Made by a program: the position numbers and the translations under genes
Shown here: in pieces, positions 1 to 64,000 of the stretch
Layout: the number at the start of each line of letters is the position of its first letter
Position numbering within the stretch: position 1 is the first letter of the stretch
Notes under the pieces: generated by a model
Databases searched by the model: none
What the model saw: the letters and a program-made list of their open reading frames with translations, nothing else
What the model was told of the DNA's origin: nothing
Assembly (NCBI RefSeq): GCF_003386535.1
Contig: NZ_QTTN01000002.1
Span: 124,001 to 188,000, forward strand
Origin: Paenibacillus taihuensis
Lineage (GTDB): Bacteria > Bacillota > Bacilli > Paenibacillales > Paenibacillaceae
DNA length: 64,000 bases
Direction: 5' to 3'

Positions 1-705
1 CAAATATTTGGGCTGGCCTTCGCCGAGCATCCTGCCGGCCATCGCGATAACTTTGCCGTCCCGATTCCAGATCGGAAACATAACCCGGTCTCGAAAACGG
101 TCAATGTAGCCGCTTCTGTCCTGCTTCGCAATCAGCAAGCCGCCCTTCTCCATGAGCGCGAGATTATACTCCCGCTTCTCCAGAAACCGAGCCAGCGTGT
201 CCCATTCAGGCGGAGCATAACCGATCATATAATGATCAATTTGCTTGTCCGTTACACCGCGTGAGCGTAAATATTGCAGCGCAGGCTGTCCGTGCGTCGT
301 GTTCATAAGCAAATAATGATATAACTTCGCCGCCAGCTCATGCGCTCCAATCAGCGTGTCGCGTTCAATGTCGCCTTCCGTATTCGTACGTTCAGCAGCG
401 CCTGTCCACGTGATCGGAATTCCCGCTTCTTCCGCCAAAACGCGAACCGCCTCAGGAAATGAATATTCTTCGATTTCCTCGATAAACTTGATCGCGTTGC
501 CGCCTTTACCGCAACCATAGCAGTAGAAGATGCCTTTCTCCGGAGTTACAGTAAATGACGGGGATTTCTCTGAATGAAACGGGCAAAGCCCTTTCATGTA
601 TTTCCCGTGCTTCGATAGGTGAACGTACTTTCCGACCGTTTCTACAATATCGTGGTGCTTAAGCACCGCCTCAATGACAGAATCCGGTATTTTCCCGTAA
701 GCCAT
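1..705 (-). CDS. dnaG: DNA primase DnaG, N-terminal part (runs off left edge)
   Basis: This is the bacterial primase, which makes the RNA primers for lagging-strand synthesis together with the replicative helicase. Only about 235 N-terminal codons are inside the window; the rest lies to the left. The start ATG at 705 follows a purine-rich AAGGTGAAGGTG stretch. Residues C41, H44, C62 and C65 form the CHC2 zinc-binding motif (CPFH ... CYGC) that recognises template DNA, followed by the conserved GKGGNAIKF segment. The toprim catalytic core is only partly reached, so active-site residues cannot be checked. It follows a DUF188 gene by about 40 bp in the order seen in B. subtilis, where the vegetative sigma factor gene comes next; that gene is outside the window. 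Confidence 0.96.
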   Translation of the reverse strand, partial: MAYGKIPDSVIEAVLKHHDIVETVGKYVHLSKHGKYMKGLCPFHSEKSPSFTVTPEKGIFYCYGCGKGGNAIKFIEEIEEYSFPEAVRVLAEEAGIPITWTGAAERTNTEGDIERDTLIGAHELAAKLYHYLLMNTTHGQPALQYLRSRGVTDKQIDHYMIGYAPPEWDTLARFLEKREYNLALMEKGGLLIAKQDRSGYIDRFRDRVMFPIWNRDGKVIAMAGRMLGEGQPKYL

Positions 706-746
706 ACACCTTCACCTTCATCCTAATTGACAAGTAATACTATTCG

Positions 747-1214
747 CTACGGCTTGTCATTTTCCTTCCGGCTTTGCAAAACTTTTGTCAGCTTTTGCTG
801 AAAACGGGCGCGGTCTTCTCCGCTCATCGCTTTCGGACCTTTCGTTCGCATACCGCCGCGGCGCGCTTTGGCTAATTCATGCCTGCGCTCCATCAAGTAA
901 TCAATGTTGCTGTCATCATACTGTTGGCCGCGCGGCGACAATGCAATCGCACCCTTAGCTAGTACAATCGTTGCAAGCCCAAAATCCTGCGTGACAACGA
1001 TATCGCCTCGCGAGATATGGTTAGCAATATACAGGTCAACCGATTGATCGCTTCGATCAACCTGCATGATCGCAACGCCATCTTCCTGCTGAAGCCGATG
1101 ATCATAGGATGCAACCATCAATACCGGGACGGCGAAGTTTCGAGCCGTTTTGACAATTTCACGTTTTACTGGACATGCATCCGCATCGACTACAATTGTA
1201 GGTAAGGCTTTCAT
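747..1214 (-). CDS. yqxD: YaiI/YqxD family protein (DUF188, UPF0178)
   Basis: A 155-residue protein of the YaiI/YqxD (UPF0178) family, whose biochemical function is not established. The family signature DADACPVK is at residues 10-17 and a QDFGLA segment sits mid-protein, giving a PIN-like arrangement of conserved aspartates. The open frame extends up to 1313, but the upstream 33 codons are hydrophobic non-family sequence and run towards ppsR, so I place the start at the ATG at 1214, eleven codons before the CPVK end of the motif; the ribosome site there (GGTGA) is weak. It lies between ppsR and dnaG, the same position as yqxD in B. subtilis. The C-terminus is basic (RGGMRTKGPK), possibly for nucleic-acid contact, which is inference. 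Confidence 0.88.
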   Translation of the reverse strand: MKALPTIVVDADACPVKREIVKTARNFAVPVLMVASYDHRLQQEDGVAIMQVDRSDQSVDLYIANHISRGDIVVTQDFGLATIVLAKGAIALSPRGQQYDDSNIDYLMERRHELAKARRGGMRTKGPKAMSGEDRARFQQKLTKVLQSRKENDKP

Positions 1215-1299
1215 TTTCGCTGCATCACCGCATCTTATTGGAACTACCGTACTATTATATACGATAAATAAATAAAAAATCCTGCTTGTCAAGCACACA

Positions 1300-2118
1300 T
1301 CAGTTCGATTCAATGTACTCCAAAATAAGACTCGCCGTCTCTTCGACCGCCCGGTGCGAAACGTCTATGACTAGACAGCCGATGCGATCCGTAATTTGCT
1401 TGGCGTACTCGATTTCGCGTTCGATTCGCGACGCTGTTGCGTAGGCCGCGCTGTCCGGCAGCCCAAGCGCCTTCAGACGTTCCTTCCGGATGCCGTTCAA
1501 ATAACCCACATCGATCGTCAAGCCGACGACCTTTTCTTTGGGAATTTGGAACAGCTCGTCAGGCGGCTGAAGCTCGGGCATGAGCGGTACGTTCGCAACT
1601 TTGAACTGCTTGTGCGCGAGGTACATGGACAGCGGGGTCTTCGACGTCCGCGAGACGCCGACAAGCACGATGTCTGCTTTCAGGATACCTGTCGTATCCC
1701 GCATATCATCGTATTTGACGGCAAACTCAACCGCTTCAACTTTGCGAAAATAATTCTCGTCCAGCACATGGTTGAGCCCCGGCTCCTGCCGTGCTTTGCG
1801 ATCTGTCTTCTCTTCCAAGCTCGTAATGAGCGAGCCGAGCAGGTCGATCGCGGATACTTGATGCTGTGCGGCTAACTCGACCATCCGATCCCGCAAGCCG
1901 GGAAGCACGAGCGTATACAGCATAATCGCATCGTGCTCCTTCGCAAGCAGGACGAACTTCTCAAGCGATACTTCGTCATGGACGAACGGCGCTCTTCGGA
2001 TATCCGCATTAATGGGGTGAAATTGGGCAACCGCTGCCTTGACAACTAACTCACCCGTATCGCCAGCAGAGTCGGAAACGACGTAAATAATGACATCAGG
2101 CTGTGTTTCGGCTGCCAT
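1300..2118 (-). CDS. ppsR: Pyruvate, phosphate dikinase regulatory protein (bifunctional ADP-dependent kinase / Pi-dependent phosphorylase)
   Basis: A DUF299-family protein of 272 residues, the size of B. subtilis YqfL. Members reversibly phosphorylate the catalytic-cycle threonine of pyruvate phosphate dikinase (or PEP synthase), switching the enzyme off and on. The P-loop-like motif GVSRTSKTP is present around residue 153-161, and the N-terminal IYVVSDSAGDTGE signature begins the protein. The open frame starts at 2196, but its first 26 codons are not conserved; the ATG at 2118 has AAGGATGGTGG in front and gives the family length. It lies about 90 bp after glyS. In B. subtilis the regulator gene ccpN sits between glyS and this gene; here there is no room for it. 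Confidence 0.93.
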   Translation of the reverse strand: MAAETQPDVIIYVVSDSAGDTGELVVKAAVAQFHPINADIRRAPFVHDEVSLEKFVLLAKEHDAIMLYTLVLPGLRDRMVELAAQHQVSAIDLLGSLITSLEEKTDRKARQEPGLNHVLDENYFRKVEAVEFAVKYDDMRDTTGILKADIVLVGVSRTSKTPLSMYLAHKQFKVANVPLMPELQPPDELFQIPKEKVVGLTIDVGYLNGIRKERLKALGLPDSAAYATASRIEREIEYAKQITDRIGCLVIDVSHRAVEETASLILEYIESN

Positions 2119-2211
2119 CTCAAGCCACCATCCTTCATTTTGCCTCTTTTCCTGACGGAAAAAGGCTTTTGCCTCTTTTCTTGGGAAGGAATCCACTTCC
2201 CAAGAAAAAGG

Positions 2212-4293
2212 CTACCATACAAGCTTAGTCAAATCCGCCACTTTCAACACACTGCCCGCAATTGCCGCCAACGTCGCCAGACGGTTCGCCCGAACGGCTG
2301 CGTCCTCAGCCATAACCATAACTTTGTCAAAATAGTTATTGATCGGCGTTTTGAGGCTTGCCAGCTTCTCAATCGCTTCTGCAGCGCGGCCTTCAGCTAC
2401 GAATGCCGCAATGTCAGCATGCACCGCTTGCCATGCGCTGTACAATGCGCCTTCAACGTCTTCCGCGAACAGGTTCGTGTTCACTTCTGTACGAGTCGCT
2501 TTGGACGCCAGGTTGCATACGCGGTTCAGCGCATCGACAACACCTTTGAACTCGTCGCGGCGGTCGCCCGCTGCACGTGCTGTTACTGCTGCCGCACGAT
2601 CAACGGTTTGGCTCAGATCGTTGTAGCCGACAGCCATAACCGCATCAACAACGTCGTAACGTACGTTTTGCTCGCCGAGAACGTTCTTCACACGAAGCGC
2701 GAAGAACTCGTACAAGTCTTTACGCACCTCGGCGCGATCACGTTTCATCGTACCTTCCGCATGAACGTCCAGCGCCAAATCAAACAACGTTTCAAGCGGT
2801 AGCTTGAGACCGTGCGCCAATACGATTTGAACGATACCCGCTGCTTGGCGACGCAGAGCATAAGGGTCCTGCGAGCCAGTCGGGATGATGCCGATCGAGA
2901 AGCAGCCCACGATTGTATCTATCTTGTCCGCGAGGCTGACTACTGCGCCAACAACCGAAGCCGGAGCGCGGTCGCCTGCGAAACGCGGCTGATAGTGCTC
3001 GTTAATTGCGCGAGCTACTGTCTCTCTCTCGCCTGCTTTACGCGCATAATCTTCACCCATAATGCCTTGCAGCTCAGGGAATTCATAGACCATTTGCGTA
3101 ACAAGGTCGAATTTGCAAATTGCTGCCGTGCGAGCGACATCGTCCGATGTTTGTACATCTAACTGCAGCGCACTTGCGAGCTTGCCTGCCGTGTTCACGA
3201 TGCGGCGAACTTTGTCCGCTACCGTACCGAGCTCTTCATGGTAAACGATGGTCTCGAGCTTCTTCAGCGCATCGTTGATCGCGAGCTTCTGATCTTCCGC
3301 GTAGAAGAACTTCGCGTCGGACAGACGTGCACGAAGCACTTTCTCGTTACCTTTCGCCACCGATTCGATCGAAGTGCGATCGCCGTTGCGAACCGTTACG
3401 AAGAACGGCAGCAGCTTGCCTTCTTGATCAAGCACCGGGAAGTAGCGCTGGTGTTCGCGCATCGACGTGATCAGCACTTCCTGCGGAATGTTCAAGAACG
3501 CCGGATCGAACGTGCCGAACAATACATTCGGATATTCAACGAGGAATACAACTTCCTCGAGCAAATCTTCTTTAATGTCGATATGCCAGCCCTTCTCGGC
3601 TGCGAGCGACTTGATCTGTTCCACGATCAGCGCCTCACGCTCAGCCGCATCGACGATAACTTGCTGTTCTCTCAAACGTTCCACGTACGCAGATGGCTCA
3701 GAAACAACCGTCTCGCTGCCAAGGAAACGATGGCCGCGCGTTGTCTTGCCGCTCTGTACCGCTGTGATGTCGAGAGGAACTACGTCTTCGCCGAACAACG
3801 CAACGAGCCAGCGGATTGGACGGACGAAACGCAGATCGTAGGCGCCCCAACGCATGTTCTTCGGGAAGGACATCGCTGTAATCAGCGCAGTCAAACCTTC
3901 CGGCAGCACATCGCTGGTTACTGTACCGATGCTGCTCTTGTTAGCATACACATACTCAACGCCGCCAAGCTCTTTGAAGAAGAAGTCCGCAGGGTCAACG
4001 CCTTGGCTGCGCGCGAAGCCGAGTGCCGCTTTGCTCCACTCACCTTGCCCGCCCTGCGCGATTTTGCGTGAAGGACCTTTCACTTCTTCGTTCACGTCCG
4101 CTTGCTTCTCTTCCACATCACGTACCAATACCGCGATACGACGAGGTGTTGCATAAGCTTCAACCGCTCCGTGACCGATTCGCGCGGAGTCCAGCCACTT
4201 GACGGTCTTTTCTTTCAATTGGTTCATTGCACCGCGCACGAAACGTGCCGGCACCTCTTCAAGTCCGATTTCCAGCAGCAAATCTTTAGCCAT
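2212..4293 (-). CDS. glyS: Glycine--tRNA ligase beta subunit
   Basis: Beta chain of the bacterial alpha2beta2 glycyl-tRNA synthetase, 693 residues, close to the usual 680-690. The N-terminus [14 protein letters not shown] is diagnostic of the subunit, and the C-terminal region carries the DALR-type tRNA-binding portion. The subunit contributes tRNA(Gly) binding and editing-type domains rather than the catalytic site. Its ATG (4293) overlaps the end of glyQ in an 8-base ATGGCTAA, and AAAGGAG precedes it, so the two subunits are translationally coupled, which suits equal stoichiometry. Expression is governed by the T-box leader upstream of glyQ. Confidence 0.97.
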
Positions 4294-5173
4294 TGACGTT
4301 CACTCCTTTCTTCAGCAGCGGGAAGCCAAGACGCTCGCGCTCTTCCAAATACGTCGCCGCGCAAGCACGTGCCAGGTTACGAACGCGCATGATGTATCCT
4401 GTACGCTCCGTTACGCTGATTGCGCCGCGCGCATCCAGCAGGTTGAAGGTGTGGGAGCATTTCAGGACGTAATCGTACGCCGGGAACACAAGCTTGTGCT
4501 CCATCGTTTTCTTCGCTTCTTCTTCGTACATGTTGAACAGCGAGAACAGCATCGCAGTGTCCGACGTTTCAAACGTATATTTCGAGTGTTCAAACTCAGG
4601 CTGCAGGAACACGTCGCCATACGTTACGCCGTCTACCCACTCCAGGTCGAACACATTTTCCTTCTCTTGAATGTACGAAGCGAGACGCTCCATACCGTAC
4701 GTAATCTCAACCGCTACCGGGTTGGCGTCAATGCCGCCGACTTGTTGGAAGTACGTGAACTGCGTAATTTCCATACCGTTCAGCCACACTTCCCAGCCAA
4801 GGCCCCATGCGCCGAGTGTCGGCGACTCCCAGTTATCTTCGACGAAACGGATGTCGTGGTGAAGCGGATCGACGCCAAGACGCTTCAAGCTCTCCAAGTA
4901 CAGCTCTTGGATGTTGTCCGGGGACGGCTTCAGAATGACTTGGAATTGGTGATGCTGGTACAGACGGTTCGGGTTCTCCCCGTAACGGCCGTCAGCCGGA
5001 CGTCTGGACGGTTCAACATAAGCTACGTTCCATGGCTCAGGACCGATCGAGCGCAGGAAAGTCATCGGGTTCATCGTACCCGCGCCTTTCTCCGTATCAT
5101 ACGGCTGAACGAGGATACAATTTTGCTCTGCCCAGAACTGCTGCAGCGTCAAAATCATGTTTTGAAAATTCAT
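4286..5173 (-). CDS. glyQ: Glycine--tRNA ligase alpha subunit
   Basis: Catalytic alpha chain of heterotetrameric glycyl-tRNA synthetase, a class II enzyme. The start is set at the ATG at 5173 ([14 protein letters not shown]) because AAAGGAG lies nine bases upstream and the length becomes 295 residues, equal to B. subtilis GlyQ; the open frame continues twelve codons further upstream into the leader. Conserved class II elements include the [13 protein letters not shown] region near residues 24-36 and the motif around [17 protein letters not shown]. It is the first gene after the T-box leader and overlaps glyS. Confidence 0.97.
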
Positions 5174-5214
5174 TTCCGTCATCTCCTTTAAAATTGTTGT
5201 ACCGGCCATTCCAC

Positions 5215-5476
5215 GTGCGTTGGCATATAAAAAAGCCCCCGCCCACTATGTCCGGAAAATCAGACATAGGGACGAGAGCTGTTATCTCCCGCGGTTCCAC
5301 CCTACTTGGTTCTCGAAAGTAAAAAGCCCCATTTCGACAACCCGCTTTTGAAAAGTGAAGCTAGAACTCCAGAGCGCCCTTCACTGTATACGTCCGTCCG
5401 GGCTTCCACTATCCCCGGCTCGCTTAAACTGACGACTGTAACAGTTACTTTCTCCTTCAACGTTCCTGTTTCATAA
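5215..5476 (-). promoter_or_regulatory. T-box riboswitch, glycine specific
   Basis: The leader of glyQS carries the invariant T-box bulge sequence GGTGGAACCGCGGGA (positions 5302-5288), which pairs with the free CCA end of uncharged tRNA. Near the 5' end an AGTA motif and an ACTGT/ACAGT stem enclose a 3'-side loop reading GAAGGGC (5382-5376), so the specifier is GGG or GGC; both are glycine codons, matching the downstream genes. A terminator closes the leader. Known mechanism: uncharged tRNA(Gly) stabilises the antiterminator and allows transcription into glyQS. The leader is short, as in other glyQS T-boxes that lack stem II. Confidence 0.93.
5229..5280 (-). terminator. T-box attenuator terminator
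   Basis: On the minus strand a GC-rich hairpin (ctcgtccctatgtc pairing with gacatagtgggcggg, with G-U pairs) is followed by a run of six T (5234-5229). It is the regulated terminator of the glyQS T-box and competes with the antiterminator that contains the GGTGGAACCGCGG sequence. Confidence 0.85.
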
Positions 5477-5482
5477 TAACAT

Positions 5483-5511
5483 ATCATAACATTGCCAATT
5501 TGGTGTGTCAA
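5483..5511 (-). promoter_or_regulatory. Sigma-A promoter of the glyQS leader
   Basis: Perfect -35 TTGACA (5511-5506), a 17-base spacer and -10 TATGAT (5488-5483). The predicted start near 5476 begins the T-box leader. This puts glyQS on its own promoter, independent of the MATE/recO genes upstream. Confidence 0.82.
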
Positions 5512-5551
5512 TTATTCGGTAGATCCGCGCAGATCTCATTACGAGCACGAA

Positions 5552-6940
5552 CTACAAAGGAACGACTTTGCCGCCGTCACGCTGCGTGCTGCCCCGCTCT
5601 TCGCTGAAAGCTGCCACGAAAATCAGCTTCTTCCGATGTTTCCGCCAGCGCATGAGACAGGGCGCTCCACGTAAGTACTCATCGGTAATCATGCCGATGT
5701 ATATGCCGTAAAGTCCCATATGCAACGGAATCGCAAGGACGTACGATAGACCGACTGCAATAATCCACATGCTCGGCAATGAATATGTCATTACCGTTCG
5801 GCTGTCCCCAATCGCAGAGAGCGATTGTCCGAGCGCCATATTGAGCATTTTGCCCGGTTGGAGCGCCAGATTGAGCCATAGCAGCGATATCGCCATATCA
5901 ATAATCCACGTGTTGCTTGTGAAGGCTGATATGATCTGTGCTCGGAATATAAGCAGCAATGCCGTGTTAGCCAGCACGACGGTGACTCCAAATCCAAGTG
6001 CACGGTACGCGGCGTAGTATGCGTCCTTCAGCTTCCTCGCGCCGAACAGATGCGCGATTTGAATTTGAGCTGCTAGCGCAAGTGACCAGCCAAATGTGAA
6101 AGCGAATGACTCCATCGAGTTCATATACGTCCTTGTCGCAAGCGGCTGTTCGCCCATAGAGGCGATCATGCTGAAGATGACGAGCTGCGAGAATGTCCAC
6201 GAAGCTCCATTCACGCTGATTGGCCAGCCGATCTTGGCGACTTCCTTCAACAATCGCATGTGAATGTTCTTGAACTCGCGAAGCGCCACGGGTACGCCGA
6301 ACGCATGACGGAACAATCTAAGCTGGAAGAAAAATGCGATGGAACGACTGACCACGGTCGAAATCGCGACTCCGAGCAAGCCCCACTTCGGAAAGCCGAA
6401 TGCACCGAAAATAAACGCATAGTTCAGCGCAATGTGCAGCACATTCATGCCGAGCGAGATATACATGGGCGAACGCGTATTGCCCGTATTCCGAACTGCA
6501 GTGCTCATCGATAGATTGAGCGCCGTAATGGCCATGCCCCCGCCGACAATGGACATATACGTATGAGATAGCCCTTTCAAATTATCGGGCACCTGCATCA
6601 AAGAAGCGAATAGATCAGTCCCATAGATCAGCGAAATACTGACAATGATACCCATCATGACTGTTAGCGAGACGGACATGATCCCGATTTTGCGGGCGTC
6701 TGCATGCTTGCCAGCTCCGAGCTTCTGGGCAATCAAGATGCCAGAGCCGCCAGTCACAAGCGTGAACAAGACGATTACGGCATTGAAGAATACATTCGAG
6801 ATGCCGACTACGGCAACTGCATCGTCAGAGATCCGGCTAACCATCAGCGAGTCAGCCGTACCAAGCAGAAATTGCAGCATCATCTCGATCGTGATCGGCC
6901 AGGTCAACGACCAGATGGAAGGTGTTTTGTGCGCTGTCAT
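5552..6940 (-). CDS. MATE family multidrug/toxin efflux transporter
   Basis: A 462-residue polytopic membrane protein of the MATE (NorM/DinF-like) family, which exports cationic compounds in exchange for H+ or Na+. The N-terminal WSLTWPITIEMMLQFLLGTAD and two internally related six-helix halves are typical; the length fits the family. Start ATG at 6940 is preceded by AAGGGAAAAGG. It lies 54 bp after recO and before the glyQ promoter, so it may ride on the recO transcript. B. subtilis has recO directly followed by glyQ, so this gene is an insertion relative to that order. Substrate cannot be read from sequence. Confidence 0.9.
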   Translation of the reverse strand: MTAHKTPSIWSLTWPITIEMMLQFLLGTADSLMVSRISDDAVAVVGISNVFFNAVIVLFTLVTGGSGILIAQKLGAGKHADARKIGIMSVSLTVMMGIIVSISLIYGTDLFASLMQVPDNLKGLSHTYMSIVGGGMAITALNLSMSTAVRNTGNTRSPMYISLGMNVLHIALNYAFIFGAFGFPKWGLLGVAISTVVSRSIAFFFQLRLFRHAFGVPVALREFKNIHMRLLKEVAKIGWPISVNGASWTFSQLVIFSMIASMGEQPLATRTYMNSMESFAFTFGWSLALAAQIQIAHLFGARKLKDAYYAAYRALGFGVTVVLANTALLLIFRAQIISAFTSNTWIIDMAISLLWLNLALQPGKMLNMALGQSLSAIGDSRTVMTYSLPSMWIIAVGLSYVLAIPLHMGLYGIYIGMITDEYLRGAPCLMRWRKHRKKLIFVAAFSEERGSTQRDGGKVVPL

Positions 6941-6969
6941 GTCAAATGCCTTTTCCCTTCTGAGCTAAG

Positions 6970-6996
6970 CTAGTGAGCTAGTGAGCTAGTGAGCTT
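6970..6996. repeat. Short tandem repeat, CTAGTGAG x3
   Basis: Three head-to-tail copies of the 8-mer CTAGTGAG lie between the end of reco and the start of the MATE gene; the last copy runs into the recO stop codon. Probably simple slippage expansion. Confidence 0.6.
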
Positions 6997-7744
6997 ATTG
7001 TAAATCATAACGATCCATCTGATCGAGGAAGGACCGAGATTTCAAATGCAGCCCCAGATGCGTATCCATAAGCGCACGCATGATGAGCTTCAGCTGTTTC
7101 TTCGTCTCATCCCGCACTTGAATGTTGCCGAGGCGGCGAAGATCGAGCTGACGGTAGAACCTGAGCAATTTGAGCGCGCCATCGCTTAACTCGATTGCGC
7201 CGGGATCCTTGTACCGGCATCGGCTGCACAGAATTCCTCCGGCTCTAGCACTGAGTGCCATGCGGCCCTCGTGGTTACCGCAAGACATGCAAGCGGTGAA
7301 GTCCGGCGCATAGCCGGCCGCTTCAAGAATTTTCATCTCGAACAGCTGGATTGTAATTGCGACGTCCTTGCCTCCTGCAAACGCAGTTAGACAAGCTTTC
7401 AACTGCTCGTAGATGTAGTTGCTCACATCCTCTTCCTGCAGCGCCTTGTCTACTAATTCAGCCGCATAAGAAGAGTAGGCGGTTAACTCCAATTGTTCAC
7501 GCAAAATATGGTGAGATTCAATAATCTCACCATGGGTTAACGTACCTAAACCGCTATTTCGAAAAAATAAATACTCGCCATACGTGAACAGCTGGGCAAG
7601 CGATCCATGACGGCTCTTCACTTTCTTAGCGCCACGCACGACAATACCAATCTTGCCGTGCGTACTTGTGAGGAGCGTTATGATCTTATTGCCTTCCCCG
7701 TAATCCGTACTGCGGATGACAATGCCTTCGACGCGGTATTGCAT
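6995..7744 (-). CDS. recO: DNA repair protein RecO
   Basis: RecO anneals ssDNA and, with RecR, loads RecA onto SSB-coated DNA in the RecFOR pathway. The start is placed at ATG 7744 (MQYRVEGIVIRSTDYGEGNKI), which has GGGGGAGAG before it and yields 249 residues; the frame is open 25 codons further but that stretch is basic and non-family. An N-terminal OB fold begins the protein; a zinc-finger-like CMSCG ... CSRCR pair of CxxC motifs is in the middle. It follows yqzL and era in the usual order. Confidence 0.95.
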   Translation of the reverse strand: MQYRVEGIVIRSTDYGEGNKIITLLTSTHGKIGIVVRGAKKVKSRHGSLAQLFTYGEYLFFRNSGLGTLTHGEIIESHHILREQLELTAYSSYAAELVDKALQEEDVSNYIYEQLKACLTAFAGGKDVAITIQLFEMKILEAAGYAPDFTACMSCGNHEGRMALSARAGGILCSRCRYKDPGAIELSDGALKLLRFYRQLDLRRLGNIQVRDETKKQLKLIMRALMDTHLGLHLKSRSFLDQMDRYDLQ

Positions 7745-7781
7745 CGTCTCTCCCCCAACCTGCGCCTGCAGCGACTTCGGT

Positions 7782-7934
7782 TTATAACGCGCTGTCAGTC
7801 TCGACTGCAGCCTCGCCATCTTCCTCGCTGCCGGCAGCGTCAGCTAGCGACGCCTGCTCCTGCATTTCCTTGTAAAGCATAAAAGCTTCCACATCCCCGG
7901 TCAGCGTAAAATACTTCCACGAAAAATCTCGCAT
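7782..7934 (-). CDS. yqzL: YqzL family protein (small ORF)
   Basis: A 50-residue ORF, MRDFSWKYFTLTGDVEAF at its start and an acidic, Ala-rich tail. The aromatic N-terminal pattern (FSWKYFTLTGDVEAFMLYKE) is that of YqzL, a small protein of unknown function encoded between era and recO in Bacilli; the location here is the same. ATG at 7934 is preceded by AAAGGATGG. It is short but the family match plus location make it solid. Confidence 0.82.
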   Translation of the reverse strand: MRDFSWKYFTLTGDVEAFMLYKEMQEQASLADAAGSEEDGEAAVETDSAL

Positions 7935-8041
7935 TCGTATTCCATCCTTTCCGCGTGAGAATGTTGCTCACGAATTAGGATGCGATGAAGGGCGAAAGCC
8001 TATGCTTAACAATTTTTACAAGGCTTAGCGTCGAATTGATC

Positions 8042-8974
8042 TTAGTCGTTGCGGAAACCGAGATCCTTCAGCACGCGATCTTGATTGCGCCAATCCTTCT
8101 TCACTTTGACCCACAGCTCCAGGAACACGCGCGAGCCAAGCAGCGTCTCGATATCGCGGCGCGCCTCTTTACCAACCTGCTTCAGCAAAGCGCCTTGCTT
8201 GCCGATGACAATGCCTTTCTGCGAATCGCGCTCTACATAGATGACGGCGCCGATGTAGACGACTCCGTTCTCCTGCACGCGCATATCCTCAATCGCAACG
8301 GCGATGGAGTGCGGCACCTCTTCACGGGTCAGGTGCAGAATCTTCTCGCGGACAAGCTCCGCGCAGACGAACTGCTCCGGATGGTCCGTCACTTGGTCCG
8401 CCGGATAATATTGCGGCCCTTCCGGCAAGTAGCTGCTCAGCACGCTCAGCAGCGTGTTGATATTGTTGCCTTTCAGCGCGGAGATCGGAATGACTTCCGC
8501 GAAGTCATACAGGTTCTTATATTGGACGATGAGCGGCAGCAGCGCTTCCGGCTCGATCTTGTCGATCTTGTTCATGATCAGGAATACCGGCGTTTTTACT
8601 TTCTTGAGCGCTTCAATGATGAAGCGGTCGCCTCCCCCGAGCCCTTCGGATACGTCAATGAGAAACAGCGCGGCATCCACTTCGCCAAGAGTGCTGACCG
8701 CCGACTTCACCATGATGTCGCCGAGCTTGGACGTCGGCTTGTGAATGCCCGGCGTATCCAGAAACACAATTTGCGAATTATCGGTTGTGTAGACACCGTG
8801 TATTTTGTTACGCGTTGTTTGCGGCTTGTCCGACATAATCGCAATCTTCTGGCCAATGACCTCATTGATTAGTGTCGATTTGCCTACGTTCGGTCTTCCG
8901 ACAATAGCGACAAAGCCGGAGTGAAACTTCTGTTTGGATCCCTTAGATCCAGATCCTGTTGTTGATGAGCTCAT
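8042..8974 (-). CDS. era: GTPase Era
   Basis: Essential GTPase that binds 16S rRNA and assists maturation of the 30S subunit. G1 GRPNVGKS, G3 DTPG, G4 NKID and the C-terminal KH RNA-binding domain ([19 protein letters not shown]) are all present. At 310 residues it is slightly longer than usual because of a Ser/Gly/Lys-rich N-terminal extension of about 15 residues before [10 protein letters not shown]; no later start has a better ribosome site, and GGAAGGGG lies upstream of this ATG. It precedes yqzL and follows cdd by 34 bp. Confidence 0.97.
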
Positions 8975-9008
8975 AAGTTGTCCGTTAATCCCCTTCCAAG
9001 TGCGGCGG

Positions 9009-9446
9009 TTATACTTCCTTCGTTAGCGAATCTGACGAGAACGCGCCCGGCAGCAGCTCCGCAACGGTGGAAACCCGCCAGTCACCGTTTACATTCCCCA
9101 TAATGACCGGCATGTCGGGCGGACATAGCTCTACAAGCACCTGCCTGCATACACCGCAAGGTGTGATAGGCGCTTCAGTGTCGCCGACAACCGCGATCGC
9201 TTCGAACGAACGCGCTTGATGACCATCCGCAATAGCACGGTGCAATGCAGTACGCTCAGCGCAGTTCGTCGGGCTGTAAGCTGCATTTTCGACGTTGCAG
9301 CCTAAGTGTACGCCGCCTTCGGAATCAAGCAGCGCTGCGCCAACTTGAAAATTCGAATAAGGCACGTACGCACGTTTGCGTGCCTCGAAGGCTTGCTCTA
9401 GCAATTGCTTCCACTCTGCAGATAACTCGTTTATCTGATTCGTCAT
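9009..9446 (-). CDS. cdd: Cytidine deaminase
   Basis: Homotetrameric zinc enzyme of pyrimidine salvage, converting cytidine and deoxycytidine to uridine forms. The catalytic CAE motif ([12 protein letters not shown]) and the second zinc motif PCGVCRQVL are intact in a 145-residue chain, typical size. It lies between dgkA and era, the conserved position in Bacilli, with GGAGAAGGAG upstream of the ATG. Confidence 0.97.
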
Positions 9447-9470
9447 AGCGTATCGATTTACTCCTTCTCC

Positions 9471-9821
9471 CTAAGGCCATAGATGCGGTACAAATACGAA
9501 TAAACCAATAATTACAGCTGCAATCGCCAAAATCAACACTGCGCCGGCCGCCGTATCCTTCGCCGCCTTCGCAAGCGGATGCTTCTCGGGACTGGCCAGA
9601 TCGACGACATGCTCAATTGCAGTGTTCACAAGCTCGGCTGACATCACCGCAGCTTGCATGATTATAATGACGATCCACTCGATTCTCGTCAAATGTACGA
9701 GGAGCCCCGCTAAATTCACGAGGACGGCTGCAGCAACATGAATTTGCATATTCGCCTGGGTGCGAATGCCTGCTCCAATTCCTGTGAAGGCATAAGAAAA
9801 ACTGCGGAGCAGCCTGCGCAT
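9471..9821 (-). CDS. dgkA: Diacylglycerol/undecaprenol kinase family protein
   Basis: Small integral membrane kinase of 116 residues with three predicted helices. Gram-positive members phosphorylate undecaprenol, recycling the lipid carrier for cell-wall synthesis. The signature SAELVNTAIEHVVDLASP followed by AKDTAAGAVL is complete. The ATG overlaps the ybeY stop by one base (TAATG), indicating coupling. Assignment to undecaprenol rather than diacylglycerol is by analogy with B. subtilis. Confidence 0.93.
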   Translation of the reverse strand: MRRLLRSFSYAFTGIGAGIRTQANMQIHVAAAVLVNLAGLLVHLTRIEWIVIIIMQAAVMSAELVNTAIEHVVDLASPEKHPLAKAAKDTAAGAVLILAIAAVIIGLFVFVPHLWP

Positions 9822-10318
9822 TAGCGAGTCAAGCCAACCTGGCGCAATGCCGCTTCTTGCTTCTCTGTCATGACAGCTTCGCTCGCCTCATCCTGATGGT
9901 CGTAGCCAATTAGATGCAGGAAACCGTGCACGAACAGGAAGCCTAGCTCACGCTCCAATGAATGTCCGTATTCTTCACTTTGTAGTTTAGCCCGTTCAGC
10001 CGAAATAATAATGTCGCCGAGCATCCCTTCGAACGGGATATTCTCGTTCTCGTCTTCCACTTCATAAATAATTTCCAGCTCTTCGTCTGTCTCTTCCTGC
10101 ATCGCGAACGACAATACATCTGTCGGACGATCGATGTTCCGGTACTCGCGGTTCAGTTGGTGAATTTCCTCATCATCGACGAAAGTCAGCGTAACCTCGC
10201 CGTCAGTCAGCCCTTCCGCTTCTGCAGCAATCTGAAGCACCTTCTCCAGTACGCCGATAAAGTCTTCGGAAATTTCGATTTTGTCCTGATCGTTCGTCCA
10301 TCCTAATTGCAAGCTCAT
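9821..10318 (-). CDS. ybeY: Endoribonuclease YbeY (rRNA maturation factor)
   Basis: Single-strand-specific metallo-endoribonuclease involved in 16S rRNA 3'-end processing and ribosome quality control. The zinc motif HGFLHLIGYDH (three His) is near residues 129-139, in a 165-residue protein, usual length. An acidic insertion (EEETDEELEIIYEVEDENE type) lies in the middle. Its start overlaps the yqfF stop (ATGA) and its stop overlaps dgkA, so the three genes form a tight operon. Confidence 0.96.
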   Translation of the reverse strand: MSLQLGWTNDQDKIEISEDFIGVLEKVLQIAAEAEGLTDGEVTLTFVDDEEIHQLNREYRNIDRPTDVLSFAMQEETDEELEIIYEVEDENENIPFEGMLGDIIISAERAKLQSEEYGHSLERELGFLFVHGFLHLIGYDHQDEASEAVMTEKQEAALRQVGLTR

Positions 10319-12561
10319 GCTAGCCGCTCCTTTTGTTTAACGTCTTCCGGATATTCAATGCGCGAATGGAAAATGCCAATGACGGTTTCTTTCAGCGTCT
10401 GCGCGATCTTCTCGAGTTCCTTCAGCGTAAGGTCGCATTCGTTAAACTGATCGTCATCGAGGCGGCTCTTGATGATTTTGTGAATCATCGACTCCACCTG
10501 CTCCACTGTTGGGCTGCGCAAGCTTCGTACTGCCGCTTCGACACAGTCGGCAATGCCGACAATCGCCGCTTCCTTCGACTGTGCCTTCGGTCCTGGATAT
10601 CGGAAATCATCTTCGGTGAAATCCGGCGCGGTGCCCGCTTCCTCCGCCAACTTATACGCTTTGTGATAAAAATACTTCAAGAATGTCGTCCCGTGATGCT
10701 GCTCCGCAATATCGCGAATCGGCTTCGGCAGCTTATGCGCGCGAAGCATCTCGACTCCGTCTCTAGCATGCGCAATAATGATCGATTTGCTCAGCTTCGG
10801 CTCAATCGAATCATGCGGGTTCTCGATATTCGTCTGATTTTCGATAAAATAGCTCGGCCGTTTCGTCTTCCCGATATCGTGGTAGAACGAGCCGACGCGG
10901 CATAACAAGCCGTTCGCTCCGATTGCCTCTGCCGCAGCCTCGGACAAATTGCCGACCATCACGCTGTGGTGATAGGTTCCCGGCGTCTCCGTCAGCAGCT
11001 TGCGCAGCAGGGGGTGGTTCGGACTCGACAGCTCGACTAGCTTCAGCGCGGACAATATGCCAAAAGTCACTTCGAAGAATGGCATCAATCCGACAACAAG
11101 AATCGCCGTAAGCAGGCCGCTCGCGAAAGCAAACGCTACCGTCATGATGATCTCGTTCTTGTCCGGCAGCTCTCCTAGCAGCAGTATCGCCAACACAGAG
11201 GCCGAACCAAACAAGCTGACCATAATGCCTGCCTTGAGGATCGTCGAGCGCTGGCTCGCACGGTGTATCGCAAAAATCGCCGCAAATGAAATAACCGCAG
11301 TCGTAAATCCAAAGTTAAAATCGAATAAACGGCCGGATTCCATATTAAAAATAACGCTGCCCATGATGGCAAACAAGAAAGAGCTTACGACAGCGAGCTG
11401 AATATCGAGCAGCAGCACGATTAGCATTGCCCCCATCGCGGTAGGCGCCAAATAGCCGACATACGGCATCGTCTGCGTCTGGGTTAAGTCGATAATTTGC
11501 ATCGCAACGATGTTGAGGACATAAATCAACAGCAGCATCACGAGCTGCGTATTGCTATACTTCGTCCGCGTTCCGCCGCTCAAGCCTGCCGCCTTCTCCA
11601 GATAGCTGTAGATGACGATTGTGAACAGGATCGATAACAGCAGCAAACCAAGCTGCGGCCAGTACGTTTTCTTCGTCTGGAGCAGCCCGATCGAGGATAG
11701 GCGGTCGTACATTTCCTTGGATACGATTTCGCCTTTATGAACAATAATATCGCCTTGTTTGATGACAACAGGCGTCGTATTTTCCTTCGCAGCGACTCTT
11801 GCATCATTCGTCGCTTGAGTATCCAAGAACTTGTTCGGCATAATCGCGTACCGGGCAAGCTCCTGTACAATCTCTCTCGTCTTGCGCTCGCTAAGAGAGC
11901 TGGCATTGACGAGCTCTGCGACTTTCGTGCGAGCCGTCTCCGCCTCGCGCAGCGAATCGCCCATCAGCTTATGCACGATCGATACCGCAACCTGCTGCAT
12001 ATCGCCTAATTGAATAGCCGATAGCGACGGCAGCTTATAGTATGTCTCTTCCGGAATCCGGTAGGCTTGCGCTTTGACGGCGACTGCCATTTCATCCAGC
12101 AGCGTGTCGTTATACGTGCCGTTGCCTCGGTTGTTGCGAACAAATTGATCCACATAATCGCTGTACAGCTGCGGAATTTCGGTGCGATAAATCGACACCT
12201 TGTTCTCCAGCGTCACTTGATCGTCCTGGTTCAATTGCTCCATCCGGGCAAAAATTTGCTCCAGCAGCACCTCGCTCCGAAGCGCAACGATGGAATAGAT
12301 CGGCTCCACCTGCTCAGCAGCTTTCTCCTGCGCCTGCAGCGTCGCCTTCTCGTCCTTGATCTCCATCGGCGCTTCGATATCACGGTCGCTTGGCTTGCCA
12401 AGCTCAATGTTATATGTCTCCGGGAGCACATGAGGTGCCAAAGAAAAATAAAACAACAAAACAAACAGAAGCAAGAGCACCCACCTTACGGCGATGCTGT
12501 GCTTCCATCCATTCCATCCTGATGACTTGGACTCATCCAGGCTGGTTCCTTGATTCACCAT
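10315..12561 (-). CDS. yqfF: HD family phosphohydrolase PgpH/YqfF (cyclic-di-AMP phosphodiesterase type)
   Basis: A 748-residue membrane protein with a first transmembrane helix near residues 25-45, a large extracellular 7TMR-HDED region, a seven-helix block and a cytoplasmic HD domain. The HD motifs HHSVM and FYHDIGK are present. Family members such as Listeria PgpH hydrolyse c-di-AMP; that activity here is by homology. The open frame extends to 12717, but the upstream 52 codons read through hairpin-rich intergenic DNA, and the ATG at 12561 has GGGAGG nine bases before it, so I choose that. It overlaps ybeY by four bases. Confidence 0.93.
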   Translation of the reverse strand: MVNQGTSLDESKSSGWNGWKHSIAVRWVLLLLFVLLFYFSLAPHVLPETYNIELGKPSDRDIEAPMEIKDEKATLQAQEKAAEQVEPIYSIVALRSEVLLEQIFARMEQLNQDDQVTLENKVSIYRTEIPQLYSDYVDQFVRNNRGNGTYNDTLLDEMAVAVKAQAYRIPEETYYKLPSLSAIQLGDMQQVAVSIVHKLMGDSLREAETARTKVAELVNASSLSERKTREIVQELARYAIMPNKFLDTQATNDARVAAKENTTPVVIKQGDIIVHKGEIVSKEMYDRLSSIGLLQTKKTYWPQLGLLLLSILFTIVIYSYLEKAAGLSGGTRTKYSNTQLVMLLLIYVLNIVAMQIIDLTQTQTMPYVGYLAPTAMGAMLIVLLLDIQLAVVSSFLFAIMGSVIFNMESGRLFDFNFGFTTAVISFAAIFAIHRASQRSTILKAGIMVSLFGSASVLAILLLGELPDKNEIIMTVAFAFASGLLTAILVVGLMPFFEVTFGILSALKLVELSSPNHPLLRKLLTETPGTYHHSVMVGNLSEAAAEAIGANGLLCRVGSFYHDIGKTKRPSYFIENQTNIENPHDSIEPKLSKSIIIAHARDGVEMLRAHKLPKPIRDIAEQHHGTTFLKYFYHKAYKLAEEAGTAPDFTEDDFRYPGPKAQSKEAAIVGIADCVEAAVRSLRSPTVEQVESMIHKIIKSRLDDDQFNECDLTLKELEKIAQTLKETVIGIFHSRIEYPEDVKQKERLA

Positions 12562-12910
12562 CGTAGTTATCCTCCCAAACCAAGAGCAAATCCCCCAACC
12601 TTCTCGAAGGACACTTACGCATCCCCCTAAATCCCCCTTATCTCTAAGGGGGACCCCAGGGACTACCGTCCCTGGACCCGGAAATACCGATCCTTCGACT
12701 GGGCCGTCTTCGACCATACTTCGACGCAGAATCGTTTACGTCCGCTGGCGCGGACACACTTTCATGCGGCGTTCTTTCGCCACTTGATGCCTAGAAGAAA
12801 GGAGGAGGACTGCCGCTTTTTGTCGATAATAGTAACATTCGCGGGAGGGAACGCTTTTGTGACCTTCGGCCACAAGGCTAACGTTTACACAAGCGACCTG
12901 CGGTCGTTTA
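12562..12910. other. Hairpin-rich intergenic region between phoH and yqfF
   Basis: About 350 bp without a convincing gene. It holds two adjacent perfect inverted repeats of identical geometry: CCCCCTTA-tctc-TAAGGGGG (12633-12652) and CCAGGGAC-tacc-GTCCCTGG (12656-12675), both 8-4-8; a third GTCCGC-tggc-GCGGAC (12740-12755); and a longer imperfect one just downstream of phoH around 12845-12885. In B. subtilis phoH and yqfF are adjacent. The element could be a REP-like intergenic repeat or RNA-stabilising/terminating structures. Confidence 0.6.
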
Positions 12911-13885
12911 TTAAGCCTGATGCTTCTCAGCGTCCACATTGTACGCCGTGATGATCTTCTGGACTAACGAGTGTCGGACGACATCCTGTTCGCTGAACAC
13001 GATGAAGCCGATCTCAGGAATATTAACGAGAATACGCTGCGCTTCAATCAGACCCGACTTCTTGCCGCGCGGCAGGTCGATCTGGGTGACGTCGCCTGTG
13101 ATAACCATCTTCGAGCCGAAGCCGAGACGCGTCAGGAACATTTTCATCTGCTCCGGTGTCGTGTTCTGAGCTTCGTCCAAAATAATAAATGAATCTTCGA
13201 GCGTCCGACCCCGCATATACGCGAGCGGCGCTACTTCGATAAGTCCGCGTTCAAATGCTTTGGTCGTCTGATCCGGGCCGAGCACGTCATGCAGCGCATC
13301 GTACAGCGGGCGCAAATACGGATCGACCTTCTCTTGCAAATCGCCTGGCAGGAAGCCCAGGTTCTCTCCAGCTTCAACTGCAGGGCGCGTCAGTACAATG
13401 CGCTTCACGGAGCCTTCCTTCAAGGCAGCCACGGCAAGTACAACTGCGAGGTACGTCTTACCTGTTCCGGCAGGACCGATACCGAACACGATATCCATCC
13501 GCTTGATCGTCTTGACATAATGCCGCTGACCTATCGTTTTTACCCGAATCGGTTTTCCACGAAACGTTGTCGTAATTTCGGCTTTGAACAAATCTAGCAG
13601 CTGGTCTGCCTGCAGCGACCGCGACAGATCAAGCGCATACATAATATCGCGCTCCGACGGGGTATATCCGCCTCGCACGAGCTGCTGCAGCACCGTGTAC
13701 AGCTGTTCAATAGAGTCGACCTCGGCGCTAGCACCCGAAATCGAAATTTCCGCTTCGCGGGAAGAAATGTCTGCTGAGGTTTGCTGCTGGACTAAACGTA
13801 GATACTTATCCTGTGGGCCGAACAGCGCCAAGCCCTCCGCCGCGTTAGCAAGTGGAATCTTGACTACTTTGAATTCATTTTGCAA
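12911..13885 (-). CDS. phoH: PhoH family protein (PhoH-like ATPase)
   Basis: A 324-residue PhoH-like P-loop ATPase, related to the helicase part of superfamily 1; exact role in Bacilli is unsettled, with links to RNA metabolism. Walker A GPAGTGKT (about residues 130-137) and Walker B FIILDEAQN are intact. The start is TTG at 13885, seven bases after yqfD, with AAGGGG inside the yqfD end; no ATG fits in frame. It belongs to the yqfC-yqfD-phoH group and is separated from yqfF by the hairpin-rich gap. Confidence 0.94.
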   Translation of the reverse strand: MQNEFKVVKIPLANAAEGLALFGPQDKYLRLVQQQTSADISSREAEISISGASAEVDSIEQLYTVLQQLVRGGYTPSERDIMYALDLSRSLQADQLLDLFKAEITTTFRGKPIRVKTIGQRHYVKTIKRMDIVFGIGPAGTGKTYLAVVLAVAALKEGSVKRIVLTRPAVEAGENLGFLPGDLQEKVDPYLRPLYDALHDVLGPDQTTKAFERGLIEVAPLAYMRGRTLEDSFIILDEAQNTTPEQMKMFLTRLGFGSKMVITGDVTQIDLPRGKKSGLIEAQRILVNIPEIGFIVFSEQDVVRHSLVQKIITAYNVDAEKHQA

Positions 13886-13891
13886 AAATAC

Positions 13892-15085
13892 TCAATCCCC
13901 TTGCATCTGAACTAGCGGTCTCTCTTTCACGATCGATTGATCCACCTCGAAAAGCACTTTCATATAAACTTTACCATTGTCCGTCTTTTCATGCAAAATG
14001 TTTTCGCCAAGCACCTGCGCATCAGGTCCGACTTTGGCCAGCACATCCGCCTTCGCCTGCTCAAGACCCTCTGCTTTCGCCTCTTCGACACTAACCGTTT
14101 GCGACTGAATCTTGACCTCATAGATCGTCTCTTTTATTCGTCCGAAAGGAAGCTTCATCGTCCGCCACGCCGCCTGCTCCTCTTGCTTCACACTCTCGTA
14201 CATCCCAAACGGACTGCCTCCGAACCCGCTGACCTTCATCGCTCTGCCCGCTACAATCGCATACCATACCGTTTTCTTCTCGCCCGTATATACTTTCGAC
14301 TGCCGTGTCAGCGGCGCAACAATATCATACTCATGCCATACAATCCCTTTCACAACGCCCTTCGCAACGACCGCCTTGGCGTTGTTCTCATCGCCGAGCA
14401 TGCCTGAGATAAGCACATCGCCCTGCTTCACGCGCATATTGCGTTTGACGACCGGTCTGCCGGTCTCGGCAAGCACCTTCGTCACGACTGCATCGCTCGA
14501 GGCAACGAGATGGCGCGGATTCATTGGCGTCTTCTTATCCGGAATCGCGGACTCTACGACCTGGATCGTTATTCGCGTACCATGCTTCTCAACGCCGACC
14601 CACGCAGCACCCGGAAGCTTCTGCGCCATTTTCTTCGATAGCACTGTCACATCGTCAAGACGGAACGACCATTGGAAGGGGTACAGCCCCTCCTGCTTGG
14701 CCACCTGCAAAATCTGCTCTTCCGACAGCTGGGCGTTGCCCTTCACATCGATCGACCATACGAGCGAAGAGAGCAAGTACATCCCGATGAAGAACAGAAT
14801 AAGCCCTGCCGCGAAGAAGACACGCTTCTGAGCTCTGCGTACCCAAAACGGCAGCCCTTGGCGCGACGTCACATGGATGCGGCAGCCTGTCTCTTTCAAG
14901 ATCGGGCGAAGCCGGAAGAAATCCGTCACAAGCAAGTAGCAGTCCAGCTCCCCCTTGCTTGTCCGGCGAATGGACCATAACGACAGCCCTCTCGCTAGTG
15001 CGGTATTAACTAAACTCTCAATGGCCTCACCGCGTACCCGGACAGTAATAAATCCGCGCAGCCATTGCATCCACGTCGCGTTCAT
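13892..15085 (-). CDS. yqfD: Sporulation protein YqfD
   Basis: Mother-cell sporulation protein of 397 residues, the usual size of YqfD/SpoIV-associated family. An N-terminal cytoplasmic part of about 90 residues is followed by one transmembrane helix (VFFAAGLILFFIGMYLLSSL, around 90-109) and a large outer domain with a conserved FQWSFRLDD segment. AAGGAGG precedes ATG 15085. It follows yqfC and is likely under the same sigma-E-type promoter. Confidence 0.93.
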   Translation of the reverse strand: MNATWMQWLRGFITVRVRGEAIESLVNTALARGLSLWSIRRTSKGELDCYLLVTDFFRLRPILKETGCRIHVTSRQGLPFWVRRAQKRVFFAAGLILFFIGMYLLSSLVWSIDVKGNAQLSEEQILQVAKQEGLYPFQWSFRLDDVTVLSKKMAQKLPGAAWVGVEKHGTRITIQVVESAIPDKKTPMNPRHLVASSDAVVTKVLAETGRPVVKRNMRVKQGDVLISGMLGDENNAKAVVAKGVVKGIVWHEYDIVAPLTRQSKVYTGEKKTVWYAIVAGRAMKVSGFGGSPFGMYESVKQEEQAAWRTMKLPFGRIKETIYEVKIQSQTVSVEEAKAEGLEQAKADVLAKVGPDAQVLGENILHEKTDNGKVYMKVLFEVDQSIVKERPLVQMQGD

Positions 15086-15190
15086 CGTTTACGCCTCCTT
15101 ACAGTTGTTCTCGCGCAGCTGCTCGTCCAGCCGCAAGCCTCGGAAGCATGGCTCCACTCCATCTGAAGCGCTGCTCCCGGCTATGTCTAT

Positions 15191-15469
15191 TTACTCGCGC
15201 ACTTCAATATTTTTAATTAAGCCCTCGATGACGACTTCTTCCGTCCATATCGTACGAATGACGAGATCGCTGCCCGTCACCTCGATTTCGCCTTTGCTTA
15301 GCGCGAGGCGCAGCTTATCGCTCGAGAAATGCAGCACGCCGCGATGATTCTCGATGTAAAGTTGGCGGTCGCCGATCATTGTGAGCCGGGGCAAATCCAT
15401 GACGACATCCTGCGGCAAATCGAGCAGATCGGCAGCCATTTTACGAAGTTTGCGATTTAAACGGCTCAT
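15191..15469 (-). CDS. yqfC: Sporulation protein YqfC
   Basis: A 92-residue YabP/YqfC-family protein. The frame is open to 15595, but the family start MSRLNRKLRKMAADLLDLP is at 15469, with GGGAAGGGGG upstream, and gives the length of B. subtilis YqfC. YabP/YqfC proteins are mother-cell proteins thought to act at the forespore surface with YqfD/YabQ. About 105 bp separate it from yqfD. Confidence 0.92.
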   Translation of the reverse strand: MSRLNRKLRKMAADLLDLPQDVVMDLPRLTMIGDRQLYIENHRGVLHFSSDKLRLALSKGEIEVTGSDLVIRTIWTEEVVIEGLIKNIEVRE

Positions 15470-15500
15470 GCCGGCAGAGGCCCCCTTCCCGTACTGTACC

Positions 15501-15529
15501 AAAATATGCGCGAGGCACTGGAAATATGA
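15501..15529 (-). promoter_or_regulatory. Candidate sigma-E promoter of yqfC-yqfD
   Basis: -35 TCATATT (15529-15523) matches the sigma-E consensus KMATATT at all seven positions; a 14-base spacer leads to CATATTTT (15508-15501), a 5/8 match to CATACAMT. Location about 30 bp before the yqfC start fits mother-cell expression known for this gene in B. subtilis. Confidence 0.5.
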
Positions 15530-15559
15530 AACATGGGCAGCACTAGCGGCTGTACGATT

Positions 15560-15588
15560 TTGTGTTTTAGATACATTTTGTATATAAT
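15560..15588 (+). promoter_or_regulatory. Sigma-A promoter of the DUF5658 gene
   Basis: TTGTGT (15560-15565), 17 bases, TATAAT (15583-15588), about 32 bp before the start codon at 15621. It fires divergently from yqfC. Confidence 0.65.
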
Positions 15589-15620
15589 GAAACAAAACGT
15601 ATCATTTAGAGGTGAGAAAA

Positions 15621-15923
15621 ATGCTGCGCGTAACCTTACTCTCATTCATTCTGATAGCAAGTTTAGTCGATGCTTTCTTAACGGATATCGGGATTCGCAG
15701 CGGAATGATCATAGAAGCCAACCCCTTCATGAGCTGGCTGTATCATCAAAGCATCCTAGCCTTTTTCCTCTTCAAAGTAACTTTGCCACTCTTACTGCTG
15801 TTTCTGATCAGGCCGAAAATTTCAAAGCTTTTGAAAGGCTTGATCTACATCACTTCTGGTCTCTATGTCTTCGCTCTAGCGATGCACTTCGTTTGGATTG
15901 TCACAGCTTATAAATACTTTTGA
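15621..15923 (+). CDS. DUF5658 family small membrane protein
   Basis: A 100-residue protein with three or four predicted transmembrane helices. The early motif LVDAFLTD with later EANPFMSWLY is the pattern of DUF5658, a family of unknown function. I start at ATG 15621 because GAGGTG lies seven bases upstream; the GTG at 15612 overlaps that ribosome site. It is the only plus-strand gene in this part of the cluster, stands alone with its own promoter, and ends in a strong bidirectional terminator. Confidence 0.75.
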   Translation: MLRVTLLSFILIASLVDAFLTDIGIRSGMIIEANPFMSWLYHQSILAFFLFKVTLPLLLLFLIRPKISKLLKGLIYITSGLYVFALAMHFVWIVTAYKYF

Positions 15924-15931
15924 ACGTCAAA

Positions 15932-15969
15932 AAAGCACCATGCTCATGAGCTCATGAGCATGGTGCTTT
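15932..15969. terminator. Bidirectional terminator, 19+19 perfect palindrome
   Basis: AAAGCACCATGCTCATGAG is followed directly by its exact reverse complement, ending in CTTT; with A-run on one side and T-run on the other it can stop both the plus-strand DUF5658 gene and the minus-strand gene ending at 15987. Confidence 0.85.
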
Positions 15970-15986
15970 CTTCAGTATGCTATTTC

Positions 15987-16532
15987 TTACATACGCCTTA
16001 ACGAGCGCTTCGAACGCGGCGGACCGAGCACCTCCGCCATGACGAAGGCGCGGCGCAGTTCTTCACCTTGCGGAGTACGGAACGCGGCGCTGGCCTGCTG
16101 CGCCCGCTGTGGCGACTGTGCCTCAGTCTGACGTGCGGCGCCAGCCCCGATGGCTGATCTGCTGCTTCGCGGAGCAGAGGAACGCTCAGCTTCAAACGTC
16201 CGCTGCAACTCATCCGTCTCATCTACTAGCGACTGCGATGGGATCATTTCTCCACGCGGCTTCATCTGCGTCGTATACATCGGCGCAGGAACGGGCGCTG
16301 GTGCCGGTGCAGGCGTCGTCATACGCTGCTCTGGGCGGCGCACTGGCTGCTCCATACGTGTCTCCGCTGGTTGGTGCGCTGGCTGCCGCTTGGTCGGCTC
16401 ACCGCCGAAGGACGGCATCCGGTTCGTCGGATTTTGCTTCCCTCTCGCCTTGTTAATCATCGTGAACAGAAACCCGATGACGATGATAACGACATAAATG
16501 TTCGAGAATAGTAATTGAATGAAGTCTTTCAC
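15987..16532 (-). CDS. Membrane-anchored Pro/Gln/Ala-rich protein of the floA operon
   Basis: I do not recognise a family. The 181-residue chain begins with a single transmembrane helix (about residues 10-27), followed by a long low-complexity, basic, Pro- and Gln-rich stretch (including APAPAPVPAP near the middle) and a C-terminal segment ending GPPRSKRSLRRM. GTG at 16532 is chosen because GGAGGTG sits just upstream; the frame opens seven codons earlier without a site. It follows floA by 33 bp, so it is likely co-expressed with the flotillin pair, in the place of B. subtilis yqfB. Topology suggests a short extracytoplasmic start and a cytoplasmic disordered tail, an inference. Confidence 0.7.
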   Translation of the reverse strand: MKDFIQLLFSNIYVVIIVIGFLFTMINKARGKQNPTNRMPSFGGEPTKRQPAHQPAETRMEQPVRRPEQRMTTPAPAPAPVPAPMYTTQMKPRGEMIPSQSLVDETDELQRTFEAERSSAPRSSRSAIGAGAARQTEAQSPQRAQQASAAFRTPQGEELRRAFVMAEVLGPPRSKRSLRRM

Positions 16533-16565
16533 TCGCACACCTCCGCACCACAACGCCGTAGAAGG

Positions 16566-17552
16566 CTATTCATTCTTCTCCGGACTCGTGCCGCCACCGA
16601 TTGAATTGCGCATCGTCGTGTCCGCTTCAATGTTCTTGAAATTCATATAATCGAGCACGCCGATCTTGCCGGACTTCAGCGCCTCCGCCATTGCGAGCGG
16701 CACTTGCGACTCCGATTCAACGACTCGCGCACGCATCTCGACAACGCGCGCTTTCATCTCTTGCTCCTGAGCGACCGCCATTGCGCGGCGCTCCTCCGCC
16801 TTCGCTTGCGCGATGCGCTTATCCGCTTCCGCCTGCTCTGTCTGCAGATGCGCGCCGATGTTCTTGCCTACGTCAACGTCGGCAATATCGATCGACAGAA
16901 TCTCGAACGCCGTACCTGCATCGAGTCCTTTGCCGAGCACCGTACGAGAGATCAGGTCCGGATTCTCAAGTACGTCCTTATGCGATTCCGAAGAACCGAC
17001 CGTCGTTACGATGCCTTCGCCGACGCGGGCAATAATCGTCTCTTCACCCGCACCGCCGACGAGGCGGTCGATGTTCGCGCGAACCGTGACGCGCGCTTTA
17101 ACCTTCACTTCAATTCCGTTCTTCGCTACAGCAGCTACGATCGGCGTCTCGATGACGCGCGGGTTAACGCTCATCTGTACCGCCTGCAATACATCACGGC
17201 CTGCGAGGTCAATCGCTGCCGCTCTTTCAAATTCCAAATCAATGTTCGCGCGCTGAGCCGCGATCAATGAATTGACGACGCGGTCAACGTTACCGCCCGC
17301 GAGAAAATGGCTCTCCAGCTGGTTGATCGTCAGCCCAAGACCAGCCTTCGTTGCCTTGATCAGCGGATTGACGATCCGGCTAGGTACAACGCGACGCAAT
17401 CGCATCGCAACGAGCGTAATAATGCCGACGCGAACGCCGGATGCAAGTGCCGAAATCCATAGCATAATCGGGAAGAAGCTTAAGAACACTGATACTGCGA
17501 TTACGGCTAGCACCGCAATAATAATAATCGTTACTGTTGGATCCATTTCCAT
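16566..17552 (-). CDS. floA: Flotillin-like protein FloA
   Basis: Bacterial flotillin that scaffolds functional membrane microdomains and affects membrane fluidity and signalling. 328 residues: a hydrophobic membrane hairpin at 5-40, an SPFH/PHB-like domain (about 60-220) and a coiled-coil with EA-type repeats ([17 protein letters not shown]). GGAGGGG precedes ATG 17552. It is encoded 24 bp after its partner nfeD, as in B. subtilis yqeZ-yqfA. Confidence 0.97.
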
Positions 17553-17576
17553 AACTTTTTAACCCCTCCACCTGAA

Positions 17577-18953
17577 TTATTGAGCAGCAGTATTATCCAG
17601 TTCAACGACGACGCGAGTGCCTTCAACCTTAATGACAACGACACCGACGCCAGTCGGGATAAACTCGCCTGATGTGACGACATCGACGCGCGTATCGCCG
17701 ATCCGGACAGTCCCGGCCGGACGCAGTGGCGTTATTGTCGTCCCTTTCATGCCGAGATACGATGACTTATTGGCCGTAGATACATAGCCTTCCGCAGTCG
17801 TCAGCGCGTCCTTAAGAATGAACTTGTTCCACACGCCTCGGTGCGCGAACCGCTTGGCGACCACAAATACGATAATTGCCGCCACGACGAGTGCGATGAG
17901 CAGCGACAACCCGGCTGACTTCGGATTCGGTGCTGCCATGAGCACACCAGCCACCAGCGAAGCCGCTCCGAGAATACCGAGAATGCCGAAGCTCGGAACG
18001 AACAACTCCGAGACGAGCAGCAATATCCCGATGATGAACAGAACGACATCTTCAAAGCCTGCGAAACCAGCAACGTAATGGCCGAAGAAGTAGATCGCGA
18101 ACGAGATGAGGCCAACAATGCCGGGAAGGCCGAAACCTGGCACCATTAGCTCAATCGCTATGCCTGCAATGCCTAGAATAAGCAGCAGCGTCATGACTGC
18201 CGGCGTCGTCAGAAACTGTGCAATGCGTTCCATGACGCTCGATTCAAACTTCACGATGTTCGGCTGTGATAGCTTCAATCCGTCGATCGCATCCTGTTCG
18301 GTTGCTGCCGTATATTCAGCATAGCCAACCTTCACTGCATCCGAAGCAGACAACGTAAGCACATCGCCCTTCTCCTTCGTTCTTCCGAGATCCTTGAGCT
18401 CCAGCGTCAAACTCGTGTTGACCATTGCTGCTGCAATATTCGGATCGCGGCCATGCAGCAGCGCCGCCGATTTCATCTCCTCCGTCCAGAAGGAGACGGT
18501 CTTCGGATTCGTAATGAGCGTGCCGCTCTCATCCACAACAGCGGCTGCCCCTATCGTACTGCCTGGCTGCATGACGATCTGCTCCGCATTCAGCGCGATA
18601 TAGGTGCCTGCCGATACCGCCTTGCCCTGAACGTAAGCGGTCGTCGGCACTTTGCTCGTGCGAATGAGCTCGCCAATGTTGATCGCACTGTCCAGACGCC
18701 CTCCGAGCGTGTTCAGAACGAGCAGCACACGCGATGCTTTGGCATCCTCCGCTTCCTTGTACGCCCGCTCCAGGAAGTGCTCCAGGCTCGGCTCAACCGT
18801 ATCCTCAGCCTCCACCACATAAACCGTGGAGCCAACCGTTCCGCTTGCCTCCTCAGCCGAGACAGCCGCAGGAGCGGCCGCAAACAGCGAACTGAGCAGT
18901 GCCGCAGCCATCGAGAGCAGGACGAACATACGCATTCGATTCAATATTCGCAT
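17577..18953 (-). CDS. nfeD: NfeD family membrane-bound serine protease-like protein (YqeZ)
   Basis: A 458-residue long-form NfeD protein. A signal peptide ends near residue 32 (AAPAAVSAEE), followed by a ClpP-class serine protease-like domain (NTLGGRLDSA ... GKAVSAGTYIAL, probable catalytic Ser in AVSAG and Lys later), four transmembrane helices, and a C-terminal OB-fold NfeD domain (GTTITPLRPAGTVRI). It acts with flotillin FloA; gene order confirms pairing. Start ATG 18953 has AGGGGG upstream. Confidence 0.95.
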   Translation of the reverse strand: MRILNRMRMFVLLSMAAALLSSLFAAAPAAVSAEEASGTVGSTVYVVEAEDTVEPSLEHFLERAYKEAEDAKASRVLLVLNTLGGRLDSAINIGELIRTSKVPTTAYVQGKAVSAGTYIALNAEQIVMQPGSTIGAAAVVDESGTLITNPKTVSFWTEEMKSAALLHGRDPNIAAAMVNTSLTLELKDLGRTKEKGDVLTLSASDAVKVGYAEYTAATEQDAIDGLKLSQPNIVKFESSVMERIAQFLTTPAVMTLLLILGIAGIAIELMVPGFGLPGIVGLISFAIYFFGHYVAGFAGFEDVVLFIIGILLLVSELFVPSFGILGILGAASLVAGVLMAAPNPKSAGLSLLIALVVAAIIVFVVAKRFAHRGVWNKFILKDALTTAEGYVSTANKSSYLGMKGTTITPLRPAGTVRIGDTRVDVVTSGEFIPTGVGVVVIKVEGTRVVVELDNTAAQ

Positions 18954-19033
18954 GAATAGCCCCCTTATTGATTAACAAACGACTAACGTCTATGTTACAT
19001 CTACGTCCCAGGGTGGTGAAGCGTTTCGTTTTA

Positions 19034-20380
19034 TTAGTGAGCAGCTTCCTTGAGCCGTACCGCAGTCCAATCCGTCCGGTAGAACCGGACCATGACGGCC
19101 GTTCCGAATATGGTCAGGAACGTATACAACGCGAGCCATGCCCCCATGCTGCCCCAGTCAAATACGAAAATAAACAAATAAGCGAGCGGAACAAAGACGA
19201 ACCAGCTGCATAAAAACGAGACACGAAGCAGGAAGGTCGTATCCCCAATACCGCGTAAGCCTCCAGCGAAGAAATTGAGTAAGCCATCAAACAGCTGCAG
19301 GTAGGCAGATACTTTGATTAAGTAAGCCGCGAGCTCATACACTTCTTTGTCATTCGTGTAGAGATGAGTAATTTCAGATGCGAAGATAAGTTCAACCGTA
19401 CCAAGCAGAATTAGAAAAATAGAGCCGAGAATCGCTGTGTCCGTACCGGCGCGACGGCCAAGCAGCGGCGTTCCTTTACCCACGAACTGGCCGACCAGAA
19501 TCGTTGCGGTCGAGCCGAACGCGAATGCCGGCATGAAGCCGAACGACATAATGCTGAGCCCTACTTCATTCGCCGCAAGCGCCTTGTCGCTAAGCCGAGC
19601 AACGAAAGCAGTGAAGATATACATCGATAAGCTGAGGGAGAACTCTTGAACGCCAAGCTTGCCGCTTTCAATCGAGATCAGCTTCATTTCAAGCCACTTC
19701 AGCGAGAACGCAATCCGGCTGCGCGTCTGATACTTCTTGTGCAGCACGAAGAAGAAAATGAATGCACAGATCAATGTCTGCAGTCCTTCACCGAAGATCA
19801 CCGCTATACCTGCGCCGGTCAATCCAAGCTCAGGGAAGCCCCATTCGCCGAACGTAAGCGTGTACGTGAGCAATATGATGGGCACATTCGTAATGAGTGA
19901 GACGATCATCGACATCTTCGTTGCGCCGATGCCCCGCAGGAAGCCGTGGAAGGCGAAGTTGATAATGCCGAACGCCATCGCGTAGAACCGCAGCTCCAGA
20001 TAGAAGCTTCCGGTATCGACAAGCTCCTTCGAGCCTCCGGTCCATCTTAAAATATCGCCAGCGCCGAACCAGCCGACAACTGCAATCAAGACGGCAAACA
20101 CGACGCACATGTACAAGGAAATGTACGTACGCTGTATGCCTTTGCGCATATCGCCTGCACCGTGATTTTGCGCGACAAGGTAATTAACCGTATGCCCGAT
20201 GCCAGAGAAGAGAGCGAATGCGTTGTACATGATGATGTTGGAAACGCCTACAATTGCAATAATAAGTGCACCAAGCTGACCGAGAACAATGAGATTGATC
20301 GTACCTGTCACCGTCTGGCTGGCAAAGGAAACGAGCGACGGGATGGCAAGTACTAAGATTTCTTTCCAGTTACGTAGCAT
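19034..20380 (-). CDS. MATE family efflux transporter (second copy)
   Basis: A 448-residue MATE protein, only distantly similar to the one at 5552-6940. N-terminal WKEILVLAIPSLVSFASQTVTG and twelve predicted helices fit the family. It is placed between yqeY and nfeD, genes that are adjacent in B. subtilis, so it is an insertion. Start ATG 20380 follows a weak GAGG site. Substrate is not predictable. Confidence 0.9.
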   Translation of the reverse strand: MLRNWKEILVLAIPSLVSFASQTVTGTINLIVLGQLGALIIAIVGVSNIIMYNAFALFSGIGHTVNYLVAQNHGAGDMRKGIQRTYISLYMCVVFAVLIAVVGWFGAGDILRWTGGSKELVDTGSFYLELRFYAMAFGIINFAFHGFLRGIGATKMSMIVSLITNVPIILLTYTLTFGEWGFPELGLTGAGIAVIFGEGLQTLICAFIFFFVLHKKYQTRSRIAFSLKWLEMKLISIESGKLGVQEFSLSLSMYIFTAFVARLSDKALAANEVGLSIMSFGFMPAFAFGSTATILVGQFVGKGTPLLGRRAGTDTAILGSIFLILLGTVELIFASEITHLYTNDKEVYELAAYLIKVSAYLQLFDGLLNFFAGGLRGIGDTTFLLRVSFLCSWFVFVPLAYLFIFVFDWGSMGAWLALYTFLTIFGTAVMVRFYRTDWTAVRLKEAAH

Positions 20381-20457
20381 TTGTGCATAAAGCCTCGTTT
20401 CATTAGGTTAGCATTAATTGTGGGCTAATATGCGCACCTCGTCAATACGACAAAACG

Positions 20458-20488
20458 AAAAAACACCCCCCGCAAGCAGGGAGTGTTT
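20458..20488 (-). terminator. Terminator after rpsU-yqeY
   Basis: Hairpin AACACTCCC / GGGGGTGTT with loop tgcttgcg followed by six T on the minus strand, 15 bp beyond the yqeY stop. Confidence 0.85.
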
Positions 20489-20503
20489 GGCTGTCAGCCT
20501 ATG

Positions 20504-20947
20504 TTATTGCAGAAATTGCTGCACAAATGTGTTTACTAGTTTACCGTCAGCCCGCCCTTTTGTTTTAGGCAAAAGTGCACTCATGACTTTCCCCATGTCG
20601 GCTTTGGAAGAAGCACCGGTTTCCTGGATGGTCTGCTGAACAATCAACTTGATCTCTTCTTCGGTCAGCTGCTGAGGCAGGTATACACTAATAATTTCAA
20701 TTTCTGCTGCGACGTCTTTCGCAAGATCATCGCGGCCGGCTTTCTGAAATTCTTGGAGGGAATCTTTACGTTGTTTGATCTCCCGACTTAAGATATCAAG
20801 CACTTCAGCGTCTTCAAGCGGTCGTTTCAGATCAATCTCCTGATTCTTGATGGATGAACGAATCATCCGGATTGTCTGGAGCTTGAACTTCTCTTGGCTC
20901 TTCATCGCTTGCTTCATATCGTCGTTCAATCGTTCGCTAAGGTTCAT
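20504..20947 (-). CDS. yqeY: GatB/YqeY domain protein
   Basis: A 147-residue protein made of the YqeY domain found at the C-terminus of GatB, a tRNA-binding helical domain; free-standing YqeY has no firmly established role. ATG 20947 is preceded by AGGAGG. That ribosome site overlaps the rpsU stop codon, so yqeY is coupled to ribosomal protein bS21 production. Confidence 0.93.
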   Translation of the reverse strand: MNLSERLNDDMKQAMKSQEKFKLQTIRMIRSSIKNQEIDLKRPLEDAEVLDILSREIKQRKDSLQEFQKAGRDDLAKDVAAEIEIISVYLPQQLTEEEIKLIVQQTIQETGASSKADMGKVMSALLPKTKGRADGKLVNTFVQQFLQ

Positions 20948-20962
20948 TGTGGAAGGATCCTC

Positions 20963-21136
20963 CTAAAACTTTCTCTTACGCGCAGCCTCGGACTTCAACT
21001 TACGCTTCACGCTAGGCTTTTCATAATGCTTGCGTTTCTTCACCTCGGCCAATACGCCATCCTTTGCGATGGTACGTTTGAAGCGGCGGAGTGCAGCATC
21101 GATCGTCTCGTTTTTGCGAACTTTTGTTTCAGACAC
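20963..21136 (-). CDS. rpsU: 30S ribosomal protein bS21
   Basis: A 57-residue basic protein starting with [23 protein letters not shown], then [24 protein letters not shown], the complete bS21 sequence pattern. It sits on the small subunit and assists initiation. GGAGGGAGGG lies nine bases before the GTG. Its stop TAG forms part of TAGGAGG, the ribosome site of yqeY. A clear sigma-A promoter is upstream. The gene is shorter than the usual ORF-calling cutoff. Confidence 0.95.
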
Positions 21137-21197
21137 CAGTTTTCCCTCCCTCCGAATCAGACCGTCCAGTAAAAGTTAACACGGTTCATCAAATTTA

Positions 21198-21227
21198 ATT
21201 ATATGTTATTAAGAAAGGCAGTGTCAA
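21198..21227 (-). promoter_or_regulatory. Sigma-A promoter of rpsU-yqeY
   Basis: TTGACA (21227-21222), 18-base spacer, TATAAT (21203-21198), both perfect hexamers; leader of about 55 nt to the GTG. Confidence 0.8.
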
Positions 21228-21310
21228 CTTATTAGGACATGCTATTTTTATACATGCGCCAAATCAGCTTGACCAAAGGTTCCCAGCAAGGGTTCAGAGC
21301 CATCAAAACC

Positions 21311-21649
21311 TTAGCCGAGTCCTTTTAATTTCTCCCCGCCGAGCAGGTGAATATGCAAGTGGTAAACAACTTGTCCACCGTCTGAGTTGCAGTTGTTCAC
21401 GAGGCGATAGCCGGATTCCGCAACGCCAAGCTCATTGGCTACGTGGCGCGCTGCACGAAGCAGCTCAGCCATCAGCGCATCGTCCTCATCCGTCACGTCA
21501 TTCATCGTTGCGATATGTTTCTTCGGAATGAGAAGAATATGTACTGGCGCTGCAGGTTGAATGTCGTGGAAAGCAAGCACGTGCTCATTCTCAAACACTT
21601 TTTTGGATGGAATGCTGCCTTCGATGATTTTGCAAAAAATACAATCCAT
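21311..21649 (-). CDS. Histidine triad (HIT/HINT) nucleotide-binding protein
   Basis: A 112-residue HINT-type purine nucleoside phosphoramidase-like protein. It starts MDCIFCKIIEGSIPSKKV and ends with the His triad HLHIHLLGG, both diagnostic. I choose ATG 21649 (AGGAGGAGAAGGT upstream) rather than the frame-opening codon 13 codons earlier. It binds and hydrolyses adenosine phosphoramidates; physiological substrate in bacteria is uncertain. It is monocistronic or lies after the signalling gene, with rpsU downstream on its own promoter. Confidence 0.93.
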   Translation of the reverse strand: MDCIFCKIIEGSIPSKKVFENEHVLAFHDIQPAAPVHILLIPKKHIATMNDVTDEDDALMAELLRAARHVANELGVAESGYRLVNNCNSDGGQVVYHLHIHLLGGEKLKGLG

Positions 21650-21749
21650 TACCTTCTCCTCCTTTCGCCTTACTGAAACGAAAAACATCTACTCCTCATC
21701 ATATCGAAAAAAAGCGGACAAGTCCAACCGAGCATTCGAGCAAAATATG

Positions 21750-24194
21750 CTACACCTGTTCACTTTTCAGCGGCACGAGCACCTTACCGCTGAGGAACAT
21801 CGCTTCCATATCGGTCGCGGACAGCGGTTTGCTGTAATAATAGCCTTGAATTTCGCTGCAATGGTTGTCCACCAAGATATCGAGCTGTTCCTTCGTCTCA
21901 ATCCCTTCGGCGATGACATCCATGTTCAAATGCTTCGCCATGGAAATAATCGTCGCCACGATCGCCTTGTCATTCACGTTCTCCGTAATGTCGCGAATAA
22001 AGGAGCGGTCGATCTTCAGCTTATGAATCGGCAGCAGCTTGAGATAGCTGAGCGAGCTGTAGCCTGTGCCGAAGTCATCCAAGCTGATCCGAATGCCCGA
22101 TTCCGACAATTCATTCAAGATGCCGCTGGACACATTAGGATCCATCATCATGCTTTCTGTAATCTCGAGCTCCAGATATCGGGATTCCAGCCCTGTTTCC
22201 TCCAGAATATCCTTGATATACTTCGTCAGATTCGCTTGATGGAATTGCTGCGAGGACAAATTGACCGACACCGTAATGAGCGGTCCGCCTCCGTCATGCC
22301 ATTCCTTCATCTGCCGGCAGGCTTCACGCAGCACCCAAGTGCCTAGCTCGTAAATCATTCCTGTCTCTTCCGCAATCGGGATGAATACACCTGGCGACAG
22401 TACGCCTTTCTTCGGATGCAGCCAGCGGACAAGCGCCTCGACACCGATAATCTGATTGGTCTCCGCATCCGCTTGCGGCTGATAATCGAGGAACAGCTGG
22501 CCGTGCGCAAGCGCCTGCCTCAGATCGCCCTCCAGCTCGATCTTCTCCTGCAATTGGGCATGTAATTCTCGCGTATAGAACTGATAGCCGTTCTTGCCGT
22601 TCTTCTTCACCTCGTACATCGCGGTGTCAGCATTTTTCAACAATTGAACGGGATCTTCCCCGTCCTCCGGATAAGCCGAGATGCCGATGCTCACCGTTAC
22701 GTAGAAGTCGTTCTCTTTCAGACGATACGGCACGGCGACGGTTTCAATAATCCGCTCCGTAACCCCTGTAATCTCTTCTTTCTCATAGCGGCCATCGCAG
22801 AGCAGCGTGAATTCATCACCGCCCATACGGGAGAGTGTCATCTCATAGCCGCTAAGGCAATCTTCAATCCGTCTGCTTACTTCCTGCAAGAACAAGTCTC
22901 CGTAAGTATGGCCAAGCGAGTCATTGATCAGCTTGAAGCGGTCCATGTCCATAACCATAACCGTAAACCTGCCGGATGCGCGCTCAATCATCTGCTCCAG
23001 CTCCCGATTGAACCACCGGCGATTAGGAAGGCCTGTCAATTCGTCATGAAACGCCAAATGTTGAATCTTTTCCTTCGCTGCCTTCTCTTCCGTTACATCC
23101 TTGGCAATTACATAGCTGCCGACGATTTGGCCATTCACGCTGACCGGCACATTGATGACGTTCAGATCAATACGATGACCAGATTGATTGATGATGGCTG
23201 ACGAGTAGTTCTGCATCTCACCGTCCAGCGATTTGCGTACCATTCCTTGGGTTCCTTCCAAAGCGTCCTCTGCAATGAAAGGCAGCAAGCCGCTTATTGA
23301 ATTGCCCCGAAACCAGCTTCCTGGCAAGCCTGTAAGGTTCGTAATCGCCGCGTTATGGTCGATGATTCGAAGATCTCTATCAACCGATATGATGCCGTCC
23401 TGGTTGTTCTCGAACAACGACTTGTACCAGCGTTCATTTTGCAGAAATTCGGAATCTTTCTTGGAGAAACGATTGGAAATATAAATGCCGAATATCGACA
23501 AACCGAGCGTGAACAATGTCGCAATGACGATCAGATAAGGCAGAAACGTCTGGTCCAGCATAATGCCTGTCATCATATCCGACTGTGCACGAAGCTGAAA
23601 CTGAGCCGCATGCATGCCTGTATAATGCATCCCTACCACGGCGGCGCCCATAATGAGACTGCTAGCGAGCTTGACCAATATCTTATTAAGCTTGCCTTCG
23701 TTCAGATAGAATGCCAGCCACAACGCTGCATTCGAAGCTATGATCGCAATCACAATCGACAGCGCGAAGTAGAATGGCTTGTAAGTAATATCGATCTGCA
23801 TCGCAGCCATCCCTGTGTAATGCATAACCGAAATCCCCGTTGCAAGCAGCATCCCGCCAGCGAGTAGACGCGGAAATGACAGCTTGCTCTGCCCCACGAT
23901 GATGAGCGCAACAAATGCAGCTGCGATCACGACAAGCACAGAGAGGATAACCATGTTCAAATCATAAGCAACAGATGTGCTGAGGGAGAAAGCAAGCATG
24001 CCGACGAAGTGCATAGACCATACGCCAAGCCCCATTCCGACCGCGCCAAATGCAACCCAACCCCAGCGCTGCATCCCTCTTGATGTGCTGATTCTGCCAA
24101 TCAGATCCAGAACCGTGTACGATGCAACCGTAGCGACCAAATAAGAAAATAAGACCAACACCATGTTATATGTACCATAAACGTGATGATGCAA
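21750..24194 (-). CDS. MHYT-PAS-GGDEF-EAL cyclic-di-GMP signalling protein
   Basis: An 814-residue membrane signalling protein. The N-terminal ~240 residues form seven helices with MHYT-type motifs (MHFVGM, MHYTGM twice), proposed to bind copper and sense small ligands. A PAS domain (about 265-385) follows, then GGDEF (RMGGDEF near 490) and EAL (GVEALVRW near 580). Both active sites look intact: EAL has the Asn, Glu, DD (DDFGTGYSSL), Lys (KLKIDRSF) and AEGIET residues. No RxxD inhibitory site is seen five residues before GGDEF. Start is TTG 24194 with GAGGG upstream. So it may both make and degrade c-di-GMP, with net activity unknown. Confidence 0.93.
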   Translation of the reverse strand: MHHHVYGTYNMVLVLFSYLVATVASYTVLDLIGRISTSRGMQRWGWVAFGAVGMGLGVWSMHFVGMLAFSLSTSVAYDLNMVILSVLVVIAAAFVALIIVGQSKLSFPRLLAGGMLLATGISVMHYTGMAAMQIDITYKPFYFALSIVIAIIASNAALWLAFYLNEGKLNKILVKLASSLIMGAAVVGMHYTGMHAAQFQLRAQSDMMTGIMLDQTFLPYLIVIATLFTLGLSIFGIYISNRFSKKDSEFLQNERWYKSLFENNQDGIISVDRDLRIIDHNAAITNLTGLPGSWFRGNSISGLLPFIAEDALEGTQGMVRKSLDGEMQNYSSAIINQSGHRIDLNVINVPVSVNGQIVGSYVIAKDVTEEKAAKEKIQHLAFHDELTGLPNRRWFNRELEQMIERASGRFTVMVMDMDRFKLINDSLGHTYGDLFLQEVSRRIEDCLSGYEMTLSRMGGDEFTLLCDGRYEKEEITGVTERIIETVAVPYRLKENDFYVTVSIGISAYPEDGEDPVQLLKNADTAMYEVKKNGKNGYQFYTRELHAQLQEKIELEGDLRQALAHGQLFLDYQPQADAETNQIIGVEALVRWLHPKKGVLSPGVFIPIAEETGMIYELGTWVLREACRQMKEWHDGGGPLITVSVNLSSQQFHQANLTKYIKDILEETGLESRYLELEITESMMMDPNVSSGILNELSESGIRISLDDFGTGYSSLSYLKLLPIHKLKIDRSFIRDITENVNDKAIVATIISMAKHLNMDVIAEGIETKEQLDILVDNHCSEIQGYYYSKPLSATDMEAMFLSGKVLVPLKSEQV

Positions 24195-24309
24195 AGGTTT
24201 CCCTCTTTCATAGATGTGATAAACCGCACTTTCATCTTAAACGATTTACTGACAATTTTCAGCAAAAATAATGCCAACCCATGCCAAAAGACCTGTTACA
24301 TTCTCAAGC

Positions 24310-24337
24310 AAAAAAAAGCCGACGCGAGGTCGGCTTT
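24310..24337 (-). terminator. Terminator after the His-rich gene
   Basis: AAAGCCGAC-ctcg-CGTCGGCTTTTTTTT on the minus strand, directly after the stop of the gene at 24342. Confidence 0.88.
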
Positions 24338-24341
24338 CGGA

Positions 24342-24803
24342 TTAATAGAAAGGCAGCAGCGATAAAGTGAGCAGCGTTGAGAGCGGGAACACTTGCCGCA
24401 CGAAACGTCTGCGCGGGAAGAACGGGTATGGATAGATTGGGAAGAACGGCGGCTGCGGGAAGAACGCGCGCTGTTCAATATCGCCTCCGCATGGCACGGC
24501 CAGACATACGTATTCATCGTCGATATGTTCAACAATACCGTCGCAGCACCAGCCGTCATGTGTTTGCACAAGTACGTAGCGGTGCATATGCTCATGGCAT
24601 TTTTTCTTCATATCGTGATGATGGTGATGGGCATGCTTCTCATGCTTCTCATGCTTCTCATGCGATTCCATAACCATCGGTTTGTTATCTTGTTTTGTTA
24701 CGTGCTTTGTCTCGCCTTTCGATCCTTTGGACCCTTTGGATTTGGACATTATCGGCTGATTAGGCACCTTCCCTACCGGGGATGTGGTAACCTTCTTCTC
24801 CAT
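24342..24803 (-). CDS. His-rich protein with LSm-like core and Pro/Phe/Arg tail (possible spore coat protein)
   Basis: Not assigned to a named family. The 153-residue chain starts at ATG 24803 (AAGGAGG ten bases upstream; the frame opens 17 codons earlier). Order: a Lys/Ser/Gly linker, a tandem HEK repeat and His run (residues about 48-65), then a compact segment (YVLVQTHDGWCCDGIVEHID to CLAVPCGG) with the G..Y/C.G.I..ID.EYV.L spacing of small Sm-like barrels, then an aromatic-proline stretch (PFFPIYPYPFFPRRR) and a hydrophobic end. Such His- and aromatic-rich compositions are common among spore coat and crust proteins, but that is an inference. It has its own terminator. Confidence 0.6.
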   Translation of the reverse strand: MEKKVTTSPVGKVPNQPIMSKSKGSKGSKGETKHVTKQDNKPMVMESHEKHEKHEKHAHHHHHDMKKKCHEHMHRYVLVQTHDGWCCDGIVEHIDDEYVCLAVPCGGDIEQRAFFPQPPFFPIYPYPFFPRRRFVRQVFPLSTLLTLSLLPFY

Positions 24804-25024
24804 GCTGTTCATGACCTCCTTCATTCTGTTACCATGATATTCGCCCGTAGGCAAATGGCGCCTACTCCGCTGTAAAATAGGCGTTTAACCATGCCCCTCC
24901 CCTCCGTGCTTGCTGCTCCCCAATCGATGCCGATTTGATCAGACTATCAGCCATTAATGAGATGGATTGACATTTTGGTCATGCGTATAATTGGGGTGGT
25001 AGACATGAGGAGGAGAGTTCGAAA

Positions 25025-26341
25025 ATGAAAGTAGCCATTATCGGTGGCGGACTGGCGGGCTTGACCGCAGCTGCTTACCTGTCAGAGCAGCCCGGCATCC
25101 GGGGTGTTCTATTCGAACGGAGTCCGCAGCTTGGCGGACGAGCTTTTACGTATGAGAAGGCCGGCTTCACGCTCAATTACGGCGCGCATGCCATCTACGG
25201 CTTGGACAGACACACGCTATCAGATATGGAACGCGAGCTGAAGCTTACGTTCAGCAGCAAGCAAGTAGATAAACGCAAGGTCATGTACGAGAAAGGCGAG
25301 CAGCTGACGCCAGCGCCGCTGGATTTCGTTAACCTCGTCAAAACCGGTATTCTGACCATGATGCAGAAGGTTCGGTTTGTCGGCGAAATTACCGCAATCA
25401 TTGCAAACATTCATCAAATCAAACATTACGATACACTAGGCGATTACTTGGCCGAATCCGGCGCTGCCGAGGACGTGAAAGAGCTGTGGGAGCATCTCGT
25501 ATGCAGCAATTTCTTCATTACGCCTGAAGACGCACGGCGAGTGCCAGGCTCTGTCATTAGCGACTATTACCATAACCTGTTCCTCTCCCAGCGTCCGGTT
25601 AACTATGTGCTGGGCAGCTGGGCTGTCATTACGAATCAGCTAAAAGAAAAAATCGAGCAGTCCGGTCGCTGGTCCATCGCCCTGCAAGAAGGCATTGACG
25701 GCATCCGCTACGAGCAAGGCAAGTACTGGCTGAAGACGAAAGCACGCGAAGAAGAATTCGATCGCGTCGTGTTCGCAATGCCGGTTCAGCAAGTGATGAA
25801 GCTGCTCCGCGGCACGCCTTGGGAGCCGTTCCTTGCGCCATATGAGCACAATACGGCAACGGAAGTGATGGTTTACGATATCGGACTTAGCCATGTCGTT
25901 GCTCGGCCGTTCAGCTATATCAGCGATATGAACCATAAGCTGTTCATCTCCGACGTCTCAGCGACCGACCACACGCTTGTTCCTGAGGGCGGTCAACTGC
26001 TCCAAGGCATTGCCTACCTGAGCGATGAGAGCAGCGGCGGAGTCACCGACCGCAAAGCGTATTTGGATGAAAAAACGGAGCAAATGGAATCGCTGTTCGA
26101 CCGCCATTATCCAGGATGGCGCGATGCAGTCGCGGTTAAGCGCGTATCGAAGAAAGCGATGGTGCAGAGCGTCAAGAACGTTGCTGGCAACCGTCTGCTG
26201 CCGAACCGGATCGAGAGCATGCCATTCTTCTTCTGCGGCGACGGCTGCGAAGGCAAAGGCGAGCTGGCAGAGCGCGCATTCTCGAGCGGCCGCAAAGCGG
26301 CTGCGCTGGTGCTCGCGGATTTGAAAAATACAGTTCATTAG
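25025..26341 (+). CDS. FAD-dependent oxidoreductase (phytoene desaturase/amine oxidase-like)
   Basis: A 438-residue flavoprotein beginning with the Rossmann dinucleotide-binding motif VAIIGGGLAGLTAAAYL, then a second FAD-contact segment FERSPQLGGRAFTY and NYGAHAIYG, and a C-terminal FAD motif around FFCGDGCEGKGELAERAFSSGRKAA. This is the NAD(P)-binding/amine-oxidase superfamily that includes carotenoid desaturases and protoporphyrinogen oxidase. No carotenoid or heme genes are adjacent, so the substrate is unknown. ATG 25025 follows GAGGAGGAG. It stands alone on the plus strand. Confidence 0.82.
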   Translation: MKVAIIGGGLAGLTAAAYLSEQPGIRGVLFERSPQLGGRAFTYEKAGFTLNYGAHAIYGLDRHTLSDMERELKLTFSSKQVDKRKVMYEKGEQLTPAPLDFVNLVKTGILTMMQKVRFVGEITAIIANIHQIKHYDTLGDYLAESGAAEDVKELWEHLVCSNFFITPEDARRVPGSVISDYYHNLFLSQRPVNYVLGSWAVITNQLKEKIEQSGRWSIALQEGIDGIRYEQGKYWLKTKAREEEFDRVVFAMPVQQVMKLLRGTPWEPFLAPYEHNTATEVMVYDIGLSHVVARPFSYISDMNHKLFISDVSATDHTLVPEGGQLLQGIAYLSDESSGGVTDRKAYLDEKTEQMESLFDRHYPGWRDAVAVKRVSKKAMVQSVKNVAGNRLLPNRIESMPFFFCGDGCEGKGELAERAFSSGRKAAALVLADLKNTVH

Positions 26342-26350
26342 TTTCAAGAG

Positions 26351-26384
26351 TAAGCCCTTCCTAGTGCCTGGGAAGGGCTTATTC
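26351..26384 (+). terminator. Terminator after the FAD oxidoreductase
   Basis: TAAGCCCTTCC / GGAAGGGCTTA hairpin ten bases after the stop codon, with a short T-rich tail (ATTCATTT). Confidence 0.7.
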
Positions 26385-26452
26385 ATTTGGATGAATATAG
26401 CAAAGGTTGCGCATACTTGGCTTGATACATGGAATGCAAGGAGCTCTTGCGA

Positions 26453-26740
26453 ATGGAAGAAGAAAAATACCCGGAGAATTATTTTGAACACTACATCGCT
26501 TGCTTTTCAAGTACACATCAAACCTTAAATCAAGCCGGCTTCGAGAATTTAGCAAAGCTGTACATCGAGATTGAAGGCTCTGATGAGTTCTCCGAATTAA
26601 TTAATGAAATAGAGCTCATTAAAGAAAATGACGATTGGGCGTATTTCGAAGAGAGAGCCAGAGACTTTGAGATTCAAGGACTCACGGTAGTCAAGCTTAA
26701 AGAGATGGCAGAAGTCGCGATAAAGATTGGAATGGAATAA
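26453..26740 (+). CDS. Hypothetical acidic protein, 95 residues
   Basis: I do not recognise this protein. It is small, acidic, predicted helical, without signal or membrane segment, starting MEEEKYPENYFEHYIACF. ATG 26453 is chosen since AAGGAG lies nine bases upstream; the frame opens eight codons before. Its DNA is visibly richer in A/T than the neighbouring genes, and it sits alone between two terminators on the plus strand, so it may have been acquired or may be a lineage-specific orphan. The size and acidity are like many immunity or anti-toxin-type proteins, but no partner is visible. Confidence 0.6.
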   Translation: MEEEKYPENYFEHYIACFSSTHQTLNQAGFENLAKLYIEIEGSDEFSELINEIELIKENDDWAYFEERARDFEIQGLTVVKLKEMAEVAIKIGME

Positions 26741-26759
26741 GCGCAATAAGTACAAGGCA

Positions 26760-26820
26760 CAAAAAAAGAGGTTGTCCCCTCCGTCCGTCTTGCGACTTCG
26801 ATGAGGGAACAGCCTCTTAT
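26760..26820. terminator. Terminator shared by two convergent hypothetical genes
   Basis: Stem AGAGGxTGTxCCCTC / GAGGGxACAxCCTCT with T-run on the minus strand (AAAAAAA at 26760-26766 on the plus strand). It ends the gene at 26817-27428 and can also act on the plus-strand gene ending at 26740. Confidence 0.75.
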
Positions 26821-27428
26821 TTGCTGATCGTAAGAACAGGTGAATCGCTCAGACTCTGCGCAAGCTTCTTGCCCATTGCAACCCACTCTTGATCAACCAG
26901 AATGGTTAATGCACTCGTAGCCGACCATGTGTCATGATCGAACGGCTGCATGGTTTCGCTGCATGCTCGGTACGTCTTCACGAGCGCTTGCAAGAAGTGC
27001 ATCTCATTTGCCTCAAGCGGACCATCGTGATTGAACAGCGTTAAAAGCGAATTCTCGTTAAATTTAAAGAAATCCTCCGCGTTCGTCTTCACTCCCTCGA
27101 AAGGCTTGCCGTTAGAAGTTTCCGCTTCTTTGATGAACTGAATCACTTGCGGCTTTTCTTGGAAGGCAGCGAGCAGCTTGCTCTTGTCCTCCAGGCGCGA
27201 CGCAATATCCTGTTTATCCAACATGTGCTGAGCCGTAGCAGCGACTTCCTGGAAAAACTTCTTCGTCTCGTTGCCAGATTGAATGATCGTATTGCCGCGT
27301 GCGACACGCTTGTCATGATCGTTCTGAATCTTCTGCGTATACAAAGCGACGTTGCCCATTAAGCTCATCGTGAGCAGAAGCAGGACAATCGGCGTAAATA
27401 TGGGACGTTTCTTCTTTTCCTCTTGCAC
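26817..27428 (-). CDS. Hypothetical single-pass membrane protein
   Basis: Unrecognised protein of about 203 residues. A short basic cytoplasmic start (QEEKKKRP) leads to one transmembrane helix (about residues 10-30) and a ~170-residue predicted helical outer domain with no cysteine motif other than one Cys. Two GTG starts are possible: 27452, and 27428 which has GGAGG seven bases upstream and is preferred. It lies downstream of the sbcC gene by about 120 bp and may be on the tail of that operon. No enzymatic motif is seen. Confidence 0.65.
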   Translation of the reverse strand: MQEEKKKRPIFTPIVLLLLTMSLMGNVALYTQKIQNDHDKRVARGNTIIQSGNETKKFFQEVAATAQHMLDKQDIASRLEDKSKLLAAFQEKPQVIQFIKEAETSNGKPFEGVKTNAEDFFKFNENSLLTLFNHDGPLEANEMHFLQALVKTYRACSETMQPFDHDTWSATSALTILVDQEWVAMGKKLAQSLSDSPVLTISK

Positions 27429-27546
27429 GTATAGTTCCTCCAAGCGTTTCACTGTGAAATTACGGTAATCTCCCTACTAACGTTAGCTTGTTCGACAACG
27501 GTTTGCAAGGCTGCCTGGAGGCAAAAGCACATTGTTAACAGAACCG

Positions 27547-30500
27547 TCACATCGTTTCCAGCTCGACTGTGCTGCCTCGTCCTGCAGGCTCTGATGGCGT
27601 TACGATGAGTCGTCTAGGCAATCTCGCACGCAGCTCCGGCACGTGGCTGATGACGCCAACCGCAAGCGTCTCGTTATGGAGACGCTCAAGTGCCGTAATC
27701 ACGGTATCGAGCAGCTCCGGATCAAGCGTACCGAAGCCTTCATCGAGGAAGAAGAACTGCAGCGGATATTTGCCGCGCAGTTGAATCTGACCAGAGAGCG
27801 CAAGCGCTAGCGCGAGCGAAGCGAGGAAGGTCTCGCCGCCGGACAGCGTCGATACCGGCCTGCGGATGCCGCCGCCTGCATCGTCGCGGATAACGAATCC
27901 GCCGCCGGAGTCGACCTCCAGCGCATAACGGCGCTTCGTCAAGAAGCCAAGCCGCTCGGATGCGGCTCTGCATACTTGCACAAGCTGCTCCTCGGCTACG
28001 TATTCTACGAACGCATTGCCGCGGAATACCGTTTGCAGCGACTTCAACCTGCGGGTGAGCTGCTCCATATCGGTCCGCTTCGCTTCGAGCGCGTTCCAGC
28101 GCTCCTGCTTCTGCTTCAGCTCTTCCTGGTCGCGTTCAGCCTTCGCCGATAGGGCTAGCTGCAGCTCGTTCTCTTCGCGACAGTTCGCAAGCTTCTGGAC
28201 CGCCTCTTCCCACTCTTCATCGGTTTGGCTGCGTCCGGCAAGCTGGTCGCGCAGCAGCTCGATCTGTGCGGAAATTTGCTTGCTTCCTTCATGGAATTCA
28301 GCTGCTTCTTCCGCTAACTTCGTCTGCTCCGCAAGGCGTGGCTGCAGCGCAGCCACTTCTTCGCCGTTCTCGAAAGGCGATCTTGCCAGCTGCGATTCCC
28401 ACTCCGCACGAGCTTCCTCATGCCGGCCGACAGCAGCACGCTCTGCTTCCTGCTCCCTGCTCTGGGTTAGCGCGGCATCTTGCAGCGCTGTCTGCGCAGC
28501 TTCATGGCGCTCGGTAAGCTGCTTCAATGAGCTTCGCAGCACGGCAAGCTCACGCTCAGCCTCAGCAATAAGCTGCGCCGCCGGCACGCCGTCCGTTACT
28601 TGGCGTACCTGTGCTTGCTTCTCCCCAAGCTGTTGCTGCTGGCCTGCAAGCGTCGCAGATAGCGTCGCAGCTTCAAGTTCAGCAGCTTGTGCTTGCTTCG
28701 TGCTGTCCTGCATCGCGAGCGTCGTCTCTTCGATATAGCTGACGCTCTTCTCCAATCTCGCCCGCAGTTCCTCCGACCGATTCTCGCGGCTCGCGAGCTG
28801 CTCAAGCAGTTCCTCTGCATCCTCAGGCAGCAGCTCATTGCCGAACTGCTGCTTCCACTTCACCTGCTCCTCAGCCAGCTGTACATCTGCATGCCGCTGC
28901 TGTTCCAGAGACCGGCTCGCCAGCGCAGCTTGCGTACGATGCTCGCTTGCAGCCTGTTCATGCTTGCGAGCAGCTTCAGCATGCCGATTGCGGCTGGCGT
29001 TGAAGCCCTGCTCCGCCGCCTGCAGCCAAGACTCAAGCTCGGCTATCCGCGTCGACAAAGCGGTGAGCGCTTGCCCAGCGGCTTGGAACGCTTCGGTTGA
29101 CGAGTGGACTTCGGGAGCCGACTCAGCTGGAATAGAGGAATCGGGTTTAGTTGAAACACTAAGTTCAGGCTTAGTTGAGACACTGGATTCAGGCTTAATT
29201 GAGACACTGGATTCAGGAACCGAGTTCTCTTCTTCGCCGTTATCAAACGCGTCTGCGAAGAGGTCGACTTGTTCTACTTCGCCCGAATAGAAGTCGCTAG
29301 TCAACGGCTCACTATGAGGCTCAACAGATTGTGCCGGATCTATCACTTCTGCGATCGCTGCCGCCGCTTCACTTACCGGCTTGAACAATGTCCAGCCTGC
29401 GTTGGAGTCCGCAATCGTTTCTACGCCTAGCGCTTCTAGCAGTCTTACCCGCCCGGAGTCCGCCTTCGTTTGCAGCGGCGCCAAGCGAAGCTGAGCCAGC
29501 TGTACGTGCTTCAAAGCTTGTTCCCACGCAGAAACTTGGCTGCCTTCCGCAATTGCAATTTCTGCAAATAAGGCTCTATCATGAGCGCCATTGTGATCAC
29601 AGGAACCGCAAACCGGGCATGGTTCGCCCGGAGCAAGACCTGCTGCCAGCTGAGCTGCTAATGCTTGACGCTCCTGTTCACGCTGCTCGGCGCGTGTACG
29701 TTCAATCCATTGCGGCAAGCCCCTGCCCATCGCGGACAGATGGCTGCCGATCTCCGACAGCTCGGCGCACACCGGTGCAAGCTGTTCCAGCTGCCCTTGC
29801 ACGCCAGCTTCAGCTTGCTCCTTCTCCGAGCGCGTCGCTTCCAGCTGCAGCTTCGATCGCTCCAGCTGCATCGCAGCCGCCTCGCTCTCGCGCTGCGCTG
29901 CCGTCGCTGCCGCGAGCAAATGCTGGTGCTGCTGCAGCTGCTTGCCGAGCGCACCGCGCTTCTCGCGGTCGGTCGCTGTGAGCTCGACCGACTTCAACTC
30001 TTGCTTCAGCTGCGCCTGCTTCTCCGCGGCGCGGCTGAGCAGCTCTTGCGCTTTGGCCGCCTCCGCGCCAAAGCTCGCTTGCCGCTGTGCCGCATTGCGA
30101 GCGCGCAGCTCGCCTTCGGCCGCGCTCTTCGCAAGCGCAGCGGCTTCGCCCTCGAGCCGCTGCGCTTCCGCGAGCTGGCCGAGCCGCAGCGCCAAGCGTG
30201 GCTCGCCAGAGGCGGCCTCGGCGGCCGACGCCGTCCACGCGGCGGCTGCGGCCGTGGCCGCTTCCAGCCGGGCAGCGTGCGCCAGCCCGGCTGCTTCGCG
30301 GCGCGCCGCGGCAGCGCGCAGCGCCGCGGCGGCATTGCCTGCGGCGGCGAGCGCGGGCGCAATGCGCTCCGCCGCCGCAAGGCGCGCAAGCTCGCGCTCG
30401 AGCGCCGCAATGCGCGGCGCCTCGGCGAGCAGCTCCGCTTGCCTCGCCTCCTTGCTGCGCAGCGCGGTCAAGCGCTCGCGCACATGCAGCTGCTCCGCGT

Positions 30501-31233
30501 GCAGCCGCTCCGCATCCGCGAGCGCGGCGCGCGCCGCCGCCGCCGCAGCAGCCGCTTCGCGGTAACGCGCCTCCGCGGCTGCCACCGCTTCGGCCGAGGC
30601 GTCGCCGAGGCCATGCTGCTCGGCCGCCGCCTCATTCAGCGCGGCTTCCGCCGCTTTCATGCGCTGGTTCAGCTTCAGCGCCAAACCATCGCCGAACCGT
30701 TCCAGCCGGAATAACCGCTGGAGCATCGAACGGCGATCCTTGCCCGTCAGCGACAGAAACTCCGCGAACTTCCCTTGCGGAAGCACAACGGCGCGAGTGA
30801 AATCCTGCATACCCAGCCCAATATGCGCCTCGACGCAGCGCGTCACATCCGCAAGCTTGTCCGCGATGACGATGTCGCCTGCGTCCGTCATCTCCACGAA
30901 CCGGCTGACCGTATTGCTGACGGTCACGTCGCCGCTCCGCTTGAACTGCCGTTCGACGCGGTAGCGCTTCTTCTCCCCCGCGCCTGCCAGCTCGAACGTA
31001 AAAGCAACGGCGAGCGTCTTCTCCGCCTGGTTCATAATCCCTTGCGTTCCGTTCGCGGCACGCTCGACCTTGCCGTAGAGCGCAAGCGTGACGGCATCGA
31101 GAATACTCGATTTGCCGCTGCCCGTCGGTCCGAAAATCCCGAAAACGCCAGCTTCGGTCAGCCGCTCGAAGTCAACCTCCTGCGACTCCCGATAACTCTG
31201 CAAGCCGCTTAATTTCAACAATATCGGCTTCAT
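27547..31233 (-). CDS. sbcC: Exonuclease SbcC (SMC-like ATPase subunit)
   Basis: ATPase subunit of the SbcCD nuclease, the bacterial Rad50 counterpart, which removes hairpins and protein-blocked DNA ends. Walker A GPTGSGKSSIL is at residues 35-45 and Walker B FFFLDEGFGTLD near 1145-1156, with the ABC signature LSGGETFLASL before it. Long coiled coils flank a zinc hook CPVCGSC near 540. At 1228 residues it is longer than typical (about 1050-1150), partly through an Ala-rich coil and a Ser/Pro repeat after the hook. Its ATG overlaps the sbcD stop (ATGA). Confidence 0.96.
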   Translation of the reverse strand: MKPILLKLSGLQSYRESQEVDFERLTEAGVFGIFGPTGSGKSSILDAVTLALYGKVERAANGTQGIMNQAEKTLAVAFTFELAGAGEKKRYRVERQFKRSGDVTVSNTVSRFVEMTDAGDIVIADKLADVTRCVEAHIGLGMQDFTRAVVLPQGKFAEFLSLTGKDRRSMLQRLFRLERFGDGLALKLNQRMKAAEAALNEAAAEQHGLGDASAEAVAAAEARYREAAAAAAAARAALADAERLHAEQLHVRERLTALRSKEARQAELLAEAPRIAALERELARLAAAERIAPALAAAGNAAAALRAAAARREAAGLAHAARLEAATAAAAAWTASAAEAASGEPRLALRLGQLAEAQRLEGEAAALAKSAAEGELRARNAAQRQASFGAEAAKAQELLSRAAEKQAQLKQELKSVELTATDREKRGALGKQLQQHQHLLAAATAAQRESEAAAMQLERSKLQLEATRSEKEQAEAGVQGQLEQLAPVCAELSEIGSHLSAMGRGLPQWIERTRAEQREQERQALAAQLAAGLAPGEPCPVCGSCDHNGAHDRALFAEIAIAEGSQVSAWEQALKHVQLAQLRLAPLQTKADSGRVRLLEALGVETIADSNAGWTLFKPVSEAAAAIAEVIDPAQSVEPHSEPLTSDFYSGEVEQVDLFADAFDNGEEENSVPESSVSIKPESSVSTKPELSVSTKPDSSIPAESAPEVHSSTEAFQAAGQALTALSTRIAELESWLQAAEQGFNASRNRHAEAARKHEQAASEHRTQAALASRSLEQQRHADVQLAEEQVKWKQQFGNELLPEDAEELLEQLASRENRSEELRARLEKSVSYIEETTLAMQDSTKQAQAAELEAATLSATLAGQQQQLGEKQAQVRQVTDGVPAAQLIAEAERELAVLRSSLKQLTERHEAAQTALQDAALTQSREQEAERAAVGRHEEARAEWESQLARSPFENGEEVAALQPRLAEQTKLAEEAAEFHEGSKQISAQIELLRDQLAGRSQTDEEWEEAVQKLANCREENELQLALSAKAERDQEELKQKQERWNALEAKRTDMEQLTRRLKSLQTVFRGNAFVEYVAEEQLVQVCRAASERLGFLTKRRYALEVDSGGGFVIRDDAGGGIRRPVSTLSGGETFLASLALALALSGQIQLRGKYPLQFFFLDEGFGTLDPELLDTVITALERLHNETLAVGVISHVPELRARLPRRLIVTPSEPAGRGSTVELETM
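29140..29217. repeat. 24-bp tandem repeat inside sbcC (about 3.2 copies)
   Basis: Three copies of a 24-bp unit (29140-29163, 29164-29187, 29188-29211) plus six bases of a fourth. Copies 2 and 3 differ at one base. The period is a multiple of three and encodes SVSTKPES-type octapeptides in SbcC, just after the zinc hook region. Confidence 0.85.
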
Positions 31234-32453
31234 GCGCTCTCCCCTCCAGCCTGCTGCTCTAGCACTTCTTCCGAAGAAGGGGGCAGCGATTCTTCATCTT
31301 CCACGATAAGCTCCAGGAACAGCTGCACGGTCTCCGCATCCGGCTCCGCTCCGCCCGTTTGACGGGAGAAGAAGCGGCGGAACAGCTCTTCGGCCGGAAG
31401 CTGCTCGCGTGTACGGTGGTCCGCCTCCAGCGACTCCGCCTGCTCCGGGTAGACCGGACGAATATGAACGAGACCATCTTGAAGCTTGCGCAGCTGTTGT
31501 ACATGCTGCAGAGTCATCGCCTCGGTCATCCTTACATCGAGGTCAATCCATGCGCGCGAATCACGTCCTTCCTCTATCCACGAGTACACCTCGCTAAGGC
31601 CGCCTTTTGCCGTCCACTTCACAAGCGGTCTGCCGGAGCTAAGCAGGATCTCCTGAGGCACGATAAGCTTGCCTGGCTCCGCATCGAACACCGTCACCGA
31701 CTTCGCTTGTCCCGCTTCCGAGAAGCTGTACGCAAGCGGCGATCCGCTGTAACGCATCGTCTCGTCTCCGGCAACACGCTGCGGCCGGTGCAAATGCCCG
31801 AGTGCCACATACTGCGCGCCGATTCGGAGCGCGGACGGATCAACCGTATACGCGCCGCCGATTTGGATTGGCCGCTCGGAATCTGTCTCCAAGCCTCCAA
31901 GCACATAGATATGGCTCATCGCCAAGTTCACCGTATCCGGCCGGAACGCAGCGCCGAGCTGATCCATCAGCCGTCCTACCCGCTCCGAATACGCGGAACG
32001 AAGCACGCCTTCATCTGTCGCTTCGCTCAGCAACTCCCGTAGGCGCGACTCCGACGGGTACGGCAGCGCTGCGATGATCGCCCGCTCGCCTGTTCTCGCC
32101 ACGTCGATCACCATCGGCTCAGCAGTCGGCATGCCGACGAGCTGAATCCCGCTGCGCGCCGCAAGCGGAGCCGAAGCCGACACCCGCTCCGGATGATCGT
32201 GATTGCCCGCAATGACCGCGATCGTTCTTCGTCCGCCATCAGCCAACCGGGCTACCGCCTCATAAAACAACTGCTCTGCCGCTGCAGGCGGATTGACAGA
32301 GTCATAGACATCCCCTGCGAGCATGACGAGATCGATCTGTTCATCTTGAACAATCTGAACAAGCTCATCGACAAAAGCCGCTTGCTCCTCCAACCGGCTG
32401 CGTCCCTCAAGAGAACGTCCAAAATGCCAGTCTGCCGTATGCAGTATGCGCAT
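31230..32453 (-). CDS. sbcD: Exonuclease SbcD (Mre11-like nuclease subunit)
   Basis: Metallophosphoesterase subunit of SbcCD, 407 residues. The Mn-binding motifs are ordered as expected: DWHFG (DxH), GDVYD, GNHDHPER, and a later GHLHRPQ. AGGGGGAGGG precedes ATG 32453. It overlaps sbcC by four bases and follows addA by 21 bp, so addB-addA-sbcD-sbcC reads as one DNA-end-processing operon. Confidence 0.97.
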   Translation of the reverse strand: MRILHTADWHFGRSLEGRSRLEEQAAFVDELVQIVQDEQIDLVMLAGDVYDSVNPPAAAEQLFYEAVARLADGGRRTIAVIAGNHDHPERVSASAPLAARSGIQLVGMPTAEPMVIDVARTGERAIIAALPYPSESRLRELLSEATDEGVLRSAYSERVGRLMDQLGAAFRPDTVNLAMSHIYVLGGLETDSERPIQIGGAYTVDPSALRIGAQYVALGHLHRPQRVAGDETMRYSGSPLAYSFSEAGQAKSVTVFDAEPGKLIVPQEILLSSGRPLVKWTAKGGLSEVYSWIEEGRDSRAWIDLDVRMTEAMTLQHVQQLRKLQDGLVHIRPVYPEQAESLEADHRTREQLPAEELFRRFFSRQTGGAEPDAETVQLFLELIVEDEESLPPSSEEVLEQQAGGESA

Positions 32454-32474
32454 CGCCAGTTTCCCTCCCCCTCG

Positions 32475-35400
32475 TTAAAACAATTTTATCGCACGTCCCC
32501 CATCGAAGAAGAACACGTAACATTCGTTGATTTTTCGGCCAATGACCGACTCTATCGCTTCCGCGTAAAGCGTCAGCTGGAACCGGTGGCGCTCAGCCGC
32601 CTGCTCCCACTGCTTCATCTGAATCCGGTCTGTTTTATAGTCAAGCAGCACGAGCCCTTGCTCATCTTCGAATAAACAGTCGATGACCCCTTGGATAAGA
32701 ATCGGCTCTTCCTCCAGCGATTTCTCCGAACCCGGGTAAACACGCGAAGCCGGGAAAGTCACGCTGAACGGCGTCTCGCGCCGCACCCACTTCGCTTCCA
32801 TCAACCGTTTGCCAACCCCGCTCTCGAAAAATGCCGCCGAGCCCGCGATATCAACCGCATCGGCTTGCTGCTTAGACAGCATGGTCTGCTCTCGCAAACG
32901 CTGGACGGCTTGACGAACCGTTTCTTCAGACACCTCGCCTGTCAGCGGGATATGCTGCATGACCAAGTGGCTCACGGTTCCCCGCTCCGCCGCAGTGAGC
33001 GAAGCCTCTTCCATGAACTTCGGACGACGCAGACGGAACGTATACTCGCCACCGCCTCTAGGCGCAGTCGCTTCAAACTTTCTCTCGGCCGCGGCTGAAG
33101 GCTTCTCCTCATGAACAAGGCTTGCTGCCTCCTCATCGAAGAAGAGCTCTACCTGCCCTGCCTGCCCTACTTCTTCGTGCGGCGCCATTTCCAGCTCTAA
33201 ACCCTCGTCCGGCTCTATCGCTCCTCCGGCATCCGCCAAGCTCGCCGCCTCAGCAATCTCAGGCAGCAACAGCGCAGCTTCATCCTCGCCGATCTCGGCA
33301 TGCAGCCGTTTCATCTCGGTTACGGACGTTTTGGCCGCCGTCGTCGTCGCTGCCGCGTACGGATAACGCCAGCTAAGCCGCCGATCTATCTCGATAGCCG
33401 CTTCTTCTGAGGCAGGCAGCGGAACGAGTGATTGAACAGCCTGCATCCGCTCTGCAAAAGCAATCATCGCTTCGCTATCCTCCGCGGCAGCCGCAGCTGC
33501 TTCAAGCCCCAGCACAGACGCTGGAACGACTGCCGTTTTCCAATCCTTGAACGCACGAAGACGGCTAAGTTCATCCATAACTTCCGGCGGCTGCACCGTC
33601 TCTGCCGCTTCTTCCACCACATTCTCCGGTGCTTCAAGAGCTAATTCCTCATCGACTTGCTCCACCACAATCGGAATGCCTGCCTCCATAGCCAGCGGTC
33701 CGAGCCAATCAATAAACTTGGACGCGCCCGCAATGCGGAAGTCAGGCAGCTGACCGTCGCGGTCAACTGCAGACGCCCATCGCTGAAGCTGCTTCTCGGC
33801 ATCGGCAACCGTGCCGACAAGGAACATTTTCTCCTTCGGTCTCGTGAGCGCCACGTACAGAATCCGCATCTCCTCCGCGAGCGTCTCCATGCCAAGCCGC
33901 TGGCGAATCGCCAAATGCGGCAGCGTCGGATAGCTTACGCGAAGCTCCGTATCGACATAGCGCGGCCCAAAGCCGAGCTGCTTGTGCATCAAGAATGGAC
34001 TCGTCAGATCGCGTTTGTTAAACTGCTTGCCAAGCCCCGCCGCGAACACGACTGGGAACTCAAGCCCCTTACTCTTATGAATGGACATGATGCGAACGAC
34101 ATCTTCCTGCTCGCCCAGCGCTCTCGCTGTTCCGAGGTCGCCGCCGCTCTCCCGCATTCGATCGATAAAACGAAGGAAACGGAACAAGCCGCGCAGCGTC
34201 GTCGCCTCGTATTGGCGGGTACGGTCATGCAGCGCGCGCAAGTTCGCTTGCCGCTGCAGGCCGCCTGTCATGCCGCCGACGAGATCGTAATAGCCGGTTT
34301 CCCGGTAAATGCGCCATAGCAAATCGGCGAGCGAGCCTTGCCGCGCTTCTTCCCGCCACGCTTCAAGCGCAGTGAGGAAATGAATGAGCTTGCGTTGTGT
34401 CGCTTCCGGGAACGAAGGATCATCCGCTGCGAGACGAACTGCCTCGTAATAGGCGATTCGACCGCCTGCGATCCGGATGAGCGCAAGCTCTTCGCCTGTT
34501 AATCCGACGAGCGGTGAACGAAGCGTCCCCGCAAGCGGAATATCTTGATACGGGTTGTCGATGACGCGCAGCAGCGACAGCATCGTCTCTACTTCCGTCG
34601 CTTCGAAGTAACCGCTGCTCAGCTCCGCATAGGCTGGAATGCCATGCTGCTGAAGCTCCTCGATAATCGTTGGCGCCCACTGCTTGTCAGCCCGCAGGAG
34701 GATGACGATATCGCGCCATGCGAGCGGACGCTTCCGCCCTTTTTTGCCATCGTAAACTTGGAATGGCTCTTCGATTGCAGCGCCTTCGGCAGTCTGCAAG
34801 CCTTTCAATCGAAGAATCTGGCTAGCGATCCAGCGCGCCTCAAGCTGCACCGTCTGCAAATCTTCAGCCGGTTCCGCTCCGCCTTCAACTTCGCCTTCAC
34901 TATCGCTGTTCTCTTCCGATTCATCGACCGCACTGCCTGCGCCTTTGCCTTTATCAAGAACCGCGAACTCTACCGCATAGCGCTCAGGTGCTCCGCCGTC
35001 GCTAGCAGACGGATATGACGCGCCGCATACAAGCTCGGCCCGTTCGTCATAATCCATCTCCGCTGCCTTCTCGCGCATAATGGCCCGGAACACATTGTTG
35101 ACGCCGTCGACCACCTCTTGGCGGCTGCGGAAATTACGTGCCAGATCGATACGAACGCCATACTCTTGATCAGTGTCGGCACTTTTCTCGCTATCCTCGT
35201 TGACATCCGCTTTCCGCATGTCATCGGAAGTCAAATAAGTTTTATATTTACGCAGGAACAAGCCCGGCTCCGCCAAACGGAACCTATAGATGCTCTGCTT
35301 CACGTCGCCGACCATGAACCGATTGCCTTTGCCAGACCGCGAGATCAAGGAGACGATCGCTTCCTGCACCATGTTCGTATCCTGGTACTCATCTAGCAGC

Positions 35401-36644
35401 ACCTCTTGGAATTGCTGCTGGTATTCGATCGCAGCTGCCGAAGGGACCATCTCCGTCGGAGTAGACGAGCTGTCTCGCAAAATCCGCAAGCAATAGTGCT
35501 CCATATCCCCGAAGTCGATGAGGCCTTTCTCGAGCTTGGCGGCTTCGAATCGGTTGCCGAATTCATCGGCAAGTCCCGCCAGCGTCTCCATCAGCGGCGC
35601 CATCTCGAGCAGTTCCGCAGCGAATTGCTCTGGCGTGCGGGTAAACAGCTCGTCGGTCATATCTGCGATCATCTTCTTCACCGAGTCGCGTAAATCTTTT
35701 GCCTGCTCCTGCAGCGCTTTGTCGCATGCACCCCCGCGCTGGCTCTTCAGCTTGCCGAAGCTTGCTGCCGTGAACGCTTCGTGCCACGTCTCCCACGGCT
35801 CGTGGTTCACTTTGCGCTGCAGGGCATGAATGACGTTCAAGTCATCCTGGAACGTCTCCGCATATGCGTCAGGACCTGCAGGCAGTCGAGTTATATCCAT
35901 CGCCTGTTCAAGCAAGCTCTGCGCGCCTTGCAGCGATAAGTTCACTGAATCTGCTAAGCTCTGCACCCACTCCGTACGCCCGAGCTCCTCGGCATCACGC
36001 ACGCGGAATGCTGCCGCTGTATCTTGCAGCCATGCTTTCGGCCAAGGATGGCTCTGCGAGAAGCCGTACAGCTTCATGACGAGCGCATAGAGAGGCTCAT
36101 CGCCGCGTTCTCCGCCGAACCGCTCCACAAGCTCCAGGAAATCTAATCCCTCTTCGCTTTCCACCGCTGCATAACGCTCCTCAAACAACGCATCGAGCAC
36201 ATCCATCCGCAGCAGCTCTGCTTCAGTTTCGTTCGCAATGCGGAAGCCCGGATCGAGCCCAATCAGCGAGTAATAGCGCCGAATGACATCCAGACAGAAG
36301 GAGTGGAGCGTCGTAATAGACGCACGCCCCATGAGGGCGAGCTGCCTCCGCAGATGGTCGGAGCCCGGATTCTTGTCGAGCTCCTTCTCGAGCGCGATTC
36401 GGATCCGCTCTTTCATTTCGGAGGCAGCCGCTTTGGTAAAGGTCGCGACGAGCAGTCTGTCTACGTCGGTATCCGCAGATATTTTGCGAATGATCCGCTC
36501 GACGAGGACGGCTGTTTTGCCGGAGCCCGCAGCCGCGGCAACAAGAATGTTGCTCCCGCTCGTTACAATGGCGCGCCATTGATCATCCGTCCATGTGCTG
36601 CCGATCGGCTTTGGCGGTATATTCGTTATCGCTGTCGTCGTCAT
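32475..36644 (-). CDS. addA: ATP-dependent helicase/nuclease subunit A
   Basis: AddA of the AddAB helicase-nuclease, which processes double-strand breaks and loads RecA at Chi. 1389 residues: UvrD-type helicase with Walker A AAAGSGKTAVLVERI (about 36-50), LLDEYQDTN motif II, and a C-terminal RecB-family nuclease with GVIDCLF and LLDYKTD. It is longer than B. subtilis AddA (1232) through acidic, Glu/Ala-rich linkers around residues 575-600 and 1000-1160. ATG overlaps addB by four bases. Confidence 0.97.
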   Translation of the reverse strand: MTTTAITNIPPKPIGSTWTDDQWRAIVTSGSNILVAAAAGSGKTAVLVERIIRKISADTDVDRLLVATFTKAAASEMKERIRIALEKELDKNPGSDHLRRQLALMGRASITTLHSFCLDVIRRYYSLIGLDPGFRIANETEAELLRMDVLDALFEERYAAVESEEGLDFLELVERFGGERGDEPLYALVMKLYGFSQSHPWPKAWLQDTAAAFRVRDAEELGRTEWVQSLADSVNLSLQGAQSLLEQAMDITRLPAGPDAYAETFQDDLNVIHALQRKVNHEPWETWHEAFTAASFGKLKSQRGGACDKALQEQAKDLRDSVKKMIADMTDELFTRTPEQFAAELLEMAPLMETLAGLADEFGNRFEAAKLEKGLIDFGDMEHYCLRILRDSSSTPTEMVPSAAAIEYQQQFQEVLLDEYQDTNMVQEAIVSLISRSGKGNRFMVGDVKQSIYRFRLAEPGLFLRKYKTYLTSDDMRKADVNEDSEKSADTDQEYGVRIDLARNFRSRQEVVDGVNNVFRAIMREKAAEMDYDERAELVCGASYPSASDGGAPERYAVEFAVLDKGKGAGSAVDESEENSDSEGEVEGGAEPAEDLQTVQLEARWIASQILRLKGLQTAEGAAIEEPFQVYDGKKGRKRPLAWRDIVILLRADKQWAPTIIEELQQHGIPAYAELSSGYFEATEVETMLSLLRVIDNPYQDIPLAGTLRSPLVGLTGEELALIRIAGGRIAYYEAVRLAADDPSFPEATQRKLIHFLTALEAWREEARQGSLADLLWRIYRETGYYDLVGGMTGGLQRQANLRALHDRTRQYEATTLRGLFRFLRFIDRMRESGGDLGTARALGEQEDVVRIMSIHKSKGLEFPVVFAAGLGKQFNKRDLTSPFLMHKQLGFGPRYVDTELRVSYPTLPHLAIRQRLGMETLAEEMRILYVALTRPKEKMFLVGTVADAEKQLQRWASAVDRDGQLPDFRIAGASKFIDWLGPLAMEAGIPIVVEQVDEELALEAPENVVEEAAETVQPPEVMDELSRLRAFKDWKTAVVPASVLGLEAAAAAAEDSEAMIAFAERMQAVQSLVPLPASEEAAIEIDRRLSWRYPYAAATTTAAKTSVTEMKRLHAEIGEDEAALLLPEIAEAASLADAGGAIEPDEGLELEMAPHEEVGQAGQVELFFDEEAASLVHEEKPSAAAERKFEATAPRGGGEYTFRLRRPKFMEEASLTAAERGTVSHLVMQHIPLTGEVSEETVRQAVQRLREQTMLSKQQADAVDIAGSAAFFESGVGKRLMEAKWVRRETPFSVTFPASRVYPGSEKSLEEEPILIQGVIDCLFEDEQGLVLLDYKTDRIQMKQWEQAAERHRFQLTLYAEAIESVIGRKINECYVFFFDGGRAIKLF

Positions 36645-39600
36645 TGTTCATTCCCCTCCTGTTCCTTCTCATTCGGCTTCTCGCCTGGTTCGAACTCTTC
36701 ATCTTCCGCCGAAGCGAGCAGGTCCCACACTTCGTCTTTGCCCGGTTTGTTCAGCTTCGTATAGCAGTTTCCATCGATCAGTGGATCAAAATGGCAAACC
36801 GGCTTATAGGCACAGAACTGGCACGGCGTCTTCCCGCCGAGCCGGTACGGCGTGATCGATACGTCGCCGCCAGCAATTCGCTCGCCGATCCGGCGCAGCG
36901 TGCCCCGCACAGACTTGCGCAGCGTCGCCCATTGATCGTCAGAGACGACAGAGGAGCTGCTGTAGAAGCCGCCATCCCGCTTCAGTGCGAGCGGAAGCAG
37001 CTCGGAATAGCCGGTATTTAGCGCATTATCCATCATGCGCACCGTATCTTCGTCAGCGAGCACAAGCCCCTTGAGCTTGAACCGCTTCAATATCTCTGTT
37101 TGTGCCTTCGCCGGCAGCATGCCGTTCGAGGAAGAGAGCATCGGATTGTGCACGTGGAAATAGAGCGCACCGGCCGCTTTCGCCGGCTGGCCGAGCCATT
37201 CCGGCGCATGCGTCAGCAGGACGTCCAGATACGTCAGCATTTGGAGCGCCATCCCATACGCCACTTCCTCGAGCCGCAGCTGCTTGGCGCTCGATTTATA
37301 GTCAATGACGCGCAGCAGCAGACCGTCTGTCGTCTGCGCCGCGTCAACACGGTCAATTCGGCCGACCATCTCCAGCGTTCTTCCGCCAGACAGCGGAATC
37401 GATACCGGAGGCAGCGGTCCTTCCGGGCCAAAGCCGATTTCCAGGCCCACTGGCTGGAACTGCGCGCGCCTTGCATGCTCGCCGAGAATAATCGCTGCCT
37501 GGCTAATAATGTCGCGCAGCTTGCGCGCCACATATTGATGACGGCTGCTGCTGAAAAGTATCTGCGATTGCAGCCGCTGCGCTAGCTCGCCGACGACTTC
37601 TGCGGACAGCTGTCGCAGCTGTTCAGGCGTATACGCACCGAACCTGTCGCCCAGCGTTTCCGTCAAGCGGTTCAACGCAGCATGGAACAGCTGGCCGATG
37701 TCCGGCGCTGCCAGCTTGTACAGGTCTCGCTCACGAAGCCGCAGACCATGAATAGCAAAATGCTGGAACGGACACGATACGAAGCGTTCCATTCGCGACA
37801 CGCTGCCGCGCAGCAGCTTGCCATAGAGCAAATCCGCCGTCTCATGCGAGAGCGATACTTCTTCGTTCGTATATTGCAGCGATCCGACGAGCCGCTGCAG
37901 CTTGTCCTGCCACTGAGGGCGGACAGCGAACCAGTTGTACGCCTCCCACCACATCGGCGCTAGTTCGCCGCCATGCTTCCAGCTGCGAAGCTGCGTGATG
38001 AGATAAGACAGCGTTCGCTCGGGATGCGCCATGAACGACTGCTGCTCCTCTTCCGGCATGCTTGGAATCGGCTCGCCTGCGACGCCCTCTTCCTGCAAGC
38101 CTGGGAACAGATTTTTCAAGTGCCGGATCACTTCGGACGGATGCAGGCTTTTCCCTTCCTCGTCCGCCAGCGGCCAGCTAATCCATAGATGCTTGCTCGG
38201 TGTCGTCAGTGCACCGTAGATCATGAAGCGCTCATCAAGCAGCTTGCGGCGAACGCCTGGCGCCATGACAAGACCGCCATATTCGAGCGTCTCGCGCTCT
38301 GCTTCCGTCAGGACGCCGTCTTCCTGCATCCGCTGCGGCATGACGCCGTCGTTTGCGCCAAGCAAGTAACAGACCGACACTTGGCCGGAACGTGTCCGGT
38401 CCATGCTGCCGATCAGCACTTGGTCGAGCGATGGCGGTACAGAAGCGAGCTTCAAGCTCTCAAGCCCGGTCTCGACCATGCCTGCGAACAGCTCGACTGG
38501 CATCGCTTCTGCTCCTGTCATCTCCGTCAGCTGATCAAGCAGCTCCATTACGCCGTCCCATAGCTGACGATGCTCTCGCGCTTTCAGCGAATTGCCGCTC
38601 GCAATCGCTTTGCGGCTCCAACGCTCCAGCCGATCCGGCGCTTCGATCGAGATGAACAATCGGTACATCGCCTCGCACATTTGACGCACCGTGCCCGCCT
38701 TCTTCAGCTCTCTCGTAAACTTGCGAATGACCGGAATGACCGCTTCGCGCGCAGCCATAATAACCTCGAATTCGCGCAGCTCCTTCTCACCCGCTCCGAT
38801 AGGATCGCCTTCGAGCGTATCCCGCGTGAGCGGCTTCCATTGGCTGAGCGTCGTCCAGCGATTGCCGTTCATTCCTGTGGCTAGCGCGTAATTCTCCAGC
38901 AAGTCGAAGCTTTCGCGCGTTAAGCTGCCGTCCTCGGGGATCAGCAGCTCCGTCTTAATGCAGCGGAACACTGCCTCGAACCGCCAGCCATGCACAGCAA
39001 TCTCCAATGCCGATCGAATGAACTCGACAAAAGGATGATGCAGCGCTGCGTTCTTCTGATCGAGAAAGTAGGGTATTTCATAATCGGCGAAAACCGCTTT
39101 AATATAGTCGTTGTAATCCGGCGCATTGCGCACCATTACCGCCAAGTCCCGGTATCTCGCGCCTTCATCCCGCACTCTGCGCACAATGTCCCGCGCTACC
39201 GCTTCTACTTCCGCACGGCGCCCTGCCGCTGCATGAAGCGATACTCCGCCATGAAGCAGCTGATCTTCGGTAAGCGTTAGAGGCTTGCGACCGCCGTAGA
39301 AACGCTCCACGTGCGCAAGCATTGGATTCTCATGGAAACGGTACGGCGTCCCATCCAGAAACACCGGCTCCTCCACCGTCACCCCATTTTCAATCGCGAG
39401 ATCTCTCAGCTTCATATACGTCTCGGCTGTCGGACGGAACAAGTCCAGCTCATGCGGCTGCTCGCCCAGCTCGTAGAGTTTATCGAGGCAGAGCGTGACC
39501 GTCATCGACTTGCTGTGCCTCATAAGCGAAGCGAGCGCGTCAAATTCCTTCGGCGTGAAGCCGTGGAAACCGTCTACCCAAATCTGCGTATCCGCCATCG

Positions 39601-40189
39601 AAGGCGCTTGATGAAAGCCGCGAACAAGCCAGCTCAAATAATCCTCGGCGTCGACATAGAGCCCTTGCAGCTCCTGCTCGAGGTTTTCCGATATTTTCAT
39701 CAGGTCATTCAGCTTGCGTCCGAGCAGCGAGTTGCTCTTCTTCGACAGCTGATGGATGGCAAATTCCGATAGCTGCGTAGCATCGATGCCATACCGCTTC
39801 CACTCCGTCATCAGCTCGCCAAGCCGCTCAATGAAGCCGTGCTGCGTATGTGAACCCTGGAACAGCTGCAGCTGCTCCTCGAGCCGGTGGACGATTTTGT
39901 AGAGGAGCATGTTTTTGCCGTTCTCGCTAATCGGAATGAGCGCCGTGCCGCCCGTCTCCTGCATGATCCGGAATGATAACCGCCGGAAGCTGAGCGCTTG
40001 CGCCCGTATGCTGCCTCTGAGCTGAGGATGGTTAAGCAGTTCGTATTCCGTCTGGAATGTCGCTTGCTCCGGTACCAAAATAACGATCGGCGGCCCTTCC
40101 GGCTGCGCCAGCACCTGCTCTCTGATCTCGCTTAAACAATGGTGCGTCTTGCCTGACCCAGAGCGGCCGATTACAAAACGGAGCGTCAT
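36641..40189 (-). CDS. addB: ATP-dependent helicase/nuclease subunit B
   Basis: AddB, 1182 residues, the Chi-recognising partner of AddA. A degenerate helicase start with Walker A IGRSGSGKTHHC is at residues 7-18; the C-terminal nuclease domain carries the four cysteines of a 4Fe-4S cluster, one in SCPFQHFA and three in CQFCAYKPVC. First gene of the addB-addA-sbcD-sbcC operon. A TAGAAT sequence about 40 bp upstream could be its -10. Confidence 0.97.
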   Translation of the reverse strand: MTLRFVIGRSGSGKTHHCLSEIREQVLAQPEGPPIVILVPEQATFQTEYELLNHPQLRGSIRAQALSFRRLSFRIMQETGGTALIPISENGKNMLLYKIVHRLEEQLQLFQGSHTQHGFIERLGELMTEWKRYGIDATQLSEFAIHQLSKKSNSLLGRKLNDLMKISENLEQELQGLYVDAEDYLSWLVRGFHQAPSMADTQIWVDGFHGFTPKEFDALASLMRHSKSMTVTLCLDKLYELGEQPHELDLFRPTAETYMKLRDLAIENGVTVEEPVFLDGTPYRFHENPMLAHVERFYGGRKPLTLTEDQLLHGGVSLHAAAGRRAEVEAVARDIVRRVRDEGARYRDLAVMVRNAPDYNDYIKAVFADYEIPYFLDQKNAALHHPFVEFIRSALEIAVHGWRFEAVFRCIKTELLIPEDGSLTRESFDLLENYALATGMNGNRWTTLSQWKPLTRDTLEGDPIGAGEKELREFEVIMAAREAVIPVIRKFTRELKKAGTVRQMCEAMYRLFISIEAPDRLERWSRKAIASGNSLKAREHRQLWDGVMELLDQLTEMTGAEAMPVELFAGMVETGLESLKLASVPPSLDQVLIGSMDRTRSGQVSVCYLLGANDGVMPQRMQEDGVLTEAERETLEYGGLVMAPGVRRKLLDERFMIYGALTTPSKHLWISWPLADEEGKSLHPSEVIRHLKNLFPGLQEEGVAGEPIPSMPEEEQQSFMAHPERTLSYLITQLRSWKHGGELAPMWWEAYNWFAVRPQWQDKLQRLVGSLQYTNEEVSLSHETADLLYGKLLRGSVSRMERFVSCPFQHFAIHGLRLRERDLYKLAAPDIGQLFHAALNRLTETLGDRFGAYTPEQLRQLSAEVVGELAQRLQSQILFSSSRHQYVARKLRDIISQAAIILGEHARRAQFQPVGLEIGFGPEGPLPPVSIPLSGGRTLEMVGRIDRVDAAQTTDGLLLRVIDYKSSAKQLRLEEVAYGMALQMLTYLDVLLTHAPEWLGQPAKAAGALYFHVHNPMLSSSNGMLPAKAQTEILKRFKLKGLVLADEDTVRMMDNALNTGYSELLPLALKRDGGFYSSSSVVSDDQWATLRKSVRGTLRRIGERIAGGDVSITPYRLGGKTPCQFCAYKPVCHFDPLIDGNCYTKLNKPGKDEVWDLLASAEDEEFEPGEKPNEKEQEGNEQ

Positions 40190-40424
40190 GAAGCACTCAC
40201 CTTTCTCCCGTATTCGATTCTATTATTCTACCATAGGCATTCCTCTCATTTCACCCTATTACGCAAACATTTGTTCTGATTTGGACGAGGTAAATTGTGC
40301 AATGGACTGATCAGCCATTCGTAACAAATGGTTATAGCTGTTCTTTCGCTTGTTCGCGCACCTCTTTGTATGCGTTAATATAGATGTCGGGGCCGACGAA
40401 TCTTCACGAAAGGAGATGATCCAA

Positions 40425-40457
40425 TTGATCAACCAACACGAGGTGGCTTTCGCGTAA
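40425..40457 (+). CDS. Candidate 10-codon leader ORF
   Basis: TTG start with AAAGGAG nine bases upstream, coding for MINQHEVAFA and a TAA stop. The ribosome site is as good as that of most real genes here, which is why it is listed despite its size. It lies in the 430-bp gap between addB and the HTH gene, followed by an AAGAGGGAGGC / GCCTCCCTTT hairpin (40473-40500). Nothing clear is visible from 40190 to 40400 besides the addB promoter region. Function, if any, is unknown. Confidence 0.4.
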   Translation: MINQHEVAFA

Positions 40458-40515
40458 GCGGAAGTTACTTTCAAGAGGGAGGCGTAAGCTGCCTCCCTTT
40501 CCTACCATAAAAAGG

Positions 40516-40545
40516 ATGACGGATTGAACCGTTTTCATTTATACT
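40516..40545 (+). promoter_or_regulatory. Candidate promoter ahead of the CD3324-like gene
   Basis: ATGACG (40516-40521), 18 bases, TATACT (40540-40545). Moderate -35, good -10. It lies between the 10-codon ORF and a terminator-like hairpin. Confidence 0.35.
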
Positions 40546-40556
40546 GAATGCGTAAG

Positions 40557-40586
40557 CACGATTTCGTTGGTGTGATCGTGTTTTTT
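40557..40586 (+). terminator. Terminator-like hairpin in the leader
   Basis: CACGAT ... ATCGTG stem with a 12-base loop followed by six T. It is upstream of the HTH gene, so it either ends the short leader transcript or acts as an attenuator. Confidence 0.55.
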
Positions 40587-40617
40587 CCATATTAATTAAT
40601 TTTAGGGGGTGTAAGAC

Positions 40618-40716
40618 ATGGTGAACTCGGCTTTCAAAGTCGTTGTTGCAGCTGGCGAAACGAACAAGGAGGTTTACCTTGAACTACAAAAATGGAAAAG
40701 ATGTGCTGCCCCCTAA
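40618..40716 (+). CDS. Candidate 32-codon uORF overlapping the HTH gene start
   Basis: ATG at 40618 with AGGGGGTG seven bases upstream begins MVNSAFKVVVAAGETNKEV and ends at TAA 40716. It overlaps the first 13 codons of the following gene in the +1 frame. The quality of the ribosome site suggests real translation; the peptide matches nothing I know. It could couple or limit translation of the regulator. Confidence 0.4.
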   Translation: MVNSAFKVVVAAGETNKEVYLELQKWKRCAAP

Positions 40717-40972
40717 TTTGCTGAAAGAGCTTCAGCACTATATTCAGGGAGAGCTGCTGTACATCCCGAAGCCGCACAGCGAACGCGCTGCATGGGGCGA
40801 GAAGAGCGGATCCCGCGTCATGATCAAGCGGAGAAATGAAGAGATTTTGCAGCATTATGTGAGTGGAAGCTCTGTGCAAGAGCTGGAGCGGAAATATCAT
40901 TTGTCGAGCGAAAGCATTCGCAAGATCATTATGAAGACACGCAGTGCAAATACAGCCGTTCATGCGCCGTAG
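40679..40972 (+). CDS. CD3324 family helix-turn-helix protein
   Basis: A 97-residue protein beginning at TTG 40679 with AAGGAGG upstream: NYKNGKDVLPPNLLKELQHY, then IQGELLYIPK, WGEKSGSR, and a C-terminal HTH (EEILQHYVSGSSVQELERKYHLSSESIRKII split over about residues 55-88). This is the pattern of the CD3324 family, small Mor-like DNA-binding proteins of unknown regulon in Firmicutes. The frame is open twelve codons upstream, but the TTG has the ribosome site and matches the family start. Confidence 0.8.
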   Translation: MNYKNGKDVLPPNLLKELQHYIQGELLYIPKPHSERAAWGEKSGSRVMIKRRNEEILQHYVSGSSVQELERKYHLSSESIRKIIMKTRSANTAVHAP

Positions 40973-40989
40973 CGGCGCCTGTATAAATA

Positions 40990-41042
40990 AAGAAGAGCCT
41001 CCTGATCGATGCCGAATGGCTGGAACGGGAAGGCTCTTTTTA
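40990..41042 (+). terminator. Terminator after the HTH gene
   Basis: AAGAGCCT ... AGGCTCTTTTT stem with a long internal loop, 18 bp after the stop codon. Confidence 0.75.
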
Positions 41043-41074
41043 CGTTTTCTTGTTAAACTGTGCTCGATCTCCGA

Positions 41075-42430
41075 TTAACGGCTGCGCACTTCGAAGATTC
41101 CGAATTTCAAATAGTGGCCTTCGTTCACGCCGACGATTTGCGGATGATCCTTGCCTGCTGCGCGCCATTCGATCAGACGGAGCGTCTTGCCCGCGTCATT
41201 AGCCGCCGCTTGAATCGTCTCGAGGAAGAGATCCGGACGCATGTGGTAAGAGCAGCTCGCTGTGACCAGATAGCCGCCTTCGTTGACGAGCTTCAGTCCG
41301 TGAAGATTAATATCCTTGTACCCTCTGACCGCGCCTTCAATCGCGCTGCGCGATTTGGTGAACGCCGGCGGGTCCAGGATAACGACGTCCCACTTCCGGC
41401 CAGCGTCGCTGAGCGGCTTCGACGTATCGCCTTTGCCTGCGGCACGATCTTGCCGATCCTCAATACCTTTCACCTGTCTGCGAAGATACTCGAATGCATC
41501 CGCTACTACAAACTCGACACGGTCTTCGAATCCATTGCGGATGACGTTGCGACGTGCAGTCTCGATGGCATGCTCGGACACGTCCAGACAAGTTACCTTC
41601 TTCGCACCGTATTTGCATGCATGAAGCGTAAAGCTGCCCGTATGCGCGAAGCATTCCAGCACTGTGGCGCCGTCCCAGTATGGGAAAGTGACGATTTTAC
41701 CGTTGGCGTTGACTGGTACGAGCTTCTCTGCTTCTTCTACTGATGGCGCAAGCTTTATGCCGCTGCGTTCGCCCCAGCCGAGCATAAGCGGCGCGATCGA
41801 GGCGCGGTTCTCGCGTTGGTCGAAGAAGTAGCCTGTCTTCTGCCCTTCCACGATATCTACTTCCATCTTGAGCCCGTTCTCGAGAATCTCGACGATCCGC
41901 GGGCAATCGCCGTAGAGCACGCCTGTCCGCTGCTCCAAGCCTTCCAGCTCGCGAACCGATACATCGCTGCGCTCGTAGATGCCTTGCGGCGCGAACACTT
42001 CCACAAGTGCAGCTACGATGTCGTCTCTGCGTGCATCCATTCCCAGGGTCAGCAATTGCACGACGAGCACTCCGCCGAACCGATCAACGATCAGTCCTGG
42101 CAAGAAATCTGCTTCGCCGTAGACCATGCGGCAATCCGAACCTTGTACGAAACGGCTGCGGTGCTGCGCGCATTGTTTGAACCGCTCCACGAAGAACGCT
42201 CGGTCCATCGACGAGTCTTGCTTGTATGAGGTGACACGTACTGTAATTTGCGAGCGCGGATTCCAGTATCCTGTCGCCAAGTACCTGCCTTGATGCGTCA
42301 CCAGGTCAACCAAATCGCCCGGCGACGCCTCGCCTTCCACCCGATTGATCTCGCTTGCGAACACCCACGGATGTCCGGCTTCTATTCTTTTTTTGCGATC
42401 ACGTTGTAAGACCGCTTTTGCCCGTTCCAT
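41075..42430 (-). CDS. Class I SAM-dependent rRNA methyltransferase (RlmI/YwbD-like)
   Basis: A 451-residue protein with an N-terminal PUA RNA-binding domain (GHPWVFASEI ... SPGDLVDLVTHQGRYLATGYWNP) and a C-terminal Rossmann methyltransferase (VLECFAHTGSFTLHACKYGA; DPPAFTKSR catalytic loop). These are the marks of the RlmI-type 23S rRNA m5C methyltransferases. ATG 42430 is chosen: AAAGGTGGAG precedes it, while the upstream in-frame ATG at 42451 has no site. An insertion between the two motifs includes a Lys/Asp-rich loop near residue 330. Confidence 0.9.
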   Translation of the reverse strand: MERAKAVLQRDRKKRIEAGHPWVFASEINRVEGEASPGDLVDLVTHQGRYLATGYWNPRSQITVRVTSYKQDSSMDRAFFVERFKQCAQHRSRFVQGSDCRMVYGEADFLPGLIVDRFGGVLVVQLLTLGMDARRDDIVAALVEVFAPQGIYERSDVSVRELEGLEQRTGVLYGDCPRIVEILENGLKMEVDIVEGQKTGYFFDQRENRASIAPLMLGWGERSGIKLAPSVEEAEKLVPVNANGKIVTFPYWDGATVLECFAHTGSFTLHACKYGAKKVTCLDVSEHAIETARRNVIRNGFEDRVEFVVADAFEYLRRQVKGIEDRQDRAAGKGDTSKPLSDAGRKWDVVILDPPAFTKSRSAIEGAVRGYKDINLHGLKLVNEGGYLVTASCSYHMRPDLFLETIQAAANDAGKTLRLIEWRAAGKDHPQIVGVNEGHYLKFGIFEVRSR

Positions 42431-42549
42431 TCCATCTCCACCTTTCTTCATGCATCGCGTTCGTGAGGCTTGTCATGCTCGTCCTGCAACTCGCATACGT
42501 ATTTATATTGGGCACCATCCGGATCGTCTGAAAGGAGCTGTAAGTTGCG

Positions 42550-43539
42550 ATGCTTAGCTCAATCCTCATTCCGATGACACTCGGCTTCATTCTCTTCCTG
42601 CTCGGCATGCGAGCGATGGAGCTTGCGCTTCAGCGCGCCGTGGGCAACCGACTGCAGGTTGTGCTGCTCAAGTTTACCCGGACGCCGCTGCGGGGGATGC
42701 TCGTCGGAACAGCAGCAACGGCTGTCCTGCAGAGCAGCACAGCCGTTACCGTTATTGCCATTGGGCTTGTTAACGCAGGCGTGCTTACTTTCCCGCGTAC
42801 GCTTGGCCTAATCCTTGGTACCAATATTGGCACTTGTTTAACGACCGAGCTCATCGGACTGAATCTGAATCGGCTCGGCTGGCCGTTACTGCTGTCAGCG
42901 CTTGGTCTGTGGCTCGCAACTGTCGTATTCGGCGAGCTCGGGCTCGGCGGCAGCCGAAGCGGCGGGGAACGTAGCCGGCTTCGCCGGTTCATGCTGCCGC
43001 TTCGCAGCTTGAGCGTCGTCCTCGGCGGGTTCGCGCTGCTGCTTATCGGCATCAGCCTCATGCAGTCCGTTGCGCCTGCCGTGCAATCTACGCGATTCTT
43101 CCACGAGTTCCTCGCGCGGGCTGAGGTCAGCGTGTTATGGGGCATGGCGGCGGGCATCGTCTTGACCGCCATGGTACACAGCAGTGCCGCCGTCATCGGC
43201 ATCGTCATGGGCCTCGCCCAGTCCGGCGCAATGCCGCTTCCGATCGGCATCGCGATTGTGCTCGGCGCCAACGTCGGCACCTGCGTCACCGCCGTCATCG
43301 CGGCGCTCGGCGGCACGCGCGCCGGTCGGTTCGTCGCGCTATCGCATGTGCTCCTCAACGTCGGCGGTGCCGCGCTGTTCGCGCCTTTCGCTGCCGAACT
43401 CGGCGCAGCGGCAGCCTGGTTCACACCGTCGCCTGCGGGGCAGATCGCCCACGCGCAGACATTGTTCAACGTGCTCAGCTCGCTGCTGGCACTGCCGCTC
43501 TGTTATCTTCCAAGTCTGCGGAAGCTTACGCCGGCTTGA
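42550..43539 (+). CDS. yqeW: Na/Pi cotransporter family protein (YqeW-like)
   Basis: A 329-residue membrane protein with two inverted PF02690 repeats, each with the signature QSS/HSS motif (VLQSSTAVTVIAIG and MVHSSAAVIGIVMG), as in sodium-phosphate symporters. B. subtilis has yqeW between mtaB and rpsU, and this gene is in the corresponding place but on the opposite strand. AAAGGAG lies 12 bases before ATG 42550. It is followed by the 51-bp repeat array. GC is high relative to neighbours at its 3' half. Confidence 0.88.
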   Translation: MLSSILIPMTLGFILFLLGMRAMELALQRAVGNRLQVVLLKFTRTPLRGMLVGTAATAVLQSSTAVTVIAIGLVNAGVLTFPRTLGLILGTNIGTCLTTELIGLNLNRLGWPLLLSALGLWLATVVFGELGLGGSRSGGERSRLRRFMLPLRSLSVVLGGFALLLIGISLMQSVAPAVQSTRFFHEFLARAEVSVLWGMAAGIVLTAMVHSSAAVIGIVMGLAQSGAMPLPIGIAIVLGANVGTCVTAVIAALGGTRAGRFVALSHVLLNVGGAALFAPFAAELGAAAAWFTPSPAGQIAHAQTLFNVLSSLLALPLCYLPSLRKLTPA

Positions 43540-43549
43540 CTAGCTGAAA

Positions 43550-43840
43550 AAAATATCTGCAAGGATATTCTTTCACTTTTTGCTGTGGTTTTCTGCGAAT
43601 GTGTATCCCCTAGGGATACTCTTACTCTCTTTTCGAGCGTATCCTGCGTATGCGTCCCCCCCAGGGATACTCCTTCTCGCTTTTTAGGCGTTTTCTGCAT
43701 ATGTGTATCCCATAAGGATACTCTTACTCTCTTTTCGAGTGTATCCTGCATATGTGTATCCCCTAGGGATACTCTTTCTCGCTTCTCGAGCGTTTTTCGC
43801 CAATGTGTATCCCCTAGGGATACTCTCACTCGTTTTCGAC
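43550..43840. repeat. 51-bp tandem repeat array (about six copies) with conserved hairpin
   Basis: Exact 51-bp period: copies begin at 43550 (diverged), 43601, 43652, 43703, 43754 and 43805 (partial). The core GTATCCC-cta-GGGATAC forms a hairpin with 7-bp arms in copies at 43601, 43754 and 43805; the 43703 copy keeps 6 bp, the 43652 copy has two mismatches, and the first copy keeps a different stem AATATC/GATATT. A smaller CTC...GAG stem follows in most units. It fills the gap between the convergent yqeW and NUDIX genes; no ribosome site is found for either strand. Confidence 0.9.
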
Positions 43841-43853
43841 CGACGGCCTACTT

Positions 43854-44279
43854 CTACACACTAATCCCCAGCAGTTTCAGCGCACCCGCTAAAATCCGAT
43901 CGTTATTGTTATAACCGGATTGCTTCTGCCTTCTCCACGCTTCGGATGGCTCGAACCATTCCACGCCGCGAATTTCCTCGACCTGCGCCTGAAGCTTGCC
44001 GCCTACCGCCTCCACGAGATAGTAGTGCACCTCTTTATCGACAAGTCCTTTCGCCTCGTGGTTGTATTTATATTTGATCTGGTCAATCGGCGCGACAATG
44101 ACGCCTTCCATGCCCGTCTCTTCCACAATTTCACGCAGTGCAGTCTGCTCAACCGTTTCGCCGGGCTCCATCTTGCCTTTTGGCAGCGAAATCTTGCCAT
44201 AGCGATCTTGAATCAATTGAATTTGCAGCGCACCTTCATGCTTGCGGAACACAACTCCACCTGCTGAAATTTCTTTCAT
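43854..44279 (-). CDS. NUDIX hydrolase
   Basis: A 141-residue NUDIX protein with an intact box GKMEPGETVEQTALREIVEE plus TG (residues 36-57), which binds Mg and cleaves nucleoside-diphosphate-linked substrates. Overall similarity is to MutT/Ap4A-type hydrolases (KISLPKGKMEPGE), so diadenosine polyphosphates are one possible substrate. GGGGGAACG lies before ATG 44279. It sits between mtaB and the repeat array. Confidence 0.9.
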   Translation of the reverse strand: MKEISAGGVVFRKHEGALQIQLIQDRYGKISLPKGKMEPGETVEQTALREIVEETGMEGVIVAPIDQIKYKYNHEAKGLVDKEVHYYLVEAVGGKLQAQVEEIRGVEWFEPSEAWRRQKQSGYNNNDRILAGALKLLGISV

Positions 44280-44329
44280 CCCGTTCGTTCCCCCTTACGC
44301 ACTTCATGAAATTGCTTGTTATGTAGAGC

Positions 44330-44371
44330 AAGGATTCTCTCACCGCCCTAAAGCGGCAGCTCAAGAATCCC
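44330..44371. other. Inverted repeat between mtaB and the NUDIX gene
   Basis: GGATTCT and AGAATCC arms enclose an inner CCGC/GCGG stem. There is no T-run, so it is not a standard terminator; it may stabilise or process mRNA. Confidence 0.45.
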
Positions 44372-44400
44372 TGCAAGTTTACTGTTGCTCTTCGACGTAA

Positions 44401-45816
44401 CTAAGCTTCCATCGCTTGCGGCTGTGGCTGCTCAATTATTACGGCATCAGCAGCCGAACGCGCATTTTCAGGACGATCAGCAGCAGCTGTCTTCCCGTCA
44501 AGAACACGTAAGAGTTGTCCTCTGCACTCGTTCACGCCAGCTTCCGTAATCTTCACTCTGCACAGCTCGCCGATCAGCTCTTCCGAGCCTTCGAACACGA
44601 CCTGAATGTAGTTGTCGGAGTAGCCCATGATGAGACCTGATCCTTCAGAGCCTTTGTGCGCGCGCTCCGGAATGATGTCCAGAACTTCGCCGACATACTT
44701 CTTCGCATATTCAAGCTGCATCCGCTCGGAGAGATCGATCAGCTTATGAACGCGCTCGTTCTTCACTTCTTCATCGATCTGATCTTCCATCCGCGCTGCG
44801 GGCGTGCCCGTACGTTTGGAGTACGGGAACACGTGCATCTCGGCAAAGTTCATCTCTTTCATAAACTTGAAGCCGTTCTCGAACATTTCATCCGTTTCGC
44901 CAGGGAAACCGACGATAACGTCCGTCGTGATCGCTACGCCAGGCATCGCCTCGTGCAGCAGCTTAATTTTCTCCGCGAACTCTTCCGTCGTGTACTTTCT
45001 GCGCATGCGCTTCAGTACGCCGGTATCGCCCGCTTGGAGCGGAATATGAAGATGACGGCACATTTTGCTCGAACGGTTCAGCACATCAATCATATCCTGA
45101 TCGATCTGGCTTGCTTCGATGGAGCTGATACGGATACGCTCAAGACCTTCGATTCCGTCGAGATCCCAAATCAGGTCCGATAATTTGTAGTTCTCCATAT
45201 CATCACCATAACCGCCCGTATGAATGCCAGTCAGGACAATTTCCTTATAACCTGCATCAACGAGCTGGCGAGCTTGGTTCAGTACGCTTTGCGGATCACG
45301 GCTGCGGGACAGACCGCGCGACCACGGGATAATGCAGAAGGTGCAGAAGTTGTTGCAGCCTTCTTGAATCTTCAGGAAAGCACGAGTACGTTCAGCAAAA
45401 TCAGGCACGTCCAGCTCTTCGAACTCGCGTGTCTTCATAATGTTACGAACGGCATTCACCGGTCTGCGCTCTTTCTGCAGGTCCGTGATGTAGTTCATTA
45501 GCTTGTCCCTGTCCTGTGTTCCGATGACGAGGTCAACGCCTTCGATCGCAAGAATCTCAGCAGGCGACGTCTGCGCGTAGCAGCCCGTTACCGCGATAAT
45601 TGCGTCCGGATTGCGGCGAATCGCACGGCGGATAATCTGTCTGCTCTTCTTATCCCCCGTATTCGTTACCGTACAAGTGTTGATCAAATAAACATCAGCT
45701 GTCGTCGTTTCGAAGTCAACCTGCTCGTAGCCTTCATTCTTAAACAGCTGCCAGATCGCTTCTGTATCATAAAAGTTAACTTTGCATCCAAGTGTATAAA
45801 AAGCAACCGATGGCAT
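44401..45816 (-). CDS. mtaB: tRNA (N6-threonylcarbamoyladenosine37-C2)-methylthiotransferase
   Basis: Radical-SAM methylthiotransferase converting t6A to ms2t6A at position 37 of tRNAs reading ANN codons. 471 residues: N-terminal MTTase domain with three cysteines (TLGCKVNFYD, NTCTVTN, GCYAQ), radical-SAM CxxxCxxC in GCNNFCTFCIIPWSRG (near 155-170), and a C-terminal TRAM domain. A non-conserved, Ala/Gln-rich tail of about 30 residues follows. GGGAGGCG precedes ATG 45816, which lies five bases after rsmE. Confidence 0.96.
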   Translation of the reverse strand: MPSVAFYTLGCKVNFYDTEAIWQLFKNEGYEQVDFETTTADVYLINTCTVTNTGDKKSRQIIRRAIRRNPDAIIAVTGCYAQTSPAEILAIEGVDLVIGTQDRDKLMNYITDLQKERRPVNAVRNIMKTREFEELDVPDFAERTRAFLKIQEGCNNFCTFCIIPWSRGLSRSRDPQSVLNQARQLVDAGYKEIVLTGIHTGGYGDDMENYKLSDLIWDLDGIEGLERIRISSIEASQIDQDMIDVLNRSSKMCRHLHIPLQAGDTGVLKRMRRKYTTEEFAEKIKLLHEAMPGVAITTDVIVGFPGETDEMFENGFKFMKEMNFAEMHVFPYSKRTGTPAARMEDQIDEEVKNERVHKLIDLSERMQLEYAKKYVGEVLDIIPERAHKGSEGSGLIMGYSDNYIQVVFEGSEELIGELCRVKITEAGVNECRGQLLRVLDGKTAAADRPENARSAADAVIIEQPQPQAMEA

Positions 45817-45821
45817 AGTTG

Positions 45822-46592
45822 TTAAACGCCTCCCATTTCTCCGGATTCATACATAAGGCAGGCGAGCCCAACCATCGCAGCCGTTTCCGTGCGCAAGATT
45901 CGCTTGCCAAGACCGACGATCACTGCGCCGGCTTCCTCTACCTCTTCGGCTTCACGCTCCGTGAAACCGCCCTCAGGTCCAACGATGAGCAGAATATTAC
46001 GCTCCTCGCTGCCCCAGTTATGACGTGCTCGCTGCGAGGATAGCGCATCCCTCAAGCCTAAGCCTCCGCCTTCCTTCTCATAACAAAAGAGCGCCAAATC
46101 GAACGTGGGGACCAGCGCGAGCAGCTCTTTCCACGTCGCTACCTCTTCAATCGCCGGGATGCGGCTGCGATGCGCTTGCTCCGCCGCTTCCTTCGCGATT
46201 TTGCCCCAACGCTCGAGACGTTTGGCTTCCTTCTTCGCATCATATTGAACAATCATTCGCTGAGACTGGAAAGGCACGAAGCTGACTGCGCCGATTTCCG
46301 TCCCTTTCTGAATGACAATTTCCATTTTATCGCCCTTCGGCAAGCTTTGCGCGACGGTTACGGACCAGAGCGGCTCGCTGGTAACCGGCAGCCATTCTGA
46401 TATATCAGCCTCAACATTGCCCGGCGAGAGCGTGCGAATGACCGCTTCTGCGACACGCGACTTGCCGTCGCTCACAATGATGCTGTCTCCAGCTTCCATC
46501 CGCATCACGCGTATAACATGATGGGCATCGTCACCGGTCAGCACAACGCGATCGTCCTTCAGCTGCTCCGGCGTTACAAAATATCGTTGCAT
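45822..46592 (-). CDS. rsmE: 16S rRNA (uracil1498-N3)-methyltransferase
   Basis: SPOUT-class methyltransferase of 256 residues that modifies U1498 of 16S rRNA. The N-terminal QRYFVTPEQL and the trefoil-knot signature VGPEGGFTEREAEE with LGKRILRTETA near the C-terminus are complete. GAGAGG precedes ATG 46592. Directly upstream of mtaB in one operon, the order found in B. subtilis (yqeU-yqeV). Confidence 0.96.
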   Translation of the reverse strand: MQRYFVTPEQLKDDRVVLTGDDAHHVIRVMRMEAGDSIIVSDGKSRVAEAVIRTLSPGNVEADISEWLPVTSEPLWSVTVAQSLPKGDKMEIVIQKGTEIGAVSFVPFQSQRMIVQYDAKKEAKRLERWGKIAKEAAEQAHRSRIPAIEEVATWKELLALVPTFDLALFCYEKEGGGLGLRDALSSQRARHNWGSEERNILLIVGPEGGFTEREAEEVEEAGAVIVGLGKRILRTETAAMVGLACLMYESGEMGGV

Positions 46593-46716
46593 GGGTCAAA
46601 CCTCTCTATCCAATGTGCAATCCGAGGGAAACCCCTCGCGAAAAACTCCAAACTACATCATACACGTTTTGACGACCCTTTGCTAGGTAGGTCAAACATT
46701 TTCCAAGGCCCGCTCC

Positions 46717-47424
46717 CTACTTGAAGAAATCGGCGTCGAACTGATTCCAGTCCACTTCCTTGAAGAACATGTTGAAGAAGTCGATAATCCCTTGAATGAT
46801 ATTATTCGAATATGAAAATAACGGATCAAGCGTCGCTTCCCGAAGCGGTGGAATGAACACGATAAGCAGGAAAATAAACATGCCCCATTGTACGTTCTGA
46901 TCCATTCGAATGCGTACCGAAGTCGGCACCACATCTTGGATGATGCGATAGCCGTCAAGCGGCGGAACTGGAATAAGGTTAAAAATAAAGAGCACGATAT
47001 TCAGCGTAATGAGATAGTGCAGAAAATGAACGATTGCTTGATGGACGCCAACCGATCCCGCATCCAGCAGGCCAGTCTGATTGAGCACGAAAACAGCCAA
47101 AATCCCGATCGCCGTCATCAGCAGGTTGCTTAGCGGTCCTACTGCCGAAACAACGATACCCATCAACCGGGGATGCTTGAAGCGTCCCCGGTTAACCGGC
47201 ACGGGTCTTGCCCAGCCGAAGCCTGCGATCAGAATGAGGATAATCCCCAGCATATCGAGATGGACCCGCGGATTGAGCGTTACGCGCCCGGCATCATACG
47301 CGGTCCGGTCTCCGAAAATATAGGCAAAATACGCATGAGCGAACTCATGCACCGTAAAGGCGATCATAATAACAAGAAAAACAAACGGTAAATCGCTTAA
47401 TGGATACCACAACAGATCCGACAC
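46717..47424 (-). CDS. Site-2 protease family (M50) membrane metalloprotease-like protein
   Basis: A 235-residue polytopic protein with the zinc motif HEFAH near residues 26-30 in the first helix region and the third ligand motif in FNLIPVPPLDGYRI near 162-175. This is the YwhC-like branch of M50 peptidases lacking a PDZ domain; substrates are unknown. It starts with GTG at 47424 (GGAGG nine bases upstream). It is inserted between prmA and rsmE, which adjoin in B. subtilis. Confidence 0.9.
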   Translation of the reverse strand: MSDLLWYPLSDLPFVFLVIMIAFTVHEFAHAYFAYIFGDRTAYDAGRVTLNPRVHLDMLGIILILIAGFGWARPVPVNRGRFKHPRLMGIVVSAVGPLSNLLMTAIGILAVFVLNQTGLLDAGSVGVHQAIVHFLHYLITLNIVLFIFNLIPVPPLDGYRIIQDVVPTSVRIRMDQNVQWGMFIFLLIVFIPPLREATLDPLFSYSNNIIQGIIDFFNMFFKEVDWNQFDADFFK

Positions 47425-47492
47425 CGATTAGCTTCCTCCTATGAATATAAGCTGCTCGCTTAGCCGCATCGACCAAGCCTAGTCCCATCAGC

Positions 47493-48458
47493 TTATTCTG
47501 GTTTCTTCGCTACGAACGCGATCCAATCTTGGTCGCGCTGACGGTCGACAATCGTAAATCCTGCTGCCTGCAAGCCTTCTTCAACCGCTTCCTCTTTGTT
47601 TTTCCAAATACCCGATGCGATGTAAGTGCCGCCTGGCTTCAGCGCAGCATACACGTCATCGATGAAGAGCAGAATGATCTCTGCCAAAATATTGGCCACA
47701 ACAACATCGACCGGAACCGTTACGTTCAGCTTCTGATCGCTGTTCAGAACGCCAAGCAGATCGCTCAAGTACACTTGGATATCGTCCTGCAGGTTATTAA
47801 GACGCGTATTCTCCGTTGCAGAGGTGACCGAGATCGGATCAAGATCCAGCGCGAGAACGCGGCGTGCGCCAAGCAGCATCGCCCCAATGGCGAGAATCCC
47901 CGAGCCTGTACCTACGTCGATGACTTCCTCATCGCCCTTGATCACTGTTTCCAGCGTACGCAAGCAAAGCGCTGTCGTCGGATGCGTGCCTGTACCGAAC
48001 GCCATGCCCGGGTCAAGCTCAATGATCCGCTCTTCTGGCGAAGGCGTGTATTCTTCCCATGTCGGTTTAATGGTCAGACGTTCCGATACGCGGATTGGCT
48101 TGAAGTAGGTCTTCCACGCATTTGCCCAATCCTCTTCGTCGACCATCGCTCTAGCGATCGAGTACTCGCCTGGCTCTATATCGAATTCACGCAGCTCATC
48201 AATGCGAGTGGTCAGCTGTGTCATTAGAGCGTCGACATCCGTATCCAGCTCCGAGAAATAACCTTTAATGACCGCATGTCCTTCCGGAATATCGTTAAGC
48301 GGATGCTCATACCATTGGCCGAGCGAAGTATCCCTTTGCTTATTGAGCGTGCCTGATTCTTCAATGGATACGCCGTCTGCATCCATTTCATGCAAGAAGT
48401 TCGATATCATCTCGATCGCTTCTTCGGTTGTCGAGATCGTAATTTCATGCCATTTCAC
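47493..48458 (-). CDS. prmA: Ribosomal protein L11 methyltransferase
   Basis: PrmA trimethylates ribosomal protein uL11. 321 residues with an N-terminal substrate-binding domain (WHEITISTTEEAIEMI) and a class I methyltransferase domain (VIDVGTGSGILAIGA; VVANILAEII motif containing the conserved N-I/L). GTG start at 48458, AGGGGG ten bases upstream. Own sigma-A promoter; in B. subtilis it is read from the dnaK operon, here an insertion separates them. Confidence 0.96.
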   Translation of the reverse strand: MKWHEITISTTEEAIEMISNFLHEMDADGVSIEESGTLNKQRDTSLGQWYEHPLNDIPEGHAVIKGYFSELDTDVDALMTQLTTRIDELREFDIEPGEYSIARAMVDEEDWANAWKTYFKPIRVSERLTIKPTWEEYTPSPEERIIELDPGMAFGTGTHPTTALCLRTLETVIKGDEEVIDVGTGSGILAIGAMLLGARRVLALDLDPISVTSATENTRLNNLQDDIQVYLSDLLGVLNSDQKLNVTVPVDVVVANILAEIILLFIDDVYAALKPGGTYIASGIWKNKEEAVEEGLQAAGFTIVDRQRDQDWIAFVAKKPE

Positions 48459-48508
48459 TTGAATATGTCCCCCTAAAGCTTCAATCTGGTTTGGTCTATA
48501 TTGGTTCT

Positions 48509-48537
48509 ATTTTACACGGTTGCACGCTTCCAAGCAA
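48509..48537 (-). promoter_or_regulatory. Sigma-A promoter of prmA
   Basis: TTGCTT (48537-48532), 17 bases, TAAAAT (48514-48509); about 50 bp before the GTG start. Confidence 0.5.
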
Positions 48538-48558
48538 AAATAGCCTTTTCCACGCAAA

Positions 48559-48596
48559 AACAAGCCCCCGCATCATTCGATGTACAGAGACTTGTT
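48559..48596 (-). terminator. Terminator after the oxidoreductase gene
   Basis: AACAAG/CTTGTT stem with additional pairing and a T5 run on the minus strand, 22 bp beyond the stop at 48618. It isolates the cupin-oxidoreductase pair from prmA. Confidence 0.7.
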
Positions 48597-48617
48597 CGTC
48601 GTTATGAATATGCAAAA

Positions 48618-49643
48618 TCAGTTCGTAATGATGTAGCTCTCCGGATACTTGACCGTACCTCTCTCCGAAGAATCCGCGAAAGCGATGAGTGCCGCCAGCG
48701 TATACAAATTATCTCGGCCTGACAGCATCGGCTCTCCGCCATCGTGAATTCGTGCCGCTAAATCAGCCAGCACGCTGTGGATGCCTTGCTTCGAATCTGG
48801 CAGCGGGCCGTCCTCGTAGGAGATAAACCGCTTGTTCTGCTGCTGGTCCACGATGTAGACGCCGTAGCCTTGTCCGAGATCGCCTAGATGAACGGAGCCA
48901 TCTTGGCACTGAACACGCCACTCGCCTTCCCATGGCGATGAAAGCCCTTTGGACACGAGGCTGCCCAGATAGAACACCGGCATGCCATTGTCGAGCTCCA
49001 TGCTCGCTTGAACGTTCGGATGGCCTTTGTACATGCTGCCTTCGATGTTCCATGTCTTGCCGGATACGCTGCGAATGTTCGACCCGAACAAGTAACGGAT
49101 CATATCGATGTGATGAACCGCCATTTCAAGCAGCATGAAATTGTCCATCACCTGCTGATAGTCTTTGCCGAAGTGGTCATAGAAGAACTGCGCCTGCACG
49201 AAGAGCGGCTGCCCAACTTCGCCGATTGCGTTCTTGAGCGAGAGCACGTGATTCTGGTACCGGTAGTTCTGGCTGACCATCAGGATCAGCCCTTTCTGCT
49301 TTGCTAGCTCGACAAGCTCGCATGCTTCGCTGATCTCGAGCACGAACGGCTTCTCCACTAGGACATGCAAACCTTGCTCAAGAGCCGCTTTGCAGATTGG
49401 GTAGTGATAAGGGGATGCGGCTGTAACGAAGACAGCGTCCGCCTCAAGCGCTGCGAAGGCTTCCTTGTAATCGGTGTAGCAGAACTCTTCGGCTACGCCA
49501 AGCTCAGCGGCACATTCCTTCAAACGCGCCGGATTAATCTCAACAATCCCTGCGTAACTGAAATCCGGCGAGTGCTTAACGAACGCTTGCGCAACGCCGA
49601 AACCGTGCATCCCAAGACCAACTTGAATAAGTTTAAGTGTCAT
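48618..49643 (-). CDS. Gfo/Idh/MocA family oxidoreductase
   Basis: A 341-residue NAD(P)-dependent sugar/cyclitol dehydrogenase-like protein. The N-terminal Rossmann fold begins KLIQVGLGMHGFGVAQAF; EKPF (residues 95-98) is the family catalytic-lysine motif; the MAVHHID region provides the active-site His. Substrate unknown, probably a sugar, inositol or amino-sugar derivative. Start overlaps the cupin stop by four bases (ATGA), so the two proteins probably act on the same compound. Confidence 0.9.
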   Translation of the reverse strand: MTLKLIQVGLGMHGFGVAQAFVKHSPDFSYAGIVEINPARLKECAAELGVAEEFCYTDYKEAFAALEADAVFVTAASPYHYPICKAALEQGLHVLVEKPFVLEISEACELVELAKQKGLILMVSQNYRYQNHVLSLKNAIGEVGQPLFVQAQFFYDHFGKDYQQVMDNFMLLEMAVHHIDMIRYLFGSNIRSVSGKTWNIEGSMYKGHPNVQASMELDNGMPVFYLGSLVSKGLSSPWEGEWRVQCQDGSVHLGDLGQGYGVYIVDQQQNKRFISYEDGPLPDSKQGIHSVLADLAARIHDGGEPMLSGRDNLYTLAALIAFADSSERGTVKYPESYIITN

Positions 49644-49969
49644 TTTACGTCGTCAACTCCTTTGAATAAGTATCCGACCCGTCCGCCTTCAGGCATAATC
49701 CCGTAAATATAAACGGCAACCATTTCTTCTGTTACGACGAGGGAATGCTCATCGCCGCGTTTTGTCAGCACCATATCGCCTGGACCGATTTCATACGTAT
49801 CTCCTTCCGTGGTGCAGGTGCCTCTACCGCTTATAATAATCCAATATTCATTGGCGTCATGATAGTGTAGTTGAACGATATCGCCGACTTTCAAATGATT
49901 GATGCCGTAATGGCTAAGCTCGCTCCATTCGGGATACACCTGCGTGTTATTATAAACATTAACTGGCAT
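49640..49969 (-). CDS. Cupin domain protein
   Basis: A 109-residue single cupin barrel. Metal-binding motif 1 (HYHDANEYWIIISGRG) and motif 2 (GPGDMVLTKRGDEH) are intact. Small cupins next to Gfo/Idh/MocA enzymes are often isomerases or accessory enzymes of sugar catabolism; the precise reaction is not known. GGAGGAG is seven bases before ATG 49969. A cre-like operator is about 70 bp upstream. Confidence 0.85.
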   Translation of the reverse strand: MPVNVYNNTQVYPEWSELSHYGINHLKVGDIVQLHYHDANEYWIIISGRGTCTTEGDTYEIGPGDMVLTKRGDEHSLVVTEEMVAVYIYGIMPEGGRVGYLFKGVDDVK

Positions 49970-50037
49970 TTGCTGCTCCTCCTACAATCGATGTGCCCGC
50001 GCACGGAAATTGAAACCCAATGTCTATTTTGCCACAG

Positions 50038-50053
50038 ATGTAAGCGCTTGTAT
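50038..50053. promoter_or_regulatory. Candidate cre (CcpA) operator
   Basis: ATGTAAGCGCTTGTAT fits the catabolite response element WTGNAARCGNWWNCAW-type palindrome, with the central AAGCGCTT perfect. It lies upstream of the cupin-oxidoreductase operon, where CcpA would repress a carbohydrate pathway when glucose is present. Confidence 0.55.
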
Positions 50054-50059
50054 ATGTAT

Positions 50060-50106
50060 AAAAAAAAGATGCTCCCTTATGCGGGATACGCATCAGGAAG
50101 CATCTA
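50060..50106 (-). terminator. Terminator after the yfhD pair
   Basis: AGATGCTxCC / GGxAGCATCT stem with an inner GATGCG/CGCAT pairing and eight T on the minus strand, 18 bp after the stop at 50124. Confidence 0.88.
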
Positions 50107-50123
50107 TGTGCTTATTGCTTAAG

Positions 50124-50318
50124 CTAGATAATCGCCATTCCGCCGGTCTGCTCGATCAGGTGAATCGCCCGTTCAACGAGCTCATCGCCAACGGTAGCCG
50201 TGAACGAAGCGCCGTCTTCGCCGCCGTCAACCTGCTGTACGCGAAGGTACTGCAGCTTCGCCTGCGCTTCCCGAGCACCGCTTGCGTCCTGAAACGTCGC
50301 ATGAATCATCGCAGTCAT
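50124..50318 (-). CDS. Hypothetical protein, 64 residues
   Basis: Unrecognised small protein. It starts TAMIHATFQDASGAREAQAK and has the alternation of a compact alpha/beta fold; no cysteine or enzyme motif. AAGGAGG, eleven bases upstream of ATG 50318, begins within the stop codon of the YfhD-like gene, so the two are one transcript and probably share forespore expression. It ends at a strong terminator. Confidence 0.72.
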   Translation of the reverse strand: MTAMIHATFQDASGAREAQAKLQYLRVQQVDGGEDGASFTATVGDELVERAIHLIEQTGGMAII

Positions 50319-50335
50319 ACGTCACGTGAGCCTCC

Positions 50336-50500
50336 TTAGTGATTCTGGGCTCTCGCGTCCGCTTCGGCCGCACGCTGCTGGGCGACACGGTCTGCTTCGT
50401 CAGCCAGCTCCTCGGAGAACTCGACATCCTCGTTCTTTCCGATCGGCAGGTCGGCGAAATTCACTTTCTCTGGGTCTTGATTTTGGTTTTGATTATTCAT
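50336..50500 (-). CDS. YfhD family small protein
   Basis: A 54-residue, Asn/Gln-rich then acidic protein: MNNQNQNQDPEKVNFADLP at its start and DVEFSEELADEADRVAQQR near its end. The second segment is the YfhD-family signature, a small sporulation-associated group (SASP-like in size, function not established). GGAGGCG precedes ATG 50500. A sigma-G-like promoter lies 40 bp upstream. It is inserted just downstream of dnaJ. Confidence 0.82.
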   Translation of the reverse strand: MNNQNQNQDPEKVNFADLPIGKNEDVEFSEELADEADRVAQQRAAEADARAQNH

Positions 50501-50541
50501 GGGTTGCGCCTCCATGCTCAGTAAAAGTTAAACACGAAGGT

Positions 50542-50571
50542 TAGCATAAACCATTGGATTCGTTCTTATGC
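50542..50571 (-). promoter_or_regulatory. Candidate sigma-F/G promoter of the yfhD pair
   Basis: -35 GCATA (50571-50567) matches GMATR; 18-base spacer; -10 TATGCTA (50548-50542) matches CATNMTA at six of seven positions. Fits forespore expression of a YfhD-family gene. Confidence 0.5.
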
Positions 50572-50584
50572 TTTGGCGATCCGA

Positions 50585-51712
50585 CTAGTCGCCGCGGAAT
50601 GCTTTCTTCATCTTCTCGAAGATCGACTCGTGGTGCTCATGCTGCACTTCGCCCGCCGGCGCGCCTACGCCTGCGAATTGGCGAAGCAGCTCCTTCTGCT
50701 CGTCGCTCATATTCGTTGGCGTTACAACCGTCACCTTTACATGCTGGTCGCCTTGGCCGTAGCCGCGCAGACGCGGTACCCCTTTGCCCTTCAGGCGGAA
50801 GTACGTGCCCGTTTGCGTACCTGCAGGGATCTTCAGCTTCACTTTCTCCGTGAGCGTCGGAATTTCGATCTCGTCGCCAAGCGCCGCTTGCGCAAACGTC
50901 AGCGGAACCTCGCAATAGATATCGTCGTTATCGCGCTCGAAGAAGTCATGCGGCTTCACGCGGATGACGATATACAGGTCGCCGGATGGACCTCCGCGGG
51001 TACCGCCCTCGCCTTCGCCGCTGAGGCGGATTTGTGCGCCTTCGTCAACGCCGGCCGGAATCTTGACGTTGATTTTACGCTGCTTCTTCACTTTGCCCGC
51101 GCCATGGCATGTCGTGCATTTTTCTTTGATGATTTTGCCTGTTCCGCTGCATGTCGAACAAGCGCGGCGGTTCACCATACGGCCAAACGGCGTATTCTGA
51201 ACAACCTCTTGCTGCCCAGTACCGCGGCAAGTCGAACATGTCTCAGGCTTCGTGCCCGGCTTCGCGCCTGAGCCCGAACAAGTGTCGCAGTTCTCGGTAC
51301 GAGGAATTGTAATTTCCGTCTCTTTGCCGAATACGGCTTCCTTGAATTCAATGGTCATCGTATATTGCAGATCGTTACCGCGTTGTGGCGCGTTCGGATC
51401 GCGACGACCGCCGCCGCCGCCGAAGAACATATCGAAGATATCGCCGAATCCGCCGCCGAAGTCAGCACCGCCGCCTCCAAAGCCTTGGTTCGGATCAATA
51501 TGGCCATATTGATCGTATTGCGAACGTTTCCCCGCGTCACTTAAGACGTCGTACGCTTCTTTTACTTCTTTAAACTTGGTCTCCGCATCCGCCGCTTTGT
51601 TGACGTCCGGATGGTATTGGCGCGCCAGCTTTCGGTACGCTTTCTTGATATCATCATCCGAAGCGCCTTTTGCAACTTCCAGCACCTCGTAATAATCACG
51701 CTTGTCTGCCAA
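50585..51712 (-). CDS. dnaJ: Chaperone DnaJ
   Basis: Hsp40 co-chaperone that stimulates DnaK ATPase and delivers substrates. 375 residues from TTG 51712, chosen since AAGGGG is eight bases upstream and the in-frame GTG at 51721 overlaps that site. J domain with HPD (YHPDVN) near 33, a Gly/Phe-rich linker with GGGG runs, four CxxCxGxG zinc repeats ([32 protein letters not shown]), and C-terminal substrate domains. Separated from dnaK by 180 bp containing a strong hairpin. Confidence 0.96.
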
Positions 51713-51836
51713 AACCGTCACCCCTTCTGTATCCGTATAATCGCTGATTTCTCTCTCCCAAAGCTAAACAACTATGTGTAAAACTAATACATTCTGCACG
51801 ATCAAGCAAGTGCTAATTAATTCTAGACATAGCAAG

Positions 51837-51878
51837 AAACGGCTGCGCCGTCCAAAATTTTCGGACGGCGCACCGTTT
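51837..51878 (-). terminator. Strong hairpin between dnaK and dnaJ
   Basis: AAACGG-GCGCCGTCC arms pair across a 9-base AT loop with GGACGGCGC-CCGTTT. The trailing T-run is short (TTTC), so it is probably a partial terminator or an mRNA-end stabiliser, giving less dnaJ than dnaK. Confidence 0.65.
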
Positions 51879-51895
51879 GCACGAAACTGCCTAAC

Positions 51896-53746
<1,851 letters not shown>

Positions 53747-53794
53747 TTAAGGCTCTTTATTCATTAAATTTAAGTATATATAGGCAGCTGAACG

Positions 53795-54367
53795 TTATCC
53801 GCTCACTTTCACCATAGCGGGACGCAGCACTTTATCTTTCAGCACATAGCCCTTCTGCACTTCTTCCACAACGATGCCTTCTTCGTGCTCATCGGACTCA
53901 ACCTGCATAATAGCTTGGTGGAAATCCGGGTTGAACGGCTGGCCTACAGATTCCATAGCTCTCAGGCCCTCTGCTTCAAGCACTTGCTCGAATTGGCGGA
54001 AAATCATATCTACACCTTTGGAGAAGGATTCAACATCGCCGCCGCTCTTCGCAGCTTCCAGCGCGCGACCGAAGTTGTCGACAACCGGCAGCAGCTGAGT
54101 GATCAGCTTCATCGAAGCGTATTGGGCGAGATCTTCTTTCTCCTTCATCGTACGGCGGCGGAAGTTATCGAAGTCCGCTTGCGCGCGCAAGTAACGCTGC
54201 TGATTCTCATCCGCAAGCTTCGTCAGCTCGGCAATACGGGAATCCTCTGCGCTGACTTCTGCGCCTTCTTGCGCTGTTTCCTCTGCTGCCACTTCCTGTT
54301 CGTCAGCGGTAGCATTGTTCACTTCATTGATATGTTCCTCTTCTGTATGCTGTTCATTCACAGACAC
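53795..54367 (-). CDS. grpE: Nucleotide exchange factor GrpE
   Basis: GrpE releases ADP from DnaK. About 190 residues: an acidic, non-conserved N-terminus, a long coiled-coil dimerisation helix (AELTKLADENQQRYLRAQAD), the signature DNFRRRTMKEKE, and a beta domain ending EEVQKGYVLKDKVLRPAMV. The in-frame GTG at 54379 overlaps AGGAGG, so GTG 54367, eleven bases after that site, is the likely start. It lies 48 bp after hrcA. Confidence 0.96.
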   Translation of the reverse strand: MSVNEQHTEEEHINEVNNATADEQEVAAEETAQEGAEVSAEDSRIAELTKLADENQQRYLRAQADFDNFRRRTMKEKEDLAQYASMKLITQLLPVVDNFGRALEAAKSGGDVESFSKGVDMIFRQFEQVLEAEGLRAMESVGQPFNPDFHQAIMQVESDEHEEGIVVEEVQKGYVLKDKVLRPAMVKVSG

Positions 54368-54414
54368 GAGCGCTTGCACCTCCTGAAAATAATCCCTGTG
54401 TTACACTTCAATGC

Positions 54415-55440
54415 TCATTTGTACCATCGGCTGAGCAGTACTGCCATATCCTTCGATAAGAGATCGAGCAGGCTAATGACTTTCGCGTAATCCATCCTTG
54501 TCGGACCGAGAATGCCTATCGTGCCAAGCTGGTGTCCATGTGCCGAATACGTTGCTGTAATCAAGCTGCAATTGTTAATTGCCTCATGGGTATTCTCCGT
54601 CCCAATCCGAACCGCGATACCGCTCGGAAGCGAACTGAACATTTGCATAATGGTTGGCGTCTCATCGAGCAGGTCGAGCACGGTTTTAACCTTGTCGACA
54701 TCCTTGAACTCCGGCTGCGTCAGCATGTTCGTCGCACCGCTCAAGAACACGCGATGGTCGTCTTCACTCTTCAGCGCTTCATCCAATACCCCGAGCAGCT
54801 TCTCGCATTGTTCCGCATAGCGTCCAAGCTCTTGGCCGACTTCGGTGTACAGCTTCGATTTCAGCCTTGCCAGCGGCACGCCGATCAATTTCGTATTCAA
54901 AATATTAACAGCCTGCTGCATTTCATCCATGCTCATATCAGCCGGAATGGAAATGGTGCGGTTCTCGACGTGGCCGGTGTTCGTCACAATGATCGCCACC
55001 GCCGCGTCTTCGCTGATCGGCACCAATTGGAAATGCTTCAGCGAATTCGTGAACGTCTCAGGTCCCAGCACGATGCTCGTATAGTTCGTCAAGTTGGACA
55101 AGATACTTGCCGCATGCTGAATGATCTGCTCCATCTGGTTCATCTTCTCCGTGAAGAAGGAACGAACCTTCTGAACGTCCTGATCGTTAACCTCGCTTAA
55201 ACGTACGAGGTGATCGACGTAATAACGATAACCTTTAATGGATGGGATTCGTCCAGCTGACGTATGGGGCTGCTCCAGAAACCCAAGCTCCTCCAGATCA
55301 GCCATCTCGTTCCGGATTGTCGCCGGGGAGAAGCTGACATCGCTTCGTTTCGAAATACTGCGAGAACCTATTGGCTCCGCCGAGCGGATATAATCATCAA
55401 TGATGACGTTCAAAATCATTCGCTGCCTTTCAGTTAACAT
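54415..55440 (-). CDS. hrcA: Heat-inducible transcription repressor HrcA
   Basis: Repressor of class I heat-shock genes, 341 residues. It begins LTERQRMILNVIIDDYIRS with a winged-helix DNA-binding domain (SRSISKRSDVSFSPATIRNEM recognition region, residues 20-40) and ends with the conserved GILGPTRMDYAKVISLLD segment. GGAGGG precedes ATG 55440. Leads hrcA-grpE-dnaK-dnaJ and represses itself through the CIRCE site just upstream. Confidence 0.97.
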   Translation of the reverse strand: MLTERQRMILNVIIDDYIRSAEPIGSRSISKRSDVSFSPATIRNEMADLEELGFLEQPHTSAGRIPSIKGYRYYVDHLVRLSEVNDQDVQKVRSFFTEKMNQMEQIIQHAASILSNLTNYTSIVLGPETFTNSLKHFQLVPISEDAAVAIIVTNTGHVENRTISIPADMSMDEMQQAVNILNTKLIGVPLARLKSKLYTEVGQELGRYAEQCEKLLGVLDEALKSEDDHRVFLSGATNMLTQPEFKDVDKVKTVLDLLDETPTIMQMFSSLPSGIAVRIGTENTHEAINNCSLITATYSAHGHQLGTIGILGPTRMDYAKVISLLDLLSKDMAVLLSRWYK

Positions 55441-55475
55441 CGCAGTCCCTCCAATTCGTTATCGTTCTTCCGTCG

Positions 55476-55502
55476 TTAGCACTCGTTATCGATGAGTGCT
55501 AA
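55476..55502 (-). promoter_or_regulatory. CIRCE operator of the hrcA operon
   Basis: Perfect TTAGCACTC - nine bases - GAGTGCTAA inverted repeat, 36 bp before hrcA and just downstream of the -10. This is the canonical HrcA-binding site. Confidence 0.98.
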
Positions 55503-55513
55503 TCATTAATACA

Positions 55514-55543
55514 AAAATACCAAACCGACTTATCGATTGTCAA
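55514..55543 (-). promoter_or_regulatory. Sigma-A promoter of the hrcA operon
   Basis: TTGACA (55543-55538), 18 bases, TATTTT (55519-55514). The CIRCE site covers the transcription start. Confidence 0.7.
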
Positions 55544-55592
55544 GTCAGTTCGGCATTTTCGGGACATCTATAAAACGTACAATTTGTGTACG

Positions 55593-56063
55593 CTAATTGA
55601 GCATCTTCAGTACCGCGATCTCATCGCAGCGGTCCTGCTTCGGACAATGAACGCAATCAGTCCATACTTTCTCCGGGAAAATCTCTTTGTTCACGACCGT
55701 AAAGCCGTTCTTCTCGAAGAAGCGGACTTCATAGGTCAGCGCCATGATCTTCGGAATGTTCTGCTCTCTCGCTTCAATGATCAGCTGATCGACAAGCTTA
55801 CTGCCGATACCAAGCCCCTTGTAGCCTTCGGATATACCGAGCGAGCGAATCTCTACAAGATCAGCGCCAAGCTGGGTGAGCGAACCGCAGCCGACGACTT
55901 CCCTGCCAACCTCGGCAACGACGAAAGTCTGGATCTGGCGCTTCAGCACTTCGCGTGATCGCGGCAGCATAATCCCTTTCTCGGCGTAACCCGCTATTAA
56001 ATCCACTAATACATCTACATCGTCTTCGGTCGCCTTTCTGCATACCGCTTGCAACGCTTGCAC
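55593..56063 (-). CDS. GNAT N-acetyltransferase (ArgA-like)
   Basis: A 156-residue GNAT acetyltransferase. The acetyl-CoA loop is in SEGYKGLGIGSKLVDQL (residues about 77-93). The C-terminal DCVHCPKQDRCDEIAV is typical of small N-acetylglutamate-synthase-like proteins of Bacilli and Clostridia. GTG 56063 is preferred: GGAGG lies nine bases upstream; the GTG two codons earlier is too close to that site. A role in arginine synthesis is possible but not shown; no arg genes are near. It lies between hemW and hrcA. Confidence 0.82.
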   Translation of the reverse strand: MQALQAVCRKATEDDVDVLVDLIAGYAEKGIMLPRSREVLKRQIQTFVVAEVGREVVGCGSLTQLGADLVEIRSLGISEGYKGLGIGSKLVDQLIIEAREQNIPKIMALTYEVRFFEKNGFTVVNKEIFPEKVWTDCVHCPKQDRCDEIAVLKMLN

Positions 56064-56174
56064 TCGCACTCGCCTCCAACCTTACTCCGAAATAATATTT
56101 CCAGCATTAATATGAATAAATATACATCAATGCACCTGGGTTCACAAGTACTAATTCACGTAACGAAGAACACA

Positions 56175-57332
56175 TTATTCGCCGATGAAAGCGCCGAAAA
56201 CTTCGTTCCCCAGCGGAATGCCCTTCTCAGACAATCGGTAGCCTCCGCCCCGCTCCTCCGTATGCTCCAGCAGCCCTTGTGCGAGAACCGCTTCGAGCTG
56301 CTCGCCGAACTCGCTCTCGATCGTCAGACCGGGGAACTGCCGCGCGAAATCGTCATTGTTGACGCCTTCCAGCATCCGCAGGCCGACCATCATGAAGTCT
56401 TCCATCGCTTCGCGCTCAGGCACCGGATTCGTCTCCAGACGAGGCAGCCTATTTAATGAAGCATCGATGAATGGCTGGATGCCCTTAATGTTAATATGGC
56501 GCTCGCCTTTGGCGTAGCCGTGCGCACCCGCACCGAGTCCGTAGTACGGCTCGTTGCGCCAGTACGTGATGTTATGCTTGCTCTCGAAGCCGGGCTTGGC
56601 AAAATTGCTGATCTCATAATGCTGGAAGCCTGCTCCCTTGAGCGTAGCAATCAGATGCATATACATCGCAAGCTCATCATCTTCTGATGGAAGAGGCAGC
56701 TCGTTACGCTCATAGAGCTTATGGAACAATGTGTTCTCTTCGACCTTCAAGCCGTAAAGCGAGTAATGCGGCAATTTCAGCGCAAGCGCGCGAGCAACGC
56801 TGTCCGACAGCTGCTCAACCGTTTGGCCTGGAAGACCGAACATGAGGTCGATCGACAGGTTGTTGAAGCCAGCCATTCTCGCATTCTCGATGCTGCGATA
56901 CACGTCATCCACATTGTGAATGCGTCCGATTCGCTCCAGCAGTCCATTATCGAAGGATTGCACGCCCATGCTGATCCGGTTCACACCGCCAGCTTTCATG
57001 GCATGCAGCTTATCGATATCGACCGTGCCCGGGTTCGCTTCCATCGAAAACTCCGCATCAGGATGAATCGGGAAGTACTTCTTCACCGACGCGAGGAACC
57101 GCTCCATCTGAGGCGGTGTCAATACAGTCGGTGTCCCTCCGCCGACAAACACCGTACGAATCTCTTCAGGAGGCAGCAGTTGGGCCGTCATTGCCATCTC
57201 CCGCTCCAAAGCATCCAGATACTCATCGACCGGCTGCCCCTTCAGCACGTACGAAGTGAAATCACAATAATGGCACTTGTTCGTACAAAAAGGGATATGA
57301 ATATAAAGCGCCCGAGGCGCATGCGTAAGCAT
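56175..57332 (-). CDS. hemW: Radical SAM heme chaperone HemW
   Basis: HemW (formerly coproporphyrinogen dehydrogenase-like HemN homologue) carries heme to respiratory enzymes. 385 residues with the radical-SAM motif CTNKCHYCDF at residues 16-25 and GGGTPT at 65-70. It lacks the extra N-terminal features of true HemN. GGAGGG lies 12 bases before ATG 57332. It follows lepA in the conserved order, with a terminator and a structured element in between. Confidence 0.95.
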   Translation of the reverse strand: MLTHAPRALYIHIPFCTNKCHYCDFTSYVLKGQPVDEYLDALEREMAMTAQLLPPEEIRTVFVGGGTPTVLTPPQMERFLASVKKYFPIHPDAEFSMEANPGTVDIDKLHAMKAGGVNRISMGVQSFDNGLLERIGRIHNVDDVYRSIENARMAGFNNLSIDLMFGLPGQTVEQLSDSVARALALKLPHYSLYGLKVEENTLFHKLYERNELPLPSEDDELAMYMHLIATLKGAGFQHYEISNFAKPGFESKHNITYWRNEPYYGLGAGAHGYAKGERHINIKGIQPFIDASLNRLPRLETNPVPEREAMEDFMMVGLRMLEGVNNDDFARQFPGLTIESEFGEQLEAVLAQGLLEHTEERGGGYRLSEKGIPLGNEVFGAFIGE

Positions 57333-57371
57333 AGTTCTTGTCTTCCCTCCAATGCAGAGCTCCCTTGAAAT

Positions 57372-57400
57372 AAAAACAAGGGAGCTCTTATGCTCCCTTT
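57372..57400 (-). terminator. Terminator after lepA
   Basis: AAGGGAGC-ataaga-GCTCCCTT followed by GTTTTTATTT on the minus strand. It ends the lepA-structured-element transcript and separates hemW. Confidence 0.88.
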
Positions 57401-57407
57401 AAAATGC

Positions 57408-57615
57408 TTGTGAAGAGTTGGCCGGAGGCCAGTGATGGAATGGAGCAACGATAGTGGTCGCCTAGGCGAAATGATTTGCGTGGTCTTACCACGCTAAATC
57501 ATTTGCGCCTTTGTAATCTGATTCCAACATATAAATGTCTTATATGATCCAAAAGGAATCAGAATTACAACAGCGAGCGGAATCCATCACTGGCAGCAGG
57601 CCTTCCCCTTCACAA
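57408..57615. other. 208-bp multi-stem element downstream of lepA (structured RNA or MITE-like)
   Basis: The ends pair: TTGTGAAG (57408) with CTTCACAA (57608-57615), GGCC with GGCC, and GCCAGTGATGGA (57428-57439) with TCCATCACTGGC (57583-57594). Inside are two long hairpins: 57465-57509 (GGCG-AAATGATTT-GCGTGGT arms, about 20 bp with two single-base bulges) and 57511-57570 (TTGTAAT-CTGATTCC arms, 15 bp with one bulge, plus an inner CATATA/TATATG). No ORF of note. It begins five bases after the lepA stop and ends just before the terminator, so it is likely transcribed with lepA. Confidence 0.75.
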
Positions 57616-57620
57616 CTCAA

Positions 57621-59438
57621 CTAGTCTTCGTCAATCTTCAACACAGCCATAAATGCTTCCTGCGGAACCTCTACGCTGCCCACCTGTTTCATGCGTTTCT
57701 TGCCTTCCTTCTGCTTATCAAGCAGCTTCCGTTTACGGCTGATGTCACCGCCGTAACACTTGGCAAGAACGTTCTTCCGCATCGCCTTAACCGTCTCACG
57801 CGCGATGACTTTGTTGCCGATTGACGCTTGTACAGGCACCTCGAACATTTGACGTGGGATAAGCTCCTTGAGCTTCTCGCAAATGATCCGGCCGCGGTTG
57901 TACGCACGATCGCGGTGAACGATAACGGACAGCGCATCGACCATCTCGTTGTTGAGCATGATGTCCATCTTCACGAGCTTCGATTGGCGGTAGCCGGATA
58001 GCTCGTAGTCGAACGATGCGTAGCCCTTCGTGCTCGATTTCAGTTGATCGAAGAAGTCGTAGACGATCTCGGACAACGGGATATCGTACGTCAGCGTTAC
58101 GCGGTTCGTGTCCAGATACTCCATGTTTACGAATTCGCCGCGTTTGCCTTGGCAAAGCTCCATAATCGCGCCGACGAAATCGTTCGGAACGATAACCGCC
58201 GCTTTCACATATGGCTCTTCCACGTATTCGATCTTGCCGACTTCCGGATAGTTCGACGGGTTGTCGATCTCCAGCACTTCGCCATTGGTTAACGTAACGC
58301 GATAGACTACGCTTGGCGCCGTGGTGATAAGCGGAATGTTGAATTCACGCTCGATCCGTTCTTGAATAATTTCCATATGCAGGAGGCCAAGGAATCCGCA
58401 GCGGTAGCCGAAGCCAAGCGCTGTCGAGGATTCAGCCTCGTAACGAAGCGATGCATCATTAAGCTCAAGCTTCTCGAGCGCATCGCGAAGGTCGTTGTAA
58501 TCTTGCGTTTCAATCGGATACAGACCGCAGAATACCATCGGGTTAATCTTACGGTAGCCCGGCAGCGCTTCAACTGCAGGCTTCTTCGCATCGGTAATCG
58601 TATCACCGACACGCGTATCCTTCACGTTCTTGATGCCCGCAACGACGAAACCTACGTCGCCGACAGCCAGTTCGCCTACAATCCCCATGCGCGGCATGAA
58701 CGCGCCGACTTCGATAACCTCGAACTCTGCGCCTGTCGCCATGAAGCGGATTTTCTTGCCTGCTTTGATGCTGCCGTCCATGACACGCACGTACACGATA
58801 ACGCCCTTGTACGGGTCGTAGTGCGAGTCGAAGATAAGTGCTTTCAGAGGCTCGTCCGGATCGCCGGTAGGCGCCGGCACTCTCGTAACGACCTGCTCCA
58901 AAATCTCTTTAATACCGATGCCGGCCTTCGCCGACGCCAGTACCGCGTCACTTGCATCCAGACCGATAACATCCTCGATTTCCTGCTTCACACGTTCAGG
59001 CTCTGCGCTCGGCAGATCGATTTTGTTAAGCACCGGGATAATCTCCAGGTTGTTGTCTAGTGCGAGATACACGTTCGCGAGGGTCTGTGCTTCAATCCCT
59101 TGCGCTGCGTCAACAACGAGAAGCGCGCCCTCGCATGCCGCAAGGCTTCGCGAAACTTCGTATGTGAAGTCGACGTGTCCCGGCGTATCGATCAAATTAA
59201 GGATATATTCTTCGCCGTCATCGGCTTTATAACCCAGTCGTACAGCTTGCAGCTTTATCGTAATGCCGCGTTCGCGCTCGAGATCCATTTGGTCGAGCAC
59301 CTGCTCCTGCATTTCACGCGAGGAGAGCGCGCCGGTAAATTCAAGAATCCGGTCTGCCAGTGTTGATTTCCCATGATCAATATGGGCGATAATTGAAAAG
59401 TTTCTAATTCTCTTTTGCCGTTCACGTACGTCCGACAT
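57621..59438 (-). CDS. lepA: Elongation factor 4 (LepA)
   Basis: Translational GTPase that helps ribosome biogenesis and back-translocation. 605 residues: G1 [11 protein letters not shown]3 DTPGH, G4 NKID, then EF-G-like domains and the LepA-specific C-terminus ([19 protein letters not shown]). GGGGG lies ahead of ATG 59438. Same position as in B. subtilis, after yqxA and before hemW. Confidence 0.98.
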
Positions 59439-59504
59439 GCTTAACCCCCAGAGGAACCTTATTGCTAATCATTCTTGTTATTATATCAGTTTGCCTGAAT
59501 ACCA

Positions 59505-59981
59505 TCAATCCGTTACCGATTCGAAAAATGAAACGACCATCCGGATCCCTTTCGACGAGATCGTTTGCAGCGCTCCAGCCGTGCCGTCTGCTACTTTATT
59601 GACCGTGGATTCGCTCTTCAGATCAGGAACTCCAGGCAGCCGCTTGTTCAGCTCCTCTTGCAGCTTAAGCTCGTACGCACGGCGTATCTCTTCATCCGTC
59701 CGTCCATGCTGAGCATCTGCAACCGTGCGGCGCTCAGGCACGATATAGATTTGATTTTCAGGCAGCTGCTCCTTCTGCGTCACGGTGCCGGATGAATCTG
59801 CAGGCAGCATCGTCGAAGTCATGCCCGCTTGCGGATTGACCGCTTCCGCGCCGCCCGCGCCATTAACCGGTCCATAAATACGCTCGATTCCGCTAGAAGC
59901 GAGATCGATACCGAACAGAATTACAAGCGCTGCTGCTCCTCCGACGATTGCCATTTTCAACGAATTCCGGCGCATAATCAT
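59505..59981 (-). CDS. Membrane-anchored protein in the YqxA position
   Basis: A 158-residue protein with one N-terminal transmembrane helix (about residues 9-28), then an outer region with RRTVADAQHGRTDEEIRRAY and a helical C-terminus. B. subtilis encodes the DUF3679 protein YqxA between spoIIP and lepA; this gene occupies the same place and has the same topology, but is longer and I cannot confirm homology by eye. AAAGG lies five bases before ATG 59981. Role unknown; association with sporulation is inferred from location. Confidence 0.7.
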   Translation of the reverse strand: MIMRRNSLKMAIVGGAAALVILFGIDLASSGIERIYGPVNGAGGAEAVNPQAGMTSTMLPADSSGTVTQKEQLPENQIYIVPERRTVADAQHGRTDEEIRRAYELKLQEELNKRLPGVPDLKSESTVNKVADGTAGALQTISSKGIRMVVSFFESVTD

Positions 59982-60008
59982 TCTCACCTTTCCTAGTAGG
60001 GTATTAAT

Positions 60009-61367
60009 TTATTTCGAAGTGGATACTTTCTCAGCATCCCAATAAATGTCCGAGATCACTTTGGCCAAAACGTCAATCGTGCGGTACGACTCCTTCAGCG
60101 TGTTGTCCACACCGCCGACTTCGATCAGCACGCTATGCGGGGACAGCGACTGATTATATTCGCCGTTGCCGCTTGCCTTCGTCTTGCCAAGCACGCCGCG
60201 CGAGAGGCCTGGATATTTCTTCTCGAGCTCTTCATGAATCTTGTTCGCGAGCGCTTCGTTCTGTTCCCAGTGCGGATTCGCAAGACCGATGACGAGGAAC
60301 ACTTGCGCATACGTAACGCCGTCAATGGTGACTGTCGTATTTTTCCGGCCGAGCGAGTCGCGGTGGATATCGAAGAAGTAGCTAAGGTTCTTGTCTTTCG
60401 CCATCGCGCTCACGACCGTTTGTTTCGAATATTTATAGGATAGGAGCCAATTGTAATTTTTAACCGTCGTCGAGTAATCTGTGGAGGATTGCAATGTTCC
60501 GATGCCGCCAGCCTTGAGCTGTGATGCGAGCCGTTTGCCTAAGAGTGTCACGTTCTTAGTCGGCGATTCCGCAAGCTTCTTGCTTGTAACTTCCGGGAAC
60601 CATGATTCCCTATTGTGCGAGGAATAGATAAAGATGACGTTGCGTCCGCCTGTAGTCGGCTTGGCTGGCTCATCTGTCGTTGGCGTCTTGCCAGTGTCTG
60701 TCTCCGTCGTGCCTTTGTCAGGTACAGCAGGCGTATCATCTGTACTCGAATTATCTGCCGGTTCATCAGATGGCTTGTCAGCCGAATCATTAGACGAATC
60801 ATCAGCCGTATCATCTGCCTTCCCGTTCGAACCGCCATCCTCTGTCAAATCTCCCGCCGGGTGATCCGGCCGATCCGAATCGCCGATTAAGCTGCCCGGA
60901 TCCTCATCGCCTTCCGGCGGAACGATGTCGTGATCCTCTGACGTCGCACCGTTTCCTGTACCTGATCCAGATCGCAGGATGACGCTGCTCTCTCCGCCAA
61001 GCCCCGGATACTCGCTTGCCAGCAAACTAAGCGGGTCAGCAGGATTAATGTCTGTGAGCATTCTGAGGAGGAAGGTACTTACCTGCCTACCTGTGATGGA
61101 CCACTTCTTGTTCTCTTCTCCATTGCCCGGCATCTCCATCGCCAGCATGTCCGAGAACAATCCGCTTGAAACCGAAGAGGTGAAGCCTCTCATCGAGGAG
61201 ATCGGCGAGCTCGCCGTCTTCTCATGTATAATGACGCCAATTCCAACTACAAGAACAAGGATCATCGATCCGAGTGACAACAGGGCAAAGGTACGGGCCG
61301 TTACGAGCAGCTGACGCAAGCGAAGACTGCTCTTTCCAAGGTTAAACGTCATAATCAATCGCTTCAT
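60009..61367 (-). CDS. spoIIP: Stage II sporulation protein P
   Basis: Peptidoglycan amidase and endopeptidase of the SpoIID-SpoIIM-SpoIIP engulfment machine, anchored in the mother-cell membrane. 452 residues: a transmembrane helix near 25-48, an outer N-terminal domain (residues 55-130), a Ser/Asp/Thr-rich low-complexity linker (about 140-240), and the catalytic domain with IYSSHNRESW, FFDIHRDSLGR and LIEVGGVDNT. All zinc-ligand-type motifs are present. GGAGG precedes ATG 61367; a sigma-E-type promoter is upstream. Confidence 0.96.
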   Translation of the reverse strand: MKRLIMTFNLGKSSLRLRQLLVTARTFALLSLGSMILVLVVGIGVIIHEKTASSPISSMRGFTSSVSSGLFSDMLAMEMPGNGEENKKWSITGRQVSTFLLRMLTDINPADPLSLLASEYPGLGGESSVILRSGSGTGNGATSEDHDIVPPEGDEDPGSLIGDSDRPDHPAGDLTEDGGSNGKADDTADDSSNDSADKPSDEPADNSSTDDTPAVPDKGTTETDTGKTPTTDEPAKPTTGGRNVIFIYSSHNRESWFPEVTSKKLAESPTKNVTLLGKRLASQLKAGGIGTLQSSTDYSTTVKNYNWLLSYKYSKQTVVSAMAKDKNLSYFFDIHRDSLGRKNTTVTIDGVTYAQVFLVIGLANPHWEQNEALANKIHEELEKKYPGLSRGVLGKTKASGNGEYNQSLSPHSVLIEVGGVDNTLKESYRTIDVLAKVISDIYWDAEKVSTSK

Positions 61368-61429
61368 TTTGCTTCCTTACCTCCTAAATCCGTTATGGCG
61401 GGGATTCCCTTGAGCACGAGGCTAGTATC

Positions 61430-61458
61430 ACTTTATGTAGGCGAATGATTTAATAGAA
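61430..61458 (-). promoter_or_regulatory. Candidate sigma-E promoter of spoIIP
   Basis: -35 TTCTATT (61458-61452), 14-base spacer, -10 CATAAAGT (61437-61430; 6/8 to CATACAMT). About 63 bp before the start codon. Sigma-E control of spoIIP is established in B. subtilis. Confidence 0.45.
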
Positions 61459-61512
61459 CCGAAAGTTTAATAGAGTTCGAATGCAATTTACTAGAATTGC
61501 GAGTTTAATAGA
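61449..61512. repeat. Four iterated 9-bp boxes TTTAATAGA upstream of spoIIP
   Basis: Boxes at 61449, 61466, 61487 (TTTACTAGA) and 61504; spacing 17, 21, 17, i.e. two pairs 38 bp apart. The first overlaps the spoIIP -35 element. Confidence 0.75.
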
Positions 61513-61535
61513 GTCGCCTCTTCCCCTCGCAGCAA

Positions 61536-61569
61536 AAAAGCCCCACCCGCCATCTTGGCAGGTGGAGCT
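61536..61569 (-). terminator. Terminator after gpr
   Basis: AGCTCCACCTGCC / GGCGGGTGGGGCT stem followed by six T on the minus strand, about 22 bp past the gpr stop. Confidence 0.88.
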
Positions 61570-61591
61570 TCCATACAGCAGTTAAGCTGTG

Positions 61592-62599
61592 TCAGTGCGT
61601 ATAAGCCGCTACGTTGTCCTTGTCGACGGCTTCGTGCAGTGCAGCGTTCAGGCCGCTCGCGACAATATTGGCGATATCCTCGATGAACTGGTCGATCTCC
61701 TTCGGGGTCACGAGCAAATCATGCCCGAGCGGGCCAAGCGCTTCGCGTACCAGCTGCAGCCGCTCGTTCTCGTCGATGGAATCGAGCAGTCCGAGGAATT
61801 TGCTGTCCGCATTATTGGCATGTTTCTTCAGATGCTCGCGCATCAGATCGATGCTGTTGCTCACAATCGTGGAAGCATAGAGCACCGTCGGAACACCGAT
61901 CGCAATGACAGGCACGCCTAGTATCTCCTTCGTTAGCCCGCGCCGCTTGTTGCCGATACCCGAACCTGGGTGGATGCCGGTATCCGCTATTTGGATCGTC
62001 GTATTGACCCGCTCCAGCGCTTTGGAAGCAAGCGCGTCAATTGCAATTATCAGATCAGGCTTGGACCGGTCCACGATCCCTTGCACGATCTCGCTCGACT
62101 CGATGCCCGTAATGCCGAGGACGCCAGGCGCTACAGCACTCACGTTGCGGTAGCCTGGCGCAACCTCGTTCGGCATCAGCTCGAAGAAGTGCCGCGTCAC
62201 AAGCGCGTTCTCCACGACGATTGGCCCGAGCGCATCGGGCGTCACGTTCCAGTTGCCGAGACCCACGATCAGCACTTTCGCCGTCTTGCTGACTCCGATC
62301 CGCTCCAAGAAAGTGGCAAACTCCTGCGCCAGCTTCGTTGCGACGCGATCTTGAAGGCCGGTGTCCTGCTTGCGCAGTTCGGGCACCTCGAAGGTAACGT
62401 AATGCCCGATCATTTTGCCCATAATCCGGGAGCCTTCCTCCGTTGTCACTTCCAAACGCGTTATCGTAATGCCGTCATCCTCCGAGACGTCCGACAAGAC
62501 GCCTGGGACCGGTCCTTTTCCTCCGGATTCGGCTAATTCTTTCGCTTCCAGCGCCAAGTCAATGCCAGGGTTAAATTGCTGCAGATCAAGCTCGCTCAT
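61592..62599 (-). CDS. gpr: Spore germination protease GPR
   Basis: Aspartate-type protease that degrades small acid-soluble spore proteins during germination. It is made as a zymogen in the forespore; the N-terminal propeptide (SELDLQQFNPGIDLALEAKE) is present. The 335-residue chain has the family segments VLIVGLGNWNVTPDALGP and IAIDALASKALERVNTTIQ with the key aspartates. GAAGGAG lies 11 bases before ATG 62599. A good sigma-G promoter match is upstream. Confidence 0.97.
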   Translation of the reverse strand: MSELDLQQFNPGIDLALEAKELAESGGKGPVPGVLSDVSEDDGITITRLEVTTEEGSRIMGKMIGHYVTFEVPELRKQDTGLQDRVATKLAQEFATFLERIGVSKTAKVLIVGLGNWNVTPDALGPIVVENALVTRHFFELMPNEVAPGYRNVSAVAPGVLGITGIESSEIVQGIVDRSKPDLIIAIDALASKALERVNTTIQIADTGIHPGSGIGNKRRGLTKEILGVPVIAIGVPTVLYASTIVSNSIDLMREHLKKHANNADSKFLGLLDSIDENERLQLVREALGPLGHDLLVTPKEIDQFIEDIANIVASGLNAALHEAVDKDNVAAYTH

Positions 62600-62632
62600 G
62601 TAATAAGGGCGCTCCTTCCATCGGTTTGTTAT

Positions 62633-62662
62633 TATTGTGCGATGGGGCAGGATGAATTATTC
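62633..62662 (-). promoter_or_regulatory. Candidate sigma-G promoter of gpr
   Basis: GAATA (62662-62658), exactly 18 bases, CACAATA (62639-62633; six of seven to CATNMTA). Start of transcription would be about 27 bp before the gpr ATG. gpr is a known sigma-F/G gene. Confidence 0.6.
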
Positions 62663-62717
62663 GGCAATACCGCTTACAAACCGCGTTGGTACACATGGAT
62701 TCATCGGTAAAGCGCTA

Positions 62718-62746
62718 TTGCTTTTTGTCCTTGCCCATGATACACT
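62718..62746 (+). promoter_or_regulatory. Sigma-A promoter of rpsT
   Basis: TTGCTT (62718-62723), 17 bases, TACACT (62741-62746), 55 bp before the start codon. Confidence 0.6.
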
Positions 62747-62800
62747 ATGTCAAGTTGTGTTGTTACAAAGGGTTTGCCCTTTTTACAGGAGGTGAATGCA

Positions 62801-63073
62801 ATGCCAAACATTAAATCCGCTGTCAAACGCGTTAAGACTATCGAGAAGCGCCGCGCTTTGAACGCTTCGCAAAAATCAGCTCTTCGCACGGCCGTTAAAG
62901 CTGCTGACCTAGCTGTGGTTGCAACTGATGTAGATGCTGCTAAAGCAGCTCTGATCAATGCTACTAAGAAGCTGGACAAAGCTGTAACTAAAGGCCTGAT
63001 TCATAAAAATGCAGCTGCTCGCAAGAAGTCGCGCCTGGCTAAAAAGCTGAACGCACTTAGCGCACAAGCATAA
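62801..63073 (+). CDS. rpsT: 30S ribosomal protein bS20
   Basis: A 90-residue basic, Ala/Lys-rich protein binding 16S rRNA. The start [20 protein letters not shown] and [17 protein letters not shown] near the end are diagnostic. ATG 62801 has CAGGAGGTG upstream; the frame is open 18 codons further but without a site. It lies divergent from gpr and convergent with holA, which is the usual B. subtilis arrangement. Confidence 0.97.
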
Positions 63074-63090
63074 TCGATCCATGAACAATT

Positions 63091-63129
63091 GAAAGTCCTG
63101 CTCCTCTCACGAGAAGCAGGACTTTTTTA
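63091..63129. terminator. Bidirectional terminator between rpsT and holA
   Basis: AAGTCCTGCT / AGCAGGACTT stem with T6 on the plus side and A-rich flank on the minus side, between two convergent genes. Confidence 0.88.
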
Positions 63130-63140
63130 TTTGCTCGCCT

Positions 63141-64000
63141 TTATGCGGCGAGCGATAACAAGAACAGTTCCAAGCCCAGCGTCTTGTCGACGCGGCCGGT
63201 CTTCATGCTGTAATCAAGCTCGGCAAGCCGGCTCAGATGCTTGCCGAGCGTCTGCGCATTGAAGCGCTTCGCCTTCTCTGCAGCCAGCTTCACGGCATAG
63301 GGATGCAAGCCGAGCTGCCCCGCCATCTGCTGAGGCGAGTAATTGTGCTGCTCCAGCTCCTTCACTTGGAGCATGATGCGGAATTGCCTTGCAATGAGCG
63401 CAGCGATCTTGATCGGCTCCTCACGGCGCAGGAGCAGCTCTCCGTACAGCTTCAGCGCCCGCTCAACCTGCAGCGAAGCCATCGCGTCAATGAGCGCGAA
63501 TACGTCTTCTTCGACCGTTGAAGCGATAAGCTGCTCTACATCCTCGCTGCTGATGCTGCCCCCGCTGCCCGCATGCAAACAGAGCTTGTCCACTTCATGC
63601 GCGAGCTGCTGCATGCTGGTGCCCGTTCTGGCGAGCAGAAGCTGCGCTGCGTCGCGGCTCATCGAGCGTCCCTGCTCCTCCGCCCGCTTCACGGTCCATT
63701 GCAGCAGCTCGTTCTCCTGCAGCTCCTGGAACGGTATGAGGGCGTCCAGCTCTTTCAGCTGCTTGACGACTTTACGGCGCTCGTCAAGCTTCTCGGCCAT
63801 CACTTGAAAGACGATGACGCTCGTCTCGCAGGGCTGCTTCAAATAAGCGATGAGCGAATCAGTACTATGCTCAATCTTCGCTTCCTTCCCTTGCGCAGCA
63901 GCCAGCACAGAGCTGTCCCGAACAAGGACAAGCTTCCGCGATGCGAAGAACGGCATTGTATCTGCTTCTGCTACGACTTCCTCGACCGGAGTCTCCGATG
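63141..64000 (-). CDS. holA: DNA polymerase III delta subunit, C-terminal part (runs off right edge)
   Basis: Clamp-loader delta subunit, which opens the sliding clamp. The frame is open to the window edge: before the first ATG at 63956 the reading continues SETPVEEVVAEADT, joining MPFFASRKLVLVRD, the conserved delta motif. So the true start is to the right and about 287 codons are visible of the usual 330-345. The C-terminal collar domain ends KTGRVDKTLGLELFLL, as in B. subtilis YqeN. Confidence 0.94.
   Translation of the reverse strand, partial: SETPVEEVVAEADTMPFFASRKLVLVRDSSVLAAAQGKEAKIEHSTDSLIAYLKQPCETSVIVFQVMAEKLDERRKVVKQLKELDALIPFQELQENELLQWTVKRAEEQGRSMSRDAAQLLLARTGTSMQQLAHEVDKLCLHAGSGGSISSEDVEQLIASTVEEDVFALIDAMASLQVERALKLYGELLLRREEPIKIAALIARQFRIMLQVKELEQHNYSPQQMAGQLGLHPYAVKLAAEKAKRFNAQTLGKHLSRLAELDYSMKTGRVDKTLGLELFLLSLAA

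Follow-up and report, generated by a model that had tools for sequence, protein, structure and literature searches.

What occupies the gap between lepA and hemW in the Paenibacillus taihuensis genome, where a stretch of about 208 bp folds on paper into several long helices? The locus lies in the window, by which we mean the whole 64,000-nucleotide stretch of DNA that was analysed. The preliminary description of this DNA had seen long nested helices filling the gap and had proposed a new structured non-coding RNA, an mRNA-tail element or a folded MITE with terminal inverted repeats (TIRs). We found the fold at window positions 57408-57615 on both strands, with a stability far beyond that of shuffled DNA. 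The minimum free energy (MFE) was -93.0 kcal/mol on the plus strand (z -9.4) and -98.2 kcal/mol on the minus strand (z -10.2), and in neither case was any of 200 dinucleotide shuffles as stable, which bears out the nested helices that had been claimed.

The flanking genes were confirmed by NCBIfam equivalogs as lepA (57621-59438, minus strand) and hemW (56175-57332, minus strand). In agreement with the limits first given, from five bases after lepA to just before its terminator, the element starts 5 bases past the lepA stop and ends 8 bases ahead of the lepA terminator stem. The architecture originally drawn, a closing stem of 8, 4 and 12 bp around hairpins of about 20 and 15+6 bp, also held and was refined. 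In the minus-strand model the closing stem has 9+4+12 bp and one single pair, and it encloses a 15-bp hairpin with an apical 7-bp stem, a bulged 21-bp hairpin and a small third hairpin, for which the MFE drawing differs from the family model. The covariance model built from the family matched the window copy at 57606-57407 (minus strand) with 85.5 bits; a second match in the window, at 34083-34169 (plus strand), reached 10.2 bits (E 1.5) and was taken as chance. The features of the locus, in window coordinates, are as follows.

57408..57615, minus strand: whole element copy, from the fold and the covariance-model match; the lepA-sense strand has the conserved ...TCGCTGTT...AAAGGCG... core
57606..57614, minus strand: outermost closing stem, 5' arm, partner 57409-57417, from the fold
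57409..57417, minus strand: outermost closing stem, 3' arm, from the fold
57583..57594, minus strand: perfect 12-bp closing stem, 5' arm, partner 57428-57439; the corresponding helix covaries
57428..57439, minus strand: perfect 12-bp closing stem, 3' arm, from the fold
57579..57581, minus strand: UNC half of the conserved UNC/UNC internal loop, partner 57442-57444
57442..57444, minus strand: second UNC half of the internal loop, from conservation in 85 copies
57511..57570, minus strand: hairpin 1 (core hairpin), covarying stem TTGTAATTCTGATTCC / GGAATCAGATTACAA
57465..57509, minus strand: hairpin 2, GGCGCAAATGATTT...AAATCATTTCGCC, an optional module flanked by repeated GGCG and absent from many copies
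57448..57455, minus strand: small hairpin 3 of the family model (RC-UNNC-GY), in which the R-Y pair covaries
57378..57399, minus strand: lepA intrinsic terminator, outside the element, present after the element and in empty gaps

Neither the window nor 20 loci that contain other copies gave an Rfam match at gathering score; six matches around the element, seen when E was allowed to rise to 10, all scored far below it. This agrees with the earlier failure to place the fold in a known riboswitch class.

A DNA search of the genome itself returned nine further places (E < 0.03). When oriented, these copies have short motifs in common (around CGCTGTTG and CAAAGGCG), and their arms vary from copy to copy yet remain complementary. 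With the covariance model R1, the same genome gave at least 23 full-length matches at E < 1e-7 among the 150 of 1583 candidates that were scored. Hairpin 2, the longest hairpin of the window copy, was absent from five of the first ten own-genome copies examined and from 10 of 12 copies at the lepA site, being present there in G000 and, in altered form, in G014; the hairpin of about 20 bp described as part of the element is therefore real at 57465-57509 but optional. Hairpin 3 is the spot where other copies have accessory hairpins inserted.

Within the genus, 21 of 22 genomes, the own one included, were positive with R1 at E 1e-6, with 7 to at least 140 matches each; 140 candidates were scored per genome, and all 140 of G012 passed. 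The sole negative was G021, with no match at this threshold among its 140 candidates. In the order, sampled with 20 candidates scored per genome, 114 of 149 genomes and 25 of 39 genera were positive, again counting the own genome, and in the class 18 of 200 genomes; the own family accounts for 17 of these, and the remaining one, G378, lies outside the order. A pattern search of named genomes gave at least 109 stretches, and the 80 matches listed comprised 77 from Paenibacillus, two from 'Bacillus sp. FJAT-27264' and one from a Chitinophagaceae MAG; the last (L109) was dropped as a chance match, since the rest of the element is absent there. By blastn, no plasmid record matched the window copy and no phage record matched one other copy, L140; in predicted-virus contigs, 1 and 12 stretches were matched. 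In one genome, the first 0.8 Mb alone contained 26 copies. Many scattered copies, which had been named together with target duplications as the sign of a MITE, were thus found across Paenibacillus genomes, and the single-locus RNA is refuted by their dispersal.

Several side observations were made during these surveys. G378, of family f53, had four matches (best E 2e-8), for which transfer, contamination or chance are possible. Tandem arrays with near-constant spacings of 151 bp, about 211 bp and 256 bp were seen at L082:3196-3712, L030:877-1790 and L398:8031-8687, respectively. The copies at L398:8031-8687 and L391:3658-4131 are GC-rich, with 59-66% G+C against 40-49% in the other complete copies listed, and core pairs are altered in the L398 ones (CCGCTGTTGG...CCAAAGGCGG). 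A second, short palindromic repeat of about 50-60 bp, around GATTGGTTTGCGTTC...GAATGCAGCATTC, occurs alone and in tandem: four units lie in L114:2459-2700 (plus strand), it is also found at L417:39-140 (plus strand), and two units occupy the lepA-hemW gap of G020, where the large element is absent. This repeat, or a similar hairpin, is also found inside hairpin 3 of large elements (L027, L102, L103, L405).

Comparison of orthologous sites revealed a discrete unit of about 190 bp with terminal inverted repeats, present or absent with clean junctions. The 102.5-kb site of G055 was filled in five congeners (G055, G063, G077, G193, G174) and empty in 13 that could be aligned (75 searched), as well as in the more distant G052 and G067; where the unit is missing, the site consists of a small hairpin with a T after it. 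At the 43.5-kb site, G055, G193 and G052 have the unit; it is absent from G067 and from G172, whose flanks are 96-98% identical to those of G055. A 189-bp unit at the 504-kb site of G193 was absent from five aligned congeners with recognisable flanks, the other congeners having either the unit or unmatched sequence, and related units elsewhere in G193 were 90-99% identical among those listed. At 511 kb of G193 (L384:11294-11483), a complete copy is nested in the hairpin-1 loop of an older copy, which is uninterrupted in eight aligned congeners. At the 371-kb site, the copies have opposite orientations in two pairs of genomes, for which we suggest in-place inversion or repeated insertion at one spot:

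L366:11203-11383, plus strand: copy at the 371-kb site
L336:9434-9614, plus strand: copy at the 371-kb site
L357:15745-15889, minus strand: copy at the 371-kb site
L376:1719-1902, minus strand: copy at the 371-kb site

The g17 subfamily ends in CTATATAAATTGAACTAAA or a near-identical sequence. In G193, the TIR ATAAATTGAACTAAA (at most one mismatch) occurred 52 times forward and 45 times in reverse, 97 in all, versus 0/1 for the reversed control, and many of these matches were paired about 185 bp apart. In the 18 TIR pairs that were read, several of them orthologous, no direct repeat was found beyond the TA/TATA of the TIR itself. We read the 243-kb junction as consistent with a duplicated TA, a reading that is also possible at 102.5 kb; the junctions of site A and of the 43.5-kb site do not fit it. 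The feature therefore belongs to a repeat family whose members come and go as units at orthologous intergenic sites, end in inverted repeats and include some young copies. Of the folded MITE originally proposed, the scattered copies, the TIRs and the filled and empty sites stood; the usual form of target duplication did not, because nothing beyond possibly TA was found in the sites read.

We also analyzed whether the pairing is kept as the sequence changes. The first alignment (A3) contained 84 copies and was made with MAFFT without reference to structure. Its copies descend from 131 pattern hits with enough flank, of which 95 had a standard hairpin 3 and no insert, reduced to 87 and then to 84 on dropping L077, L116 and L142 (damaged arms); as a result of this selection, A3 holds neither hairpin-2 copies nor the window copy. 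Standard pairs made up 92.3% of 3066 cells, in comparison with 74.2% in shuffled alignments and 33-47% with a slid partner, and double-change cells numbered 586 versus 178 when shuffled, a value that none of 500 shuffles reached. The number of pairs with a double change, 26 versus 24.1 shuffled, was in weak excess, 47 of the 500 shuffles reaching 26, and ten inner pairs were invariant because the search pattern had required them. A second set (A4) comprised 85 copies found by the covariance model, drawn from 80 chosen loci and including 16 of the 23 own-genome copies, with most hairpin-2 copies, the window copy among them, left out. Here, 94.2% of cells were paired and 645 had double changes versus 179 when shuffled, in an alignment that was fitted to the model and leans towards it. 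Five of the ten inner pairs invariant in A3 varied in A4, with compensation. All these covariation counts pool related, non-independent genomes.

Among these changing stems, certain unpaired or mismatched letters were kept. At the junction, A4 had U38 and G102 in 85/85 copies and G39 and A101 in 84/85, which form a U.G wobble and a G-A mismatch; the constancy of these letters may be overstated, since the pattern from which the model was derived contained them. The symmetric internal loop U-N-C / U-N-C, which reads G-N-A / G-N-A on the opposite strand, lay outside the search pattern, and its U was kept in 85/85 and its C in 83/85 copies on both sides. The kept mismatches and loops sit among Watson-Crick pairs that change freely. 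In this family, it is the fold, rather than the sequence of the arms, that is conserved.

The lepA-hemW gap was compared across 21 genomes, the own one and 20 congeners, without G016. The element was found between lepA and its terminator in 12 of these 21 genomes and was missing in nine; the G002 copy has lost part of hairpin 1, and that of G006 has diverged. In an alignment of the 10 of 12 copies above threshold (A6, model-fitted like A4), 96.7% of cells were paired and 17 of 37 pairs had double changes, in comparison with 8.1 in shuffles; further pair types showed no excess (24 versus 25.1 shuffled, reached by 418 of 500 shuffles). The letters of the outer arms vary between genomes while their complementarity stays: arms of the same genome fitted each other with a mean of -47.8 kcal/mol versus -38.3 kcal/mol for arms of other genomes, and the own partner was the best in 7 of 12 genomes. 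The double changes and the arm fit indicate that the insertion is old at this site and that its pairing has been kept, and this retention suggests that the host derives some use from the element or that copies convert one another. The covariation named beforehand as the sign of an RNA was therefore strong in A3, in A4 and at the lepA site, although a plain MITE would not need it; by itself, such covariation is no proof of a host-encoded functional RNA.

Based on the premise that an RNA working on the lepA-sense strand should have common G-U pairs and rare A-C pairs, we counted both types. The stems of 42 tRNAs had 53 G-U versus 8 A-C (a rougher earlier count of 24 and 6 is superseded), whereas the lepA-sense strand of A4 had 32 G-U, without the invariant one, versus 69 A-C (Fisher p 2e-12 against tRNA), and that of A3 had 61 versus 98. 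A first count on two class alignments, again without the invariant pair, had given 73 G-U versus 43 A-C on this strand, less one-sided than tRNA and opposite in direction to the two later counts; 16 of its G-U cells lie at a bulge and are regarded as an artefact of the alignment. Among the own-genus copies of A4 the two types were even, 20 to 18, and 18 of the 69 cells in A4 came from one column. When the opposite strand was read instead, the count was 51 to 12 for copies outside the own genus, no different from tRNA (p 0.47), while all 85 copies gave 69 to 32, which differs from tRNA (p 0.008). The opposite strand also folded better in 58/85 copies of A4 and 62/84 of A3. A working molecule from the opposite strand, either RNA or single-stranded DNA, or palindromes kept in the DNA of both strands would account for these data better than a function in the lepA 3' UTR.

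The gene context was examined in contiguous regions of three g17 genomes and in a wider sample. In the g17 regions, 82-83% of which were called coding by crude ORF calls, 40/40 copies lay outside ORFs of at least 150 aa. In gaps between tandem genes, 23 copies were opposite to both genes and 4 in the same sense (p 3e-4; some are orthologues), so that one strand would be preferentially co-transcribed in these regions. In the wider sample, 34 copies were opposite to both genes versus 26 in the same sense (p 0.37), which gives no strand preference; 32 of 139 copies were inside crude ORFs of at least 80 aa, and convergent gaps exceeded divergent ones, 26 to 12 (p 0.03). A constant orientation to the neighbouring gene was not found, the wider sample being even and the g17 regions biased. 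Regarding the mRNA-tail element initially considered, its place between the lepA stop and the terminator stood, together with its probable transcription; the reading as such is weakened because all orientations occur and because the opposite strand folds better in most copies and comes out ahead in two of the three mismatch counts.

A mobilising enzyme was sought among two transposase families, Y1_Tnp (HUH) and DDE_3 (IS630-type), and none was found; the absence therefore refers to these two families. Of the 22 genomes of the own genus, one has Y1_Tnp and 21 have the element. DDE_3 was present in 9 of 40 genomes, namely 7 of 30 element carriers and 2 of 10 genomes without an element match; it was found neither in G000 nor in the six g17 genomes G193, G055, G172, G058, G067 and G052. 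An IS630-derived MITE was accordingly set aside, with DDE_3 in just 7 of 30 carriers. The only large TIR pair read, 1.7 kb apart, was rejected as an autonomous partner, because it encloses just one 398-aa host ORF, which we take to be a CobW-like GTPase.

The window feature is best explained as one member of an interspersed family of non-coding, MITE-like elements, about 150-210 bp long and widespread in Paenibacillus and its relatives. Taken as a whole, we consider it likely that this is a mobile family served in trans by an enzyme that reads the fold, and that the lepA copy was inherited. One strand would fold into the closed-stem junction when single-stranded, during replication or transcription; an enzyme supplied in trans would read the conserved internal loops and junction mismatches, and would insert the element into intergenic DNA, in some cases within another hairpin, duplicating no target sequence except possibly TA. 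It is from the covariation and the kept mismatches that we infer recognition of the folded strand. The window copy would have been placed between lepA and the terminator before part of the genus diverged and inherited since; given this position, the lepA mRNA probably carries it as a passive tail. A bolder version, which we put forward only tentatively, is an order-wide mobile class recognised by the three-dimensional fold of one strand and moved by a kind of enzyme new to MITEs and REPs; the features read would be the GNA/GNA loops and the U.G/G-A junction on freely changing stems, and the mover would possibly be a host protein or an RNA-copying enzyme.

The most conventional alternative is a MITE known to a DDE-type transposase by its terminal repeats only, with the fold and covariation arising from palindrome correction by template switching between the arms. 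The perfect TIRs with TATA ends, the usual size of about 185-190 bp in g17, the almost purely Watson-Crick pairs and the 243-kb and, as it can be read, the 102.5-kb junction speak for it. However, correction of the arms should also erase the UNC/UNC loops and the U.G and G-A mismatches that are retained, the core is conserved throughout the order, TIR letters vary between lineages, and IS630-type DDE_3, the only DDE type searched, is absent from six g17 genomes, four of which (G193, G055, G172, G058) have copies of the young subfamily; we regard this alternative as rather unlikely. We hold as less probable still that the element is a cis-acting RNA used by the host (a 3' UTR stabiliser, attenuator or protein-binding site), dispersed as a repeat and now maintained because of what it does as RNA. 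Its case consists of the 12 of 21 genomes in which the element, with double changes, separates the lepA stop from the terminator, the intergenic location of the 40 g17 copies, their 23-to-4 orientation bias (orthologues included) and the G-U excess of the first mismatch count; against it stand the lack of strand preference in the wider sample, the 9 of 21 genomes without the element at lepA and the excess of A-C over G-U on the lepA-sense strand in two counts, the reverse of tRNA.

Two further explanations have very little probability. In a REP/BIME-type repeat moved by a REP-associated tyrosine (Y1) transposase (RAYT), a single-stranded hairpin substrate, the lack of a clear target duplication and insertion near hairpins would all fit, but the distribution of Y1_Tnp relative to that of the element contradicts it within the own genus. 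A single-locus small RNA or riboswitch, hardly credible at this point, would account for a stable fold within a probable transcript, but it is contradicted by a multi-copy family dispersed in all orientations in the own genome and genus, in addition to the negative Rfam result in the window and 20 loci.

In the literature searched, which consisted of titles and the starts of abstracts and covered few subscription papers, no such Paenibacillus repeat was described, and this is hence a large repeat family for which that search gave no description. It fills gaps between genes that might otherwise be mistaken for regulatory sequence, and it offers a natural series of substrates, divergent in sequence and alike in fold, for finding a transposition enzyme that reads structure.

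Several known systems can be compared with this family. The BOX elements of Streptococcus pneumoniae are modular stem-loop repeats with optional internal modules, and the lepA element likewise has modular stem-loops and an optional internal module, a likeness by description and not by sequence. RUP and NEMIS use IS630-type enzymes; in contrast, the lepA-element family lacks an IS630-type partner in most carriers, and its arms and TIRs diverge between lineages while remaining paired, with the inner junction and hairpin conserved. It resembles NEMIS and RUP in being non-coding, TIR-bearing and adjacent to coding sequences, these MITEs being described in an excerpt of PMC3733652 as non-coding, with TIRs of 15-30 bp, located beside coding sequences and transcribed. 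The same paper presents REP/BIME repeats with their RAYT transposases as palindromic, extragenic and of high copy number (PMC3733652), all of which holds for the lepA-element family; unlike REPs, of 20-40 bp, the element measures about 150-210 bp, and 21 of 22 genomes of the genus have no Y1 transposase. A similar setting is that of bcr1-bcr18, dispersed intergenic repeats of the Bacillus cereus group, of which, according to part of PMC3446304, bcr1-3 are MITE-like, bcr10 and bcr18 are structured, and about half are found in transcripts. Our family shares with them the character of dispersed intergenic repeats of Bacilli that are MITE-like or conserved in secondary structure; going by these partial descriptions and not by sequence, the two are set apart by their hosts, the B. 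cereus group for the bcr repeats and 114 of 149 genomes of the order for the family of the lepA element.
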